From Chromobacterium violaceum ATCC 12472 (lineage in GTDB: Bacteria; Pseudomonadota; Gammaproteobacteria; Burkholderiales; Chromobacteriaceae): a DNA stretch of 64,000 bases. Location: positions 1,683,752 to 1,747,751 of the forward strand of contig NC_005085.1 of assembly GCF_000007705.1 (NCBI RefSeq). Direction: 5' to 3'. Both the position numbers and the translations under genes were made by a program. Below, piece after piece: positions 1 through 64,000 of the stretch. The notes under the pieces are model-generated. The model ran no database searches. It was not told where the DNA came from and saw only the letters and a list, made by a program, of their open reading frames with translations. The first letter of the stretch is position 1. Every line of letters starts with the position of its first letter.

Positions 1-1192
1 TGCGGCGGCCGGCCGCGTCGCCAGTCGACGGCGCCTGGACGCGGATGCGGGCGATGTCGCCGGCCGGCGCGGCGGCGAAGATCTGCTCCGAACCATGGCC
101 GGTAGGCTTCGGCTCCTGCTCGCCGTCGGCGTCCGGCGGCGGCTGCGTGGCCTCGCCCTGGTCCTGCGGCAGCGGAGGCGGCGTGGACGCCTGCCGCGTC
201 ATCCGCTCCAGCTTGTCCTGGTCCAGCCCGCTCTGCTCGAAAGGCTTGCGGCGGCGGCGGTGCGGCAGCACCAGCCGGGCGGCGTCGCGGATGTCTTCGG
301 CAGAGGCGTCAATGCGGCCGTCCAGCGCGGCCAGCGCGCGTGCGGCCTTGTTCAGCACGATGTCGGCGCGCAGGCTGCTGACTTCGAATTCACAGCACAG
401 CTCGCTGACGAAGTGAAATAATTGGTCGCTGAGCCGGGTGTGCGGCAGCAGCGCGCGCGCGGCGGCGATGTTTTCGCGCAGCGCCTCGCTGTCGGTTTGC
501 CACTGGGCGGCGAAGCCGGCCGGGTCGGCCTCGAAGGCCAGGCGGCGCCGCACCACTTCGGCGCGCAAGCCAGGCTCGCGCGGCGCGGCCACGTCCACCA
601 TCAGGCCGAAGCGGTCCAGCAACTGCGGCCGCAGATCGCCTTCTTCCTGGTTCATGGTGCCGAGCAGCGTCACCCGCGCCGGGTGGCTGACCGCCAGCCC
701 CTCGCGCTCGACGGTGTTGACGCCCATCGCGGCGGCGTCCAGCAGCACGTCCACCAGGTGGTCGGCCAGCAGGTTCACTTCGTCGATATACAGCATGCCG
801 CGGTGGGCTCCGGCCAACAGGCCGGGCTTGAACGCCTGCTTGCCGCCTTGCAGCGCCTTTTCGAAGTCCAGGCTGCCCAGCACCCGGTCTTCGGTGGCGC
901 CCAGTGGCAGGTTGATGAAGGGCACCGGGCCGTCATGCAGCTCGCGCGCGCCGCCGGAGCATACCGGGCATAGCGGCAGCGGGTGGTCCGGCTCGCAGTT
1001 GTAGCCGCAGCCGGCGGCGCGGCGGATAGGCGGCAGCACGGCGGCCAGGCCGCGCGCGGCGGTGCTCTTGGCGCTGCCCTTGTCGCCGCGCACCAGCACG
1101 CCGCCGACGGTGGGGTCCACCGCGCAGATCAGCAGCGCCTGTTTCAATTGCTCTTGGCCGACGATGGCGGCGAAGGGGTAGATCGGACTCAT
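1..1192 (-). CDS. Magnesium/cobalt chelatase ATPase, ChlI/BchI-like with start of a ChlD-like linker (partial)
   Basis: AAA+ motor subunit of a class I metal chelatase, expected to work with CobN in ATP-driven cobalt insertion into the corrin ring in the cytoplasm. The protein starts [20 protein letters not shown] and shows a Walker A ([10 protein letters not shown], about residues 40-49), the cysteine-rich stretch typical of ChlI (CGYNC, then CPVC), a Walker B ([11 protein letters not shown]) and a sensor-type GTMNQEEG. After about residue 330 it turns into a Pro/Gln/Asp/Glu-rich linker ([20 protein letters not shown]), as found between the AAA and von Willebrand A parts of ChlI-ChlD fusions. 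The window ends inside this linker, so the C-terminal domain is not visible. The ATG at 1190-1192 overlaps the cobN stop (ATGA), so translation is probably coupled. This is the last visible gene of the riboswitch-controlled operon. The ChlI identity is solid; the fusion to a ChlD domain is inferred. Confidence 0.88.
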
Positions 1193-4100
1193 GCTTTGTT
1201 CTCTCCGCGCGCTTCCAGCAGCGCTTCGCTATCCAGATGCAGCTGTTGCAGGGCGGCCAGCGTGGCTGGGTCCGGCTCCGCCCACAGCTGGCGCTGCGCG
1301 GCTTCCAGCAGGCGGTCGGTGATGGCGTTCAGCGCCCACGGGTTGCTGTCGGCGAAGAACTGCTGCATCGCCGGGTCCAGCGCGTAGCTTTGCGCCAGCT
1401 GCTCGTACACCCAGTCGTCCACCACCTGGGCGGTGGCGTCATAGCCAAACAGATAATCGACGGTGGCGGTCAGCTCCAGCGCGCCCTTGTAGCCGTGCTT
1501 CTGGATACCGGCGATCCACTTGGGGTTGGCCACCCGCGAGCGGAACACGCGCAGCACTTCCTCCTTCAGCCCGCGCACTGCCGGCGCTTCCGGATTATGG
1601 CTGTCGCCGAAGAAGGCGCGCGGCTGGCGGCCGCTGAGGCTGCGTATCGTCGCGATCATCCCGCCGTGGTACTGCAGGTAGTCGTCGCTGTCGAAGATGT
1701 CGTGCTCGCGGTTGTCCTGGTTGTGCAGCGCCACTTCCACGCCGGCCAGCCGGTGGCGCAAGGCGTCGCGGGCGTCGGCGCCGTTGGCCTCGCGGCCGTA
1801 GGCGTAGCCGCCCCAGTTGACGTAGGCGGTGGCGAAGTCGGCGTCGTTCCGCCAGTTCTGCTCGTTGATCAGCGGCAGGATGCCGGCGCCGTAGCTGCCT
1901 GGCTTGGCCCCGAACACGCGGTACAGCGATTGCGCGTCGGCGTCGGGCAGCGCGCCCAGCAGCTCGTTCTTCAGGTCGGCCAGGTAGTGCTTGCGCAGGA
2001 AGTTCTGCTCCACCGGCTCGTCCAGCCGCGCCACGGTGTGCACCGCCTCGTCCACCAGCGAAATCAGGTGCGGGAAGGCGTCGCGGAAGAAACCGCTGAT
2101 GCGCACGGTGACGTCGATGCGCGGTCGGCCCAGCTCGGATAGCGGGATCACTTCCAAGCCCTGCACGCGGCGGCTTTCCTGCTGCCAGCGCGGCTTGACG
2201 CCGAGCAGAGACAGGATTTCGGCGATGTCGTCGCCATGGGTGCGCATCGCGCTGGTGCCCCACACGCTGATGGCCACCGATTCCGGATACTGGCCGGTTT
2301 CCTTCAGATGGCGCGCCAGCATCTCGCGCGCCAGGCCGTCGCCTATGCGCCAGGCGGCGTGGGACGGCAGGCTGCGCGGGTCCACCGAATAGAAATTGCG
2401 GCCGGTGGGCAGGATGTGGGCCATGCCGCGCGTCGGCGCGCCGCTGGGGCCGGCCGGCACGTAGCCGCCTTCCAGGCCGCGCAGCAGGTTGTCTATCTCC
2501 TCGGCGGTGCGGGCGAGCTTGAGGCACAGCTCGGCGCAGATGAAGTTCAGCACCCGTTCCAGATCGGCGTTCGGCTCGACGCCGAGCAGGATGTTTTCGA
2601 CAGCGGCCGGGATGGCTGCGGCGTGGTAGCCGCGCGCGGCCAGCTCGGCGATCAGCGCGCGCGATAGTTTCATTACCGCGTCGTGCGCGTCGGCGCGGGT
2701 GACCAGCGGCTGGCCGGCCAATGCCTGCAAGACGGCTGGCGTCTCGGAAAGGCGCTTGCCCTGGTCTTGCTGCCATAGGACCCAATCGCCGCCGCAGGCC
2801 GCCGCGACGCTGGCCGGCAGGCCGGGTATGGCCAGATTGGGCAGCCGGGTCAGCCCCAGCAGCATGTCGACCAGCGCCTCGCCCTGCGGCGCGTTGCCCA
2901 GCACGTGCAGGCCGTCGCGGATCTGCGCCGCGCCCAGCTCGCACAGATAGCCGTCTATGTCTTCGATCAGGTGGGCGACGTCGACGCCGTCCATCTTGGC
3001 CAGGCTCAGCGGCACGCCGTCTTCGTTCAGCGTGTCGTCCCAGTCGTGGTCATGGTCGTGGTGGTCGTGGCCGTGATGATCGTGATGGTGGTCATGGTGA
3101 TGGCCGTGGTCGCCATGATGGTGATGATGGCGACCATGGTCGTGGCCGTGCGCGGCCTTGGCCGGGCGGTATTTCGCCGCAGCGGCCGTCGCCGGCTTCA
3201 TCGCGGCCGCCGGCTTGGCTGCCTGCGGCCGGTACTTGCCGTGGACGGCGGCGGGCGCGCGCTGATGGCCGCCATGCGGATGATCGTGGCCATGGTCGTG
3301 ATCGTGCTCATGCCCGTGATCGTGGTCGTGCTTCAGCATCGCCGCCAGGTCGGTGTCGAGCTTGGCTTCCTTGATCAGGTCCCAGATCTGCTGCTGCAGC
3401 AGCGGCAGCTTGTTCGGGTCCAACAGCTCCACCTGGTAGTACTCGTCCACCAGCTGGGTCAGCTGCGCCAGCGGGCCGTAGCTGTCGGCGGTGGTCATCG
3501 CCGGCGTCAGGTGGTCGATGATCACCGCGTGGCCGCGGCGCTTGGCCTGCGAGCCTTCGCCCGGATCGTTGACGATGAAGGGGTAAAACAGCGGCATGTC
3601 GCCCAGCAGCGCGTCCGGGAAGCAGTGCTGCGACAGGCCCACGCCCTTGCCCGGCAGCCACTCCAGCGTGCCGTGTTTGCCGACGTGGACGATGGCGTCG
3701 GCCTGCCAGTCGTCGCGCAGCCAGCGGTACAGCGCGTAGTAGTGGTGGGTGGGCGGCAGGTCCGGCGTGTGATAGATGGCGTCCGGGTCCATGCCGTAGC
3801 CGCGTGGCGGCTGCAGCGCGACGAAAACGTTGCCGTAATCCAGGCCGGAGAACACCAGATCGTCGCCGTCGACATAGGCGCCGCCCGGCGGCTGGCCCCA
3901 GCGTTGCAGCATCTTGTCGCGCAAGCTGTCCGGCAACTCGTCGAACCAGGCTTGGTAGCGCTGGGCCGGCACGCGGGCGGCGGCGTTTTTCATCTGTTCG
4001 GCGCTCAGGTAGTCCTGATCGTAAGCGCCGCGGTCTATCAGCTCGTGCATCAGCGCGTCGCTGTCCGGCGGCAGCTCGGCCATTTGGTAGCCGCGCGTCT

Positions 4101-5289
4101 GCATGCCGCGCAGCATAGCGTATAGAGACGCGGGGGAATCCAGGCCCACCGCGTTGCCGATTTGAGAAGCCTTGCTGTTGGAGTTGGTGAAGATGAAGGC
4201 GATGCGCTTGTCGGTATTGGGCACATGACGCAGCCGCGCCAGCCTGGCGGCGATGCCGGCCAGGCGGCGGGCGCGGTCCGGCAGCGGCGCGTATTGCTCG
4301 GCCTGGCCGGCCTCTGCCGGTTGCTTGAAGCTCAGCGGCACGCCGATGATGCGGCCGTCGAACTCCGGCAGCGCCACGTTCATCGCGGTGTCCAGCGGAT
4401 TGAAGCCGCGGTCGGACGCTTCCCATTGCTCGCGGGTCATGCTGCTGGTGATCGCCTGCAGCACCGGCAGGTCCAGCCGGTCCGACGCCTCCACCGCCCA
4501 GCCGGGCTGGGTAGGGCCGTCATTGTTGATGTCGCCCATCGCGAACGAGGTGGTGTTGATCAGCAGGGACACCTGGGCGCGCGGGTCGGCCAGCAGCGCC
4601 AGCGCCGCCGGCAAACCTCCCTGGTCTATGGTCCGCAAGGACGAGGTGAACACCGGCAGCGCATTGACGCCGCGCTCGGCCAGGCAGTCCACCAGCAGGT
4701 CGATGAAGCGGGTGTTGCCGGACAGCCAGTGGGCGCGGTAGAAACACAGGCCGACGCTAGGCCAGTCCGGGTTGCGGATTGCAAGCCAGTCGTCCAGCGA
4801 GCAGGGCGCGGCCAGCGCCGGGTGGTAGATCCCGTGCTCCGGCAACGGCCGCGGCGGCTGGTAGCCGAAACCGGTCAGCAGCAGCCTGTCGGCCAGGCAG
4901 CGCATCAGCTCGCCCAGGTTGGCGCTGCCGCCGGCCTGCAGATAGGCGTGGACGTCCTGCTGCAGCGATACCGGCGCGCTGCACAAGGCCTGCAGCTCCG
5001 GGTCCGGCTCGCCGGTGCCGCTGACCACGATGACCGCGGCCTGCAAGCGGCGGGCATGGGCCAGCAGCCGCTCCAGGCCTGGGATGGCGTCGGCGCGGCC
5101 CAGCACGCGCAGCACGATGGCGCGGGCGTGGGCCAGCTGGCCGTCCAGCAGCGCCTGCATCGCGGCCTCGTCGGCTATGCCTTGCAGCGAAATGCCGGCG
5201 ACGGCGGGGAAGTCTTCCGGCCAGCGCGCGCGCGACAGCGCGGCGAGGTCGGTGCCGGCATGGCTCAATAGTGCGATTTCGGCATTCAT
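1189..5289 (-). CDS. cobN: Cobaltochelatase subunit CobN with a histidine-rich insertion
   Basis: Large catalytic subunit of the aerobic ATP-dependent cobaltochelatase, inserting Co2+ into hydrogenobyrinic acid a,c-diamide. The 1366-residue product is a typical CobN/ChlH length. It has family-type stretches such as [19 protein letters not shown] (about residues 538-556) and, near the C terminus, the region with [11 protein letters not shown] and [11 protein letters not shown]. The oddity is a low-complexity insertion at about residues 654-748: 34 of 95 residues are His, in two clusters ([14 protein letters not shown] and a second rich in HHH/DHH) separated by an Ala/Lys/Pro segment containing KYRP twice. 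Such stretches bind Co, Ni or Zn, so local metal buffering is a reasonable inference. Both ends overlap the neighbouring genes by ATGA, consistent with stoichiometric expression with the ATPase. Confidence 0.95.
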
Positions 5290-5615
5290 GGCTGCGGTTC
5301 CGTTTCAATGTCGCCGATGCCGGTTTTATGGAACACCAGCTCTTCAACCGGAACGCCGCCCTTCAGATGCTGGCAGACGATGCGCTCGATATCGGTTTCG
5401 TTCACCTTGCGGTACCAGACGCCGTCCGGGTACACCACCATCACCGGGCCCTCCTTGCACACGGCGAAGCAGTGGCTGCGGGTGCGCTTGGCGCGCAGGC
5501 CGTCGCAGGCGTCTATGGCGCGTCCCAGGTGCAGGAACATCGCTTCCGAGCCCTCGCCGCCCGGCGTGCAGCGCGGGCCGGTGCACATCAGCACGTGTTT
5601 GTCGTGCGTTCTCAT
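5286..5615 (-). CDS. Thioredoxin-fold [2Fe-2S] ferredoxin-like protein
   Basis: Small 109-residue protein starting [16 protein letters not shown]. It has the layout of thioredoxin-like (2Fe-2S) ferredoxins: an N-terminal CTGPRC cysteine pair, a central [10 protein letters not shown] pair, and the [14 protein letters not shown] strand typical of the family. Members are often encoded beside cobN and cobalt transporters, and a redox role in cobalt or corrin handling is assumed rather than shown. The chosen ATG (5613-5615) overlaps the stop of the metal permease gene (ATGA), and its own stop overlaps the cobN start in the same way. An upstream in-frame extension to 5861 is antisense-like, Arg-rich sequence inside the permease gene and was not used. 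Confidence 0.85.
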
Positions 5616-6658
5616 TGAATCTCCGGGGCCAATTGATCGAAACGCTTCCATTTGTAGATGGCGGCGGAGGCGAGCCAAGTGAGCAGGAACACGCCGACCA
5701 CGAAGTAGCCGAAGTGGGCCAGGTTTTCGTTCAGTTCCGCCACCAGATCCCATGCGCCGCCGGACAGCCGCATCTTGTTCACCAGCAAGCCCAGCGCTTC
5801 CAGCCCGCCTATGCCCACCGCGACGACGACGGAGACGAAGGTGATGGTCAGGTTGTACCACAGCTTGCGCACCGGCTTGACGAAGGCCCAGCCGTACACC
5901 TCAACCATCAGCAGGCTGTCCAGCGTGTCCACCAGCGCCATGCCGGCGGCGAACAGCACCGGGAACACCATGATGTGCCACAGCGCCACGCCGTGCGCGC
6001 TTTGCGTGGTGGCGATGGCGAACAGGCCGATCTCGGTGGCGGTGTCGAAGCCCAGGCCGAACAAAAAGCCGATCGGCAGCATGTGCCAGCTCTTGGTCAC
6101 CATCTTGAACAGCGGCCGCAGCAGGCGCGCCAGCAGGCCCTGGTTGTTCAGCAGCAGGTCCAGCTGTTCGTCGCAGATGGGCTCGCCGGCGCGGGCGCGG
6201 CGAAAGGCGGACCATACCGCGCGCAGCGAGGACAGGTTGATCATGGCCAGCGCCAGCAGGAAAAAGGCCGATACGCTGACGCTGATGGTGCCGCCGATTT
6301 CGCGGAAGCCGTCGATGCGGCTCTGCAGCGCGGAGGCGGCCATGACGATGACGGCGACGGCGAACACCACCACCGCCGAGTGGCCGAGCGAGAAGAACAG
6401 GCCCACCGCGGACGGCTGGCGCTTCTCCTGCATCATCTTGCGCACGGTGTTGTCTATGGCGGCGATGTGGTCGGCGTCCACCGCGTGGCGCAGGCCGAAC
6501 AGGTAGGCGAGCAAGGCGGTGGCGAGCTGGGCCGGATAGTCGGCGAAGGCGGCGAACGCCCAGGCCCAGGCCAGCAGGTTGGCCAGGATCAGCCCGGCGA
6601 GTATGGGAGCGTGGCGCGCCAGTCGGCGGCCGACGGACGGCGCGGTGGATGGATGCAT
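5612..6658 (-). CDS. Nickel/cobalt permease, NiCoT (HoxN/NixA) family
   Basis: Inner-membrane secondary transporter for Co2+ or Ni2+; in this operon cobalt supply for the chelatase is the likely role. The 348-residue protein is hydrophobic throughout with about eight predicted membrane segments. It carries the NiCoT signature RHAVDADHIAAID (first His near residue 58), where the HX4DH motif binds metal, and the second family motif FSLGHSAVVV. The start MHPSTAPSV was chosen because GAGGG sits 6 bases upstream; a longer frame to 6748 has no better site. It is the first gene after the cobalamin riboswitch, so it should be shut down when B12 is abundant. Substrate preference between Ni and Co cannot be read from sequence alone; context favours cobalt. 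Confidence 0.93.
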   Translation of the reverse strand: MHPSTAPSVGRRLARHAPILAGLILANLLAWAWAFAAFADYPAQLATALLAYLFGLRHAVDADHIAAIDNTVRKMMQEKRQPSAVGLFFSLGHSAVVVFAVAVIVMAASALQSRIDGFREIGGTISVSVSAFFLLALAMINLSSLRAVWSAFRRARAGEPICDEQLDLLLNNQGLLARLLRPLFKMVTKSWHMLPIGFLFGLGFDTATEIGLFAIATTQSAHGVALWHIMVFPVLFAAGMALVDTLDSLLMVEVYGWAFVKPVRKLWYNLTITFVSVVVAVGIGGLEALGLLVNKMRLSGGAWDLVAELNENLAHFGYFVVGVFLLTWLASAAIYKWKRFDQLAPEIQ

Positions 6659-6659
6659 G

Positions 6660-6699
6660 GTGCCCTCGGAGACGATACTCGTCGCGCAAGCGAGGGCAC
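6660..6699 (-). promoter_or_regulatory. Shine-Dalgarno-sequestering nested hairpin (riboswitch expression platform)
   Basis: On the minus strand GTGCCCTCG pairs perfectly with CGAGGGCAC (9 bp), and GACGA-GTA-TCGTC forms a second hairpin inside the loop. The downstream arm contains the GAGGG ribosome binding site of the NiCoT permease and ends one base before its ATG. This is what a translational OFF structure of a B12 riboswitch should look like. The alternative pairing with the aptamer was not computed. Confidence 0.7.
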
Positions 6700-6779
6700 A
6701 GACCGCCGCGTATCCATGGACGGCGCATGTGCGTATCCCCCGGTACACCCCGCCCGGCTTCTGCTTGCGTCGACACGTT

Positions 6780-6935
6780 TGACGGCCGGTCTCCTGGCTC
6801 GCGCGTCGCCGTCCGGGCGCCGCCTTCCCGACCTTGCTAAGGGCCAGTGGCGTCAGGCGTGGACTCTGCGCTTACAGTTGCGGGGGCAGCCGCGGCATTC
6901 CACCGCGTTCCCGTTTCACCCTTTTGGGGCACCGT
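6780..6935 (-). ncRNA. Cobalamin (B12) riboswitch aptamer
   Basis: Reading the minus strand, the 5' part has GGTGCCCC followed by AAAGGGTGAAACGGGAA. The core then has GCCGCGGCTGCCCCCGCAAC and TGTAAGCGCAGAGTC, next GCCACTGG, and the 3' end has the B12 box AGCCAGGAGACCGGCC (about 6784-6799). These elements are in the order and spacing of the AdoCbl riboswitch family. It lies 120 bases before the NiCoT permease start and points at the permease/ferredoxin/cobN/ATPase operon. It is downstream of the cobD stop, so it may also be transcribed as part of a read-through message. Boundaries are approximate. Confidence 0.95.
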
Positions 6936-6993
6936 CAAGAATGGCAAGAATGATACGCGACAAGCTTGGGGCTGTGAACCGAAATGGTTCCGA

Positions 6994-7980
6994 TTACAAG
7001 CGACGCCAATCGGTCAGCGCCTGCTCCAGCCGAACCCAGTCGGCGTCGGTCCTGGGCAGGCCGAAGCGCAGGCTGGGGATGGCTTCGAAATGGCGGGTCA
7101 GGATGCCGCGGCCGGCCAGGTAGCGGTGCGCGGCCAGGCTGTTTTCGTCCGGCACCCACTGAAACAGCTCGCAGCCGCCGGCGGGCGGCAGGCCGTGCCG
7201 CTCCAGGCAGCGTTGCAGCCTGGAGCTATCGCGCTGCAGCTTGGTTTTCATCGCCTGTTGCCATGGGGCATCGCGCAGCGCCAGCTTCACCGCCTCGCGC
7301 GCCGGGCCGGCCACCGTCCACGGCCCCAGCTCCTCGGCCAGCGCCCGCAGCAGTTCCGGCCAACCGAACACGAAGCCGGCGCGCGCGCCGGCCAGGCCGA
7401 AGAACTTGCCGACCGAGCGCAACACGATCAATCCCGGCTTGCCGGCGTGCGGCAGCATGCTGTCTTGCGGCGCGGCGTCCAGAAACGCCTCATCCACCAC
7501 CAGCCAGCCGCCGCGCGCGGCCAGCCTCTGCCGCCAGTTTTCCAGCAACGCCGGGTCGAAGCGGTCGCCGGTGGGGTTGTTGGGGTTGCACAGCAACACC
7601 ACGTCCAGCTGGTCTATGCCGGCGGCCAGTTCTTCCGGCGACAGCCTGAACAGCTGGTGCCCGCGCTTCTGCCAGTGGTGCGGGTGCTCGGCGTAGCACA
7701 GCGCCAGCATGCCGACGCGGCAGGGCGCGCGCAGCCGCGGCAGCAACTGGATCGCCGGCTGCGAGCCGGCCACGGCCAGCAGTTTGTCGCTGCCGTAATA
7801 CTCCGCCGCCGCCGCTTCCAGCCCGTCATGGTTTTGCGGCAGCCGCAGCCAGCTGTCCGCCGGCAGCGGCGGCACCGGCCAGCCGTTGGGATTGACGCCG
7901 GTGGACAGGTCCAGCCAGTCGCCGACGGGTATGCCGTATTCCGCGGCCGCGCGCAGCAGGCCGCCTCCGTGTTCAAGCAT
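6994..7980 (-). CDS. cobD: L-threonine-O-3-phosphate decarboxylase (cobalamin side-chain synthesis)
   Basis: PLP-dependent class I/II aminotransferase-fold enzyme that decarboxylates threonine phosphate to (R)-1-aminopropan-2-ol phosphate for the lower-ligand linker of B12. It is called CobC in the Pseudomonas scheme and CobD in Salmonella. The 328-residue protein starts [16 protein letters not shown] and has the family features [13 protein letters not shown] (about residue 25), [22 protein letters not shown], the Schiff-base region [15 protein letters not shown] (Lys near 192) and a C-terminal RFGLP substrate-binding Arg. It overlaps cbiB by 8 bases, and the two enzymes act on connected steps because CbiB consumes the aminopropanol product. 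Confidence 0.93.
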
Positions 7981-8911
7981 GGATCGCTCCGATCAAGATG
8001 GCGGCCGCCAGCGACAACGCCGCCCACAGCCACATGCCGCGGTTGACCAGCCGCACCGCGCGGCCGATGTCTTCATGCGTGGGCGTGGGGCCGCAGCCAA
8101 GCGGCGGACGTTCCTTCCACTGGCCGTGATAGCGCGCGCCGCCGCCCAGGCTGACGCCCAGCGCGCCGGCGCCGGCGGCCATCACCGGGCCGGCGTTGGG
8201 GCTGTACCAGGTCGGGGCCTGGGTTCGCCAGCAGCGCCAGCCCTTGGCGGCATGGCCCAGCAGCAGATAGGTGAGGGCGGTCAGACGCGCCGGGAGATAA
8301 TTCAGCATGTCGTCGAAGCGGGCGGCGGCCCAGCCGAAATGCAGGTAGCGCTCGTTCTTGTAGCCCCACATCGCGTCCAGCGTGTTGGCCAGCCGGTACA
8401 GCACCGCGCCGGGCGCGCCCAGGACCAGGAACCAGAACAGCGCGGCGAAGACGGCGTCGCTGCCGTTTTCCAGCACCGACTCAATCGTCGCGCGGGCGAC
8501 GCCGGCTTCGTCCAGTTCGCGGGTGTCGCGGCTGACGATCCAGCCCACCCGCTCGCGGGCAAGTTGAAGGTCGCCTTCGGCCAAGGCCTTGCGCACCACC
8601 TCGGCGTGCTGGGCCAGGCTGCGAGCGCCGACCGCCAGGTAGAGCAGGGCGACCGGAACGATAATCTCCAGCAGCGGCAGCCTCGCCAGCGCCCAGGCGG
8701 CCAGCGTGAAGGGCGCCAATAACAGCGCGATGGCCGCCGCGCCGCGCAGCCGCATGCGCCAGACAGGCTCCGCGCCGGGCGCGGCCGGGTAGGCCGCGCG
8801 CTCCACGGCCTTGACCAGCCGGCCGAAGCCGACCAGCGGGTGCCAGCGCGGCGGTTCGCCCAGCAAGCGGTCCAGCAGCAGCGCGATCGGCAGAAACAGT
8901 GCGGAATTCAA
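7973..8911 (-). CDS. cbiB: Adenosylcobinamide-phosphate synthase
   Basis: Integral membrane enzyme that amidates adenosylcobyric acid with aminopropanol (phosphate) to give cobinamide (phosphate). The 312-residue protein starts [25 protein letters not shown], where the [17 protein letters not shown] stretch is the hallmark of CbiB. It has several hydrophobic helices and conserved features including [33 protein letters not shown] and [21 protein letters not shown]. Length is normal (about 310-320). It is the first gene of the cbiB-cobD pair and is divergent from cobQ across a 133-base gap that must hold both promoters. Confidence 0.95.
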
Positions 8912-8929
8912 CGAACAGCCCTATATAAT
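8901..8929 (+). promoter_or_regulatory. Candidate sigma-70 promoter for cobQ
   Basis: A perfect -10 hexamer TATAAT lies at 8924-8929 in the gap between divergent cbiB and cobQ. The -35 region at normal spacing (8901-8906, GCGGAA) is poor, so the assignment rests mainly on the -10 box. It would give a leader of about 110 bases before cobQ. The overlapping TATATA (8922-8927) reads the same on both strands and could also serve cbiB. Confidence 0.35.
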
Positions 8930-9044
8930 GGCCGGCCGCCGCCGGGAATTATCCAATGCGCAAGTCTGTCGCGCTTTGGGCGGCCGGAATGAATCAAGCC
9001 GCCATTCTAAGCGTTGTCAGCCATCCATGCGCAGGGAGATCGCC

Positions 9045-10517
9045 ATGAGCGCCAAAACCATCATGATCCAGGGCGCCACGTCCGACGCCGGCAAGAGCGC
9101 GCTGGCCACCGGCCTGTGCCGGCTGCTGGCCCGGCGCGGCGTGAAAGTGGCGCCGTTCAAGCCGCAGAACATGGCGCTGAACAGCGCGGTGACGGCGGAC
9201 GGCGGCGAGATCGGCCGCTCGCAGGCGGTGCAGGCGCAGGCCTGCGGCGTGGAGCCGCACACCGACATGAACCCGGTATTGCTCAAGCCCAACAGCCACA
9301 CCGGCTCGCAGGTGATCATCCAGGGCCGCGCCATCGGCAATATGGAGGCGCGCGGCTACCACGGCTACAAGCCGGTCGCGATGAAGGCGGTGCTGGCGTC
9401 GCACGCCAGGCTGGCGGCGCAATACCAGTGCATCGTCGCCGAAGGCGCCGGCAGTCCGGCCGAGATCAATCTGCGCGACGGCGACATCGCCAATATGGGC
9501 TTCGCCGAGGCGGTGGACTGCCCGGTGATCCTGGTGGCCGACATCGAGCGCGGCGGCGTGTTCGCCCACCTGGCGGGCACGCTGGCGCTGCTGTCGGAAT
9601 CCGAGCGCGCCCGCGTGGTCGGCCTGGTGATCAACCGCTTCCGCGGCGATCCGTCCTTGCTCAAGACCGGCGTCGACTGGCTGGAGCGGCACACCGGCAA
9701 GCCGGTGCTGGGCGTGCTGCCCTATCTGTACGACCTGCACCTGGAGGCCGAGGACAGCATGGGCCTGGACAAGCCGGGCGGCGCTGTGGGCGGCGGCGAC
9801 AAGCTGCGGGTGGCGGCGCCGGCCGCGCCGCGCGTCAGCAACCACACCGATTTCGATCCGTTGCGCCTGCACCCGCAGGTGGAATTCACCTTAGTGCGCG
9901 CCGGCCAAGCCATCCCGCCGGCCGACCTGATCGTTTTGCCCGGCAGCAAGAACGTGCTGGCGGACCTGGCCTGGCTGCGGGCGCAGGGCTGGGACGAGGC
10001 GCTGCGCCGCCACCTGCGCTACGGCGGCAAGGTGCTGGGCATCTGCGGCGGCCTGCAGATGCTGGGCAAGAAGCTGCATGATCCGGACGGGCTGGAAGGC
10101 GAGCCGGGCAGCGGCGACGGCCTGGGCTGGCTGGACATGGAAACCACGCTGGCGCCGGAGAAGCGGCTGACGCGGATGCGCGGCCGGCTGACATTGGGCG
10201 ACGCCGAGGCTGCCGGCTACGAAATCCACATGGGGGTCAGCCAAGGGCCGGCCTTGGCCAGGCCCGCGGTGAGATTCGATGATGGCTCGGCCGACGGCGC
10301 GCGCTCGGAAGACGACCAGATCTTCGCCACTTATCTGCACGGCGTGTTCGACGAACCGGCCGCCTGCCAGGCCATCCTGCGCTGGGCAGGGCTGAAGGAG
10401 CCGGAGGCGCTGGACTACCCGGCGCTGCGCGAGGCCAATATCGACAAGCTGGCGGACATGCTGGAGCGGCATCTGGATCTGGAGCCGATCCGGCGCTGGC
10501 TGCCCGAGACCCGCTGA
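9045..10517 (+). CDS. cobQ: Cobyric acid synthase (glutamine-hydrolysing)
   Basis: Performs the ATP- and glutamine-dependent amidation of the b, d, e and g carboxyls of adenosylcobyrinic a,c-diamide. The 490-residue product has an N-terminal dethiobiotin-synthetase-like P-loop domain ([21 protein letters not shown], about residues 6-26, then [12 protein letters not shown]) and a C-terminal triad-type glutaminase domain. That domain has its nucleophile in [10 protein letters not shown] (Cys near 334) and its His in YLHGVFDE (near 432). The ATG at 9045 follows AGGGAGA by 6 bases; the longer frame from 8811 runs back through antisense cbiB sequence and was rejected. It is monocistronic on the plus strand and divergent from cbiB-cobD. 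Confidence 0.96.
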
Positions 10518-10541
10518 GCAAACCCCTGCGCTGCGCCTGCC

Positions 10542-10583
10542 GGTCGCACGACTTGCGCCGCCTGCGCCGGCGCGTCGTGGACC
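10542..10583. other. Long GC-rich imperfect hairpin between convergent genes
   Basis: GGTC, CACGAC and GCGCCG on the left pair in order with CGGCGC, GTCGTG and GACC on the right, a 16-bp stem with only a G and a TT bulged out and a 7-base loop. It sits 25 bases after the cobQ stop and 30 bases past the end of the convergent cysQ-like gene. There is no U-tract on either strand, so it is not a classical terminator, but position suggests 3'-end formation or mRNA stabilisation. Confidence 0.5.
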
Positions 10584-10613
10584 GGGCGCGGCGCAAGCTT
10601 GGCCCAGCGGTGT

Positions 10614-11363
10614 TCAATCGCCCGGCATCCGCTCCGCCGTTATCGCCGCCAGCAGCGTCTCCGCCAGTTCCGGCCGGCAGATCAGCAGGTCCGGCATCTT
10701 CACGTCCGCCTGGTTGAACGCGCAGGGCGAGCCGTCTATCCGCGACGCGTAGAGGCCGGCGGCCAGCGCCACGCCCACCGGCGCGCAGGTGTCCCATTCG
10801 TTCATGCCCCCGGCGTGCAGATAGGCGTGGGCTTCGCCGCGCAGCGCCGACATCGCCTTGGCGCCGGCCGATCCCATCGGGACCAGCTCGGCGTCCAGCC
10901 GGGCGGCGACGCGTTCGGCCAGCGCCGGCGCGCGGCTGCGGCTGACCAGGATTTTCAGCCGGCCTGGCGGCGCGGCGGCAAGCCGGGGGTCGGGCGTGGA
11001 GAACAACTCGCCGCGCGCGGGCAGCGCCACGGCGGCGGCGGCGGGCGCGCCGTCCAGCGCCAGCGCGACGTGCACCGCCCAGTCGTCGCGGCCTGGCTCG
11101 CAATATTCGCGGGTGCCGTCCAGCGGGTCGACGATCCACACCCGACGCTGGCCCAGGCGGGCGGGATCCGGCATGGATTCCTCGGACAGCAGGCCGTCAT
11201 CCGGCCGCGCCGCGCGCAGCATATCCAGAATCAGGGCGTTGGCTTCGGCGTCGCCGCGCGCGCCCAGCGCCTTGCCGCCTTCCGGATGGCGGCGGCGTAG
11301 GTCGAGCAATCGTTGGGCGGCGGCTGCCGCGATGTGGGCGGCGAGCTGATGGTCGTCCGGCAT
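10614..11363 (-). CDS. cysQ: 3'(2'),5'-bisphosphate nucleotidase, CysQ-like (inositol monophosphatase superfamily)
   Basis: Metal-dependent phosphatase of the FIG superfamily, most likely hydrolysing PAP (adenosine 3',5'-bisphosphate) released in sulfur metabolism. The 249-residue protein starts MPDDHQLAAHIAAAAAQ. It has the superfamily metal-binding motifs in order: LLSEES (about residues 59-64), WIVDPLDGTREY (about 76-87) and, near the C terminus, EWDTCAPVGVALAAG. The DPLDGTREY form and short length fit CysQ better than inositol monophosphatase, but the substrate is not certain from motifs alone. It is convergent with cobQ and on the same strand as the response regulator gene upstream of it, 63 bases away. 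Confidence 0.8.
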   Translation of the reverse strand: MPDDHQLAAHIAAAAAQRLLDLRRRHPEGGKALGARGDAEANALILDMLRAARPDDGLLSEESMPDPARLGQRRVWIVDPLDGTREYCEPGRDDWAVHVALALDGAPAAAAVALPARGELFSTPDPRLAAAPPGRLKILVSRSRAPALAERVAARLDAELVPMGSAGAKAMSALRGEAHAYLHAGGMNEWDTCAPVGVALAAGLYASRIDGSPCAFNQADVKMPDLLICRPELAETLLAAITAERMPGD

Positions 11364-11426
11364 GGGGGGCTCCTGGCGTCGATGCCGGAGTGATACACGG
11401 TATCGGCGCGCGCGGCAATGCCGGCG

Positions 11427-13565
11427 TCAGAAGTATTCCACGCCGGGCTGCGGGCTGGCCCCGGTCTGCTGCAGGATGAAGGCTTCCGCCTCGACGGCCG
11501 GCAACGGCTTGCATAGCAGGTAGCCCTGCACCACGTCGACGTGGATGCTGCTCAGAAAGGTCAGCTGCTGCTGGGTCTCGACGCCTTCTGCCACCACCTG
11601 CAGCCCCATGCGGTGGGCGAGGTAGGCGATGGTGTCGCACAGCGCCGTGCCTTTTTCATCATTGCTGATGTTGCGGATGAAGGACTGGTCTATCTTCAGC
11701 GTGTCCACCGGGAAGCGGGTCAGGTAGGCCAGCGCGGAGTGGCCGGTGCCGAAATCGTCTATCGAGCTGTGTATGCCCATCGCGCGGAAGCGCTCCATCA
11801 TCCCGATCGACTGCTGCGGCGACAGCATGGTGCAGGATTCGGTGATTTCCAGTTCCAGGTGACGCGGCGAGACGCCGGTTTCTTTCAGCACGTCGGCGAC
11901 GAAGTCGGGCAGCTCGTGGTCGGTGAACTGGGCGACGCTGAGGTTCACCGCCATCCGCAGGTCGTCCCGTCCCTTGTCCTGCCAGACCTTCAGCTGGCGG
12001 CACGCCTCCCGCAGCACCCAGCGTCCCAGCGGCAGGATCAGGCCGGATTGCTCGGCGATGGGAATGAAGCGCATCGGCGGGATCATGCCCTTTTGCGGGT
12101 GCTGCCAGCGCACCAGCGCCTCCACGCCCACCACCCGGCGGGTGGAGAGCTCGATCTGCGGCTGGTAGTGCAACACCAGTTCGCCGTGGTCGATCGCGTG
12201 GCGCAGCGACTTTTCCAGCTCGACGCGCTCGCGCATCTGCTGTCCCAGCTCTTCTTCGTAAACCTGGACGCGGCGGGCGCTCTTCTCCTTGGCCCGGTAC
12301 AGCGCCATGTCGGCCCGCGCCATCAGCTCGCGGCCGTCTGCGCCGTGTTCCGGACCCAGGCTGATGCCGATGCTGGCGGTGACGCTGAGCATCATTTCGT
12401 CTACCGGGAACGGCTCGCTGACCGCATCCAGCATGCGGCAGGCGATGGCTTCGGCTTCGGCTGCGCCGGCCACGCCGGTCAGCAGCGCGGCGAACTCGAC
12501 GCCGCCCAGCCGCGCGGCGTGTCCATGGGGGCCGATCGCCTGCTGCAGCCGCTGCGCGACATGGCACAGCAGCAGGTCGCCGATGCGGTTGCCGTAGACG
12601 TCGTTGATGAATTTGAAGTCGCCCAGCTCTATCAGCAGCACGGCGAAACCCGGCTGTTGCCAGGATAGCGAGTACAGCGCGCTGAGTTGTTCGAGCAGGC
12701 CGCTCTGGTTGTGCAGGCCGGTCAGCGTGTCGAAATAGGCCAGGCGATTGATCTTTTCCTGGGCCGCCACGCGGGAGGAGATGTCGATATAGCTGACGCG
12801 CAGCAGGTTGCCGGTTTCGCTGGGCAGCTTGCTCAGCCGCACCTCGCAGGGAATGGCGCTGCCGTCGGGGCGCTGCACGATGCGCTCGAACGGCGGGATG
12901 TCGCCCTTTTGCGCCTGCTCGGAATGCATGCTGACGCTTTCCGCCACCGGCAGGCCGTCGGGCTGCTCGGGCGCGTACAGCGCGGCGGGGCTGATGCCGA
13001 CCAGGGTCTGCAGCGAGCGGCCGGTGAGTTTTTCCGCTTGCCGGTTGGCGTCGACGAAGCGGCCGGTGTCCATGTTGTACACCATGATGGCTTCCGGCGC
13101 CTGCTCGATCAGCGCGCGGAAGCGCTGTTCGCTCAGCCGCAGCGACTCCGTTTTCTCTTCCACCAGCTTGCTCAGCCGTTTCTTCAGCCGCGCCAGGTCG
13201 AGGTGGGTGTTGACCCGGGCCAGCAGCTCGCTGCGCTCGAAGGGCTTGATGATGAAATCCACGGCGCCGGCGGCGAAGCCGTCGACCTTGGTCTGGGAGT
13301 CGCTGACCGAACTGAGGAACAGGATGGGGATGTCGCGGGTGCGCGGGTTCAGCTTGAGCTCGCGGCACACGGCCAGCCCGTCCATCCCGGGCATGCTGAA
13401 GTCCAGCAGGATGAGGTCCGGCGGATGCTTCAAGGCCAGATCCAGCGCCTCGGCCCCGCTCTGGGCGGAGCTGACCTGATAGCCTTGCGTAGACAGCAGG
13501 GCCACCAGCATCATCAGCGCGGTCATGGTGTCGTCGACGACCAGAATGTCACCTGGCACCGGCAT
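11427..13565 (-). CDS. Response regulator with PAS, degenerate GGDEF and intact EAL domains (c-di-GMP phosphodiesterase)
   Basis: The 712-residue cytoplasmic protein starts MPVPGDILVVDDTMTALMML. Domains in order: receiver (about 5-120, acceptor Asp in LILLDFSMPGMDG), a short coiled coil, PAS (about 145-265), GGDEF (about 285-440) and EAL (about 450-700). The GGDEF signature is GGVEF: the metal-binding Asp is Val, so cyclase activity should be lost and the domain may act as a GTP sensor. The EAL domain keeps EALVRW, NLSVAQF, EITES, IDDFGTGHSAL, KIDQSFI, VVAEGVET and QGYLLCKP, so it should hydrolyse c-di-GMP. It is divergent from the hybrid kinase gene across a 116-base gap, making phosphorylation by that kinase plausible but unproven. 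RBS GGGAG precedes the ATG. Confidence 0.93.
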   Translation of the reverse strand: MPVPGDILVVDDTMTALMMLVALLSTQGYQVSSAQSGAEALDLALKHPPDLILLDFSMPGMDGLAVCRELKLNPRTRDIPILFLSSVSDSQTKVDGFAAGAVDFIIKPFERSELLARVNTHLDLARLKKRLSKLVEEKTESLRLSEQRFRALIEQAPEAIMVYNMDTGRFVDANRQAEKLTGRSLQTLVGISPAALYAPEQPDGLPVAESVSMHSEQAQKGDIPPFERIVQRPDGSAIPCEVRLSKLPSETGNLLRVSYIDISSRVAAQEKINRLAYFDTLTGLHNQSGLLEQLSALYSLSWQQPGFAVLLIELGDFKFINDVYGNRIGDLLLCHVAQRLQQAIGPHGHAARLGGVEFAALLTGVAGAAEAEAIACRMLDAVSEPFPVDEMMLSVTASIGISLGPEHGADGRELMARADMALYRAKEKSARRVQVYEEELGQQMRERVELEKSLRHAIDHGELVLHYQPQIELSTRRVVGVEALVRWQHPQKGMIPPMRFIPIAEQSGLILPLGRWVLREACRQLKVWQDKGRDDLRMAVNLSVAQFTDHELPDFVADVLKETGVSPRHLELEITESCTMLSPQQSIGMMERFRAMGIHSSIDDFGTGHSALAYLTRFPVDTLKIDQSFIRNISNDEKGTALCDTIAYLAHRMGLQVVAEGVETQQQLTFLSSIHVDVVQGYLLCKPLPAVEAEAFILQQTGASPQPGVEYF

Positions 13566-13681
13566 TCCGTTTCTCCCGGGAGTAATTCCGCTTCATCCAG
13601 TCTAGCCGTTTTCAAATCCATTAGTAGTATTGCGGATTGTCTACACTTCAACTTCGGCATAGAGGCGAGCGGGAGAGCGGA

Positions 13682-16600
13682 GTGAAGCTTACTGTCGGCA
13701 AGAACATGGCCTTGCTGGTGCTGGCCGCGCTGCTGGGCCTGGCGTTGTTGACCGCTCTGGAGCAGTACCTGATGGAGAGGGTGTACGACGGCGCCAACTT
13801 CGGCAACGTCAACGCGGTGCCCAGCCTGAAGGTGCTGGGGGATCTTCGGCGCGCGTTCCAGGAGTGCAGCACCCAGGCGGGGCGGCTCGATTACGACGCG
13901 GACAAGGCCGAGCGCCTGAAAGTGGAAAACAAGGTGCTGGCGGCGCGGGAGGCGGTGAGCAATGCGATCCGCGCCTACGAGACCAATGGCTGCGCCGGCG
14001 GCAGCTGCTTCGCCGACGAAACGGACAAGGCGTGGCTGGATACGGAAAAGCCGGTCTGGCAGCGCTACCAGGCTGGATTGGAGCAGGTGCTGCAGGCCAG
14101 CGCCGGGCAGGGCGCTGCCCGCGCGCACCAGATGCTGCTGACGCTGGATCCGATTTCCGACCAGATGCTGGAGACCATAGACAAGCACATCGATTACAAC
14201 ATCGTGATCGCGAAGAAATTCTCGGACGAGGCGGTCGTCACCAAGCGCAACGCCATCGCGCTGACGTTGGTGATTTGCGGCCTGATGCTGGTGGCCATCG
14301 CGGCGATAGGCTACTGGACCAGCCGTTCCATTCTCGGCCAGCTGGGCGGGGAGCCGTCGGAGGCGGCGGAAATCGCGGCGCGGCTGGCCGAGGGCGACCT
14401 GTCCAGCGATATCCGCGTGCGCGCCGGCGACGACAGCAGCCTGATGGCCAGGATCAAGAGCCTGATCGAGTCGCTTGAGCAGCTGGCCAACCGGGCCTAC
14501 GCGATCGGCAAGGGCGATCTGAGCCAGGAGATCCGGCTGGCGTCGGACAAGGACCGGCTCGGCATCGCCATCAACGAGATGATACGGATGCTGCGCGCCG
14601 CCCGAGACGAGGACGACAGGCGCAACTGGCTGAAGGACGGCTACGGCCAGGTTTCCGCGGCGCTGACCGGGGACCTCACCACCGAACAGCTGGCCGACGC
14701 CGCCATCGGTCTGATCGGCCGCTACCTGGATGCCGGCCGCGGCGTGTTCTACCTGTACCGGGACGCCGAGCAGCGGCTGGATCTGATCGGCAGCTACATG
14801 TACACCGAGCGCAATAACCTGGGCGCCAGTTTCGCGCTGGGCGAGGGCGCGGTGGGGCAGGTGGCGCGGGAGCGCAAGCCCATCATCCTGGAGGTGAGCG
14901 GCGACGACGCCGCGCCCATCGTCACCGGCACCATGCTGGCGCTGCCGCGCTACACCTATACCTACCCGCTGCTGCACGAGAAGGAACTGGTCGGCGTGAT
15001 CGAGCTGTCCAGCTTCGATCATTTCGACGAGCGCAAGCTGGAGTTCCTGGCCAACGTCGGCGGCATGCTGGCCTCCTTCCTGTTCGTCGCCGAGCAGCGC
15101 GTCCACATCCGCAAGCTGCTCGCGGCCAGCGAAGAGTCGGAAAAGGAGATGCGGCAGCAGAGCGAGCAGCTGCGCGAGAGCAACGCGCGGATGGAGGAGC
15201 AGCAGCAACAGCTGCAGCAGCAGTCCGAGGAGCTGCAGCAGAGCAATGCGCAGATGGAGGAGGCGCAGCAGCAATTGCGGCAGCAGACTGAGGAATTGCA
15301 GCAGGCGAACGCGCAGATGGAGGAGTCGCAGCAGCAGCTGGAGCAACAGAACCGCGAGCTGGAGGAGTCGCGGCTGGAGCAGGAGGCCAAGGCCAGGCAG
15401 CTGGACCAGGCCAGCAAGTACAAGTCGGAATTCCTGGCCAATATGTCGCACGAGCTGCGCACCCCGCTGAACTCCATCATCCTGCTGTCCAAGATGATGG
15501 TGAACAACGACGACGGCGCGGTGAAGGACGAGGCGCTGAAGTGGGCGCAGGTGATACACCGCTCGGGCGAAGACCTGCTGCGGCTGATCAACGACGTGCT
15601 GGACCTGTCCAAGGTGGAGGCCGGCCGGATGGACGTGCATCTGGCCACCTTGAACAGCCGGGAGCTGTGCGCGGAGCTGCAGGGCATGTTCGAGCATCTG
15701 GCGCGCGACAAGGGCCTGGAGTTCGTCGTCGACGACCGCTTGCAGTCGGACTTCGTGTCCGATCCGGACAAGCTGTCGCAGATTCTGCGCAATCTGTTGA
15801 CCAACGCGATCAAGTTCACCCGCAGCGGCGGCGTCACCCTCTCCATGAGCCGTCATCCCGATTTGCCGCTGCCGGTGCGCATCAGCGTGCGCGACAGCGG
15901 CATCGGCATTCCGGCCGAAAAGAAGAGCGTGATCTTCGAGGCCTTCCAGCAAGCGGACGGCTCCACCTCGCGCGAGTTCGGCGGCACCGGCCTGGGCCTC
16001 ACCATCAGCCTGCGCTTCGCTCAGATGCTGGGCGGCACCATCGAGCTGGAAAGCGCGCCGGGCGAGGGCAGCGAGTTCATCGTCTGGCTGCCTGAGCGCG
16101 GCAAGGCGGAGGAGAGGGCCGTCGAACATGCCGCGTTGGAGGTGGAAGACGACAGGAACGCGCTGCAGCCGGGGGACAGGGCCATCCTGCTGATAGACGA
16201 CGACCCGGCGCTGGGGCGGATGCTGGTGGCGATGAACCGGCGGCTGGGCTACAAGACGCTGCTGGCGCAAAGCGGGGGCGAAGGCCTGGCCCTGGCCGCC
16301 GCGCACGGGCCGGCCGGCATCCTGCTGGACCTGGGCCTGCCCGACATGGACGGCGCCCAGGTGCTGCACGAAATCAAGACCCGGCCGGCGCTGGCGGACA
16401 TCCCCGTCTACATCGTGTCGGCGCGCGATCGCGACGAGGCCTTGCTGCATCAGGGCGCCATCGGCTTCCTGCGCAAGCCCGCCAGCGACCAGCTGCTGGC
16501 GGCGGCGGAGGCCGAGCTGGTCAAGGCGGTGGGCGGCCGGGGCGGCGGCATCGTGGTGGTCGAGCGCGGCGGCATAGGCCGCGACGAAGTGGCCAAGCTG

Positions 16601-17341
16601 GTGGGCGGCATCGGCGGCGATATCGTGGCGGCGGCGCCCGACACGGACTGGCAGGCGCTGCTGGAGCGGCACCGCTGCCAGCTGGCGGTGCTGGACTTGG
16701 GCAAGGCGGCGATCGCGGACAGCGTGGCCGTCGCCGAGGCCTTGCGCGGGGTCGATCCCGAGATATCGCTGGTGTTCTACGCCAGCGGCAAGCCGGGCGA
16801 GGAGGACGAGGCGGCGCTGCGCGCCTATTCCGACTGCGTGATCGTCAAGACGCCGCAGGCGGGGCAGCGGCTGCTGGAAAACGTGGAGCGCTTTCTGCGG
16901 GACGTGCCCAGGCAGCGGGCCGAACGCAAGGCGCCGGCGGCGGCGTCCGGGAGCAAGCTGCTGGATGGCCGGCGCGTGCTGGTGGTGGACGACGATCCCC
17001 GCAATCTGTTCGTGATCACCGCCGCGCTGGAGCGGCACGGCGCCAAGCTCAACAGCGCGGTCAACGGCCGGCGCGCGCTGGAGTTCCTGCAGCATCAAAG
17101 CGTGGACCTGGTGTTGATGGACATCATGATGCCGGAAATGGACGGCTACCAGGCCATCGCCGCCATCCGGGCCAACCCGGCCTGGAAGGATATCCCGGTG
17201 GTGGCGATCACGGCCAAGGCCTTGCCGGCCGAGCGCGAGAAAATCCTGGCCACCGGCGCCGACGACTACCTGTCCAAGCCGGTCGACTACGATCTGCTGG
17301 TGGCCAGGGTCGCGCATTGGTGCGAGGGCCGGGGCCGGTGA
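13682..17341 (+). CDS. Membrane hybrid histidine kinase: sensor-HAMP-GAF-repeat coil-HisKA-HATPase-three receivers
   Basis: The GTG start follows GGGAG by 6 bases; an in-frame TTG at 13637 lacks a site. The 1219-residue protein has TM1 (about 8-24), a periplasmic sensor region of about 165 residues, TM2 (about 190-212), one or two HAMP units (about 213-320) and GAF (about 320-473). A coiled coil of four exact-length 21-residue repeats follows (492-575), then HisKA with SHELRTPLN (His 590), HATPase_c (GIGIP and GGTGLGL boxes), receiver 1 (IDDDPALG, Asp near 883), a degenerate receiver without the acidic pocket (about 965-1085), and receiver 3 (VVDDDPRN, Asp near 1147). Its stop overlaps the start of the CheB-CheR fusion. 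The Q/E-rich repeat coil resembles methyl-accepting helices, so this kinase is the best candidate substrate of that neighbour. Ligand unknown. Confidence 0.93.
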   Translation: MKLTVGKNMALLVLAALLGLALLTALEQYLMERVYDGANFGNVNAVPSLKVLGDLRRAFQECSTQAGRLDYDADKAERLKVENKVLAAREAVSNAIRAYETNGCAGGSCFADETDKAWLDTEKPVWQRYQAGLEQVLQASAGQGAARAHQMLLTLDPISDQMLETIDKHIDYNIVIAKKFSDEAVVTKRNAIALTLVICGLMLVAIAAIGYWTSRSILGQLGGEPSEAAEIAARLAEGDLSSDIRVRAGDDSSLMARIKSLIESLEQLANRAYAIGKGDLSQEIRLASDKDRLGIAINEMIRMLRAARDEDDRRNWLKDGYGQVSAALTGDLTTEQLADAAIGLIGRYLDAGRGVFYLYRDAEQRLDLIGSYMYTERNNLGASFALGEGAVGQVARERKPIILEVSGDDAAPIVTGTMLALPRYTYTYPLLHEKELVGVIELSSFDHFDERKLEFLANVGGMLASFLFVAEQRVHIRKLLAASEESEKEMRQQSEQLRESNARMEEQQQQLQQQSEELQQSNAQMEEAQQQLRQQTEELQQANAQMEESQQQLEQQNRELEESRLEQEAKARQLDQASKYKSEFLANMSHELRTPLNSIILLSKMMVNNDDGAVKDEALKWAQVIHRSGEDLLRLINDVLDLSKVEAGRMDVHLATLNSRELCAELQGMFEHLARDKGLEFVVDDRLQSDFVSDPDKLSQILRNLLTNAIKFTRSGGVTLSMSRHPDLPLPVRISVRDSGIGIPAEKKSVIFEAFQQADGSTSREFGGTGLGLTISLRFAQMLGGTIELESAPGEGSEFIVWLPERGKAEERAVEHAALEVEDDRNALQPGDRAILLIDDDPALGRMLVAMNRRLGYKTLLAQSGGEGLALAAAHGPAGILLDLGLPDMDGAQVLHEIKTRPALADIPVYIVSARDRDEALLHQGAIGFLRKPASDQLLAAAEAELVKAVGGRGGGIVVVERGGIGRDEVAKLVGGIGGDIVAAAPDTDWQALLERHRCQLAVLDLGKAAIADSVAVAEALRGVDPEISLVFYASGKPGEEDEAALRAYSDCVIVKTPQAGQRLLENVERFLRDVPRQRAERKAPAAASGSKLLDGRRVLVVDDDPRNLFVITAALERHGAKLNSAVNGRRALEFLQHQSVDLVLMDIMMPEMDGYQAIAAIRANPAWKDIPVVAITAKALPAEREKILATGADDYLSKPVDYDLLVARVAHWCEGRGR
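15155..15406 (+). repeat. Four tandem 63-bp repeats encoding a 21-residue coiled-coil unit
   Basis: Units start at 15155, 15218, 15281 and 15344 and encode QQ-S-E-Q-L-R..., QQSEELQQSN..., QQTEELQQAN... and QQNRELEESR..., each exactly 21 residues (three heptads). Units 2 and 3 are the most alike. They lie between the GAF and HisKA domains of the hybrid kinase. Because 63 bp preserves both frame and helical register, copy-number change could alter the kinase linker length without breaking it. Confidence 0.9.
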
Positions 17342-19035
17342 GCGTCGCCGTTCAGCGGCGATCCGGGCAGTGCCGGGTCGCGATACTGGGGAGGCTGGAC
17401 GCGCCGGAGGACCGCGCCGCCATGCTGGAGTTGCTGCAAGGACCGGCGGAGCAGGCGCTGGACCTGAGCTTTTACGACGCCGATCTGTTGGGCGCGGAGC
17501 TGTTGTGCGCGATCGCCGACCGCCTGGACCGGGGCGGCAAGCTGAAGATCCACGCCTACCACGCCTTGCTGGCGCACGGCCTGATGCGGCTGAACCTGCC
17601 GGCCAGGCTGGTGTCGAGCCAGCCGCCTTCCGAGGCCAGACCGTGGCCGCGCGCGCTGGCGCTGGCCGGCTCTGCGCAGAGCCTGGACTGCATCCTGCGC
17701 ATCATCGAATGCCTGCCGCTGTCCGACATGGCGGTGTTCGTCGCCCAGCACGTGCAGGAAAGCCAGATCAACCTGCTTGATCAGTTGCTGAAGTCGAGGA
17801 CGGACTACGCGGTGGAGATGCCGCAGAATATGGCGCCTGTGCGGCCGGGAACGATCTATGTGGCGCCGCCCGGCCACCACATGCGGGTGGGGCACGGTTA
17901 CGTCTACCTGACGCGCGACCGCCAGATACAGTTCGCGCGGCCGTCCATCGATGTGCTGTTCGAGTCGCTGGCCGGCGAGTACGGCGCGGAAACGCTGGCG
18001 GCGCTGCTGTGCGGTTTCGGCCAGGATGGCGCGGACGGCTGCGCCGCGCTGCGCGCCGCCGGCGCCTGCGTGATCGTCCAGGATGGCGGAGAATGCGCGC
18101 CGGCGCGAGTGATGCCGGACGCCGCGCGCAAGGCCGGGCATTACGACTATGTGATGAAGCTGTCCGCCATCGCCAGCGTCGCGGCGGCGGCGGCCGCCGG
18201 GCCGGACGCCCAGCCGGACGGAGAACTGCTGGAGCGCTTCCTGTCCGCGCTGGTCTGCCACTACGGCTACGATTTCCGCAATTACCAGCGGGACAGTCTG
18301 AAACGCCGCATCCACAACCTGATGGGCCAGTTCAACCTGGGGCGCTTCGCCGATTTCCAACGCGCGGTGCTGACCGATGTCGGGCTGTTCGAGCGGCTGT
18401 GCGTCGAACTGCCGGTGGGGGTGACCAGTTTTTTCCGCCACCCGGAGCAGTTGAAGCTGCTGCGGGACGAGATCCTGCCCTATCTGTCCAGTTTTCCGCT
18501 GATCAAGCTGTGGTCCGCCGGCTGCTCCAGCGGAGAGGAGGCGTATTCGCTGGCCATCGTGCTGGACGAGCTGGGCCTGCTGGACCGCAGCCATCTGTTC
18601 GCCACCGACTTCAATCCTTATTCGCTGGCGCAAGGCAGCAGCGCGCTGTTTCCCGCCCAGGCGCTGGAGGAAAACCGCGCCAACTACCTGGCGGGCGGCG
18701 GCACGCGGCTGTTCGACGCCTACCTGTCCCGCAACGGGCGTTTTCTGCGGGTGGACGACCATTTGCGCCAGCGCATCCTGTTCTATCGCCACTCGCTGAC
18801 CGACGAAGGCATCTTCAACGAGTTCCAGCTCATCGTCTGCCGCAACGTGCTGATCTATTTCGACGGCGAGCTGCAGCGGCAGGTGCTGCGGCGTTTCGCG
18901 CAGTCGCTGCACGCCGAGGGTTTCCTGGTGCTGGGGCCGCAGGACGGCTTGCATCGGGCGGCGCTGGAGGCCGGGTTCGAGCTCTACCGCAGCGGCAGCC
19001 ACATTTACCGCCTTGGCCGGAGCGTCGGATCATGA
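17338..19035 (+). CDS. STAS-like/CheB/CheR fusion: chemoreceptor-type methylesterase-methyltransferase
   Basis: A single 565-residue protein joins three parts. Residues about 1-90 look like a STAS/MlaB-type domain ([20 protein letters not shown], then [16 protein letters not shown]). Residues about 105-275 are a CheB methylesterase with the triad apparently kept: Ser near 112 in LAGSAQS, His near 138 in VAQHV, Asp near 230 in GFGQDGADG, plus YVAPPGHHM and RPSIDVLF. Residues about 290-560 are a CheR methyltransferase with [11 protein letters not shown], the SAM-binding [22 protein letters not shown] and CRNVLIYF. There is no receiver domain on CheB. The GTG start overlaps the upstream kinase stop (GTGA) with GAGGG upstream; a TTG at 17317 is the alternative. 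No classical chemoreceptor, CheA or CheW is nearby, so the target is probably one of the adjoining kinases. Confidence 0.92.
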
Positions 19036-21422
19036 GCCGGAAATTCGTCATCCTGGTAGTGGACGACAACATCAACAACCGCGTCACCCTGCAGGCCCTG
19101 CTGAGCCGGCTGGACGACTGCGAGGTGCTGGAGGCCGGGTCGGGCGAGGAAGCCCTGCTGATCACGCTGGAGCGGGAGGTCAACCTGATCCTGCTCGACG
19201 TGCAGATGCCGGGCATGGACGGCTTCGAGACCGCCGGCCATCTGCAGATGACCGAGCGCACGCGCGGGATTCCCATCGTTTTCGTCACCGCCATCTTCAA
19301 GGCCGACGAATTCATCGGCCGCGGCTACGGCCTGGGCGCGGTGGATTACCTGATGAAGCCGCTGGACGACAACCTGCTGCTCAACCGCGTCCGGCTTTAC
19401 CAGAAGCTGCACGAGCGCGAGACGGCGCTGGAAGCGCGCAGCCAGGCGCTGCAGCAGGCCAATGTCCAGCTGACCGAGGCGCGCGACGCCGCCGAGGCCG
19501 CCAACCGGGCCAAGAGCGAGTTTCTAGCGGTGATGAGCCACGAAATCCGCACGCCGCTCAACGGCGTGATCGGCATGACCGACCTGCTGCAAAGAACCCG
19601 GCTGGACGATCGGCAGCGCCATTACGTTAGCGTGGTCCATCGTTCCGGCGAGGATTTGCTGGCCATCATCAGCGACATCCTGGACTTCTCCAAGATAGAA
19701 GCCGGCAAGTTCGAGCTGGACCGGCAGCCGTTTTGCCTCAATCTGCTGGTCGAGGAAATCGTCGAGCGCCTGGCGCCGGTGGCCTACGGCAAAGGGCTGG
19801 AGCTGATGTGCGCGCTGCCGCTGATGCCGGTGGAGGTGGTGGGCGACGGCAAGCGCCTGGGCCAGGTATTGACCAACCTGGTGGGCAACGCGATCAAATT
19901 CACCGAGTCCGGCCATGTTTTGGCGAAGGTCGACCGGGCGGGCGAGTCGGACGCCGGCGTGACCTGCCGGATCAGCGTCAAGGATACCGGCATCGGCATC
20001 GCGCCCGATCAGCAGAAAAGGCTGTTCAAGCCATTCTCCCAAGCGGACAGTTCGACCACTCGGCGCTTTGGCGGCACCGGCCTGGGCCTGGTGATTTCGC
20101 AGCGGCTGGTCGGCATGATGGGCGGGCGGATCGAACTGGAAAGCGAACCCGGCTCAGGTTCGGAATTCCACTTCACGCTGACGCTGCCGCGCGCGTCGGA
20201 CAGCCAGCTGTGCCCGCCTGCGGAGGATGTGGCGCGCATGAGGGTGCTGGTGCTGGACGACAATGTCACCAATCTGGAGATACTGGAACAGCAGCTGGCG
20301 TCCTGGCATTGCCGCGTCGCCGCCTTTCACCGGCCGCGGGAGGCGCTGGACTGGCTGACGGCGGGAAACGAAGTGGATCTGATCATCTCCGACATGATGA
20401 TGCCGGAGATGGATGGCCTGATGTTCCTGGGCGAGGCGAGGGAACGCCTGGGCGAAGCCGCGCCGCCCGCCATCATTCTCAGCTCCGCCGCCGACGATTT
20501 TCAGAAGCTGACCGGCGCCTCGCGGCTGGCGCGGCAGGTGCTGACCAAGCCGATCCGCCGGTCTGATCTGTACAACGCGCTTCTGCAACTGGGCTCCGCC
20601 GCCGCCAAGGTGGAGCCTGCGCCGGACGGACACGACCAGCCGAGGCTCTCAGGCCGGGTGCTGTTGGTGGAGGACAACCTGGTCAACCAGGAGCTGGCGA
20701 CAGCGATGTTGAGAAACCTGGGGTGCGAGGTGGAACTGGCGCGCAATGGCGAGGAAGCGCTGCGCTTGTGCGAGGCCGGGGGCTTCGACCTGGCGCTGAT
20801 GGATTGCGAAATGCCAGTGATGGACGGCTGGCAGGCCACCGGCGCGATCCGGGCGCGCGAGCGGCCCGGCGGCGCGCGCCTGACCATCGTCGCGCTGACC
20901 GCCAATGCGGGACTGGGCGAGCGGGAGCGCTGCCTGCAGGCCGGCATGGACGATTACCTGTCCAAACCCTTCACGCAGAATGAACTGGGAGCGGTGCTGT
21001 CGCGCTGGCTGTCGCCGGGGGAGGAGGCGGAAGCGAGCGCGGAGCCGGCCGGAATCGCGGCGCGAGACGACGGAGAATGGGTGGACGCCGGGGCGCTGGA
21101 CGCGATCCGCGCCATTCAGCAGGATCTGCTGCCGCGCATGCTGGCGGCGTGGATGAGCGAGGGACCGATGCTGTTGGCCGGCATTCGCGAGGCCATCGAC
21201 GCCGTCGACGGCCCGGCGCTGTTCCGCGCGGCCCATGCGCTGAAAAACTGCGCCGGCAGCGTGGGCGCGCAGCCCTTGGCTTCGCTGTGCATGGAGCTGG
21301 AGCGGCTGGGCAAGGGCGAGGATCTGGCCGGCGCCGCGAACCTGTTGCCGGAGCTGGATCAGGCTTTCGGCTGTTCGATGGCGGCGCTGAAGGCGGTGGA
21401 CGAGGGCAGCGGCCTGGCCTGA
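19032..21422 (+). CDS. Receiver-first hybrid histidine kinase with two C-terminal receivers and an Hpt domain
   Basis: The 796-residue protein has no membrane segment or obvious signal peptide. Order: receiver (Asp 56 in [13 protein letters not shown]), coiled coil, HisKA with [16 protein letters not shown] (His 170), HATPase_c with [11 protein letters not shown] and [10 protein letters not shown], receiver (Asp 454 in [14 protein letters not shown]), receiver (Asp 591 in [13 protein letters not shown]) and Hpt with [13 protein letters not shown] (His 735). It therefore holds a full phosphorelay and can receive phosphate at its N-terminal receiver, probably from the membrane kinase two genes upstream. 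Its ATG overlaps the CheB-CheR stop (ATGA). The final phosphate acceptor is unknown; the EAL response regulator at 11427-13565 is a candidate. Confidence 0.93.
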
Positions 21423-21653
21423 CGGTGGCGGGTGGGCGAAGTTGCAACAGGCCTGGCGCGGCAGGGCGGCCGTACTCGTTCTCCTGTCCCGCATGGGATG
21501 TGCGGCGGCGCGGCTTGAAGGGGGTGGAAAAGCGCCATGTTTATTCTTTTAAATGATTGCCTCATATTAAACATAAATTTTAATTTGTCATTTTGACGAA
21601 TATAAGATTATTCCTATCCGTTACACTTTCCGTTTTTGCGGGGAGCTTGGGAA
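21423..21653. other. AT-rich intergenic region before the diguanylate cyclase gene
   Basis: The first half is GC-rich like its surroundings; 21535-21630 turns abruptly AT-rich (runs such as TTTTAAATGATTG and TAAATTTTAATTTG). A TATAAG at 21600-21605 could be a -10 box but no convincing -35 sits at the right spacing. The region probably carries the promoter of the following gene. I see no hairpin with a U-run that would end the upstream operon. Confidence 0.4.
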
Positions 21654-23381
21654 TTGCCTGCCTTGTTTGCGATTGGCCTGTTCGGCGCCTGCGCCGCCGC
21701 CGCTTGGGCGGGGTGGGAGGCGCGTCGTCGCGGGCGCTACCTGCGTTGGTTTGAGCAGTATCCGGACGCGGTGCTGGTGGTGGGCAAGACCGGCCGCATC
21801 CTGTGCGCGAACCAGCGGGCGGCCGAGTTGGCGGGGGGAGACGCGAGCCATCTGACAAACTCGCCGCTGAGCCAATGGCTGCCCGCGGGCGACCCCCTCG
21901 CCACGCCAGCCTGGAAAGCCTTGTTCGCCGCCGAAGGCAGCCAGGCCTGCGGCAGCCTGGGCTTGCACGTCTGGAGAGGGGTCGACGGAGAGGCGTGCGA
22001 ATGGCTGATCACCGCCCGGGCATTGTCCGAGGATAGGGCGGTGCTGCTGTCTTTGAGGCGGCCCCAGGAATTGTATCCGGACCAGCCGAAATACTATCTG
22101 GCGGAGAAGCTGCTCCATACCGCCGAGAGCGATGCCGGCATCGGTTCCTGGGTGCTGCACATGGAGAGCGGCAGACTGGAGTGGAGCCAGGCGGTCCATG
22201 ATATTTTCGGCACCGATTCCGCCACCTTCGACGCCACCGAAGACGCGTATTTCCAGCGCGTGCATCCGGACGACCGCGCCAGGGTGAGGCGGGAGCTGGA
22301 TCGGCATGTCCTGGGCGATCGACCGTTCGACGTCGAGTACCGCATCGTCAGGCCGGACGGACAGGTCAGGGAGTTGCTGGAGCGCAACCACATCCAGCGG
22401 CAGGCTTCCGGGCAGGTCGACCATCTATGGGGCACGGTGATAGACATGACCGAGCACAAGCAACTGAAGCGGCAACTGCAGCTGTCCCAGTTGGCCGTCG
22501 AGCATTGCTCGGAAGGCATCGCCATCGCTGACGAAGGATTGGACTGGCTGTACGTCAATCCGGCGCTGGCGAGGATGGGCGGACTGACCATGGCGGACCC
22601 GTCCCAATTGAGCGGCCTGTTCATGGCCCCGGGGGTGGAAGCGCGGCTGGAGCGGGAAGCCTTGCGCGAGTTGCTGGACGCGTCCGGCGCCTGGCAGGGC
22701 GAACTGTTGCTCGCGCGGCGCGGCGCGGCGCCGCTGCCGGTGCTGGCTTCCGCGACCAGGCTGCGGGACGAGGACGGCAGGCTGTTGTCCGTGTGGGTGG
22801 TCAGCGATATCAGCGGCATGAAGGAGTCCGAGCGCAGACTGCACGCGCTGGCCTTTTTCGATGGCCTGACCGGTCTCGCCAACCGCGCCCTGTTCGGCGA
22901 GCGGCTGCGCTGGCATCTGCAGAACGAGCCGGCCGGCGGGCGGTTGGCGATCCTCTTCCTGGACCTGAACGGCTTCAAGCAGGTGAACGATCTGCTGGGC
23001 CACGAGGCGGGAGACCAAGTGCTGCGGGAAGTGGCGCGGCGGCTGCAGGCGGGCTGCCGTCCCGGCGAACTGGCCGCGCGCTGGGGCGGCGACGAGTTCG
23101 CGGTATTGCTGCCCGGCGTCGCCGACGATGCGGTCCTGGCCGCGCGTTTGCGGGAGCTGCGGGAGGCTGCGCGCGCCGAGCGCTGGGGCGGCGGACGCTG
23201 GCTGCGGGTGTCGGCGAGCCTGGGGGCGGCGGTCTATCCGGAGTCGGCAGAAGACGCCGAACGGCTGATCCAGCTGGCGGACCGGGCGATGTACCGGGCC
23301 AAGTCGGAGGGCGGCGGCCAGGTGTGGCTGCACGACGGCGGCGGTTTGCGGACGCTGGCCGGCGCCGATTGCGGCGCGTGA
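21654..23381 (+). CDS. Membrane-anchored PAS-GGDEF diguanylate cyclase
   Basis: Predicted to make c-di-GMP. The TTG start follows GGGGAG by 8 bases; an upstream in-frame TTG at 21636 is possible. The 575-residue protein has one N-terminal membrane segment (about 3-20), then PAS-type sensor regions: about 25-140 (AVLVVGKTGRILCANQRAAELAG), a PAS-fold with PAC (about 155-280, HPDDRARV and VIDMTEHKQ) and a third PAS (about 285-405). The GGDEF domain at about 410-570 has an intact RWGGDEFAVLLPG (GGDEF at 478-482), FLDLNGFKQVND and ADRAMYRAKSEGG. There is no EAL domain. It is on the same strand as the kinase/CheBR genes but separated by an AT-rich gap, so it likely has its own promoter. It opposes the phosphodiesterase at 11427-13565. 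Confidence 0.92.
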   Translation: MPALFAIGLFGACAAAAWAGWEARRRGRYLRWFEQYPDAVLVVGKTGRILCANQRAAELAGGDASHLTNSPLSQWLPAGDPLATPAWKALFAAEGSQACGSLGLHVWRGVDGEACEWLITARALSEDRAVLLSLRRPQELYPDQPKYYLAEKLLHTAESDAGIGSWVLHMESGRLEWSQAVHDIFGTDSATFDATEDAYFQRVHPDDRARVRRELDRHVLGDRPFDVEYRIVRPDGQVRELLERNHIQRQASGQVDHLWGTVIDMTEHKQLKRQLQLSQLAVEHCSEGIAIADEGLDWLYVNPALARMGGLTMADPSQLSGLFMAPGVEARLEREALRELLDASGAWQGELLLARRGAAPLPVLASATRLRDEDGRLLSVWVVSDISGMKESERRLHALAFFDGLTGLANRALFGERLRWHLQNEPAGGRLAILFLDLNGFKQVNDLLGHEAGDQVLREVARRLQAGCRPGELAARWGGDEFAVLLPGVADDAVLAARLRELREAARAERWGGGRWLRVSASLGAAVYPESAEDAERLIQLADRAMYRAKSEGGGQVWLHDGGGLRTLAGADCGA

Positions 23382-23384
23382 ATG

Positions 23385-23411
23385 AAAAACGGCGCGGGAA
23401 AACCGCGCCGT
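23385..23411 (-). terminator. Rho-independent terminator for fabI
   Basis: A perfect 9-bp stem (ACGGCGCGG/CCGCGCCGT, 23389-23397 with 23403-23411) and 5-base loop, followed on the minus strand by a run of T. It lies 25 bases after the fabI stop and 8 bases after the convergent cyclase gene, which it may also serve. Confidence 0.85.
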
Positions 23412-23435
23412 CTGCCTTGGGTCGCGCGAAAGCGC

Positions 23436-24224
23436 TTATTCTTCCGGCACGTTCAGCGCGTTGACGCTGTAGCCGGCGTCGACGTAGGTGATCTCGCCGG
23501 TGATGCCGGACGACAGGTCCGACAGCATGAAGGCGGCGGCGTTGCCGACTTCCTCGGTGGTCACGTTGCGGCGCAGGCAAGCCTGGCTGGACGCCATGTT
23601 CAGCAGCTTGGAGAAGCCGGAGATGCCGGAGGCGGCCAGGGTCTTGATCGGACCGGCGGAGATGCCGTTGACGCGGATGCCTTCCTTGCCCAGGCTGGCG
23701 GCCATGAAGCGCACCGACGCCTCCAGGCTGGCCTTGGCCAGGCCCATCACGTTGTAGTTCGGGATCGCGCGGACCGCGCCCAGGTAGGACAGGGTCAGCA
23801 GCGCGGCCTTGCGGCCCTGCATCATCGGGCGCGCGGCCTTGGCCAGCGCCGGGAAGCTGTAGGACGACACGTCGTGGGCGATCTGGAACGCTTCGCGGCT
23901 CAGAGAATCCAGGAAGTCGCCTTCCAGCGCTTCGCGCGGGGCGAAGCCGATCGAGTGCACCAGGCCGTCCAGACCGTCCCATTCCTTGGCGAGGTCGACG
24001 AACAGCTGGTTGATCTCGTCGTCGTTCTGCACGTCGCAGCGGTAGACCAGCTGGGAGCCGAAGTCGGCCGCCATTTCACGGACGCGTTCCTCCAGCTTGT
24101 CCACCACGTAAGTGAAGGCCAGCTCGGCGCCTTCGCGATGACAGGCCTGAGCGATGCCGTAGGCGATGGAGCGATTGGAGATCATGCCGGTGATCAGGAT
24201 TTTCTTGCCTTGCAGAAAGCCCAT
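23436..24224 (-). CDS. fabI: Enoyl-[acyl-carrier-protein] reductase (NADH) FabI
   Basis: Catalyses the last reduction of each fatty-acid elongation cycle. The 262-residue protein has normal FabI length and starts [25 protein letters not shown], with the FabI-type cofactor loop (SNRSIAYG) instead of the usual SDR GxxxGxG. The catalytic Tyr-X6-Lys lies in [13 protein letters not shown], and [18 protein letters not shown] is the conserved stretch near residues 185-205. RBS GAAGGA precedes the ATG. Monocistronic, divergent from trxA. Confidence 0.97.
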
Positions 24225-24254
24225 TTGGTGTCCTTCTCATGTAAACAGCCGGTC

Positions 24255-24260
24255 ATTATA
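24255..24260 (-). promoter_or_regulatory. -10 box of the fabI promoter
   Basis: TATAAT on the minus strand, 30 bases before the fabI start codon, giving a short leader that contains the RBS. The -35 at 17-base spacing (TGCTGC) is weak. Confidence 0.55.
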
Positions 24261-24360
24261 CCGAATGCCGGCGATTTGCAGCAGCGTCGTCTGCGCTAAC
24301 TGCCCGTTTCAGCAAGGATAACCCCTTGGGCGGAGGGGGAACGGAACTTCGTGCCGCAGG

Positions 24361-24389
24361 TTGCCGCCCGCTCCATCGCTTGCTACCAT
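24361..24389 (+). promoter_or_regulatory. Candidate trxA promoter
   Basis: TTGCCG (24361-24366), 17 bases, then TACCAT (24384-24389), about 36 bases before the trxA ATG. Both hexamers are reasonable matches to sigma-70 consensus. Confidence 0.5.
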
Positions 24390-24425
24390 CCCGAATTAAG
24401 CACACTAAATCTCGACGAGGAAGCC

Positions 24426-24752
24426 ATGAGCGATCTGATCCTGCACGTAACCGACGATTCTTTCGAAAACGAAGTCCTGAAGGCCGACCGCCCGGTATTG
24501 GTCGATTACTGGGCCGAATGGTGCGGCCCGTGCAAGATGATCGCCCCGATCCTGGACGAAGTGGCCAAGGAATACGACGGCAAGCTGAAAATCGCCAAGC
24601 TGAACATCGACCAGAACGAGCAGACTCCGCCCAAGTTCGGCATCCGCGGCATTCCAACCCTGATGCTGTTCAAGGACGGCCAGGTCGCCGCCACCAAGGT
24701 GGGCGCGCTGTCCAAGAGCCAGCTGACCGCCTTCATTGACAGCCAACTGTAA
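24426..24752 (+). CDS. trxA: Thioredoxin 1
   Basis: General cytoplasmic disulfide reductase. The 108-residue protein matches E. coli TrxA in length and has the redox site WCGPC (W32, C33, C36), the preceding LVDYWAEWC strand, [28 protein letters not shown] with the cis-Pro loop, and the C-terminal helix. The start [13 protein letters not shown] is preceded by GAGGAAG; a longer frame to 24351 has no homology-like sequence. It is followed by rho on the same strand, a common neighbour of trxA in proteobacteria. Confidence 0.97.
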
Positions 24753-24764
24753 AGCGTCTATCCT
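24736..24764 (+). promoter_or_regulatory. Candidate rho promoter inside the trxA 3' end
   Basis: Consensus -35 TTGACA (24736-24741) lies within the last codons of trxA, then 17 bases, then TATCCT (24759-24764). It would give rho a leader of just over 100 bases, comparable to the leader used for rho autoregulation in enterobacteria. Confidence 0.55.
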
Positions 24765-24877
24765 CCACGCACAATCTTTCATGACGGGTGGCATATAGCA
24801 AGCCGCCCGTTTTCTTACGCTTCCACACCCTCGACGGCGTTCCGCCCGAATACTACCGAGTCGACCTCACGACCGCT

Positions 24878-26134
24878 ATGCACTTATCTGATCTCAAACA
24901 TCTCCACGTATCCGAACTCGTTGAAATGGCCATTTCCAACGAGATCGACGGCGCCAACCGGTTGCGCAAGCAGGACCTGATCTTTGCGCTTTTGAAGAAC
25001 CAGGCCAAGAAAGGCGAGAGCATTTTCGGCGAGGGTACGCTGGAAGTGTTGCCGGACGGCTTCGGTTTCCTGCGCAGTCCGGATACCTCCTATCTGGCCG
25101 GTCCCGACGACATCTACGTCAGCCCGTCGCAGATCCGCCGCTTCAACCTGCATACCGGCGATTCGATCGAGGGCGAGATCCGCACGCCGAAGGACGGCGA
25201 GCGCTACTTCGCGCTGGTGAAGGTGGACAAGGTCAACGGCGAGGCGCCGGAAAACTCCAAGCACAAGATCCTGTTCGAGAACCTGACGCCGCTGTTCCCG
25301 ACCGAGCAGTTCAAGCTGGAGCGCGAGATCCGCGCCGAGGAAAACATCACCGGCCGCATCATCGATCTGATCTCGCCGATCGGCAAGGGCCAGCGCGCGC
25401 TGCTGGTCGCTCCGCCGAAGTCCGGCAAGACCGTGATGCTGCAGCACATCGCCCACGCGATCACCGCCAACCACCCGGAGGCGGTGCTGATCGTGCTGCT
25501 GATCGACGAGCGTCCGGAAGAAGTGACGGAAATGCAACGCTCGGTGCGCGGCGAAGTGGTGTCCTCCACCTTCGACGAGCCGGCCACCCGCCACGTGCAA
25601 GTGGCCGAGATGGTGATCGAGAAGGCCAAGCGTCTGGTCGAGCACAAGAAGGACGTGGTGATCCTGCTGGATTCCATCACTCGCCTGGCCCGCGCCTACA
25701 ACACCGTGGTGCCGGCGTCCGGCAAGGTGCTGACCGGCGGCGTGGACGCCAACGCGCTGCAGCGTCCGAAGCGTTTCTTCGGCGCCGCGCGCAATGTGGA
25801 AGAGGGCGGCAGCCTGACTATCGTCGCCACCGCGCTGATCGACACCGGCAGCCGCATGGACGATGTGATCTATGAAGAATTCAAGGGCACCGGCAACAGC
25901 GAAATCCACCTGGACCGCCGCATGGCCGAGAAGCGCATCTTCCCGGCGCTGAACATCAACCGTTCCGGCACCCGCCGCGAGGAGCTGCTGGTTCCCCAGG
26001 ACCAGTTGCAGCGCATCTGGGTGCTGCGCAAGCTGCTGTACCCGATGGACGACCTGGAGGCGATGGAATTCCTGCAGGACAAGATCAAGGCCACCAAGTC
26101 GAACCAGGCTTTCTTCGACTCGATGCGCCGCTGA
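24878..26134 (+). CDS. rho: Transcription termination factor Rho
   Basis: Hexameric RNA-dependent ATPase helicase that ends transcription. The 418-residue product starts [18 protein letters not shown], the standard Rho N-terminal helix bundle. It then has the cold-shock-like RNA-binding domain (about 50-125, [30 protein letters not shown]), Walker A APPKSGKT (about 178-186), the Walker B region ([17 protein letters not shown]) and the C-terminal Q/R loops ([27 protein letters not shown]). There is no insertion domain. An in-frame extension upstream to 24788 was rejected because Rho proteins begin at the conserved MHLSDLK. Confidence 0.98.
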
Positions 26135-26153
26135 GCGGCAACCGCCCGCCAAG

Positions 26154-26185
26154 ATGCCAGACCATGCCGGTCTGGCATTTTTTTT
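26154..26185 (+). terminator. Rho-independent terminator after rho
   Basis: ATGCCAGACC (26154-26163) pairs perfectly with GGTCTGGCAT (26169-26178) around a 5-base loop and is followed by eight T. It lies 19 bases past the rho stop. Confidence 0.92.
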
Positions 26186-26246
26186 GGTACATTGGAGGGA
26201 GGTCCGCCGGGAAGAGCGGATGCCGGGAGGCAAAAGGATAACGATT

Positions 26247-26858
26247 ATGTGGTCTATGGAGGCAGACAAGGCCGCCGCGCTGATCGCCGGGCGGCTGCAG
26301 TCCTATGATTTCACCGGCAGGGTGGCCGATCTGCCTTACCGGGCGGCGTCGCCGGGCTTGAAGCCGGCCGCGGTGCTGGTCCCGCTGGTATGGCATGCGG
26401 ACGGGGCCACCGTGCTGTTCACCCGCCGCACCGAGCACCTGTCCAGCCATCCCGGCCAGGTCAGCTTTCCCGGCGGCAAGCTGGAGAGCGGCGACGCTTC
26501 CGCCCAGGCGGCGGCGCTGCGCGAGGCGCGCGAGGAAACCGGCTTGCCCGAATCGTCGGTATGGGTGCTGGGCAATCTGCCGGACTACGTGACGGTGACC
26601 GGCTACGTGGTGACGCCGGTGGTGGGCTTGCTGAATCCGCCGCTGGCGCTGGCGCCGGCGCCGGACGAGGTGGCCGAGGTGTTCGAAGTGCCGCTGCCCC
26701 TGCTGCTGGACAGGCAGGCTTACAGCCGCCATGACTACGTGCGCGACGGGGTGGCCGGACAGTACCTGTCGCTGCAATGGGACCGACACACGATCTGGGG
26801 TGCGACCGCGGCGATGATGTGGATGCTGGCGGACGCGCTGGGCGGCGCGTCCGTCTAG
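26247..26858 (+). CDS. nudL: Nudix hydrolase, coenzyme A pyrophosphatase type
   Basis: Hydrolyses the pyrophosphate bond of CoA or its thioesters. The 203-residue protein carries the Nudix box (GGKLESGDASAQAAALREAR, then EETGL) immediately preceded by the CoA-type signature LFTRRTEHLSSHPGQVSFPG, which separates this subfamily from other Nudix enzymes. The start MWSMEADKAAA was chosen because AGGA is 9 bases upstream and the family N terminus is short; ATGs at 26220 and 26256 are alternatives. It stands alone after the rho terminator, convergent with a GGDEF gene. A short CCTGGC-GTC-GCCAGG hairpin follows the stop directly. Confidence 0.88.
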   Translation: MWSMEADKAAALIAGRLQSYDFTGRVADLPYRAASPGLKPAAVLVPLVWHADGATVLFTRRTEHLSSHPGQVSFPGGKLESGDASAQAAALREAREETGLPESSVWVLGNLPDYVTVTGYVVTPVVGLLNPPLALAPAPDEVAEVFEVPLPLLLDRQAYSRHDYVRDGVAGQYLSLQWDRHTIWGATAAMMWMLADALGGASV

Positions 26859-26979
26859 CGCCTGGCGTCGCCAGGGGCGACGTCGCGCATCGGCGCAAAG
26901 CCGCGGCAAGGCGATGGCGGGGAGGCTTGGCTGGGATGCCGCCGCGCGGCCTGGCGCCTGGGGCGGCTAACCTGTCCTC

Positions 26980-28857
26980 TCACGCTTCTTCCTGATCCGA
27001 CAGCACCACGTTGCGGCCCGCCTGCTTGGCGTCGTACAACAGCTTGTCGGCGCGGGACATCATCAGCGCCGGGCTGTCTCCCGGCCGCCAGTCGGTGACG
27101 CCGCCGCTGAAGGTGATGCGCTGTTCGACGAAGGGGAAGGTGGTGTGGGTCAGCGCCATCTGCAGCCGGCTCATCACCTTGTGGGCATCGCGCAGCCGCG
27201 TGTAGGGGAAGATCACCATGAACTCCTCGCCGCCGATGCGCGCGTTGATGTCGGTATTGCGGGTGGTGTCGCGCAGCGCGTTGGCGACCGCCACCAGCAC
27301 GTCGTCGCCGGCCTGGTGGCCGTATTGGTCGTTGAAGCGCTTGAAATGGTCGATGTCGAACACCGCGATGGCCATGGTCTGGCCGTAGCGCTCGCAGCGG
27401 CTGATTTCGTCGCGCAGCACCATGTCGGCGTGGCGGCGGTTGTATAGCCGGGTCAGCGGGTCGGTGACCGCCATTTCGGCCAGCTGCTGGTTGCTTTCGT
27501 GCAGTTGCTGTTCCAGCAGCTTGCGGCCGGAGATGTCGTACAGCGCGATCAGCGCCGACGGCTGGCTGTCGTGCCCTAGCCGGCGCAGCGACACGATCGC
27601 CCACAGCCTGCTCTTGTCCTCCAGCTCCAGCTCCACTTCCTGTTGCAGCACCTCTTCGCCTTCGCTCAGCCATTGCTCCACCGGCTGCAGCTTCAGCGGC
27701 AGGTTCAGCTCGCTGCCGGCGGCCTGTTCCGGATCGCGCGGCGGCAGGCCCAGCATTTCCCGCGCCAGCGAGTTGGCGTGGCGGATGCGGGCGGTCTGGG
27801 GGTTGACCAGCAGCAGCGCCAGCGGCGCGGTGTCCAGGATTAGCCTGGCCTGTTCTTCGCTGTCGCGTATGCGCTCGTTGCCTTGCAGCAGCTGCTGGTG
27901 CTGGCGCAGGTTGGACAGGTGTTTGCGCAGCGCCAGCAGGGTCAGCGCCGCGACGAACAGCCAGCCGGGGATGGCGAGCCAGGCCTTGTCCCGGACATAG
28001 CGGGTGAAGTCGCGCCGCGACAAGCCGACGGCGACCTGGAACGGGTAGCTGCCGGTCTGGCGCATGCTGTACAGCCGCTCGCCGCCGTCGAAGCTTGACG
28101 GCGCGTCGAAAAGCATCTGCCCCGGGTCGTGGGACAGGATTTCGCGCGGCTGCAGCGACCGGTAGCTTTGCGGATCGTTGCGGCTGGATTGAGGCCAGCG
28201 CGTCACCGTCAGCTGGCGCTGGTCCAGTACCAGGATCTCGCCGTGCTCGCCCACCGTCAGCCGGCTGACCTCGTCCTGGATGAAGTTGTGCTTGATCAGG
28301 CCGGTAGCCATGCCGATCAGGTTGCCCTCGCTGTCGTACAGCTTGTTGGCCAGCACGATGCCGCCCTCGGTGGGGCTGTGTATCACCGTGGTGTAGTTGC
28401 TTTCCTTGGGATCGACCCGGTGCAGCCAGCGGCAGAATTCGTTGTGATGCGGATGGGGGGCGCCATCGCGCTTGCTGCTGAACACGGTCTGGCAGGCGGT
28501 GTCCACGATTTCGATGCGGCTGAGGTAGGGCGCCAGCTGCAGTTGCTGCTGCAGCTTCTGCGCCAGGTTCTGGCGCGCGTCGGTATCCAGGGAACCGTAG
28601 CGCAGCAGGCGCTGGACTTCCGGAATCTGGTTGCTGCTCTGCAGGATCAGTCCGGCCTCGTGTATGCCCGAGCTCAGTCTTTCCGCCAGCAGCTGGCTGA
28701 GGCCGCTGGCCTGGCGGCCGGCCTCGGTTTCCAGCTGGCGGTAGCTGGTGGACAGGTCCACCGCCAGCAGGGCCAGGGTGACCAGCAGCAATAGCGCGGC
28801 GCCCCACTTGGCATGGCGGGCGGAACGGGAGCCGAATCTGCGCGGAGTCATGTCCAT
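26980..28857 (-). CDS. Cache-PAS-GGDEF diguanylate cyclase, membrane sensor
   Basis: The 625-residue protein starts MDMTPRRFGSRSARHAKWG. TM1 is at about 17-36, followed by a periplasmic double-Cache-like sensor (about 40-280), TM2 (about 290-308), a cytoplasmic PAS region (about 330-450, LLLVNPQTARIRHANSLAREML) and GGDEF (about 460-620). The signature is GGEEF (IGGEEFMVIFP), an active variant, with an RNTD inhibitory I-site five residues before it. FDIDHFKRFNDQYGHQAGD is the conserved substrate loop. The sensor ligand is unknown; double-Cache domains usually bind small organic molecules. Divergence from nadC and convergence with the Nudix gene suggest an independent unit. Confidence 0.92.
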   Translation of the reverse strand: MDMTPRRFGSRSARHAKWGAALLLLVTLALLAVDLSTSYRQLETEAGRQASGLSQLLAERLSSGIHEAGLILQSSNQIPEVQRLLRYGSLDTDARQNLAQKLQQQLQLAPYLSRIEIVDTACQTVFSSKRDGAPHPHHNEFCRWLHRVDPKESNYTTVIHSPTEGGIVLANKLYDSEGNLIGMATGLIKHNFIQDEVSRLTVGEHGEILVLDQRQLTVTRWPQSSRNDPQSYRSLQPREILSHDPGQMLFDAPSSFDGGERLYSMRQTGSYPFQVAVGLSRRDFTRYVRDKAWLAIPGWLFVAALTLLALRKHLSNLRQHQQLLQGNERIRDSEEQARLILDTAPLALLLVNPQTARIRHANSLAREMLGLPPRDPEQAAGSELNLPLKLQPVEQWLSEGEEVLQQEVELELEDKSRLWAIVSLRRLGHDSQPSALIALYDISGRKLLEQQLHESNQQLAEMAVTDPLTRLYNRRHADMVLRDEISRCERYGQTMAIAVFDIDHFKRFNDQYGHQAGDDVLVAVANALRDTTRNTDINARIGGEEFMVIFPYTRLRDAHKVMSRLQMALTHTTFPFVEQRITFSGGVTDWRPGDSPALMMSRADKLLYDAKQAGRNVVLSDQEEA

Positions 28858-28933
28858 GGATGGTGAGGGCTATGCTTTTCTTATAGTAGGCATGCCTTCA
28901 GTATGACAGCTCTCTCCGCGGCTGCGTAGCAAG

Positions 28934-29773
28934 TTACAGGGTGAAGCGCATGGACAGATCCAGCGCGCGAACATCCTTGGTCAGCTTGCCTACGGAGATG
29001 CGGTCCACGCCGGTGGCGGCGATGGCGCGCACGCTGTCCAGATCGACGCCGCCGGAGGCTTCCAGCTCGGCGCGGCCGGCGCAGATTTCCACCGCGCGGC
29101 GCATGTCGTCCAGCGACATATTGTCCAGCAGCACCAGCCGGGCGCCGTGGTTCAGCGCTTCCTCCAGCTGCGCTAGGTTTTCCACCTCGATCTGCAGCGT
29201 GACGCCCGGCGGCAAGTCGGCCAGCGCCTGCTCCATCGCCTGGGCGACGCCGCCGGCCGCCATGATGTGGTTTTCCTTGATCAGGATGCCGTCGAACAGG
29301 CCGATGCGCTGGTTGTCGCCGCCGCCGGCGGTGACCGCGTATTTCTGCGCCAGGCGCAGGCCGGGCAGGGTTTTGCGGGTGTCCAGGATGCGGGCGCGGT
29401 GACCGGCGACCGCGTCGACGTAGCGGCGGGTTTCGCTGGCCACGCCCGATAAGAGCTGCAGGAAGTTGAGCGCGCTGCGCTCGGCGGTGAGCAGCGCGCG
29501 GGCCGGACCGCTGATCCGGCACAGTTCGCGGCCCGCGGCCACTTTCTCGCCTTCCGCGGCCAGCCATTCCACCCGGCAGCGCGCGTCCACCTGGCGGAAG
29601 CACTCATCGAACCAGGCCTGGCCGCAGATCACGGCGTCTTCGCGCGCGATCACGCGGGCGGAGCCCGCCTTGTCGGCGGCTATCAGTTGGGCGGTGCGGT
29701 CGCAGGGGCCGATGTCTTCGGCCAGGGCCAGGGCGACTTGCTGGGCGATCAGGTGGGGGGCAGGCAGGGGCAT
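28934..29773 (-). CDS. nadC: Nicotinate-nucleotide pyrophosphorylase (carboxylating)
   Basis: Quinolinate phosphoribosyltransferase, converting quinolinate and PRPP to nicotinate mononucleotide in de novo NAD synthesis. The 279-residue protein has NadC length and motifs: ALAEDIGPCDRTAQLI near the N terminus, RISGPARALLTAERSALNFLQ, DTRKTLPGLRLAQKYAV, GGGDNQRIGLFDGILIKENH, and the C-terminal barrel with EASGGVDLDSVRAIA and GVDRISVG. The start MPLPAPHL was preferred over an ATG 12 bases earlier because GGAG lies 6 bases upstream and a TACAAT -10 box (29796-29801, minus strand) would start transcription just before it. Quinolinate supply genes (nadA, nadB) are not in the window; nadE is at 59518-61110. 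Confidence 0.95.
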   Translation of the reverse strand: MPLPAPHLIAQQVALALAEDIGPCDRTAQLIAADKAGSARVIAREDAVICGQAWFDECFRQVDARCRVEWLAAEGEKVAAGRELCRISGPARALLTAERSALNFLQLLSGVASETRRYVDAVAGHRARILDTRKTLPGLRLAQKYAVTAGGGDNQRIGLFDGILIKENHIMAAGGVAQAMEQALADLPPGVTLQIEVENLAQLEEALNHGARLVLLDNMSLDDMRRAVEICAGRAELEASGGVDLDSVRAIAATGVDRISVGKLTKDVRALDLSMRFTL

Positions 29774-29901
29774 ACGGGTCTCCATCCAAAAACGTATTGT
29801 AACGGCAGGCGGTGAAGTTGGCGCGCGGTCTGCGCCGAAAATGCGAGGGATGGGATGTCATCTGCTATGCTGGAGCCCCCTGGGATCGCAATTTCAATGT
29901 C

Positions 29902-30576
29902 ATGGATTTATCCGCATCGTTGTTCCCCGGCTGGGCGCTGTGGCTGGGATGCGCGCTGGCGGCGGCCTTGCTGGCCTTGGCGGCGCTTCGCGTGCGATGG
30001 CGCGCGCTCGATCCGGCGGCGCTGAACGCCTGGATGGGCGCCTGCGTGCTGGATCTGGCGCTGTGGCTGCTGCGCGGCGGGCTGCAGCCCGGACTATCCT
30101 TCCATCTGCTGGGCGCGGCGCTGCTGACGCTGATGATGGGGCCATGGCTGGCCTTGCTGGCGCTGGCTGTGGCGCAGCTGGCGCTGGCGGCGGCCGGGCA
30201 CGCGGACTGGTCGGCGCTGGGATTGAACTGGCTGTTGACGCCGCTGCCGGCGGTGGCTGTGACGGCCGGCATGCTGGAACTGGCGCGGCGGCGCTTGCCC
30301 GCCCATTTCTTCATCTATGTCTTCGTCAACGGCTTTCTGGCCGGCGGGGCCAGCCTGCTGGCGGCGGCCCTGTGCGGCGTGCTGGCGCTGGGCGCTGCCG
30401 GCGCCTATCCCTGGGACGGCTTGCTGGGAGAGGCCTTGCCCTACTATTTTCTGCTGTCGTGGTCGGAGGCGTTCACCACCGGCCTGCTGTTGGCGGTGCT
30501 CACCGTGTACAAGCCCCGCTGGGTATCGACTTTCGACGACGGGCGCTATCTCGGCGGCAAGCCGGGGCCGAGTTGA
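29902..30576 (+). CDS. CbiM-like energy-coupling-factor transporter permease (probable cobalt/nickel S component)
   Basis: The 224-residue polytopic membrane protein (about 6-7 helices) starts MDLSASLFPGWALWLG. It resembles the CbiM-related permeases of proteobacteria, which recognise Co2+ or Ni2+ for ECF transporters: an FNVMD/FPGWALWLG N terminus, NWLLTPLPAVAVT, and FVNGFLAGGAS followed by PYYFLLSWSEAFTTGLLLAVLTVYKP and a short cytosolic tail. The canonical CbiM start MHIPDG is absent. No CbiN, CbiO or CbiQ is adjacent, and I see no B12 box upstream, so it may act alone or with remote partners. The start was set at MDL; an in-frame ATG at 29812 has no clear support. Confidence 0.72.
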   Translation: MDLSASLFPGWALWLGCALAAALLALAALRVRWRALDPAALNAWMGACVLDLALWLLRGGLQPGLSFHLLGAALLTLMMGPWLALLALAVAQLALAAAGHADWSALGLNWLLTPLPAVAVTAGMLELARRRLPAHFFIYVFVNGFLAGGASLLAAALCGVLALGAAGAYPWDGLLGEALPYYFLLSWSEAFTTGLLLAVLTVYKPRWVSTFDDGRYLGGKPGPS

Positions 30577-30642
30577 GCGCCGTCGGCGCGCCCGGCCATG
30601 CGGAATGGCGATGGTTTCATCGGTCTGATAAAGGAGGAGGCG

Positions 30643-31029
30643 ATGCCCTTCGTTTTGTGGAGTCTGTTGCTGGCGGCGCTGTTGCCGCTGATCTGGGCCG
30701 GCGCGGCCAAGGCCGGCGCGCGTTACGACAACCATCGCCCGCGGGAGTGGGCCGCCAGGCTGGACGGCTATCGCCAGCGCGCCAACTGGGCGCAGCAGAA
30801 CGCCTGGGAGGCCTTGCCCACCTATCTGGCGGCTGTGGCGGCCGCCTGGTGGATGAAGGTGCCGGTGGCCGAGATGAACGCCGCCGCCGGCGTGTTCGCG
30901 CTGGCGCGCGTCGCGCATGGCTTGCTGTACGTGGCGGACAAGGCGGCGCTGCGCTCGCTGGCCTGGCTGGTCGGCCTGCTGGCGGTGCTGTACCTGTTCC
31001 TGCGCGCCGGCGGCGTGATCGCCTTATAG
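30643..31029 (+). CDS. MAPEG family membrane protein
   Basis: The 128-residue protein has four hydrophobic helices and the MAPEG layout (membrane-associated proteins in eicosanoid and glutathione metabolism): an N-terminal helix, the RANWAQQNAWEALPTYLAAV motif, where Asn/Glu/Ala-rich helix 2 is typical, ALARVAHGLLYVADKAALRSLAW and a terminal helix. The ATG at 30643 follows AAGGAGGAGG, a near-perfect RBS. Bacterial members of this branch have no established substrate. It starts 66 bases after the CbiM-like gene on the same strand and its last 6 bases overlap the 3' end of the convergent HAD gene. Confidence 0.85.
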   Translation: MPFVLWSLLLAALLPLIWAGAAKAGARYDNHRPREWAARLDGYRQRANWAQQNAWEALPTYLAAVAAAWWMKVPVAEMNAAAGVFALARVAHGLLYVADKAALRSLAWLVGLLAVLYLFLRAGGVIAL

Positions 31030-31632
31030 CCAGCCCTGCGCCTGCAGCGCGGCGCGGACCTGGGGCAGGCCGGCGGTGTGGAAGGCCTGCCAGCCTTGTT
31101 CGCGCGCGGCTTCCACGCATTCGATGTTGTCGTCGAAGAAGGCGATGGCTTCCGGCGCGACGCCCAGAGTCTGCTGGACGTGCCGGTAGATGGCGGCGTC
31201 CGGCTTGCGCAGATGCAGCAGGTGGGAGGCGAACGCGTGCCGGAAGTGCGGCAACAGGCCGAATTCGCGGTCTATCTTGTCCCAATGCAGCGCGTTGTTG
31301 TTGCTGAGCGCGGCGAGCGGGAAGGCGCGGGACAGCTCGGCCAGCAGCTCGCCTGCTCCGGGATAGGCGCCGGCCAGCCAGTCGGACAGTTGCTGGAGCA
31401 TCGCGTCGGCGTCCACGCCCAGCTGCAGCGTGTCGCTCATCGCGGCGGCGAATTCCCGCGGCTCGCATTCGCCCAGGTCCAGCTTGGCCACCCAGGGGCT
31501 GTCGATCCAGAACAGGCGCGCCTGTTCGCGCTCCAGCCTGCCGCCGGACAGCCGCACCAGCGGGTCGATGCCGTTCCAGTCCACCAATACGCCGCCCAGA
31601 TCGAATACCAGGACTTCCGGTTTCTTGCTCAT
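31024..31632 (-). CDS. HAD-superfamily hydrolase, subfamily IA
   Basis: The 202-residue protein has the haloacid dehalogenase motifs: motif I LVFDLGGVLVDW (nucleophile Asp near residue 11), motif II ALSNNNALHW, motif III Lys in LRKPDAAIYRHV, and motif IV FFDDNIECVEAA. The helical cap between residues about 20 and 90 is of type C1. It is closest in style to YihX-like sugar-phosphate phosphatases (DLGGV, SNNN, KPD, FFDDN), but the substrate cannot be assigned. It is followed by murB on the same strand with a 43-base gap, and its 3' end overlaps the MAPEG gene on the other strand. Confidence 0.85.
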   Translation of the reverse strand: MSKKPEVLVFDLGGVLVDWNGIDPLVRLSGGRLEREQARLFWIDSPWVAKLDLGECEPREFAAAMSDTLQLGVDADAMLQQLSDWLAGAYPGAGELLAELSRAFPLAALSNNNALHWDKIDREFGLLPHFRHAFASHLLHLRKPDAAIYRHVQQTLGVAPEAIAFFDDNIECVEAAREQGWQAFHTAGLPQVRAALQAQGWL

Positions 31633-31675
31633 TTGCTCTCCAAAGACATTGCGTTGCGGGGGCGGGCTGGGGCGC

Positions 31676-32701
31676 TTACAGGATCAGCGGTTCCGGTTCC
31701 AGCTCCACGCCGAATTTCTCTTTCACGGTCTGCTGCACCTTGCGCGCCAGCGCGCGCATCTGTTCGCCGGTGGCGCGGCCGTGGTTGACCAGCACCAGCG
31801 CCTGTCTGTCGTGCACGCCGGCGTCGCCGTCGCGGTAACCCTTGAGTCCGCATTGGTCTATCAGCCAGCCGGCGGCCAGCTTGACCTTGCCGTCGGCGGC
31901 GGGGTAGCGCGGCAGCTGCGGATGGCGTTCCAGCAGCGCGGCGGCCTGTTCCGCGGGGACGACCGGATTCTTGAAGAAGCTGCCGGCGTTGCCCAGCACG
32001 GCGGGATCGGGCAGCTTGCTCTGGCGGATGGCGACCACGGCGCGGCTCACGTCCAGCGGCGTCGGCCGATCCACGCCGTCGGCTTGCAGCTGCTGCTGGA
32101 TGTCGCCGTAGCCGGTGCGAAGCTCCGCGCGGCGCGACAGCCGAAAGCGGACCGCTGTCACCAGCAGACGGCCGGCCGCCTCGTGCTTGAACACGCTGTC
32201 GCGGTAGCCGAAGCGGCACTCGGCGTTCGACAGCGTCGCGGCCTCGCCGTTCCGGTCCAGCTGCGCGCACACCACCTCCAGCAGGCGGTCCTTGACCTCG
32301 ACGCCGTAGGCGCCGATGTTCTGCACCGGGCTCGCCCCGACAGTGCCGGGGATCAGGCTGAGGTTTTCCAGGCCGTACCAACCCTGGGCCAGCGCGTGCT
32401 GGACGAAACCGTGCCAGTTTTCGCCGGCCGCGGCCTCGACGATCATGTCGTCGCCGTCCTCGCGCAGCAGGCGGATGCCGGCCAGCGCCACCTTGACCAC
32501 CAGGCCGGGGTAATCGCGGGTCAGCAGCAGGTTGCTGCCGCCGCCCAGCCACAGCACCGGGCCTTGCCGATACAGCGGATGCGCGAGCAGGGCCGGCAGG
32601 TCGGCGGCATCGTCCAGCTGGCAGAAATGCGCGGCGCGCACGGCCATGCCGAAGGTGTTGTAGGGGCGCAGATCGACGTCCGCGCGAAACTGCAGGGTCA
32701 T
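31676..32701 (-). CDS. murB: UDP-N-acetylenolpyruvoylglucosamine reductase
   Basis: FAD enzyme that reduces UDP-GlcNAc-enolpyruvate to UDP-MurNAc in peptidoglycan precursor synthesis. The 341-residue protein starts MTLQFRADVDLRPYNTFGM, the E. coli-type N terminus. It has the FAD-binding LGGGSNLLL, IPGTVGASPVQNIGAYGVE, YRDSVFK, the catalytic Ser in NAGSFFKNPVV, AGWLIDQCGLKG and the C-terminal Glu region EPEPLIL. The ATG overlaps the MATE transporter stop (ATGA); the frame remains open far upstream inside the MATE gene but that part is an Arg/Ala-rich shadow. Confidence 0.96.
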   Translation of the reverse strand: MTLQFRADVDLRPYNTFGMAVRAAHFCQLDDAADLPALLAHPLYRQGPVLWLGGGSNLLLTRDYPGLVVKVALAGIRLLREDGDDMIVEAAAGENWHGFVQHALAQGWYGLENLSLIPGTVGASPVQNIGAYGVEVKDRLLEVVCAQLDRNGEAATLSNAECRFGYRDSVFKHEAAGRLLVTAVRFRLSRRAELRTGYGDIQQQLQADGVDRPTPLDVSRAVVAIRQSKLPDPAVLGNAGSFFKNPVVPAEQAAALLERHPQLPRYPAADGKVKLAAGWLIDQCGLKGYRDGDAGVHDRQALVLVNHGRATGEQMRALARKVQQTVKEKFGVELEPEPLIL

Positions 32702-34095
32702 AGCAGGATTCCTTGGTCGCGGTGCAGCCGCTTGCGGCTGGCGCGGGCCAGATAGTAAGTCAGAAGCAGGCCGGCCACGGTCAGGCTGATCACCAGCGCG
32801 GTCCAGAAGCCGTAGATGCCCATCCGGGGCACGATCCAGTCGGTCAGCCCCAGCAGCATGCCCAGCCCCAGCCCCGCCACCCAGAACGAGGTGATGTGGA
32901 TCAGCATCGGCACGGCGGTCAGCTTGTAGCCGCGCAGCGCGCCGGAGGCGATGGTCTGGGCGGCGTCGGTCAGCTGGTAGACGGCGGCGAACAGCAGCAG
33001 CGTGGTGCCCATCGCGATCACCCGGGGATCGGCGCTGTACATCCACATGATGGGTTCGCGCAGCAGCAGCACCAGCGCCATCGCGCCGCCGGCCATCGCC
33101 AGGCCCATCAGCATGCCGACGCCCGAGATGAAGCGGGCGGCCCGGTAGTCGCCGGCGCCGGCATGGTGGCCGACGCGCACCGACAGCGCGGTGGCCACGC
33201 TTTGCGGCAGCATGTAGATCAGGCTGGAGAAATTCAGCACCGACTGGTGCGTGGCCACGACCACCGTGCCCAGCTCGGCGATCAGCAGCGCGATGAAGGA
33301 GAACAGGCTGACTTCGACGAAGAAGGACAGGCCGATGGGCACGCCCAGCTTCAGGAAGGCGAGGAAACGGCGCCAGTCGGGCGCGGCCAGCCCCGCCAGG
33401 ATGCGGCTGTCGCGGAAATGGCGATGCCAGCTGACATAGGTTAGCAGCGCCAGGCAGTTGAACCAGAACACGATGCCGGTGGCCCAGCCGCAGCCGGCGC
33501 CGCCCATTCTGGGCATGCCGAACAGGCCGTGGATCAGGATGTAGTTGAGCGGGATGTTCAGCGCCAGCGCCAGCAGGCTGACCACCATGATGGCCTTGGG
33601 ATGGCCCAGGCTGGACGCGTAGGCGTGCAGCGCGCGATGCGCCATCGCCGCCGGCATGCCGATGGCCGCGCCGGTGATGAACAGCATCACCTTGTCGGTG
33701 ACGTCGGGCGGCAGGTGCAGCCAATGGCGCAGCGGCGCCTCCAGCAGCAGCATCAAGCCGGCGCCCAGCGCGCCGAGCATCAGGCCGAACCACAGGCCCT
33801 GGGCCGCGTCGCGGCTGAAGGCGCGACGGTCGCGCGAGCCCAGGTGGTGGGACAGGATGGGGTTGAGCGCGGCGACCACGCCCATCAGCGTCACGTAAAC
33901 GGTGATGAACACGCTGGCGCCGAGCGACACCGCGGCGAGGTCGTCGGTGCCGACGCGGCCGGCCATCACGGTGTCGACGAAGCTGGTGGCCACCTGGGCG
34001 ATCTGGGCGACCATCATGGGCAGCGCCAGGCCGGCGATCTGGCGCGCCTCGGCCAGGATTTCGGCGCGCGAGGCGCGATTGAGTTCAAACAGCAT
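32698..34095 (-). CDS. MATE family multidrug/Na+ antiporter (NorM-like)
   Basis: The 465-residue inner-membrane protein has about 12 hydrophobic helices in two homologous halves, as in NorM. Typical features are the first helix region LALPMMVAQIAQVATSFVDTVMAGRVG with VDTVMAG, the loop NPILSHHLGSRDRR, and the second-half repeat GAGDYRAARFI. The predicted role is drug or toxic-metabolite export driven by Na+ or H+. Its stop overlaps the murB start, a conserved-looking coupling of an exporter with a cell-wall gene. It starts ATGCTGTTTGAACTCAATCG. Substrate unknown. Confidence 0.92.
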   Translation of the reverse strand: MLFELNRASRAEILAEARQIAGLALPMMVAQIAQVATSFVDTVMAGRVGTDDLAAVSLGASVFITVYVTLMGVVAALNPILSHHLGSRDRRAFSRDAAQGLWFGLMLGALGAGLMLLLEAPLRHWLHLPPDVTDKVMLFITGAAIGMPAAMAHRALHAYASSLGHPKAIMVVSLLALALNIPLNYILIHGLFGMPRMGGAGCGWATGIVFWFNCLALLTYVSWHRHFRDSRILAGLAAPDWRRFLAFLKLGVPIGLSFFVEVSLFSFIALLIAELGTVVVATHQSVLNFSSLIYMLPQSVATALSVRVGHHAGAGDYRAARFISGVGMLMGLAMAGGAMALVLLLREPIMWMYSADPRVIAMGTTLLLFAAVYQLTDAAQTIASGALRGYKLTAVPMLIHITSFWVAGLGLGMLLGLTDWIVPRMGIYGFWTALVISLTVAGLLLTYYLARASRKRLHRDQGILL

Positions 34096-34243
34096 GCGGT
34101 CCTGCGGATTCGGGGCAGAAACTGTCCATTATAGCGGTCCGGCCGGAATACTGTCTGCATGTGGACCGGCCAGCTTTCGCCGTCGGATTCTCATTCCGGG
34201 CCGCAGGCTTGCCGCGGCCTGGAGCAGGCTGCGGCCGCGGCGA

Positions 34244-34543
34244 TCAGAAGCGCACCGGCGGGTCACGGCGCAAATCGCAGCTGATGATCAGCGCGCCGCC
34301 GAAGCGGGTGTTGATCGCCAGCGCGTCGGCCAGGCTGATGTCGCGGACGGTCAGTTGCTGTTCGCATCGGTCTATGTCATAGCCCTGGTCGCGGGCGAAG
34401 GCGGCAAGGTCGTGCAGGGCGCTGTCGTCGCCGGACGGCAGCGGTGTGGCGCTCAGGCTGCCACACAGGGGGCGAGGTCTTCCCACGGCATCAAAAATCG
34501 CAAAAGAGAAATCGGTATAGCTGTCTTGCAGGCAGTCGTACAT
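34244..34543 (-). CDS. Hypothetical protein, 99 residues
   Basis: I do not recognise this protein. It starts MYDCLQDSYTDFSFAIFDA with GGGAGA 7 bases upstream, is acidic, lacks a signal peptide or membrane segment, and ends in DLRRDPPVRF. Composition is ordinary (mixed alpha/beta pattern, 3 Cys), which argues for a real gene rather than a shadow. It lies between the MATE exporter and the kdp terminator with about 150 bases free on each side, so it is probably monocistronic. Confidence 0.6.
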   Translation of the reverse strand: MYDCLQDSYTDFSFAIFDAVGRPRPLCGSLSATPLPSGDDSALHDLAAFARDQGYDIDRCEQQLTVRDISLADALAINTRFGGALIISCDLRRDPPVRF

Positions 34544-34695
34544 TTTGGCTCTCCCAGGTTCGGTCGCGCTGCGCGTGCCGGGCCCGGACGGCCGGCGACG
34601 CTTTAGCAGGATTTTTCGGCGCCCTGCAAGTTGTCATTAACTCGGCGCCTGAACCGATCCGGAACCGCTTGCGGGAGAGCATGCCGGCCAGCATG

Positions 34696-34729
34696 AAAAA
34701 ACCCGCTGGCCATTAAGCGCAAGCGGGTT
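34696..34729 (-). terminator. Rho-independent terminator of the kdp operon
   Basis: On the minus strand AACCCGCT and AGCGGGTT (34722-34729 with 34700-34707) form an 8-bp stem around a 14-base loop, followed by six T. It lies about 95 bases after the kdpE stop and before the 99-residue orphan. Confidence 0.8.
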
Positions 34730-34823
34730 GATCCGGATACGCTTTAGCTGGCATTTATCGAGCGCCCGCAAGCTGTGTCAAATCGGCGCATGAACATTAG
34801 ACTATGCCGATGGCAGCGGGCTG

Positions 34824-35558
34824 TCAACCCTGGGCCGCGGCATCGCGGGCCGGCTGTTCCGGCGCGTTTTCGATCAGTCGGTAGCCGACGCCGGTTTCGG
34901 TGACGATGTGGCGCGGCATCGCGGGGTTGTCTTCCAGCTTCTGCCGCAAATGGCCCATGTAGACGCGCAGGTACTGGTTGTGTTCGGAGAAGGACGGGCC
35001 CCAGACCGCGAGCAGCAGTTCGCGGTGGGTGATCACCTTGCCGGCGTTGCGGATCAGCGTGGACAGCAGCCGGTATTCGATCGGCGTCAGATGCACCGGC
35101 GCGTCGCCCTTGTGCACCAGGCGGTTGACCAGGTCGACGCGGATGTCGCCGAACTGGAAGGTTTGCTGCGGCGCGGCGCTGCCGTGGATGCGCCGGCGCA
35201 GCAGCACCCGGATCCGCGCCAGGCATTCGGCCACGCCGAAGGGCTTGGTCAGGTAGTCGTCGGCGCCGGCGTCCAGCGCCGCTACCTTTTCGGTCTCCTG
35301 AGTGCGCGCCGACAGCACCAGGATGGGGATGTCGGTCCATTCGCGCAGGCTCTTGATCACGTCTATGCCGTTCATGTCCGGAAGCCCCAGGTCCAGGATG
35401 ACCAGATCGGGCTTGCGGGTGGCCACCTCGATCTGTCCCTGCTTGCCGGTTTCCGCTTCGTAGACGGTGAGTTTTTCCTCTTCCAGCGCGGCGGACAGGA
35501 AGCGGCGGATCGGCTTCTCGTCCTCGATGATCACTACGGAAATGGGGGCGTCGTTCAT
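34824..35558 (-). CDS. kdpE: Response regulator KdpE
   Basis: OmpR-type DNA-binding regulator that turns on kdpFABC at low K+ or high osmolarity. The 244-residue protein has a receiver domain (about 8-120) with IIEDEKPIRRF, acceptor Asp in LVILDLGLPDMNG and the Lys of DYLTKPFG. A winged-helix domain (about 135-230) carries LTPIEYRLLSTLIRNAGKVITHRELLLAVWG and TGVGYRL. The ATG at 35558 lies 20 bases after the kdpD stop. It is the last gene of the operon, so the regulators are encoded downstream of the pump, unlike a separate kdpDE unit. Confidence 0.96.
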   Translation of the reverse strand: MNDAPISVVIIEDEKPIRRFLSAALEEEKLTVYEAETGKQGQIEVATRKPDLVILDLGLPDMNGIDVIKSLREWTDIPILVLSARTQETEKVAALDAGADDYLTKPFGVAECLARIRVLLRRRIHGSAAPQQTFQFGDIRVDLVNRLVHKGDAPVHLTPIEYRLLSTLIRNAGKVITHRELLLAVWGPSFSEHNQYLRVYMGHLRQKLEDNPAMPRHIVTETGVGYRLIENAPEQPARDAAAQG

Positions 35559-35578
35559 GTCTTGTCGCTCTTGTGGTT

Positions 35579-38266
35579 TCAGGCGTCTTCCGGCGGCAGC
35601 TCGGGCGGAGAGCCGGCCGGCAGCGTGAAGGAGAAGCGGGCGCCGTGCGGCTGCGCGTTGCCGGCTTCTATCGTTCCGCCATGGTTTTCGATGATGGCGC
35701 GGCAGATGGCCAGGCCCAGCCCGACGCCGGGCGTGGTCGATTCCGGCGCGCCGCGCGTGAACTTGTCGAAGGCCCTGTGCTCCATGCTGGCGGGCAGGCC
35801 GGGGCCGTCGTCGGTGACGGTGATGCGCACCTTGTCGCCATCGTGCCGGGCGGCCAGTTCGATGCGGGAGCCGGCCGGCGTGTATTTGCCGGCGTTTTCC
35901 AGCAGGTTGACCAGCACCCGCTCTATCAGCACCGCGTCGTATTCCAGCACCGGCAGATCGCGGCTGAGCTTGAGCTCCAGCTTGTGATGGCGCAGGCTGT
36001 GCTCGCAGGCGCGCACCGCGCTGCCAACCACTTCGTCCAGCAGCTGCCATTCCTTGTTCAGCTTGACGCCCGACTGCAGCTTGGCCATGTCCAGCAGGTT
36101 GGTCACCAGCTTGGTCATCCGTATCGCCTCGTCCTGTATGGACTGGGCGATCTCGCTTTGCCGGCCGGGCGGCAGGGTGGGGGCGTTCAGCATATTGGCC
36201 AGGCCCAGCATGGTGGTCAGCGGCGTGCGCAGGTCGTGCGACACCACCGACAGCACGCTGTTGCGGAGACGCTCTGACTCCATCGCCACGATGGCGTCCT
36301 GCGCCACCTCCACGTAATGCACTCGCTCCAGCGCCAGCGCGATCTGCGCGGCGCAGGTCTCCAGCAGCCGCTGCTGTTCCGGCAGGAAAGGGTGAACCGC
36401 GTCCTCCGGCAGCAGCGCGATCACGCCGCGCACGCGCATCGGGGCCTTCAGCGGCACGTAAAGCGCGGCGTTGGACGGCAGCGTATTGGTGCCGAGGCCG
36501 GCGGGCTGCTGGTTGTCGAACACCCACTGCGCGACCCCGGCGTCGGCGTCGTTGCCGGTTTCGGTGGCGGCGCGCAGCCGGTCCTCGCTATTGGGGATGA
36601 ACAGCATCACCTTGGCGCGGAACAGCGGCTCCAGCCGGCCGACCGCGGTTTCGATGATCTGCGACGCGGTCAGCGCGCTGGCCAGCTCGCGGCCCAGGTC
36701 GTACAGCGCGCGGGTGCGGCGCTCGCGGTAGGTGGCGATGGTGGCCTCGAAGCGGAAGCGGGCGGTCAGCTGGCTGATGATCAGCGCCACCACCAGCATC
36801 ACGCCGAAGGTGAGCAGGTACTGGGTGTCGGATACCGCGAACGACAGCTGCGGCGGCACGAAGAAAAAGTCGAAGGCCGCGACCGACAGGAAGGATGCCA
36901 GCACGCCCGGCCCGCGGCCGTAGCGGGTGGCGATCAGCACCACCGCCAGCAGGTGCACCATGATCACGTTGGACAGCGCGAAGTAGGGCACCAGCAGGTG
37001 GTTGAGCTCGGTGGTGGCGAAGCAGATGGCGGCGGCGGCCAGGTAGCCGCGGGCGGCGTGGCCGGACTCGCTATCGCTGAACAGCAGGCTGGGCACGCGC
37101 TTGCCCCGCTGGTCGGCTTCTTCTTCCAGTTCGTGCGCGACCACGTAGACATCGACGTCGCCGGACAGGCGGCTGAGTTCGCCGACCAGCGAGCCTTCCC
37201 ACAGGCGCGCGGCCCAGCCGCGGTTGGACTTGCCGACCACCAGCTTGGACACGTTGCGGGTGCGGGCGTAGGCGAGCAGGGTGGCGGCCAGCGAGCTGCC
37301 GCCCAGCACCGTGGTTTCCGCGCCCAGCTCCTGCGCCAGCTTCAGCCCTTTCAGAATCCGCGCGCGCTGCTCTTCGGGCAGCCGCTGCAAGCGCGGCGTT
37401 TCCACGTAGACGGCGATCCAATCGGCGTCCAGGTTGGCGGCCAGGCGCTTGGCGCTGCGCACCAGCTTCTCGGTGCCTGGGCCTGGGCCGACGCAGACCA
37501 GCAGCCGCTCGCGCGCGTGCCACACCGGCTTGATCGACTGGTCGGCGCGGTAGGCGCGCATCTGGGCGTCGACCCGGTCGGCGGTGCGCCTGAGCGCCAG
37601 TTCGCGCAGCGCCAGCAGATTGCCCTTGCGGAAAAAGTTCTTGACCGCGCGCTCGGCCTGGTGCGGCAGGTAGACCTTGCCGGCTGCGAGGCGGGACAGC
37701 AGCTCGTCCGGCGGCAGGTCCACCAGCGAGACTTCATCGGCCATGTCGAACACATGGTCCGGCAGCGTTTCCCTGACGATGATGCCGGTGATCTGGCCGA
37801 CCACATCGTTAAGGCTCTCCAAATGCTGCACGTTCAGCGTCGTGTATACGTCGATGCCGGCGGCCAGCAGCTCCTCCACGTCCTGCCAGCGCTTGGGATG
37901 GCGCGAGCCGGGGGCGTTGGAGTGGGCGAACTCGTCGATCAGGATCAGCTGGGGTTTGGCGGCCAGCGCCGCGTCGATGTCGAATTCCGACAAGGCGCGG
38001 CCCTTGTACTCGATGCGGCTGAGGGGCAGGATGTCCAGCCCCTCCAGCTGCTCGGCGGTTTCCTTGCGGCCGTGGGTTTCCACCACGCCGACCAGCACCC
38101 GCACGCCTTCCTGGCGCTTGACGCGCGCTGCGGCCAGCATGGCGTAGGTCTTGCCGACGCCGGCGCAGGCGCCGAAGAATATCTTCAGGCGTCCGCGCTG
38201 CGCTTCCAGCGCTTCGCGTTTCAGTTCGTCCAGCAGGGCATCCGGGTCGGGGCGCTGATCGGTCAT
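35579..38266 (-). CDS. kdpD: Sensor histidine kinase KdpD
   Basis: Full-length (895 residues; E. coli 894) potassium/turgor sensor kinase. Domains: N-terminal KdpD ATP-binding domain with Walker A FFGACAGVGKTYAML (about 27-41) and LILIDEFAHSNAPGSRHPKR, a universal-stress-like domain (about 250-375), four closely spaced membrane helices (about 400-500), GAF (about 520-650), HisKA with VVSHDLRTPLTTMLGL (His near 676), and HATPase_c with VTDDGPGLP and GVGLGLAICRAI. It starts MTDQRPDPDALLDELKREA, 6 bases after kdpC. The N-terminal domain is the part reported in other bacteria to bind second messengers such as c-di-AMP. Confidence 0.97.
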   Translation of the reverse strand: MTDQRPDPDALLDELKREALEAQRGRLKIFFGACAGVGKTYAMLAAARVKRQEGVRVLVGVVETHGRKETAEQLEGLDILPLSRIEYKGRALSEFDIDAALAAKPQLILIDEFAHSNAPGSRHPKRWQDVEELLAAGIDVYTTLNVQHLESLNDVVGQITGIIVRETLPDHVFDMADEVSLVDLPPDELLSRLAAGKVYLPHQAERAVKNFFRKGNLLALRELALRRTADRVDAQMRAYRADQSIKPVWHARERLLVCVGPGPGTEKLVRSAKRLAANLDADWIAVYVETPRLQRLPEEQRARILKGLKLAQELGAETTVLGGSSLAATLLAYARTRNVSKLVVGKSNRGWAARLWEGSLVGELSRLSGDVDVYVVAHELEEEADQRGKRVPSLLFSDSESGHAARGYLAAAAICFATTELNHLLVPYFALSNVIMVHLLAVVLIATRYGRGPGVLASFLSVAAFDFFFVPPQLSFAVSDTQYLLTFGVMLVVALIISQLTARFRFEATIATYRERRTRALYDLGRELASALTASQIIETAVGRLEPLFRAKVMLFIPNSEDRLRAATETGNDADAGVAQWVFDNQQPAGLGTNTLPSNAALYVPLKAPMRVRGVIALLPEDAVHPFLPEQQRLLETCAAQIALALERVHYVEVAQDAIVAMESERLRNSVLSVVSHDLRTPLTTMLGLANMLNAPTLPPGRQSEIAQSIQDEAIRMTKLVTNLLDMAKLQSGVKLNKEWQLLDEVVGSAVRACEHSLRHHKLELKLSRDLPVLEYDAVLIERVLVNLLENAGKYTPAGSRIELAARHDGDKVRITVTDDGPGLPASMEHRAFDKFTRGAPESTTPGVGLGLAICRAIIENHGGTIEAGNAQPHGARFSFTLPAGSPPELPPEDA

Positions 38267-38272
38267 GCGGGT

Positions 38273-38851
38273 TTAGGCTTTCTTCGAGAGTTCGTCCAGC
38301 GCCAGGTTCAGCTCCAGCACGTTGACGCGCGGCTCGCCCAAGAGGCCGAAGGTTTCGCCGACGATGCGGCCGTCGACCAGCTTGCGCACCGCGTCTGCCG
38401 GCAGTTTACGCGCGGCCGCGACGCGGTCAACCTGGTAATAGGCGGAGGCCACCGAGATTTCCGGGTCCAGGCCGCTGGCGGACGCGGTCACCAAGTCCAC
38501 CGGCACCGGGCCGGTCTGGGTCGGGTGCGCCTTGCGGATGGCTTCCACATTGCCTTTCACCGCGGCCAGCTGCGCCGGATTGGTCGGACCCAGGTTGGAG
38601 CCGCCGGAGTTGCCGGCGTTGTACGGCATCGGGCTGGTGGCCGACGGGCGGCCCCAGAAGTATTGCTCGCCGGCGAAATTCTGGCCGATCAGGCGCGAGC
38701 CCACCACCTTGCCGTCTTTCTCGATCAGGCTGCCGTTGGCCTGGGCCGGGAACGCCGCCTGGGCGATGCCGGTGGTGACGAGCGGGTAGGCGAGGCCGGT
38801 GATCAGCGACAGGCCGCCGAATACCACCAGCAGGGGACGAATGACTTTCAT
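38273..38851 (-). CDS. kdpC: Potassium-transporting ATPase subunit C
   Basis: Single-span accessory subunit of the Kdp K+ pump. The 192-residue protein starts [23 protein letters not shown] (membrane helix) and has the family motifs [61 protein letters not shown] and [19 protein letters not shown] lies 7 bases before the ATG; the frame extends 14 codons upstream without support. Confidence 0.97.
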
Positions 38852-38920
38852 GATAATCCTTTCCAATCTTTTGACGCCGCGCCGCCAGGCCACCGTCGTT
38901 CCGGAGGCCTGGCCCGCCGC

Positions 38921-41038
38921 TTACACCAGGCCCATCGCGCCCAGCAGCATGTCGATCAGCTTGATGCCGGCGAAGGGCACCAACAGGCCGCCCAGGCCGT
39001 AGACCAGCAGGTTGCCGCGCAGCAGCTCGGCCGCGCTTCTGGCATGGTATTTCACGCCTTTCAGCGCCAGCGGAATCAGCGCCACGATGATGACGGCGTT
39101 GAAGATCACCGCCGACATGATGGCCGAGGCCGGGCTGTTCAGGCCCATCACGTTCAGCGCGTTCAGCTGCGGATAGGTGCTGGCGAACGCCGCCGGGATG
39201 ATGGCGAAGTACTTGGCCACATCGTTGGCGATGGAGAAGGTGGTCAGCGAGCCCCGCGTCATCAGCATCTGCTTGCCGATTTCGACGATCTCGATCAGCT
39301 TGGTGGGATTGGAGTCTAGATCCACCATATTGCCGGCTTCCTTGGCCGCCTGGGTGCCGGTGTTCATCGCCACCGCCACGTCGGCCTGGGCCAGCGCCGG
39401 CGCGTCGTTGGTGCCGTCGCCGGTCATCGCCACCAGCTTGCCTTCGGCCTGGTGGCTGCGGATCAGCTTGAGCTTGGCTTCCGGCGTGGCTTCGGCCAGG
39501 TAGTCGTCCACGCCGGCCTCGGCGGCGATGGCGGCGGCGGTGAGCGGGTTGTCGCCGGTGATCATCACCGTCTTGATGCCCATCTGGCGCAGCTCGGCGA
39601 AACGTTCCTTGATGCCGCCCTTGACGATGTCCTTCAGCTCGATCACGCCCAGCGCGCGGTCGCCTTCGGCCACCAGCAGCGGGGTGGAGCCGCGGCGCGC
39701 CACGTCCTCGGCGCTTTTCGCCAGCGCGTCCGGGAACTGGCCGCCTTGTTCCGCGATGTGGCGGCGGATGGCGTCGATGGCGCCCTTGCGGATCTGGCGG
39801 CCGTCGTAGTCGATGCCGGACATCCGGGTCTGCGCGGTGAACGGGATGAACACGGCCTCGTGGCTGGCCAGCTGGCGTTCGCGCAGGTTGAATTTCTGCT
39901 TGGCCAGCACCACCACGCTGCGGCCTTCCGGCGTTTCGTCGGCCAAGGACGCCAGCTGGGCGGCGTCGGCCAGGTCTTTCTCCGATACGCCCGGGGCCGG
40001 GATGAAAGCCGATGCCTGGCGGTTGCCCAGCGTGATGGTGCCGGTCTTGTCCAGCAGCAGCACGTCGACGTCTCCGGCGGCTTCCACCGCGCGGCCGGAG
40101 GTGGCGATCACGTTGGCGCCCATCATCCGGCTCATGCCGGCCACGCCGATGGCGGACAAGAGGCCGCCGATGGTGGTCGGAATCAGGCAGACCAGCAGCG
40201 CCACCAGGGTGGTGATGCTGATCGGCGTGCCGGCTTTGGCCGCGTCCACGCTGAACAGCGAAAACGGCAGCAGGGTCACGGTGACGATCAGGAACACGAT
40301 GGTCAGCGCCACCAAGAGGATGGTCAGCGCGATCTCGTTCGGCGTCTTCTGGCGCTTGGCGCCTTCCACCATCGCGATCATGCGGTCGAGGAAGGTTTCG
40401 CCCGGGTTGGCGGTGATCTTGACCACGATCCAGTCGGACAGCACGCGGGTGCCGCCGGTGACGGAGGAGAAGTCGCCGCCGGACTCGCGGATCACCGGCG
40501 CGGATTCGCCGGTGATCGCGGATTCGTCGACCGAGGCCACGCCTTCCACCACGTCGCCGTCCACCGGGATCACGTCGCCGGCCTCCACCAGCACGAAGTC
40601 CCCTTTGCGCAAGGTGGCGCCGTCGACGATGCTCTTGGCGGCGCCGTGATTGCCGCCGGCCAGCTTCTTGGCCACCACGTTCTTCTTGGCGGAGCGCAGG
40701 CTGGCGGCCTGGGCCTTGCTGCGGCCCTCGGCCAGCGCCTCGGCGAAGTTGGCGAACAGCACGGTGAACCACAGCCACAGCGCCACGGCCAGGATGAAGC
40801 CGGACGGGGCCTCTCCGTGGCCGCCCAGCGACTGGATCCACAGCGCGGTGGTCAGGATGCTGCCTGCGTACACCACGAACATCACCGGATTGCGCCACTG
40901 GGTGCGCGGCGACAGCTTCCTGAACGAGTCGACGATGGCGGGCTTCATCAGCGCCGGATCGAGCAGCGACTTGCTCGCGCTCTTGTGGCCGGCGTCGGGG
41001 GCCGCCGCCAGCGGTTTGGAATGATTGTTGTCGTTCAT
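38921..41038 (-). CDS. kdpB: Potassium-transporting P-type ATPase subunit B
   Basis: Catalytic subunit of KdpFABC. The 705-residue protein is slightly longer than E. coli KdpB (682) because of an Ala/Lys-rich N-terminal tail. It has the actuator motif ITGESAP, phosphorylation site [14 protein letters not shown], nucleotide-binding region [31 protein letters not shown], the hinge [22 protein letters not shown] and the terminal helices. It lies between kdpA (24-base gap) and kdpC (69-base gap). Confidence 0.98.
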
Positions 41039-41062
41039 ATCGAATTTCCTTGACTGACGGGC

Positions 41063-42871
41063 TTAGCGGGCGGCGAGCATTTGCAGGTGCTCGACCACCG
41101 GCCCCAGCGCCAGGGCCGGAACATAGTTGAGGGCGCCCACCAGCAGCACGGTGCCGATCAGCAGCGTCACGAACAGCGGGCCGTGGGTGGGCAGGGTGCC
41201 GCCGGTGACGGCCAGGCGCTTCTTGGCGGCCAGCGAGCCGGCGATGGCCAGGATGGGCACGATCATGAAGAAGCGGCCGAAGAACATCGCGAGGCCGGTC
41301 ATGATGTTGTAGAACGGCGTGTTGGCGGACAGGCCGGCGAAGGCGCTGCCGTTGTTGTTGGCGGCCGAGGTGAACGCGTACAGGATCTCGCTGAAGCCGT
41401 GCGCGGCCGGATTGGCGATGCCGGCCTTGCCGGCGGCCAGGCTGACGGCGATCGCGGTCAGCGCCAGCACCAGGGTCGGCGTCACCAGGATGGTGATCGC
41501 GGTCATCTTCATCTCGTAGGTTTCGATCTTCTTGCCCAGGTATTCCGGCGTGCGACCCACCATCAGGCCGGCGATGAACACCGCCAGGATGGCGAAGATC
41601 AGCATGCCGTACAGGCCGGAGCCGACGCCGCCGAACACCACTTCGCCCAACTGCATCAGGAACATCGGCACCAGGCCGCCGATCGGCGTCAGCGAGTCGT
41701 GCATCGCGTTGACCGCGCCGCAGGAGGCGGAGGTGGTCACGGCGACGAACAGCGAGGTGTCGATGATGCCGAAGCGGGCTTCCTTGCCTTCCATATTGCC
41801 GCCGGATTGCAGCTGGCTGGCGCGCTGGTCTATGCCCAGCGAGCTGTATTGCGGCACGCCGGCCTGCTCGGCGCGGGTTTCCACCACCACCGCGGTGGCG
41901 AACATGATGGTCATCGCGGCGAGGATGGCCCAGCCTTGGCGGCGGTCGCCGACCATGCGGCCGAACAAGAAGCACAGCGCGGCCGGGATCAGGAAGATCG
42001 CGATGTCCTGCAGGAAGTTGGCCAGCGGGGTCGGGTTCTCAAACGGGTGGGCGGAGTTGGCGTTGAAGAAGCCGCCGCCGTTGGTGCCCAGCATCTTGAT
42101 TGCTTCCTGCGAGGCCACCGGGCCCATGGGCAGGGTTTGCGTCTGGCTGGTCTTGTCCTCCATGACGGGTTTGCCGTCCTTGCCCAGCACCGGGTTGCCC
42201 TTGGCGTCCTGCTTGGGCTGCTGGTATTTGACGGTTTCGACGGTATGGACGTCCTGGTAGGCGGACAGGTTCTGGATGGCGCCCTGCTGGGTGAAAACCA
42301 GCGCGAATACCACAGCCAGCGGCAGCAGCACGTACAGCGTCATCCGGGTGACGTCGACCCAGAAATTGCCGATCTTGGCACTGCTGTGGCGGGCGAAGCC
42401 GCGGATCAGCGCGATCACCACCGCGGCGCCGGTGGCGGCGGACACGAAGTTCTGCACCGTCAGACCCAGCATCTGGGTCAGGTAGCTCATCGTGGTTTCG
42501 CCGCCATAGCCTTGCCAGTTGGTATTGGTGACGAAGGAAATGGCGGTGTTGAACGAGGAGTCGGGCGATACCGCGGCCATCGCCTGCGGATTGAACGGCA
42601 GCATGCCTTGCAGCCGTTGCAGCGCGTAGACGGCGGCCACGCCCAGCACGTTGAACAGGATCAGCGCCACCGCGTAGCCGCGCCAGCCCATCTCCTCCTC
42701 CTGCTTGATGCCGGCGAGGCGGTAAAAGCCGCGTTCCAGCGGCGCGCACCAGCGCGCCGGGCCGATGTTCTCCCCCTGCATGACGCGCGTCATGTAGGCG
42801 CCCAGCGGCCAGGCCAGCGCGATCAGCACAACCAAGAACAGCCCTAGTTGCAGCATGGCGGGTGTGCTCAT
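41063..42871 (-). CDS. kdpA: Potassium-transporting ATPase subunit A
   Basis: Channel-like K+-selecting subunit of the Kdp pump, related to the SKT superfamily. The 602-residue protein is polytopic, with selectivity-filter-like loops such as [11 protein letters not shown] (first), [19 protein letters not shown] (second), [16 protein letters not shown] (third) and [15 protein letters not shown] (fourth). Length is slightly above E. coli KdpA (557), the extra residues lying in a soluble loop with [19 protein letters not shown]. Starts 2 bases after the kdpF stop. Confidence 0.98.
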
Positions 42872-42873
42872 GA

Positions 42874-42963
42874 TTAGAAATTCTCCGGTTTGACCAATGC
42901 GTAGATCAGATAGACGAACAGTCCCAGCGCCAGCAGGGCGCTGATCAGGTACCAGGCGGTCAT
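42874..42963 (-). CDS. kdpF: Potassium-transporting ATPase small subunit F
   Basis: A 29-residue single-span peptide starting [20 protein letters not shown] and ending YALVKPENF. The final K-P-E-x-F is the hallmark of KdpF, which stabilises the KdpABC complex in the membrane. RBS GGGAGG precedes the ATG (41 percent of this gene would be missed by a length filter of 100 codons). Its ATG overlaps the stop of an even smaller upstream ORF and it ends 2 bases before kdpA. Confidence 0.93.
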
Positions 42964-43052
42964 TGCTTGCCTCCCAAGCGGTCGCAGGCTGCGATCAGGA
43001 GCCAGGTCAGCGCGCCGAACAGCGCGACCAGGCCCAGGTAGAGCAGATCCAT
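42960..43052 (-). CDS. 30-residue membrane peptide ORF leading the kdp operon
   Basis: Starts [20 protein letters not shown] and ends [10 protein letters not shown]: one hydrophobic helix then a short charged tail. Similar unnamed peptides sit in front of kdpF in other proteobacterial kdp operons (family knowledge, not searched). GGAGA lies 7 bases upstream; an ATG 15 bases earlier is the alternative. The TGA overlaps the kdpF ATG (ATGA), the same coupling used elsewhere in the window, which supports real translation. Function unknown; a complex subunit or a translational leader are both possible. Confidence 0.7.
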
Positions 43053-43067
43053 AACGAAAATCTCCAT

Positions 43068-43385
43068 GCGTAATGTGCGATGTGGAAGGTAATCAAACCG
43101 GCGTCAAAAACCTGATAAAAGCGCGCGGGCAGGCATAAAGAAAATATAAAAATTATCTTTATCGGTAATTTTTTGATCGATTAATTACAGGTTTGGCGAT
43201 TTTTTTGAATTTTCTTTAGGTTAAACGCCAAGGCCTTGGCAAGTTTGGTCGCCTTGCCTGTTGGTCATCAACGGGTCGTTCGGGCGGGAGAGGGGATGTA
43301 AAGAAAAAACAAAGAGGAGTCAGCCTTGGGCGAGAGATAGGCTGTCGCGGGGCCCGCGAGGCCCCTGGCGAAGGGGAGGTGGCGA
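43068..43385. other. kdp upstream region, 318 bases without a gene
   Basis: AT-rich in its centre (43127-43250), with oligo-A/T tracts on the minus strand, in contrast to GC-rich flanks. It contains a KdpE-like T-rich site (listed separately) and a TTGACG on the minus strand near 43105 that could be a -35 element, without a good -10 at 17 bases. The rest (43255-43385) is GC-rich and featureless. Confidence 0.6.
43132..43154 (-). promoter_or_regulatory. KdpE-like T-rich binding site upstream of the kdp operon
   Basis: The minus strand reads TTTTTATATTTTCTTTAT followed by GCC, about 80 bases before the first small ORF. In E. coli the KdpE site is a T-rich 17-mer of the same look (TTTTTATAC followed by a T-rich half). 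Identification is by resemblance only. Confidence 0.55.
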
Positions 43386-43574
43386 TCAGAACAAATCGTC
43401 GCAGCGGTCGGCCAGGAAGCGGGCATCGTCGCGGTCGTGCGCGCGCTGGCGGACTTTCTGCTGGCGAGATCGCTCCTCATCGCTCAGCTGCGGCTTGGCT
43501 ACCGCGTAGAGAAAGCTTTCATGCTGGTCACGGGCTTGTTTTCTGCGAACGCTCAGGGGGATACGAGAAATCAT
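43386..43574 (-). CDS. Hypothetical small basic protein, 62 residues
   Basis: Not recognised. Starts MISRIPLSVRRKQARDQHES and ends DARFLADRCDDLF; highly charged (many Arg, Asp, Glu, Gln), no membrane segment, probably helical. AGGTGCAGG lies directly before the ATG. The frame extends upstream to 43706 but the upstream part looks non-coding. Charged composition and a good RBS favour a real gene, but it could be a chance ORF in GC-rich DNA. Confidence 0.45.
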   Translation of the reverse strand: MISRIPLSVRRKQARDQHESFLYAVAKPQLSDEERSRQQKVRQRAHDRDDARFLADRCDDLF

Positions 43575-43923
43575 CCTGCACCTTTCGATCTCGAAACGTG
43601 GGCTTCTCAGGGGGCCTGGCGGCTGGCGTGCTGTTGGGTGTCGCAAGCGGTCAGGCTGCGCCCTGACGGTATCAAGTTGACGCGATTTGTCAGGTTTGTA
43701 AAGCACTTGGGTGTAAATCGGGAAGGGGTTGTGGCGTTCCTTGTCGTTTTGTTCATATCAAAACATAGTCGGGTCTTGTTACATGGGCTTGACGATGCGA
43801 TGAAGCCTGCATGCAAGCATGGTTTTAGGTTTAATACTCATATTGTTGTAGCTAATAGGTCTAAATTGTTATAAGCAAAGCGCGTAGCATCAAGGACATC
43901 TTGCAGCATGAATGGGGGTTCCC
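43575..43923 (+). promoter_or_regulatory. AT-rich upstream region of the TauE/SafE gene with candidate promoter
   Basis: About 350 bases without a convincing gene. From 43690 onward it is markedly richer in A+T than the rest of the window. TTGTAG (43846-43851), 18 bases, then TATAAG (43870-43875) is a plausible promoter, giving a leader of about 45 bases. I see no strong hairpin. Confidence 0.4.
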
Positions 43924-44691
43924 ATGGATTTGGGATATACGGTGGCGGGGTTGGCCGTCGGTTTCATCGTCGGCTTGACCGGCGTGGGCGGCGGCTCGCT
44001 GATGACGCCCATTCTGCTGTGGTTCGGCATTTCGCCGGCAACCGCAGTCGGCACCGACCTGCTGTATGCCGCGGTGACCAAGGCCGGCGGCGTGGTGGTC
44101 CACCATCGGCAGCGCCACATAGACTGGCGCATTACCTGGCATTTGTCGTTGGGCAGCGTGCCCGCGGCGCTGCTGACGCTGGGCCTGCTGTCCTGGCTGC
44201 ATGTGCCGGCCCAGGTGATGGACGCACTGTTCCGTTTCGTGCTGGGACTGGCGCTGCTGCTGACGGCTTTCGCCATCCTGTTCAAGCCCTGGCTGCTGAA
44301 AGTCGGCGGCCATCATGCGGCGAAGCTGGGCGCAGACGGTCGCTGGTGGCCGACGGCGCTGGTCGGCGTGATGCTGGGCGTATTGGTGACGCTGAGCTCC
44401 ATCGGCGCCGGCGCCCTGGGCACGCTGGCCCTGTTCATGTTGTACCCGACCTTGCCGACTTCCCGGCTGGTCGGCACCGAGATCGCCCACGCGGTGCCGC
44501 TGACGCTGGTGGCGGGCCTGGGCCACGCCGGCATGGGCCATCTCGACTGGATGTTGCTGCTGAAGCTGCTCAGCGGCTCGCTGCCGGGCATCTGGCTGGG
44601 CAGCCGCCTGGCCGGCCGTCTGTCCGACCACTGGCTGCGGCCGGCGCTGGCGGTGATGCTGGCCTTGGTTGGCGGCAAGCTGGTGCTTTAG
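43924..44691 (+). CDS. TauE/SafE family membrane transporter
   Basis: The 255-residue protein has about eight hydrophobic helices. It starts MDLGYTVAGLAVGFIVGLTG with the family signature GLTGVGGGSLMTPILLWFGI, repeated in the second half as TLSSIGAGALGTLALFMLYP: the inverted duplication expected for TauE/SafE permeases, which export sulfite, sulfoacetate or related anions. The ATG at 43924 follows GGGGG; an ATG 12 bases earlier is in frame but has no RBS. No sulfur-metabolism genes adjoin it except a distant cysQ-like gene, so the substrate is open. Confidence 0.88.
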   Translation: MDLGYTVAGLAVGFIVGLTGVGGGSLMTPILLWFGISPATAVGTDLLYAAVTKAGGVVVHHRQRHIDWRITWHLSLGSVPAALLTLGLLSWLHVPAQVMDALFRFVLGLALLLTAFAILFKPWLLKVGGHHAAKLGADGRWWPTALVGVMLGVLVTLSSIGAGALGTLALFMLYPTLPTSRLVGTEIAHAVPLTLVAGLGHAGMGHLDWMLLLKLLSGSLPGIWLGSRLAGRLSDHWLRPALAVMLALVGGKLVL

Positions 44692-44845
44692 CTTTTCGCG
44701 CCGCTGACAAAAGCCCGGACTCCGCCCCGCGCCTTCTGGCGGTGAGATTGCGCTGTCTGCGTCGGCGCGCCTTGGCTAGGGGCTTTGCCAGCGGCGCTGG
44801 CGTTTGGAGAGGGGCGGCGCCGCGCTTTCTTTGCCGCTTTGTTCC

Positions 44846-45595
44846 CTATGGATGGTTGTAGCGTTTCAGCAGCGCGGCATAGCGGCCATCCTGCTTGATT
44901 CTGTCCAGCGCCGCCTGCAGCCGGGCGGCGTATTCCGGCTTGCTGTCCTTCTGCAACGCGAAGTAGAACCGGGTATGGTCGTCCAGCACGCGCACCGATT
45001 CCAGCCGTTCGGGATCCAGTCCCTGCTTGCGCGCCGCGTAGCGTTGGAACAGGGCGACGCCGACGCTGAACTGCACCCGGCGCGCGTACAGCAGCTTGGC
45101 GGATTGGGCTTCGTCGTTGGTTAGCACCAGCGCGTCCCTGTCGGACAAGCCCAGGTCTTCCAGCATCTTCTGTCCCGGCGTGTCCCGCGCCACCGCCACC
45201 CTGGCCCGGCTGAGGTCTTCCAGCGCAAAGAAGGGGACGGCGTTGGGGCCGCTCAGCCGAAACAGCTCGATGGGCAGCGGCAGCGCTGGGCCCACCCATT
45301 TGAACCACGCCTCCCGCTCCGGCGTCCTGACCGTCAGGTAGAGCAGGGTGTTGGGCGTTTGCTGGGCTTCGCGCAGCGCCCGGCTCCAGGGTTTGATTTC
45401 CACCGCCGCGCGCAAGCCGCTGTCGTGCAACATCATCTGCAGCAATTCATTGGCGAAGCCTTTGCGGGCGCCGTCCTCCTCGTAGCTGAGCGGGGGAAGG
45501 GTTTCGGTCAGCGCCAGCAGGTCGGGAGGCGGCGCTTCGGCGCGGATGATGGGGGAGGCGAGTGCGAGCAGCAGGGCAATGAGGCGGGCGCGCAT
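44846..45595 (-). CDS. Periplasmic solute-binding protein, family 3 type (PBP2 fold)
   Basis: The 249-residue protein has a signal peptide (MRARLIALLLALASPIIRAEA, cleavage likely after ALA/AEA near 20). The mature part resembles small amino-acid-type binding proteins: LPPLSYEEDGARKGFANELLQMMLHDSG near the N terminus, VEIKPWSRALREAQQ, then ARVAVARDTPGQKMLEDLG and a C-terminal KDSKPEYAARLQAALDRIKQDGRYAALLKRY, as in family 3 proteins that lack an adjacent ABC permease. Such orphans are often sensors or scavengers. No permease or ATPase gene is next to it. Start chosen at the signal peptide; an upstream extension to 45715 would bury it. Confidence 0.8.
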   Translation of the reverse strand: MRARLIALLLALASPIIRAEAPPPDLLALTETLPPLSYEEDGARKGFANELLQMMLHDSGLRAAVEIKPWSRALREAQQTPNTLLYLTVRTPEREAWFKWVGPALPLPIELFRLSGPNAVPFFALEDLSRARVAVARDTPGQKMLEDLGLSDRDALVLTNDEAQSAKLLYARRVQFSVGVALFQRYAARKQGLDPERLESVRVLDDHTRFYFALQKDSKPEYAARLQAALDRIKQDGRYAALLKRYNHP

Positions 45596-45649
45596 GGGTT
45601 TCACCGGTGCGTTGGCATGCTTTCTTTTCCCACTATAAGCGCGGCGGAT

Positions 45650-45677
45650 AAAAAAAGAGCCCCGGTGGAACCGGGGC
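45650..45677 (-). terminator. Rho-independent terminator downstream of the GNAT gene
   Basis: Minus strand: GCCCCGG/CCGGGGC (7 bp, 5-base loop) followed by seven T. It lies 130 bases after the GNAT stop and just upstream of the binding-protein gene, separating the two units. Confidence 0.82.
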
Positions 45678-45808
45678 ATCGAAGCAAACAACAAAGGAGA
45701 AGCCATAAGAAGCATCGTTATATTAGTAATTCTTGATTCTGCTTGCTTTGACTTGAAACAAACTTACAGATTCTGTTGGTTTGGATTATCTGTTGTATTA
45801 CAGCCTGC

Positions 45809-46291
45809 TCATGCGGCCAGCGTCTTGCTCAGCTCGATGCGCTCATCGTCGACGCCGGCCGGATAGGGCTGGATCGCGCTCTGGCTGTAACCCAGCCGCT
45901 GGTAGAAGCGCAGGTTGTCGGGCAGGCGCCGCCGGGTGGACAGCTTCAGTTTCCGCACGCCCTGGCGGCTGAGCTGATGTTCCGCGTGGCTCATCAACGC
46001 CGATCCGAGGCCGTAGCCTTGCCAGTCCGGATGGGTGCAGACGCGCTTGACTTCGGCGCAGCCGTCGTCGGGCGGCAGCACCAGCAGGCAGGCCACCGGC
46101 TGTCCTTGCCGTTCGGCGACGAAGATCTGGCTGCCGCTGGCCAGGTGGCCGGTCAGGCTGGCGACGGTTTCGTCCAGCGCGGTGGGGCGGCTGGGCAGCA
46201 TCGTTTGCAGCGGGCCGAAGGCCTGTTGCAGCAACAGGCGGATGGCGGGGAGGTCGTCCCAGCCGGCGAGGCGAAATGCGGTGTCGCTCAT
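45809..46291 (-). CDS. GNAT family N-acetyltransferase
   Basis: The 160-residue protein starts MSDTAFRLAGWDDLPAIRLL and has the GNAT core: strand IFVAERQGQPVACLLV, the acetyl-CoA-binding loop VCTHPDWQGYGLGSALMSHAE (Q/RxxGxG/A form QGYGLG) and the terminal NLRFYQRLGYSQ motif. The substrate is unknown; this class often modifies small amines. An AT-rich 130-base tail separates it from its terminator. Confidence 0.88.
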   Translation of the reverse strand: MSDTAFRLAGWDDLPAIRLLLQQAFGPLQTMLPSRPTALDETVASLTGHLASGSQIFVAERQGQPVACLLVLPPDDGCAEVKRVCTHPDWQGYGLGSALMSHAEHQLSRQGVRKLKLSTRRRLPDNLRFYQRLGYSQSAIQPYPAGVDDERIELSKTLAA

Positions 46292-46346
46292 GGCGTGCTC
46301 CTGAGGATGGGCCGCCGTCGAGTGTAATGAAAAATTATGAAGATAT

Positions 46347-46378
46347 GAAAAACGGCCACATGGAATCCATGCGGCCGT
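46347..46378 (-). terminator. Rho-independent terminator after alaS
   Basis: Minus strand: a 12-bp stem (one G-T wobble) formed by 46367-46378 with 46352-46363 around a 3-base loop, followed by five T. It lies 28 bases past the alaS stop. Confidence 0.88.
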
Positions 46379-46405
46379 TTGTTCTGCGCAACACGAGGGG
46401 ACGGT

Positions 46406-49039
46406 TTACAGCTTGCCGGCCACCCAGGCTTGCACGCCGTTCAGCGCGGCGTCCAGGTTTTCCGGCTGGGTGCCGCCGGCCTGGGCCATGTCGGGGCGGC
46501 CGCCGCCCTTGCCGCCTACTTGCTGGGCGACGAAGTTGACCAGTTCGCCGGCTTTCAGCTTGCCGGTCAGGTCGGCGGTGACGCCGGCCACCAGCGCCAC
46601 TTTGCCGTCGCCCTTGGCGGCCAGCACGATGGCCGCGGAGCCCAGCTTGTCCTTCAGCTTGTCCAGCGTCTCGCGCAGCGCGGTGTTGTCGGCGCCCGGC
46701 AGCTCGGCGGCCAGCACCTTGACGCCGTTGATGTCGGCGGCGGCGTCGGCCAGGCTGTCGCCGGCGGAAGAGGCCAGTTGTCCCTTCAGCTTGGCCAGCT
46801 CCTTCTCCAGCGCCTTGGCGCTGTCCTGCAGCGCGGCGATCTTGGCCAGCACTTCGTCGCTGGTCTGCGCTTTCAGCGCGGCGGCGGCTTCCTTGATCAG
46901 CGCGTCCTGGGCCTGGATGTAGGCCAGCGCGCCTTCGCCGGTGACCGCTTCGATGCGGCGCACGCCGGCGGCCACGCCGCCTTCGGCGACGATCTTGAAC
47001 AGGCCGATGTCGCCGGTGCGCTTGACGTGGGTGCCGCCGCACAGTTCGGCGGAGAAGTCGCCCATGGTCAGCACGCGGACCTCGTCGCCGTATTTTTCGC
47101 CGAACAGCATCATCGCGCCGGACTTCTGCGCCGCTTCCATGCTCATCAGCTCGGCCTTGACCTCGTAGTTGGCGGCGATCACGTGGTTGACCACGCGCTC
47201 CAGCTCGGCGATCTGCGCGGCGGTGACGGCTTCGCCGTGGGCGAAGTCGAAGCGGGTGCGTTCCGGGTTCACCAGCGAACCCTTCTGCACCACGTGGCCG
47301 CCCAGCACATGGCGCAATGCCGCGTGCAGCAGGTGGGTGGCCGAGTGGTTGCGGGCGCTGGCCTGGCGCTGGTGCAGGTCGATGGTGGCGGTGACGGCGT
47401 CGCCCACTTTCAGCGCGCCGCGGGCGAGCTTGCCCTTGTGGCCGAAGGCCGCGCCCTGAATCTTCTGGGTGTCGGCCACGTCGAACAGCGCGGCGATGCC
47501 GCCGGCGGCGGAGATTTCGCCGACGTCGCCCACCTGGCCGCCGCCCTCGGCGTAGAAGGCGGTGCCATCCAGCACCACGATGCCTTCGTCGCCGGCGGAC
47601 AGGCTGTCGACCGGATCGGTGCCCTTGTACAGCGCCAGCACTTTGGCCTCGACGCTGGACTTGTCGTAGCCGTGGAAACGGGTGTCTTCGCCGTCGTAGG
47701 CGATCTTGCCGCTCATCTTGAAGTTGGAGCCGGCGCGGCCGCGCTCGCGCTGGGCCTCCATCGCGCGCTCGAAGCCTTCCAGGTCGGCGTGGATGCCGCG
47801 CTCGCGGCAGATGTCGGCGGTCAGGTCCACCGGGAAGCCGAAGGTGTCGTACAGCTTGAAGATGGTGTCGCCGTCCAGCGCCGTCTTGCCGCCTTCCAGC
47901 GCGGAGTCCACCAGGCCCATGCCGATTTCCAGCGTTTCGGCGAACTTGATTTCCTCGGCGCGCAGCGCGTCCTCGATATGGGCCTGCTTCTCGCGCAGCT
48001 CCGGATAGGCTTCGCCCATCTCGGCGACCAGGTCGGCGACGATCTTGTGGAAGAACAGGCCCTTCTGGCCCAGCTTGTAGCCGTGGCGGATCGCGCGGCG
48101 GGCGATGCGGCGCAGCACGTAGCCGCGGCCCTCGTTGGACGGCAGAATGCCGTCGGCGACCATGAAGGAGCAGGCGCGGATGTGGTCGGCGATCACTTTC
48201 AGCGACGGCACGTCCTGGCTGTATTCGACGCCGGTTTCGCGGGCGGCTGCGCGCACCAGACAGGCCAGCGCGTCGGTTTCGTAGTTGGACTTCACGTGCT
48301 GCAGCACGGTGGACAGGCGCTCCAGGCCCATGCCGGTGTCGACGGATGGCTTGGGCAGCGGGTGCAGCGTGCCGGCTTCGTCGCGGTTGAACTGCATGAA
48401 GACGTTGTTCCAGATCTCCATGAAGCGGTCGCCGTCTTCGTCCGGGCTGCCCGGAGGGCCGCCGGCGACGGACGGGCCGTGGTCGAAGAAGATCTCGGTG
48501 CACGGGCCGCAAGGGCCGGTGTCGCCCATGGTCCAGAAGTTGTCGGACGCGTACGGCGCGCCCTTGTTGTCGCCGATGCGGACGATCTTGTCGGCCGGCA
48601 GGCCGACGGTCTGGTGCCAGATGTCGTAGGCTTCATCGTCGGTGGCGTACACCGTCACCATCAGCTTGTCCTTCGGCAGCGCCAGCCATTGCTCGCCGGT
48701 GAGGAATTCCCAGGCGAAGGTGATGGCGTCGCGCTTGAAGTAGTCGCCGAAGCTGAAGTTGCCCAGCATTTCGAAGAAGGTATGGTGGCGCGCGGTGTAG
48801 CCGACGTTTTCCAGGTCGTTGTGCTTGCCGCCCGCGCGCAGGCATTTCTGGCTGGTGGTGGCGCGGGTGTAGTCGCGCTTCTCGAAGCCCAGGAACACGT
48901 CCTTGAATTGCACCATGCCGGCGACGGTGAACATCAGCGTCGGGTCGTTGCCGGGGATCAGGCTGCTGGAGGGAACTACCTGGTGGCCTTTGGAGGCGAA
49001 GAAATCCAGGAATTTCTTGCGAATTTCAGAGGTTTTCAT
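46406..49039 (-). CDS. alaS: Alanyl-tRNA synthetase
   Basis: Charges tRNA-Ala. The 877-residue protein starts [20 protein letters not shown] and has the class II core ([37 protein letters not shown]), the tRNA-recognition middle domain, and the editing domain with [17 protein letters not shown] (HxxxH) and [15 protein letters not shown]-terminal coiled coil and DHHA1-type glycine-rich domain end in [17 protein letters not shown]. Length is typical (E. coli 876). The start was set at the conserved MKTSEIR; the frame extends 29 codons upstream without support. Last gene of the recA-recX-SRPBCC-alaS strand run, 64 bases after the SRPBCC gene. Confidence 0.98.
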
Positions 49040-49103
49040 GATTTTTCGGTCAATTTTCAAAATCTGGTCCGGGCGCCGTGCCAGGACGAATCCATCGATT
49101 GTG

Positions 49104-49562
49104 TCAAGCCGGGGCCTGGCTGGCAAGCGCTTCGCAGCGCTGCTTCAAGGCCTGGTTCATTTGCAGGAAGCCTTGGCGGACGCGTTCCAGCCGCCCGCCG
49201 CCGATCAGCGGCAGCAGAATGCCCGAGAAATCTTCGCCGTGATGCAGGCGGGTGCCGCCGTCATCCAGCGCTTCCAGCCGGAAGCGGTGCTCGCCGTCCA
49301 GCAGGCCGGAAACGAGCAGTTCGCCGCGCCAGGCCAGCAGCGCGCCGGCATCGAACGCCGTCAGCCGCGGCCGGAAGGTCAGGTGGCGGCCGCCGGGCGG
49401 GCGGAGGGTGGCCACCAGCCGCGCGCCCGCTTCGTGGCGGCCGTGCAGGCCGACGATGAACGGGTTCCACTCCGGGTAGCGCCGCCAGTCTGTCAGCACC
49501 CGCCACACCCGCTCCGGGCTGGCGGCGATGTCGATCTGGGTGGCGATGCTGCGCGTGGCCAT
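49104..49562 (-). CDS. SRPBCC-fold protein (polyketide cyclase/START-like)
   Basis: The 152-residue protein starts [20 protein letters not shown]. It has the helix-grip fold pattern: [27 protein letters not shown] at the N terminus, the central strands around [13 protein letters not shown], and a C-terminal long helix ([23 protein letters not shown]). Proteins of this family bind hydrophobic ligands or act as Ahsa1-type cofactors; none of those roles can be picked here. It is 3 bases after recX, so it is probably co-transcribed with recA-recX although unrelated to repair in known genomes. Confidence 0.85.
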
Positions 49563-49565
49563 GGC

Positions 49566-50024
49566 TCAGTCCTCGTAGAAGTCGTCGTCCGCGCCGCCCG
49601 CCAGCACCTGGCGGATCACGTCGGCCGGAAAGCCGCGCTGCGCCAGGAAACGGTACTGCCTGGCTTTCTCCGCGGCGTCGGCCGGCAGGCGGCCGAATTT
49701 CTTGCGCCACTGCTCGCGCGCGCTGGCGAGGTCGTCCTGGCCGGACAGCGCCTCGCGTATGGTGTCGCTGTCCACGCCGCGCTGGCGCATTTCCTGCGCC
49801 AGGCGGCGGCTGCCGAACTTTGTTCCCTTGCTGCTGGCGAACTGGCGGGCGAAGCGGTCGTCCGACTGCCAGTTCGAGGCGGCCAGCTCGTCCAGCGCCG
49901 CGTTGAGCTCGTCCTCGCTGTCGGCAAAAGGCGCGAGCCGCCGAACCAGTTCCTGCCGGGTGTATTCCCGGCGGGACAGCAGTTCGGCGGCCCGCGCCTT
50001 CAGGCTTTTGCCTTCCGCCGCCAT
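49566..50024 (-). CDS. recX: Regulatory protein RecX
   Basis: Small inhibitor of RecA filament growth. The 152-residue protein starts [20 protein letters not shown] and has three-helix repeats: [38 protein letters not shown] with the conserved D-RF-A, and [22 protein letters not shown], followed by the terminal repeat. It overlaps the recA stop by one base (TGATG), the usual arrangement. An upstream in-frame region to 50153 is inside recA and was excluded. Confidence 0.95.
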
Positions 50025-51076
50025 CAGGCGTCGAAGGCGTCGTCGGCGAACTCTTCGTCGCCCTGGTTTTCGTTGATTTCGATCTTCACGCCCACCGCTT
50101 CGCGGATCTTGCGCTCGATCTCGTCGGCGATGGCCGGGTTGGCTTTCAGCCATTCGCGGGTGTTGTCCTTGCCCTGGCCGATCTTCTGGCCGTTGTACGC
50201 GTACCAGGCGCCGGACTTGTCGATGAAGCCGTGCTTGACGCCCAGCTCGATGATTTCGCCCTGGCGCGAGATGCCCTCGCCGTACAGGATTTCGAAATCG
50301 GCCTGGCGGAACGGCGGGGACACCTTGTTCTTCACCACTTTGACGCGAGTGTCGTTGCCGATCACTTCGTCGCCCTTCTTGATGCCGCCGGTGCGGCGGA
50401 TGTCCAGGCGCACGGAGGCGTAGAACTTCAGCGCGTTGCCGCCGGTGGTGGTTTCCGGGTTGCCGAACATCACGCCGATCTTCATGCGGATCTGGTTGAT
50501 GAAGATCACCAGGGTGTTGGTGCGCTTGATGTTGCCGGTCAGCTTGCGCAGCGCCTGGCTCATCAGGCGGGCCTGCAGGCCGACGTGGCTGTCGCCCATC
50601 TCGCCCTCGATTTCAGCCTTGGGCACCAGCGCGGCGACGGAGTCGACCACGATCACGTCCACGCCGCTGGAGCGAACCAGCATGTCGCAGATTTCCAGCG
50701 CCTGCTCGCCGGTGTCCGGCTGCGAGATCAGCAGGTCTTCGACGTTGACGCCCAGCTTCTGCGCGTAAACCGGGTCCAGCGCGTTTTCGGCGTCGATGTA
50801 GGCGCAGGTGCCGCCCAGTTTTTGCGCCTCGGCCACGGCCTGCAGACACAAGGTGGTTTTACCCGACGACTCCGGGCCGTAGATTTCGACCACGCGGCCG
50901 CGCGGCAGGCCGCCGACGCCCAGCGCCAGGTCCAGGGTCAGCGAGCCGGTGGAGATCACTTGCAGGTTTTCGGTGATCTGGTTGTCGCTCATGCGCATGA
51001 TCGAGCCCTTGCCAAATTGCTTTTCAATCTGGGCCAGGGCAGCGGCCAGCGCCTTGCTCTTGTCTTCGGAAGCCAT
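50024..51076 (-). CDS. recA: Recombinase RecA
   Basis: The 350-residue protein starts [20 protein letters not shown]. It has Walker [11 protein letters not shown] (about 67-76), the Walker B strand [21 protein letters not shown], loop L1 [18 protein letters not shown], loop L2 [28 protein letters not shown], and the acidic C-terminal tail [11 protein letters not shown]. No intein. The upstream 150 bases to hrcA contain no CTG-N10-CAG LexA-type palindrome that I can see. Translationally coupled to recX. Confidence 0.98.
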
Positions 51077-51220
51077 GCTGTCTCCAAATGGGGTAGTCGG
51101 ACCAATGATGGGGGCGATTATCGCAGAAAAAAGCTGGGCCAACAGCAGCTTGGGGCCGCGGTTTTCGTGCCATGGTCGTAAAGCCGCGCCACGGCCCCTT
51201 TTGGCGCGGTGCAGGATGTG

Positions 51221-51226
51221 TACAAT
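51221..51226 (+). promoter_or_regulatory. Candidate -10 box of hrcA placed close to the start codon
   Basis: TACAAT lies 7 bases before the hrcA ATG (51233), so transcription from it would begin at or near the start codon. A TTGGCG at 51201-51206 is 14 bases upstream, too close for a standard -35. No CIRCE-type inverted repeat is visible here. Confidence 0.35.
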
Positions 51227-51232
51227 GGGGAC

Positions 51233-52255
51233 ATGATGAACGAACGCGCCCAACATTTGCTGAAGGCGCTGATCGAACGGTACATCGCCGACGGTCAGCC
51301 GGTCGCCTCCAAGACCCTGTCGCTGCTGCCCGGCGTGGAGCTGTCGTCGGCCACGGTGCGCAACGTGCTGGCCGATCTGGAAAACATGGGCCTGATCGCC
51401 TCGCCGCACACCTCGGCGGGCCGGGTGCCCACTGCGCGCGGCTACCGGTTGTTCGTCGACCGGCTGCTGACGATACGGCCGCTGGACGAGCTGTCGCGCC
51501 ACGAACTGGAGGCCAATCTGCAGCCGGACAGCCCGCAGCGCATCGTGCAGGCGGCGTCGTCGCTGCTCTCCGAGCTGACCAGTTTCGCCGGCGTGGTGCT
51601 GACGCCGCAGCGCAGCGACGTCGCTTTCCGCCAGATCGAATTTCTGCGCCTGTCCGAACGGCGGGTGCTGATGATACTGGTGACGCTGGACGGCGACGTG
51701 CAGAACCATTTGCTGGTGACGGAGCGCGATTACACGCCGAGCGAGTTGATCGAGGCCGGCAATTTCATCAACCAGCATTACGCCGGCCAAGGGCTGAGCG
51801 CCGTCGCGCAGCGGGTGGAGAGCGAGCTCAAGCAGCTGCAGGGAGACATCGCCGAGCTGATGGCCGCCGCGGTGAAGCTTGGCCAGCAGACGCTGGCCAA
51901 GCGCAGCGAGGACGTGGTGGTCAGCGGCGGCTCGCGCCTGCTGCAGGTGCACGACCTGTCCGACGACCTGTCGCGGCTGCGGGAGCTGTTCGGCGTGTTC
52001 GAGCGCAAGACCGAGCTCTTGAAGCTGCTGGCGCAGGGCAGGGAGGCGCAGGGCGTGAACATTTTCATCGGCGAGGAGTCTGGAGTCATGACGCTGGACG
52101 AATGCTCGGTGGTGACCGCGCCCTACTGCATCAACGGCCAAGTGGTCGGCACGCTCGGCGTGGTCGGCCCCACGCGCATGGCCTACGAGCGGGTGATCCC
52201 CATCGTCGACATCACCGCCCGCCTGGTCAGCAACGCGCTGTCCTTCCGTGAATGA
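51233..52255 (+). CDS. hrcA: Heat-inducible transcription repressor HrcA
   Basis: Repressor that binds CIRCE elements in front of groE/dnaK operons. The 340-residue protein starts [23 protein letters not shown], a winged-helix domain with [33 protein letters not shown] and [23 protein letters not shown], then a GAF-like domain and dimerisation region ending [23 protein letters not shown] and [24 protein letters not shown]. It is divergent from recA. The next gene, mltB, follows after 31 bases on the same strand; dnaK, grpE and groE are not in the window, so its targets are elsewhere. Confidence 0.96.
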
Positions 52256-52286
52256 ATCCGAGCCATACCCAAAAGAAAGCAGAATC

Positions 52287-53327
52287 ATGAAATCGATGTT
52301 GAAACTGGCCATCGCCGCCGCCCTGGCCGGCGCGGCCCTCACCGCCCCGCCAGCCCAGGCTGACGCCGCCTTCCTGTCTCGCCCCGATGTGCAGCGCTAC
52401 ATCGACGAGCAGGTGGCGAGCGGCCAGTTCAATCGCCCCGAACTGGAGGCGGTGTTCGCCAATGTCGAGCTGAAGCCCAACATCATCCGCATCCTGGACA
52501 AGCCGTCCACCTCGCGGCCGTGGTACCAGTTCCGCGCGTCCACCGTCAACGACAAGCTGATCGCGGACGGAACCGCGTTCTGGCAGGCCAACGCCGACGC
52601 GCTGTCCCGCGCCGAGCGCCAGTACGGCGTGGCGCCGGAGGTGATCGTCGCCATTCTGGGCGTGGAAACCCATTACGGCCGCAACACCGGCAGCTTCCGC
52701 CTGGTGGATTCCTTGTCCACCATCGGCTTCGACTACCCGCGCCGCGCCGCGTACTTCCGCGGCGAACTGACCCAGTTCCTGCTGCTGGCGAAGGAGGAGG
52801 GCAAGGACCCGCTGACGCTGAAGGGGTCCTACGCCGGCGCGATGGGCCTGCCGCAGTTCATGCCGTCCAGCTACCGCAAGTGGGCGGTGGACTTTGACGG
52901 CAGCGGCCACCGCGACATCTGGAACAACCCGCATGACGCCATCGGCAGCGTCGCCCATTATTTCCAGCTGCACGGCTGGCGGCACGGCGACGACGTGGTG
53001 GCGCCGGCCAGCGTGGCGCCAGGCGCCCAGGTCGACAAGCTGCTGGCCGACAAATTCAACTTGCACTACACGGTGGGCGAGCTGCGCAAGCTGGGCGTGG
53101 CGCCGCAGGCGCAGCTGGCCGACGACGTGCCGGCGGTGCTGTTCTCGCTGGAGACCGCGCCCGGCGTCACCGAATACTGGCTGGGCCTGAACAACTTCTA
53201 CGCGATCACCCGCTACAACCGCAGCACGCTGTACGCCAAGGCGGTGCAGGAAATCGCCGATCAGCTGCGCGCGCGCTACTACGCGACGCTGGCGCAGCGG
53301 CCGGACCCGGCGTCCGTCGCGCAGTAA
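52287..53327 (+). CDS. mltB: Membrane-bound/periplasmic lytic murein transglycosylase B
   Basis: Cleaves the glycan strands of peptidoglycan with formation of 1,6-anhydroMurNAc. The 346-residue precursor starts [20 protein letters not shown] with a signal peptide (cleavage likely after QADA); no lipobox Cys is seen, so it is a soluble periplasmic form. The transglycosylase family 3 domain has the catalytic Glu (E127) in [30 protein letters not shown], and [25 protein letters not shown]. It lies 31 bases after hrcA and may be co-transcribed. Confidence 0.94.
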
Positions 53328-53348
53328 GGCCGGGCCCGCGCAACCGGC

Positions 53349-53379
53349 CACCGGCGCCGCCCGCGCGGCCGCGCCGGTG
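53349..53379. other. GC hairpin between mltB and dnaX
   Basis: CACCGGCGC and GCGCCGGTG pair perfectly (9 bp) around a 13-base GC loop, 21 bases after the mltB stop. No U-run follows, so it is only a possible terminator. Confidence 0.35.
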
Positions 53380-53409
53380 AAACCTGTCGCCTTGCGCGGC
53401 AATTCCCGT

Positions 53410-53415
53410 TAAAAT
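53410..53415 (+). promoter_or_regulatory. Candidate -10 box of dnaX
   Basis: TAAAAT sits 8 bases before the dnaX ATG. The bases between are CCGCCCCC, with no Shine-Dalgarno sequence, so the message could start at or next to the ATG. Confidence 0.35.
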
Positions 53416-53423
53416 CCGCCCCC

Positions 53424-55343
53424 ATGAGCTATCAAGTCCTTGCCCGCAAGTGGCGCCCCAAACGCTTCGCCGACCTGGTCGGCCAGGAGCACGTGGTGCG
53501 CGCCCTCTCCAACGCCCTGAAAGAGCAGCGGCTTCACCACGCCTACCTGCTGACCGGCACCCGGGGCGTCGGCAAGACCACCATCGCCCGCATTCTGGCC
53601 AAAAGCCTGAACTGCGAGACCGGCACCACGGCCGAGCCCTGCGGCGAATGCCAGGCCTGCCGCCAGATCGACAGCGGCCGCTTCGTCGACCTCTTGGAGA
53701 TCGACGCCGCGTCCAACACCGGCATCGACAACATCCGCGAAGTGCTGGAAAACGCCCAGTACGCGCCTACGATGGGCCGCTTCAAGGTCTACATCATCGA
53801 CGAAGTGCACATGCTGTCGAAGAGCGCGTTCAACGCGATGCTGAAGACGCTGGAAGAGCCGCCCGGCCACGTCAAGTTCATCCTGGCCACCACCGATCCG
53901 CAGAAGGTTCCGGTGACGGTGCTGTCCCGCTGCCTGCAGTTTTCCTTGCGCAACATGACGCCGCAGCAGGTGTCCAGCCACCTGGCCCACATGCTGGACA
54001 TCGAAGGCATCCATTACGAGGCGCCGGCGCTGGCCTTGCTGGGCCGCGCGGCGTCCGGCTCGATGCGCGACGCGCAGTCGCTGCTGGACCAAGCCATCGC
54101 CTACGGCCTGGGCGAGGTCAAGGAAGACGGCGTGCGCGCGATGCTGGGCGCGGTGGACCGCCGCTACCTGTTCACCCTGCTGCAGGCGCTGGCCGCGTCC
54201 GACGGCCCGGCGCTGATGGCCGAGGCCGACAGGCTGGCCGAGCGCGGCGTCAGCTTCGATTCCGCGCTGTCCGAACTGGCGGTGCTGCTGCAGCAGCTGG
54301 CATTGGCGCAGACGGTGCCGGCGGCGCTGGCGGCCGACGAGCCCGAGCGCGACACGCTGTTCGCGCTGGCCGACGCCATCGCGCCGCAGGACGTGCAGCT
54401 GTACTACCAGATCGCCATCCACGGCCGCAAGGACCTGGCCTTGGCGCCGGATGAACACGCCGGCTTCAATATGACCCTGCTGCGCATGCTGGCCTTCCAT
54501 CCGGCCAACGCGCCGGCGCAGACCGCCGCGCCCGCGCGCCCGGCCGCGGCGGTCCAGCCGCGGCCCGTGGCCGCATCGGCGGCCGCCGTCGCCAGCGTCT
54601 CGGTGCCGGCGGAGCGGGGCATGTCGCCGGCCGCGCGCGCGTTGCAGGCCGCGGGCCTCGGCGCGCAAGCGCAAGGCAAGCCCCGCGCGGCGGAACCGTC
54701 CCCGGCCGCCGAGCCGGAACCCGAGCCCGCGCCACTGCCGTCCGCCGTGGTTTCGGCTGTGTCGGAACCGTCAAAGCCCGCGCCGAGCCCGCAGCCGGCT
54801 CCGGCGCTGGCCGCGCCGGTGTCCGAGCCGGCTGCGCAGGATGACGAGGACGAGCGCGACGAGGAAGAGATCGTCGAAGCGCCCTGGTCCGACGACGACG
54901 CGATGCCGGCCTACATGCAGCAACCGCCGCTGGAGGACGAGCCGTCCAGCTATAGCTTCGACGGCGACTGGCAGCGGCTGGTCGCCGACCTGGGCGCCAA
55001 GCTCGGCGCGGCGCGGATGCTGGCGCACAACGCCGTGCTGAAGCGCTGGAGCCAGGACCGCCTGGAACTGGCCGTGCCGGAGAGCTTCCGCCACATGAGC
55101 GGACGCGACTACCAGGAAAAACTCAAAGCCGCGCTGGCCGAACGCTTCGGCCATCCGGTGGACCTCGCGGTGACGGTGGAGGAGCTGGGGATGGAAACCC
55201 CGGCGATGACCGATGCCAGGCTGCGCCAGGAGCAGCTGGCCGTCGCCCGCGAGTGCATGCAAAACGATCCGGTGGTGCAGCAGATGGTACGCGAATTCGG
55301 CGCCACGCTGCTCATCGAGACCATTCAACCCGTACAGGAGTGA
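53424..55343 (+). CDS. dnaX: DNA polymerase III subunits gamma and tau
   Basis: Clamp-loader ATPase. The 639-residue tau starts [20 protein letters not shown] and has Walker [13 protein letters not shown] (about residue 43), the zinc-binding CGECQAC, Walker [13 protein letters not shown], the SRC motif LSRCLQFSL, and sensor 2 in [14 protein letters not shown] Pro/Ala/Glu-rich linker runs from about 365 to 500 with an acidic block [10 protein letters not shown], and a C-terminal alpha-binding domain follows (about 510-639). I see no A-AAA-AAG-type slippery site, so a programmed frameshift for gamma is not evident. It is 5 bases before ybaB. Confidence 0.97.
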
Positions 55344-55348
55344 CCGCG

Positions 55349-55687
55349 ATGTTCGGTAAAGCTGGTATCGCCGGCCTGATGAAACAGGCCCAGCAAATGC
55401 AGGAAAACATGAAGAAGGCCCAGGAAGAGCTGGCCAAGGTGGAAGTGGAAGGCCAGTCCGGCGCCGGCATGGTCAAGGTCACCATGACCTGCTCCCACGA
55501 CGTCAAGCGCGTCGCCATCGACGACAGCGTGCTGGAAGACGCCAAGGAAGACAAGGAAATGCTGGAGGACCTGATCGCCGCCGCCTTCAACGACGCGGTG
55601 CGCAAGGTCGAGGCCACCACCCAGGAGCGGATGTCCGGCTTCACCAACGGCCTGAACCTGCCGGCCGGGATGAAGTTCCCGTTCTGA
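55349..55687 (+). CDS. ybaB: YbaB/EbfC family nucleoid-associated protein
   Basis: Small DNA-binding dimer often encoded between dnaX and recR. The 112-residue protein starts [20 protein letters not shown] and has the long N-terminal helix [45 protein letters not shown], and the helix [25 protein letters not shown] with a C terminus [12 protein letters not shown]. It starts 5 bases after dnaX, with AGGAG overlapping the dnaX stop, so it is cotranslated. The position in the dnaX-ybaB-recR order is conserved in most proteobacteria. Confidence 0.96.
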
Positions 55688-55692
55688 TCCCA

Positions 55693-55713
55693 GGGCCCGG
55701 CGACGGGCCTTTT
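55693..55713 (+). terminator. Terminator after ybaB
   Basis: GGCCCG (55694-55699) and CGGGCC (55704-55709) form a 6-bp stem, extended by a G-T pair, around GCGA, followed by TTTT. It is short, so partial read-through into recR is possible. Confidence 0.6.
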
Positions 55714-55808
55714 CTTCGGCGCGACAGCGGCCCGCATCCCATGCCGCGGCGCTGCGCCGAGTTTCCCATCCGCGTCCCGGGACGCCGTTTTGCCTGCAGG
55801 TTGATGCC

Positions 55809-56411
55809 GTGTCGATGAAGAATCCTCCCGCGCTGGAGCAGTTGATCTCCGCGTTGAAAGTGTTGCCGGGCGTGGGGCCGAAAACCGCGCAGCGGATGGC
55901 TTTCCACCTGCTGCAGCGCGACAAGCAGGGCGCCGACAAGCTGGCGCGCGCGCTGGATCGGGCATTGACCCAGCTCACGCATTGCCAGCGCTGCAACACC
56001 TTCAGCGAGGCGGAGCTGTGCGCCATCTGCGCCGACGAGACGCGCCGCCGGGACCAGCTGTGCATCGTCGAAATGCCGGCCGACCTGATGATGCTGGAGC
56101 AGGCCAAGTGCTTCGACGGCCTGTATTTCGTGCTGATGGGGCGGATTTCGCCGCTGGACAACATCGGGCCCAAGGACCTGCACCTGGACAAGCTGTTGGC
56201 GCGGGCGCTGGACGGGCAGGTGAGCGAGATCGTGATCGCCACCAACTTCACCGCCGAGGGCGAGGTGACGTCCCACATGCTCAGCGAGTTGTTCAAGGAG
56301 CGCGGCCTGACGGTGACGCGCATCGCGCGCGGCATGCCGGTGGGCGGCGAGCTGGAATACGTCGACCTGGGCACGCTGGCGCAGGCGGTGTACGAGCGCC
56401 GCGGCGTGTAG
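55809..56411 (+). CDS. recR: Recombination mediator RecR
   Basis: Works with RecF/RecO to load RecA on gapped DNA. The 200-residue protein has the HhH region [24 protein letters not shown], the zinc motif [17 protein letters not shown], the TOPRIM domain with [19 protein letters not shown] and [22 protein letters not shown], and the terminal [21 protein letters not shown]. The start is GTG at 55809 or ATG at 55815. It is separated from ybaB by 121 bases including a short terminator, so it may have its own promoter. Confidence 0.97.
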
Positions 56412-56418
56412 TCCGGCA

Positions 56419-56447
56419 TTGTCTTGTCATGGCCGCTTCGCTAGAAT
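56419..56447 (+). promoter_or_regulatory. Sigma-70 promoter upstream of the methyltransferase gene
   Basis: TTGTCT (56419-56424), 17 bases, TAGAAT (56442-56447). It starts 8 bases after the recR stop and predicts a leader of about 225 bases, which contains a three-codon ORF (ATG at 56491, TGA at 56500-56502) with its own AGGAG. Confidence 0.55.
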
Positions 56448-56680
56448 CGGTCCTTCCTACCCCGATTTCATCCTCAGGAGCCCTGTCGAAATGAACAAGT
56501 GATGCCCGGATGCCCCCGCATCCCCGATTCGTTCCGCCGTCCGGCGCGTGCGAGCGTGCGCATTGCTTGTTTTCGACAATCCGTTCCCAACCGTCTTCCC
56601 GTGCCGCGTGAGCCTGGCATGGACGGTTTGCGCGCAGCGCGCGTCGGCATTGCTGTTCCCTTCCCTCAACGGAGGACAAG

Positions 56681-57481
56681 ATGCCCGATGCCGTACAACA
56701 ACACGATGTTTTCCATTACAACCAGGCCGCCTGGGACCGTCAGGCGCGCGCCGACTGCGAGTGGTCGCGGCCGGTGGATGCCGCAGAGATCGCCGAGGCC
56801 CGGCAGGGCCGCGTGCTGGCCAGACTGACGCCGAAGCCGTTGCCGGCAGGCTGGCTCGACGACGCGCGCGGGCTGGATATCCTGTGCCTGGCCAGTGGCG
56901 GCGGCCAGCAGGCGCCGCTGCTCGCCGCCGCCGGCGCGCGGGTGACGGTGCTGGACGCGTCGGCGGAACAACTGGCGCGCGACCGCGTAGTGGCCGAGCG
57001 CGAAGGCCTGGAATTGAGATTGGAGCAGGGCGATATGCGCGACCTGTCGCGCTTCGCCGACGCGAGTTTCGACTGCGTGTTCCACCCCATCTCCAACCTG
57101 TACGTGCCGGACGTGGCGCCGGTATGGCGCGAGTGCTTCCGCGCGCTGCGCCCCGGCGGCCGGCTGCTGGCCAGTTTCTACAATCCGGCGGCGTTCGTCG
57201 CCGACCGCGATCCGGCGCTGATGGAGCAAGGCCTGATCCGGCCGCGCTTTTCCATACCGTACGCCGATCCCGCGCACCTGTCCGAGGCCGAGCTGGAGGC
57301 CAAGCGGGAGAGGGGCGAGGCGCTGGTGTTCGGCCACAGCCTGACCGAGCTGATCGGCGGGCAGGCGGCGGCCGGCTTCCTGATCGCCGGTTTTCATGAA
57401 GACTGGCAGCCGCGGCCGCGTTTCCTGATCGACCGCTATCTGCCCGCCTTCATCGCCACCTGGGCGCTCAAACCGGCCTGA
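56681..57481 (+). CDS. Class I SAM-dependent methyltransferase
   Basis: The 266-residue protein starts MPDAVQQHDVFHYNQAAWDRQ, with GGAGGA upstream. It has the Rossmann motif I DILCLASGGGQQAPLLAAAGA (about residue 70), motif II VTVLDASAEQLARDR, motif post-I LRLEQGDMRDLSRFAD and FDCVFHPISNLYVPDVAPVWRECFRALRPGGRLLASFYNP. The N-terminal YNQAAWDR is shared with small-molecule methyltransferases of the UbiE/arsenite type, but the acceptor cannot be named. It stands alone between recR and lolA. Confidence 0.87.
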   Translation: MPDAVQQHDVFHYNQAAWDRQARADCEWSRPVDAAEIAEARQGRVLARLTPKPLPAGWLDDARGLDILCLASGGGQQAPLLAAAGARVTVLDASAEQLARDRVVAEREGLELRLEQGDMRDLSRFADASFDCVFHPISNLYVPDVAPVWRECFRALRPGGRLLASFYNPAAFVADRDPALMEQGLIRPRFSIPYADPAHLSEAELEAKRERGEALVFGHSLTELIGGQAAAGFLIAGFHEDWQPRPRFLIDRYLPAFIATWALKPA

Positions 57482-57486
57482 GGCGC

Positions 57487-57514
57487 AAAAAAGCCCGCCG
57501 TTTGCGGCGGGCTT
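57487..57514. terminator. Bidirectional terminator between the methyltransferase gene and lolA
   Basis: AAGCCCGCCG and CGGCGGGCTT pair perfectly (10 bp, loop TTTG). On the minus strand it is followed by six T (strong for lolA); on the plus strand by CTTC (weaker). It lies 6 bases after the methyltransferase stop and 20 bases past lolA. Confidence 0.9.
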
Positions 57515-57533
57515 CTTCAAGCGAAAAACAAGA

Positions 57534-58154
57534 TCAGTCGCCGCTGACCACGTCCACGCCCTTGGGCGGAGCGAAGGCGAAGCGGGCGGGCGGCAGCGCG
57601 GCGTTCTGCCGCTGCTGGCTGAACACGATGCGGGTGTCGTTGCCGAAGCTGTCGGTCAGCTGCATTTCCACCAGCACATTGTTCTTGAAGCCCATGCGGA
57701 TGGCGCTGAAGGTGTTGTCCTGCTTTTTCGGGCTGGCGGCCAGCCATTCCAGGTCGCCCTGCTTGCCGGCCTCGTTCAGCTTGTAGCTGCGCTCGATTTC
57801 ATTGTTGCCGGCCAGCAGCGCGGCCGGGCTGGAGCCCAGCGCGGCGCCCTGGGCCTTGCGGGTTACCTGGGCGAGGTCCTGGTCGTAGATCCACAGCGTC
57901 TTGCCGTCGCCGACGATCAGTTGGGCGTAGGGTTTGGTGTATTCCCAGCGGAATTTCCCCGGGCGGGCGATCTCCAGCCGGCCGCTGGCCTCTTCGCGCT
58001 TGCCCTTGTTGGTCACGGTCTGGTTGAAATCTGCCGACAGGGTCTTGCTGCCGGACACGAAGGCCTTGAGCTGGGCGACGGCGGAGGCTTGAGCCGGGGC
58101 GGCCAGGCCAGCGGCGATGGCGGCGGCGGTCAGCATGGGGAAAAGCGGTTTCAT
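57534..58154 (-). CDS. lolA: Outer-membrane lipoprotein carrier protein LolA
   Basis: Periplasmic chaperone that carries lipoproteins from LolCDE to the outer-membrane receptor. The 206-residue precursor starts [20 protein letters not shown] with a signal peptide (cleavage near AQASA). The mature part has SADFNQTVTNKGKREEASGRLEIARPGKFRWEYTKPYAQLIVGDGKTLWIYD, the usual LolA beta-barrel stretch, and IRMGFKNNVLVEMQLTDSFGNDTRIVFS. The start was set at the signal peptide; the open frame extends to 58229. A putative lipoprotein gene lies 101 bases upstream on the same strand. Confidence 0.93.
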   Translation of the reverse strand: MKPLFPMLTAAAIAAGLAAPAQASAVAQLKAFVSGSKTLSADFNQTVTNKGKREEASGRLEIARPGKFRWEYTKPYAQLIVGDGKTLWIYDQDLAQVTRKAQGAALGSSPAALLAGNNEIERSYKLNEAGKQGDLEWLAASPKKQDNTFSAIRMGFKNNVLVEMQLTDSFGNDTRIVFSQQRQNAALPPARFAFAPPKGVDVVSGD

Positions 58155-58255
58155 GGCGTCAATGTCCTTGCGGGCGGTGCGGACCGGAATGAAAAAGGAT
58201 AGGACCGGAACGGCGCCGGCCCGGTTCATCGCCGGGCCGGCGAATGTGTTGGCGA

Positions 58256-59380
58256 TTATTGCGCGCGGCGGGTCTTGCGCTTTTTCTTGGTCTTGGCCTG
58301 GGGCTGGGACGGCTGCGCCTGCGGTTCCGCGGCCGCGGCAGGCGCCGGAGCTTCGGCGTGATCGCCGGGCAGCAGCTTGTCGGTGTCCTTCAGCCAGTCG
58401 GGCAGTTCCAGCTTGTCGAAATCGACGATGTCGCTTTCGCTGAGCTGGTAGACGAACTGCGGCTTGCCGTAGTGGCTGTAGCGCACGTTGACGTAGGCGT
58501 CGCCGCTGAACTCGGGCGCTTCGATGTGGATCTTCTGGCGCAGGGCCAGCAGATCGCCGCCGCGGCTGGCGTAGAGGTCGCTGACCGTGCGGCTCTTTTC
58601 GCCGCTGGTCGGCTCGAGCTTGATCAGGCCCTGCACCAGGCGGATCATCGCCTCGGCGCCGGATTTGTCGTCAGGCTGCTTGGCCTGCTCGCGCGCCACC
58701 TTGGCCAGGCCGTCCAGCATCTGCAGGGTCAGCTTCTGCTCCTGCTGGCGGCTCAGCTCCATGCGCAGCTTGTAATGCGCGCCGACTTCGCCGGCATAGG
58801 CGTCCAGCGGCTGGAGGCTGAAGGCCTGCTTGTCCACCTGCGCGTACGCGTCGTCGATGATCTTGGGCATCGCCTGGTACATTTCCTTCAGCGGAATCCT
58901 GGCGGCCATGTCGGCCGGCAGCCTGGCGCGGATGAATTTGCCAGACTGTTTGCGCAGCGAGGGCAGGAACAGGTCTACGGCGGACGGGTCCAGCAATAGC
59001 GACATGTCCTGGGCGTGGAACTGCAGCGGCATCTTAATGCTGGCCAGCAGGTTGCGGCGCTCGAAGCGCAGCTCGGGGATGGCTTCCATCCGGCCGCCGG
59101 GCGCGTCGACCGCGCCGCTGACATTGACGCGGACCGAGCGGCCGACCTGGTCTATGGTGTCGGCGATATCGGGCTGGGACAGCTTGGAGTCGCCATCGGT
59201 GAAGACCAGCTTGTCGAAGCCGATCTGGGCGTCGAAGTTGTAGCTGGCGTTTTTCCAGTTCTGCAGCATCACCTTGCGGGCGGCTTCGTCGGGCGCCTTG
59301 CCTGCCAGCGGGGTGGCGCAGCCGGTGAGCAGGGCGAGGGAGGAGAGGGCGGCAGCGGCCGCCAGTTTCATGCGGATCAT
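58256..59380 (-). CDS. Putative outer-membrane/periplasmic lipoprotein of unknown function
   Basis: The 374-residue precursor starts MIRMKLAAAAALSSLALLTG with a lipobox LLTGC (Cys near residue 21), so the mature protein should be lipid-anchored. I do not recognise the family. The body is mixed alpha/beta (FDAQIGFDKLVFTDGDSKLS, RVNVSGAVDAPGGRMEAIPELRFERR, LLDPSAVDLFLPSLRKQ), then a helical part rich in Gln. The C terminus is a Pro/Ala linker followed by a very basic tail with KTKKKRKTRRAQ. An upstream ATG at 59407 would add 9 residues. It lies near lolA, which would transport it, but the two genes are separated by about 100 bases. The basic tail could contact peptidoglycan or LPS; this is speculation. 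Confidence 0.75.
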   Translation of the reverse strand: MIRMKLAAAAALSSLALLTGCATPLAGKAPDEAARKVMLQNWKNASYNFDAQIGFDKLVFTDGDSKLSQPDIADTIDQVGRSVRVNVSGAVDAPGGRMEAIPELRFERRNLLASIKMPLQFHAQDMSLLLDPSAVDLFLPSLRKQSGKFIRARLPADMAARIPLKEMYQAMPKIIDDAYAQVDKQAFSLQPLDAYAGEVGAHYKLRMELSRQQEQKLTLQMLDGLAKVAREQAKQPDDKSGAEAMIRLVQGLIKLEPTSGEKSRTVSDLYASRGGDLLALRQKIHIEAPEFSGDAYVNVRYSHYGKPQFVYQLSESDIVDFDKLELPDWLKDTDKLLPGDHAEAPAPAAAAEPQAQPSQPQAKTKKKRKTRRAQ

Positions 59381-59517
59381 CGGTTTCAAGGTCCTGTGAA
59401 TGTCCATGGTGCGCGATCTTGGCCGATCGTCTGGGTATGCCGGGATTATATCGCAGCCGGGATGGCCATGGCTTTGGCTTGTCCCCGCGGGACGGCCGGC
59501 GGCCGCCCGGGCAGGGC

Positions 59518-61110
59518 TCAGCTGAACTTGTTGGTGATCGGGTAGCGCCAGTCCTTGCCGAAGCCGCGCTGGGTGACGCGCGGGCCCACCGGCGCCTGGC
59601 GGCGCTTGTATTCGTTGATTTTCAGCAGCCGCACCACGCGGTTGACGTCGGCTTCGGCAAAGCCCGCGGCGATGATGTCGGCGGCCGACTGGTTGTCCTC
59701 GACGTAACGCGCCATGATGGCATCCAGCACCTCGTAAGGCGGCAGGCTGTCCTGATCCTTCTGGTCTGGCCGCAGCTCGGCCGATGGCGGCCGGGTGATG
59801 ATGCGCTCCGGAATGATGTCGGACACGGTGTTGCGCCAGCGGCAGAGCTCGAACACCAGGGTCTTGGCCACGTCCTTCAGCACCGCGAAGCCGCCGGCCA
59901 TGTCGCCGTACAGCGTGCAGTAGCCGGTGGTCATCTCGGATTTGTTGCCGGTGGTCAGCACCAGCTTGCCGCTCTTGTTGGACAGCGCCATCAAGAGCGT
60001 GCCGCGGATGCGCGCCTGCAGGTTCTCCTCGGTGGTGTCCATCTCCAGGCCGGCGAACGACGGGGCCAGCGCGGCCATGAAGCTTTCGTACATCGGCCAG
60101 ATCTCGATCTCGTCGTACTTGACGCCCAGGCGGCCGATCATGTCGCGGCTGTCGGTCACCGAAATGTCGGCGGTGTAGCGCGACGGCATCATCACGGCGT
60201 GCACCTTGTCGGCGCCCAGCGCGTCCACCGCCACAGCCAGCGTCAGCGCCGAGTCTATCCCGCCGGACAGGCCCAAGAGCGCGCCGGGGAAGCCGTTCTT
60301 GCCTATGTAGTCGCGCACGCCGACCACCAGCGCGCGGTAGACGCTTTCCTGCGCTCCGGGCAGCGCGGCTTGCCGGCCGGGCTGGAAGTCGCCGTAGGCG
60401 AAATCCACCAGCAGCAGCTCGTCGTCGTAGGCCGCCGCCTGTGCCGCCACGTTGCCGGCCTTGTCCAAGGCGAAAGAGCCGCCGTCGAACACCAGTTCGT
60501 CCTGGCCGCCGACGAGGTTGGCGTAGGCCAGCGGCAGGCCGGTCTCCTCCACGCGGTAGCGCATCACTTGGTGGCGGGTCTCGATCTTGTCGCGGTGGAA
60601 CGGCGAGGCGTTCAGGCTCAGCAGCAGCTCGGCGCCGGCGTCGGCGGCTTCGGCCGCCGGCTCCAGCTGCCAGGCGTCCTCGCAGATCAGCACGCCCACC
60701 TTGACGCCGTTCTGCTCGAACACCAGCGGCGCGGCGCCCGGCGTGAAGTAGCGGCATTCGTCGAACACTTCATAATTGGGCAGCAGCATCTTGTGATACT
60801 GGCCCAGCCGGTTGCCGTCGCGCAGCACGGTGGCGGCGTTGAAGCGCTCGTTGCCTATCCTGGCCGGATGGCCGACGATGACGGTGATGCCGTCCAGCTG
60901 CTCGATGATGTCCAGGCCGCGCGCCACTTCGCGGTAGAAGCTGTCGCGCAGCAGCAGGTCTTCCGGACTGTAGCCGGTCAGCGCCAGCTCCGGCGTCAGC
61001 AGGATGTCCGCGCCCTGGGCCAGGGCCGCGTTGGCGAGGTCGACGATTTTTTGGGCATTGCCGACGATGTCGCCGACCACGGGGTTGAACTGGGCGAGAG
61101 CGATACGCAT
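59518..61110 (-). CDS. nadE: NAD+ synthase (glutamine-hydrolysing)
   Basis: Two-domain enzyme that amidates nicotinic acid adenine dinucleotide using glutamine. The 530-residue protein starts MRIALAQFNPVVGDIVGN. The N-terminal nitrilase-type amidase has the Glu (E41, LLTPELALTGY), Lys (K107, QYHKMLLPNYEVFDE) and Cys (C143, GVLICEDAW). The C-terminal synthetase has the pyrophosphatase loop LLGLSGGIDSALTLAVAVDAL and TTGNKSEMTTGYCTLYGDMAGGF. Glutamine-dependent form, so no separate NadE needs ammonia. It follows nadC's pathway end; the two loci are not adjacent. Confidence 0.97.
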   Translation of the reverse strand: MRIALAQFNPVVGDIVGNAQKIVDLANAALAQGADILLTPELALTGYSPEDLLLRDSFYREVARGLDIIEQLDGITVIVGHPARIGNERFNAATVLRDGNRLGQYHKMLLPNYEVFDECRYFTPGAAPLVFEQNGVKVGVLICEDAWQLEPAAEAADAGAELLLSLNASPFHRDKIETRHQVMRYRVEETGLPLAYANLVGGQDELVFDGGSFALDKAGNVAAQAAAYDDELLLVDFAYGDFQPGRQAALPGAQESVYRALVVGVRDYIGKNGFPGALLGLSGGIDSALTLAVAVDALGADKVHAVMMPSRYTADISVTDSRDMIGRLGVKYDEIEIWPMYESFMAALAPSFAGLEMDTTEENLQARIRGTLLMALSNKSGKLVLTTGNKSEMTTGYCTLYGDMAGGFAVLKDVAKTLVFELCRWRNTVSDIIPERIITRPPSAELRPDQKDQDSLPPYEVLDAIMARYVEDNQSAADIIAAGFAEADVNRVVRLLKINEYKRRQAPVGPRVTQRGFGKDWRYPITNKFS

Positions 61111-61178
61111 CTTGAGAGGGCACCGATGATTCTTGATCGTTCAATTTTACCTGAACAGGCTCTCGGAAAGGAAAAGCA

Positions 61179-62306
61179 TTGCAGCTGCAACTGTATGACG
61201 GCGTGGCCGCCATCGCGCAAGCGGCGTGGCCGGCGGCAGGCGGGGCGGGCGTGTTCGTCGGCCGCGAATGGCTGGCGGCGCTGGAGGAGACCGGCTGCGT
61301 CGGCGGCGCCACCGGCTGGCTGCCCCTGCCGCTGGCGCTGGAGCGCGACGGGCAGGCGGCCGGATTGGCGCCGGCCTATCTGAAGCGGCACAACCGCGGC
61401 GAGTACGTGTTCGACTGGTCCTGGGCCGAGGCCTATGCCCGCGCCGGACTGGATTACTACCCGAAGCTGGTGGTGGCGTCGCCGTTCACGCCGGTGACCG
61501 GCCGCCGGCTGCTGGGCGGCGCGGACGCGCAAGCGCGTCTGATCGCCGGTTTGCGGCAGCTGGTGGACGATAACGGCCTGTCGTCCGCCCACGTGCTGTT
61601 TCCCACGGCGGAAGAGGCTGCGCGATTGGAGGAGGCCGGCTGGTTGCTGCGCGAAGGCGTGCAGTTCCACTGGCGCAACCAGGCCTATGCCGATTTCGAT
61701 GATTTCCTCGCCGCGCTGAGCCGCGACAAGCGCAAGAAAATACGCCAGGAGCGGCGCAAGGTGGCGGAGGCGGGCGTGGCGGTGCGGGCGCTGGAGGGCG
61801 GCGCGATCCTGGACGCCGATTGGCAGCTGTTTTTCCGTTGTTATCGGCAAACCTATCTGGAGCGCCATTCATCGCCCTATCTGAACCTGGATTTCTTCCG
61901 GCGGATAGGCGAGCGCCTGTCCGGGCATTGCCTGATGTTCGTCGCCAGCCGGGAGGGGCGGGATATCGCCGCCAGCCTGTGCATCCGGGATGGCGACGCG
62001 TTGTATGGCCGCTATTGGGGCGCGCTGGAAGAGGTGCCTTGCCTGCACTTCGAGCTGTGCTATTACCAGGGGCTGGAGTATGCGATCAGCCGAGGGCTGA
62101 GCGTCTTCGAAGGCGGGGCCCAGGGCGAGCACAAGCAGGCCCGCGGTTTCGAGCCGGCGCGCACGGTTTCCGCCCACTATATCGCGGATCCCAGGTTCCG
62201 TTCCGCCATCGCGGATTGGCTGCGGCGGGAGCGAGATGGCGTGGCTGATTATGTCGATCAGTTATTTTCCCATTCGGCTTATAAAACACTTGCGCGCGAA
62301 GAATAG
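61179..62306 (+). CDS. FemAB/GNAT-like N-acyltransferase (COG3146/DUF482 type)
   Basis: The 375-residue protein starts MQLQLYDGVAAIAQAAW with a TTG start, RBS AAAGGAAAAGC. It resembles the peptidogalycan/FemAB-related family (DUF482, PF04339): an N-terminal part with LPLPLALERDG and PAYLKRHNRGEYVFDWSWAEAY, then SPFTPVTGRRLL, HWRNQAYADFDDFLAALSRDKRKKIRQER, and a GNAT-like second half (RDIAASLCIRDGDALYGRYWGAL, CYYQGLEYAISRGLSVFEGGAQGEHK). The substrate is not established for the family; peptidoglycan or lipid amide-bond formation is often suggested. It is divergent from nadE across 68 bases and followed by two tRNA-Ser genes whose promoter overlaps its last codons. Confidence 0.82.
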   Translation: MQLQLYDGVAAIAQAAWPAAGGAGVFVGREWLAALEETGCVGGATGWLPLPLALERDGQAAGLAPAYLKRHNRGEYVFDWSWAEAYARAGLDYYPKLVVASPFTPVTGRRLLGGADAQARLIAGLRQLVDDNGLSSAHVLFPTAEEAARLEEAGWLLREGVQFHWRNQAYADFDDFLAALSRDKRKKIRQERRKVAEAGVAVRALEGGAILDADWQLFFRCYRQTYLERHSSPYLNLDFFRRIGERLSGHCLMFVASREGRDIAASLCIRDGDALYGRYWGALEEVPCLHFELCYYQGLEYAISRGLSVFEGGAQGEHKQARGFEPARTVSAHYIADPRFRSAIADWLRRERDGVADYVDQLFSHSAYKTLAREE

Positions 62307-62318
62307 GGCTTATATACT
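62290..62318 (+). promoter_or_regulatory. Promoter of the tRNA-Ser genes
   Basis: TTGCGC (62290-62295), 17 bases, TATACT (62313-62318), 47 bases before the first tRNA. The -35 hexamer overlaps the final codons of the FemAB-like gene. A GC-rich stretch (GCGCAGCC) follows the -10, like the discriminator of stable-RNA promoters. Confidence 0.6.
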
Positions 62319-62365
62319 GCGCAGCCTCTGTGAACGAAACGCCCGGCGTCTCGATCCAGGGTTCT

Positions 62366-62456
62366 GGAGAGGTGGATGAGTGGTTTAAGTCGCACGCCTG
62401 GAAAGCGTGTTCAGGTTAATAGCCTGACGGGGGTTCGAATCCCCCCCTCTCCGCCA
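62366..62456 (+). tRNA. tRNA-Ser(GGA), copy 1
   Basis: 91 bases. The acceptor GGAGAGG pairs with CCTCTCC; G discriminator; encoded CCA. The anticodon loop CCTGGAAAG carries GGA (reads UCC/UCU). The long variable arm (TCAGG...CCTGA) marks it as class II serine tRNA; TTCGAAT is the T loop. Confidence 0.97.
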
Positions 62457-62509
62457 GAATTCATTACGGAATCGCCCTGGCGGTTTCGACAATCCAGCAA
62501 GACACCTCC

Positions 62510-62600
62510 GGAGAGGTGGATGAGTGGTTTAAGTCGCACGCCTGGAAAGCGTGTTTAGGTTAATAGCCTAACGGGGGTTCGAATCCCCCCCTCTCCGCCA
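62510..62600 (+). tRNA. tRNA-Ser(GGA), copy 2
   Basis: 91 bases, same structure and anticodon GGA as copy 1, starting 53 bases after it. Differs only in the variable arm, which reads TTAGG...CCTAA: a C-G pair in copy 1 is a T-A pair here, so base pairing is kept. Encoded CCA and a terminator 5 bases later. Confidence 0.97.
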
Positions 62601-62605
62601 AATTG

Positions 62606-62631
62606 AAAAGCCCCGATCCGTCGGGGCTTTT
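62606..62631 (+). terminator. Terminator of the tRNA-Ser pair
   Basis: AAAAGCCCCGA and TCGGGGCTTTT form a perfect stem around TCCG, with the T-run formed by the last bases of the stem. It lies right behind copy 2. Confidence 0.85.
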
Positions 62632-62960
62632 CGCTTCTCCGCCGCAAGAAAACCGGCGTCCTATTTTCCGCCTCGACTTTCTGTTTTTCCGATATTGCGA
62701 CGTGTCAGGCGGTTTTACCCGGTTTGGCAGGCAATGCTTGGAGCTGTTGTAAGTGTTGCTCCGGATTGCGGACCGATGCGGAAGAATCTAATCAGGATAG
62801 TGCCATGTTGAATAAATACGACCGGCATATCCGCCGCGGCCTTCATTTCGCCTGGCGACATCTTTAGCAATCGCATCCACCATTCCGCCGCGGCCAAGCG
62901 GCAACACGGCCAAGCGCGCGGGAACGGATTCATCACCATGATCCGCATCCGGGAGGAAAC
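62632..62960 (+). other. Region upstream of the tyrosinase gene, 329 bases
   Basis: Contains a possible 20-codon ORF (62805-62867, listed separately) and otherwise no gene. I see no convincing -35/-10 pair. A degenerate LuxR-type dyad at 62715-62730 was considered and rejected. Probably holds the tyrosinase promoter. Confidence 0.4.
62805..62867 (+). CDS. Possible 20-residue leader ORF upstream of tyrosinase
   Basis: ATG at 62805 with AGGA 9 bases upstream encodes MLNKYDRHIRRGLHFAWRHL and stops at TAG (62865-62867), 93 bases before the tyrosinase ATG. It is basic and His/Arg/Tyr-containing. It could be a leader peptide, or a chance ORF. Confidence 0.25.
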   Translation: MLNKYDRHIRRGLHFAWRHL

Positions 62961-64000
62961 ATGTCCGATTTGAATCGTCGTCAATTGCTGAAGGGCGGGG
63001 CCATCGTCTTCGGCAGCCTCGCCCTGTCCGAACCCTCGCTGGCCCGGTTGCTGCGCCTGAGCCGGGGCACCCGCTACAATGTCGCCAGCCCGCAAGGCAA
63101 GGCGATGCTGGAGATCTACGCCGGCGCGGTCAGGAAAATGATGGATCCCGCCCAATATCCGGAAGGCAATCCGCTGAACTGGATATTCCAGTGGTACACC
63201 CATTTCGTGCGGGGCGACCGGACCAAGCAGCAGGAACTGAACCGGGTCTACCCTTCGCCGTCGGCCAACCGCACTTTGGCCGAAAAGATGTGGAATACCT
63301 GTCAGGCCCACAGTTCGGGGCAGCGCGAGGATTTCTTCCTGCCCTGGCACCGGATGTTCATCACCTATTTCGAAGACATCATCCGCCAGGTGTCGGGCAG
63401 GCATGATTTCACGCTGCCGTACTGGGACTATACCGACCCCAGCCAGCAGGTGCTGCCGATCGAGTTCCGGCGTCCCGGCGACCCGGTCTGGGGGCCGTTG
63501 TACCGCGAGACCCGCTGGCCAGGCACCAATGCCGGCAAGAACGTCACCGAGGGGAGAAGCAAGCTGACCCTGGACTGCATGAAGTCCAATCTGTATTCCG
63601 GCTCGGCCGGCGACGCGGGGTTCTGCGCCAACACCGACATGAATCCGCATGGCGCGCTGCACGTCGACGTCGGCAACAGCCAGGGCATGGCCCAGGTGCC
63701 GTGGGCGGCGAACGATCCCATCTTCTGGATCCACCATTGCAATATCGACCGGATCTGGGCCAGCTGGAACCTGGCCGGCGGCAAGAACCCTGCCGATGCG
63801 CCCTTCCTCAACCAGCAGTTCGTCTTCGCGTCGCCGACCGGCACCGCGGTGGTCGCGACGGTCAAGAACTTCCTGTCGCTTCCCAGGGATGCCTATTCCA
63901 GCTATGTCTCGCGGCCGCCGGGCAGCCTGCCGTTCCCGCTCAAGCTGGCGCCGCTCAAGGCGCCGCTGGCCTTGAAGCTGGAGAGCTTCGCGAGCGAAGC
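62961..64000 (+). CDS. Tat-exported tyrosinase-family type-3 copper protein (partial)
   Basis: Oxidises phenols or catechols using a dicopper centre. The visible 346 residues start MSDLNRRQLLKGGAIVFGSL, a Tat signal (NRRQLLKGG), so it is exported folded with its copper. CuA site: WYTHFVRG, CQAHSSGQ and FFLPWHRMFITYFED; CuB site: NPHGALHVDVG and FWIHHCNIDRIW. Both match the tyrosinase/catechol oxidase family, including the His-containing helices and PYWDYTDP. GGGAGGAAAC sits directly before the ATG. The gene runs off the window after about residue 346, so any C-terminal shielding domain is unseen. Whether it makes melanin or acts on another phenol is open. Confidence 0.92.
   Translation, partial: MSDLNRRQLLKGGAIVFGSLALSEPSLARLLRLSRGTRYNVASPQGKAMLEIYAGAVRKMMDPAQYPEGNPLNWIFQWYTHFVRGDRTKQQELNRVYPSPSANRTLAEKMWNTCQAHSSGQREDFFLPWHRMFITYFEDIIRQVSGRHDFTLPYWDYTDPSQQVLPIEFRRPGDPVWGPLYRETRWPGTNAGKNVTEGRSKLTLDCMKSNLYSGSAGDAGFCANTDMNPHGALHVDVGNSQGMAQVPWAANDPIFWIHHCNIDRIWASWNLAGGKNPADAPFLNQQFVFASPTGTAVVATVKNFLSLPRDAYSSYVSRPPGSLPFPLKLAPLKAPLALKLESFASE

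What the first reader, a model, noticed from the sequence alone, without database searches (positions are those of the whole stretch)
11427..23381. Sensory cluster built around a STAS-CheB-CheR fusion and hybrid kinases without a chemoreceptor
Three plus-strand genes overlap by their start and stop codons: a membrane GAF hybrid kinase, a STAS-CheB-CheR fusion and a receiver-first hybrid kinase ending in Hpt. They are flanked by a c-di-GMP phosphodiesterase response regulator and a membrane diguanylate cyclase. No MCP, CheA, CheW or flagellar gene is near. CheB/CheR proteins linked to sensor kinases with predicted methyl-accepting coiled coils are described in comparative genomics. The inference is that methylation tunes a phosphorelay that sets c-di-GMP, in place of motor control.
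Basis: partly seen in the sequence, partly recalled or inferred. Interest (0 to 1): 0.78.

Follow-up and report, generated by a model that had tools for sequence, protein, structure and literature searches.

The report
Kinase with its own methylation enzymes
This is a bacterial sensor kinase that travels with its own pair of methylation and demethylation enzymes, of the kind normally used to tune chemotaxis receptors, and the comparisons suggest that these enzymes tune the kinase itself, probably to control a second messenger that decides between swimming and settling.

Summary
In detail: divergent EAL regulator, GAF hybrid kinase HK1, STAS-CheB-CheR fusion, receiver-first kinase HK2; the last three overlap by GTGA/ATGA. 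No MCP or CheW domain lies in the window; the genome has 42 MCP domains. STAS, unseen by Pfam, is supported by a predicted fold. HK1 plus fusion is an old unit: in a 397-genome phylum sample 14 of 14 distant fusions follow an HK1-like kinase; single CheRs do so in 62 of 79 cases, as in Pseudomonas putida cfcABCDE, whose kinase drives a c-di-GMP regulator (paper passages). The diguanylate cyclase does not belong (1 of 8 Chromobacterium genomes with the module has it). New support for kinase methylation: a Glu-pair coil is the most constrained part of HK1 (pN/pS 0.01-0.11; kinase core 0.19-0.38); module CheRs form their own clade; catalytic motifs are intact; Glu pairs fade where no such CheR was found (22 of 24 versus 3 of 12, post hoc criterion, mostly one subclade). 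Against: no methylation data, no MCP consensus motif, CheB not seen in 4 of 31 relatives, cfc mutants other than cfcA reportedly kept the phenotype. A variant of a known kind with a testable mechanism.

The parts
11427..13565 (-). EALRR: REC-PAS-GGDEF(degenerate GGVEF)-EAL response regulator, predicted c-di-GMP phosphodiesterase; divergent from HK1 across a 116-bp gap
   Evidence: Pfam; motifs; beside HK1 in all 7 Chromobacterium loci (window included) whose HK1 upstream flank is held; in L043 it is broken over two frames
13682..17341 (+). HK1: membrane 4HB_MCP-type sensor, GAF, Glu/Gln coil, HisKA-HATPase, receivers; GTG start chosen at 13682 (ORF open from TTG 13637)
15194..15331 (+). HK1 residues 505-550: Glu pairs 505-506, 516-517, 526-527, 537-538, 547-548, the last four inside two 21-residue repeats (509-529, 530-550); proposed methyl-accepting region (inferred)
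   Evidence: alignment; conservation 0.87 versus 0.56-0.69 elsewhere; pN/pS 0.013-0.105
17338..19035 (+). BR: STAS-CheB-CheR fusion, 565 aa, GTG start overlapping the HK1 stop
17338..17622 (+). STAS-fold N-terminal domain of BR (residues 1-95), where classical CheB has a receiver; invariant FYDAD in 10 sequences
   Evidence: no Pfam match
17659..18177 (+). CheB methylesterase domain; Ser112, His138, Asp230 align with the catalytic triad of Salmonella CheB (triad residues recalled)
18229..18954 (+). CheR methyltransferase (CheR_N plus SAM domain) with [13 protein letters not shown] and CRNVLIYF motifs
19032..21422 (+). HK2: REC-HisKA-HATPase-REC-REC-Hpt hybrid kinase, start ATG overlapping the BR stop
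   Evidence: next to BR in the 7 other Chromobacterium loci that reach it (L040-L046)

Best explanation
This is a kinase-adaptation module of the cfcABCDE kind, in a variant where CheB and CheR are fused behind a STAS domain. HK1 senses through its periplasmic four-helix domain and its GAF domain and feeds a phosphorelay. CheR and CheB in BR add and remove methyl groups (or deamidate Gln) at the conserved Glu pairs of the HK1 coil just before the phospho-accepting helix, resetting kinase sensitivity as CheR/CheB do for chemoreceptors. HK2 (REC-HK-REC-REC-Hpt) and the divergent EAL regulator are the likely receivers, so the output in Chromobacterium is probably c-di-GMP turnover. Shown here: gene order, domain content, catalytic motifs, deep linkage of HK1-like kinases with CheR, extreme constraint on the coil, a CheR clade apart from the chemotaxis CheRs sampled. 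Inferred: methylation of HK1, its effect on kinase activity, the role of STAS, phosphotransfer to the EAL regulator.
For: Linkage: in the phylum sample 14 of 14 distant fusions and 62 of 79 single CheRs lie 1.1-1.7 kb downstream of an HK1-like kinase core on the same strand. CheR tree: 36 module-type CheRs (29 with such a kinase or its fragment upstream in the fetched stretch) stand on one side of a 100/99 branch, apart from 7 rows labelled chemotaxis and 10 long CheB-CheR chains (labels mine). Coil: mean majority fraction 0.87 over 19 sequences versus 0.58 GAF, 0.69 kinase core, 0.56-0.59 flanking coil; pN/pS 0.013-0.105 versus 0.190-0.377 for the kinase core in 5 ortholog pairs. Glu pairs: criterion met by 22 of 24 CheR-linked kinases versus 3 of 12 in genomes where no module-type CheR was found, Fisher p about 1e-4; EE counts differ likewise (p 8e-5). 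Enzymes: the CheB triad is present in 42 of 45 rows, the other 3 being rows read on the wrong strand and found normal on rereading. Output: a GGDEF or EAL gene lies within 4 kb of CheR in 13 of 31 module loci, this one included (no background rate computed). Literature: P. putida kinase CfcA, first gene of cfcABCDE with cfcB/cfcC as a CheR/CheB pair, is needed for the GGDEF/EAL regulator CfcR to raise c-di-GMP, and a chemotaxis role of CfcB and CfcC is said to be ruled out (passages of PMC4951495).
Against: No methylation data exist here. The MCP methylation consensus (recalled) has 0 matches in HK1. PMC4951495 reports, as unpublished, that mutants in the other cfc genes were not hampered in the crinkle phenotype, so methylation is not essential for output under CfcR overexpression. 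CheB was not found near CheR in 4 of 31 module loci (L096, L105, L106, L110; L110 ends at a contig edge), and two more CheR loci without CheB (L095, L097) were left out of the 31. 3 of 12 CheR-less kinases keep the pairs and 2 of 24 linked ones fail; the criterion was set after seeing sequences, 11 of the 12 lie in one subclade, and 5 of their 11 genomes do have other CheR hits that I judged not to be module-type. In G417 and G350 the fusion has no kinase next to it. MCP genes lie in the fetched stretch of L040, L055 and L058. The stretch STGG of classical CheB reads SAQS here, so esterase activity is not assured.
Confidence: 0.55

Rival explanations
1. The coil is constrained for mechanical signalling between GAF and the catalytic helix, or as a docking platform, and CheB/CheR modify another protein (HK2, the EAL regulator, a receiver domain) or serve as scaffolds.
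For: Glu pairs persist in 3 of 12 kinases from genomes where no module-type CheR was found and in 10 of 15 unlinked kinases; the MCP motif is absent; CheR has been reported to methylate the regulator PhoP in Salmonella (PMC8546571, start of abstract in the listing only).
Against: The constrained residues include Glu pairs that my reading of the heptads places outside the core (inference), and the pairs fade where CheR was not found. Kinase and CheR are neighbours across classes.
Confidence: 0.27
2. BR is an extra adaptation enzyme for classical chemoreceptors elsewhere in the genome.
For: The genome has 42 MCP domains; MCP genes lie near the module in L040, L055 and, about 4 kb away, L058.
Against: Three other CheR and four other CheB domains serve the genome; module-type CheRs are apart from the chemotaxis CheRs sampled; in P. 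putida a chemotaxis role of the matching pair is said to be ruled out (PMC4951495 passages).
Confidence: 0.1
3. Methylation may tune HK1, but the output is not c-di-GMP: HK2 feeds an unlinked regulator, and the EAL gene is only a neighbour.
For: 18 of 31 module loci have no GGDEF/EAL gene within 4 kb; the nearest fusion loci outside Chromobacterium (L053, L055, L058) lack the EAL gene.
Against: The EAL regulator stays beside HK1 in 7 of 7 Chromobacterium loci, including one without the cobQ/fabI surroundings (L045); 13 of 31 module loci carry c-di-GMP genes; CfcA acts through CfcR.
Confidence: 0.3

Closest known systems
Pseudomonas putida KT2440 cfcABCDE (cfcA = PP_3761) with its target CfcR
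   Same: Hybrid kinase first (CHASE3/GAF, PMC6849547 passages), a CheR/CheB pair behind it, a further protein with a receiver (CfcD); the kinase controls a c-di-GMP regulator (PMC4951495 passages). Weak sequence support: two of four published cfcA primers have near matches (4-7 and 3-5 mismatches) at a constant 22-base offset in 6 of 8 kinase loci of family f146, and also in 2 loci of other families; the other two primers have no consistent site.
   Different: CheR and CheB are named as separate genes there; CfcR is a cyclase, whereas the neighbour here has a degenerate GGDEF and intact EAL motifs. KT2440 was not identified among the genomes searched, so homology was not tested directly.
Chemosensory pathways with alternative functions (Wsp, Che3 and similar)
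   Same: CheR/CheB with receiver-kinase or receiver-GGDEF/EAL outputs (PMC3447774 passages on CheR-TPR clusters).
   Different: Those use chemoreceptor, CheA and CheW; no MCP or CheW domain is in this window.
Long CheB-CheR fusion chains (PAS/kinase type)
   Same: CheB and CheR in one chain; one that I read (L121) has a Glu-pair coil.
   Different: Their CheR is another clade (99/93). Their further domains were not scanned; L121 carries a kinase in the CheR chain.
STAS proteins SpoIIAA, RsbV, RsbS
   Same: Fold of the N-terminal domain.
   Different: Not recognised by Pfam; fused to CheB-CheR; Ala/Asp stand where SpoIIAA has its phosphorylated Ser (SpoIIAA sequence recalled).

Membership tests
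Chemosensory (Che/Wsp-type) pathway | MCP, CheA and CheW in the gene cluster | tested here: not met
   no MCP and no CheW domain (also carried by CheA) in the window
Chemosensory (Che/Wsp-type) pathway | CheR of the chemotaxis clade | tested here: not met
   apart from the 7 rows labelled chemotaxis; labels mine, own loci L001-L003 did not enter
cfcABCDE-type kinase module | GAF hybrid kinase directly followed by CheR and CheB | tested here: met
   (CheB and CheR fused here)
cfcABCDE-type kinase module | a protein with a receiver after CheB/CheR | tested here: met
   HK2 REC-HK-REC-REC-Hpt
cfcABCDE-type kinase module | kinase controls a REC-GGDEF-EAL regulator | not testable with these tools
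   adjacent REC-PAS-GGDEF-EAL gene conserved in Chromobacterium; phosphotransfer needs an experiment
cfcABCDE-type kinase module | sequence orthology with the KT2440 cfc genes | tested here: inconclusive
   KT2440 not identified; primer-site near matches only
Methyl-accepting protein of MCP type | consensus methylation motif of MCPs (recalled) | tested here: not met
   0 matches in HK1
Methyl-accepting protein of MCP type | methyl-Glu formed by CheR | not testable with these tools
   needs SAM labelling and mass spectrometry
Long CheB-CheR fusion chains (PAS/kinase type) | CheB-CheR with PAS or kinase in one chain | tested here: not met
   no PAS or kinase in BR; other CheR clade
STAS domain | STAS fold | tested here: met
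STAS domain | Pfam profile match | tested here: not met
   no STAS match at E up to 0.1 (full protein) or 10 (domain alone)
Active CheB methylesterase | Ser-His-Asp triad | tested here: met
   activity itself not tested

The most novel reading that the evidence does not exclude
A widespread class of methyl-adapting histidine kinases: the CheR/CheB adaptation loop of chemotaxis is attached to hybrid kinases of the CfcA type, with a Glu-pair coil (here 21-residue repeats) as the methyl-accepting element, and in this branch CheB has exchanged its phospho-receiver for a STAS domain, so that feedback would run through partner binding and not through phosphorylation.
Probability: 0.42. Interest if true: 0.82.

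Novelty: new variant of a known kind. Interest (0 to 1): 0.62.

Why it matters
Sensory adaptation by reversible methylation is textbook for chemoreceptors; I know of no two-component kinase for which it is established (recall, and searches that found none). If CheR/CheB of this kind act on the coil of hybrid kinases, many environmental bacteria have adaptation in c-di-GMP and other phosphorelays, and a function is found for many chemotaxis-labelled CheR/CheB genes that sit beside kinases. The coil repeat gives exact residues to test.

Tried and rejected
Rejected: the diguanylate cyclase as a component (a homolog at E 1e-100 or better is in 2 of 19 genus genomes, one being this genome and the other, G017, lacking the module). 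The MCP consensus motif gave no hit.

Led nowhere: literature on methylated histidine kinases; finding a KT2440-like genome by a published primer (no match at the kinase loci). Garcia-Fontana 2013 and Tagua 2022 are not held; I know them only as cited in other papers. No paper search used the word STAS, so whether the fusion is in print was not tested.

Limits and dropped rows. One search read 31 loci; L095 and L097 (CheR, no CheB) and L054 (contig edge) were left out, as were the other Chromobacterium loci. CheR tree: rows chosen and labelled by me; three of the loci labelled chemotaxis show an MCP in the fetched stretch (L116, L118, L120); L001-L003 and L195 did not enter; the rows L005, L007 and L008 were read on the wrong strand and reread (L006 gave no row); the kinase list was typed only down to E 1.1e-61; two more adjacent pairs (G752, G507) are visible beyond that point, which would make 64 of 79; the sample has many genomes of one genus; both source lists were cut by the tool. 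One search used 25 of 27 sequences tried, then dropped 6 Chromobacterium orthologs; 2 of the 19 left (L152, L153) are not beside the fusion. rests on 45 codons in 5 ortholog pairs (L043 not used); one pS exceeds 1, so the values are rough; GAF failed for 2 of 5; criterion set after reading the sequences; one search scored three candidates per genome, so absence of CheR is by search; L245 was admitted without a detected GAF. L044 and L045 gave no GGDEF motif with my pattern.
Full report

What belongs together. In Chromobacterium the fusion is in 8 of 19 genomes (in G019 it is split over two contig ends). The divergent EAL regulator accompanies HK1 in all 7 loci, the window included, whose upstream flank is held, among them L045, which shows none of the usual cobQ/fabI surroundings; HK2 follows BR in the 7 other loci that reach it. 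The diguanylate cyclase is in none of the other Chromobacterium module loci, and only 2 of 19 genus genomes hold a homolog at E 1e-100 or better, of which one (G017) lacks the module. A gap of 213 bases, 51% A+T against 33% for the window, separates it from HK2. It is a neighbour, not a part.

How old the unit is. Beyond Chromobacterium the fusion occurs in Massilia, Pseudoduganella, a Sterolibacterium MAG and a Methylococcaceae MAG at 62-64% identity, in 4 further genomes of a 370-genome class sample (G425, G272, G417, G350) and in 14 genomes of other classes in a 397-genome phylum sample at 42-50% identity (G434 has a stop inside). In those 14 the HK1-like kinase core lies 1.2-1.3 kb upstream on the same strand every time. 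Single CheR genes of the same kind follow such kinases in 62 of 79 cases. In 31 module loci the usual order is GAF-coil-kinase with receivers, CheR, CheB without receiver, then a receiver-first gene whose output part varies (kinase, GGDEF or GGDEF-EAL). CheB, alone or fused, is seen in 27 of 31 (not in L096, L105, L106, L110); GGDEF or EAL genes lie within 4 kb in 13 of 31, without a background rate for comparison. Exceptions: G417 and G350 carry the fusion with no kinase beside it, and L095, L097, L099, L100 and L108 have CheR without an adjacent GAF kinase (L095 and L097 are not among the 31).

The CheR family. In a maximum-likelihood tree of 53 CheR domains the 36 module-type rows (23 single, 13 fused; 29 with the kinase or a fragment of it upstream in the fetched stretch) are separated by a 100/99 branch from 10 long CheB-CheR chains (99/93) and 7 rows labelled chemotaxis (100/99). 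Rows and labels were chosen by me, so the tree shows separation of the sampled kinds, not of all CheRs. The own genome has three other CheR, four other CheB and 42 MCP domains.

The coil. Between GAF and HisKA, HK1 has repeats of the form QQLxQQ[ST]EELQQ[SA]NAQMEE, with close variants in relatives. Over 19 fusion-type kinases these repeats are the best conserved stretch (0.87 mean majority fraction; GAF 0.58, kinase core 0.69, coil on either side 0.56-0.59). In five Chromobacterium ortholog pairs pN/pS of the repeats is 0.013-0.105, against 0.190-0.377 for the kinase core and 0.127-0.328 for GAF where computed (3 of 5); pS in the repeats is 0.51-1.01, so the conservation acts on the protein and not on the DNA, although 45 codons give rough values. 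Kinases beside single CheRs mostly have a related form, near QQEELxxxNEELEE. Comparing 24 CheR-linked kinases with 12 from 11 genomes where no module-type CheR was found, the Glu-pair criterion is met by 22 and by 3, and mean counts of EE are 5.75 and 2.83. Of those 11 genomes, 6 have no CheR hit at E 1e-25 and 5 have hits that I judged to be of other kinds. Fifteen unlinked kinases in genomes that do have the CheR are intermediate (10 of 15; mean 4.6). In the tree of these kinases 11 of the 12 CheR-less ones fall in one subclade (88/92) that also holds two linked kinases with intact pairs (L103, L105), so independent losses are few and the test is suggestive only. No stretch of HK1 matches the MCP methylation consensus, so recognition would have to differ from that of MCPs.

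The enzymes. Ser112, His138 and Asp230 of BR align with the CheB triad, and the SAM motif and CRNVLIYF of CheR are present. The residues after the catalytic Ser (SAQS for STGG) depart from classical CheB in the fusions read. The EAL regulator keeps the EAL motifs, while its GGDEF motif is GGVEF or GGIEF in 4 of 6 sequences tried, the window included; the other two gave no match to my pattern. This fits a phosphodiesterase.

What is known. In P. putida KT2440 the hybrid kinase CfcA (PP_3761) is the first gene of cfcABCDE; cfcB and cfcC encode a CheR/CheB pair whose role in chemotaxis is said to be ruled out; CfcA and its His496 are needed for the GGDEF/EAL regulator CfcR to raise c-di-GMP; mutants in the other cfc genes were reported, as unpublished, not to be hampered in the crinkle phenotype (passages of PMC4951495; PMC6849547 passages, name CfcA a CHASE3/GAF kinase). 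Two of four published cfcA primers have near matches at a constant offset in 6 of 8 kinase loci of one family, f146, and in 2 other loci; the other two primers do not, so inclusion of cfc in the single-CheR branch is likely but not proven. Chemosensory pathways with alternative functions have similar outputs but contain chemoreceptors (PMC3447774 passages). My searches found no report of CheR/CheB methylating a hybrid kinase; they cover open-licence papers only, and none used the word STAS.

Judgement. It is best filed as a STAS-fused variant of a cfc-type kinase/CheR/CheB module. That the enzymes act on the HK1 coil is the best-supported mechanism (0.55) but rests on comparative evidence; c-di-GMP output is likely in Chromobacterium and unproven.

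Noticed in passing
   Followed up: partly
L055:131-3042: In the Sterolibacterium MAG an MCP gene and a receiver-CheB gene sit directly upstream of HK1, so there the module touches a chemoreceptor.
   Followed up: no
L092 and L093 (G253): Two CheB-CheR fusions of the module-type CheR side without a detected STAS domain, next to GAF kinases and receiver-GGDEF genes; possibly an intermediate or a second fusion event.
   Followed up: partly
L155-L159, L161, L163, L169, L171, L174 (family f34 genomes): These genomes carry a CheR or CheR-CheB locus and several orphan GAF kinases, most with Glu-pair coils, as if one enzyme pair served several kinases in trans.
   Followed up: partly
L121:9601-13089: A long CheR-kinase chain has a coil with Glu pairs at heptad spacing (NEELQASNEEMETSKEELQATNEEL), resembling the module kinase coils although its CheR is in another clade.
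   Followed up: no
window 21530-21630: A 73% A+T island in a 67% G+C window, just upstream of the diguanylate cyclase; may mark its own promoter or a recent insertion.
   Followed up: partly
   Followed up: no
window 26980-28857 (-): Another GGDEF protein lies near rho, kept in the Chromobacterium loci that reach it (L040, L041, L042, L046) and separate from the module.
   Followed up: no
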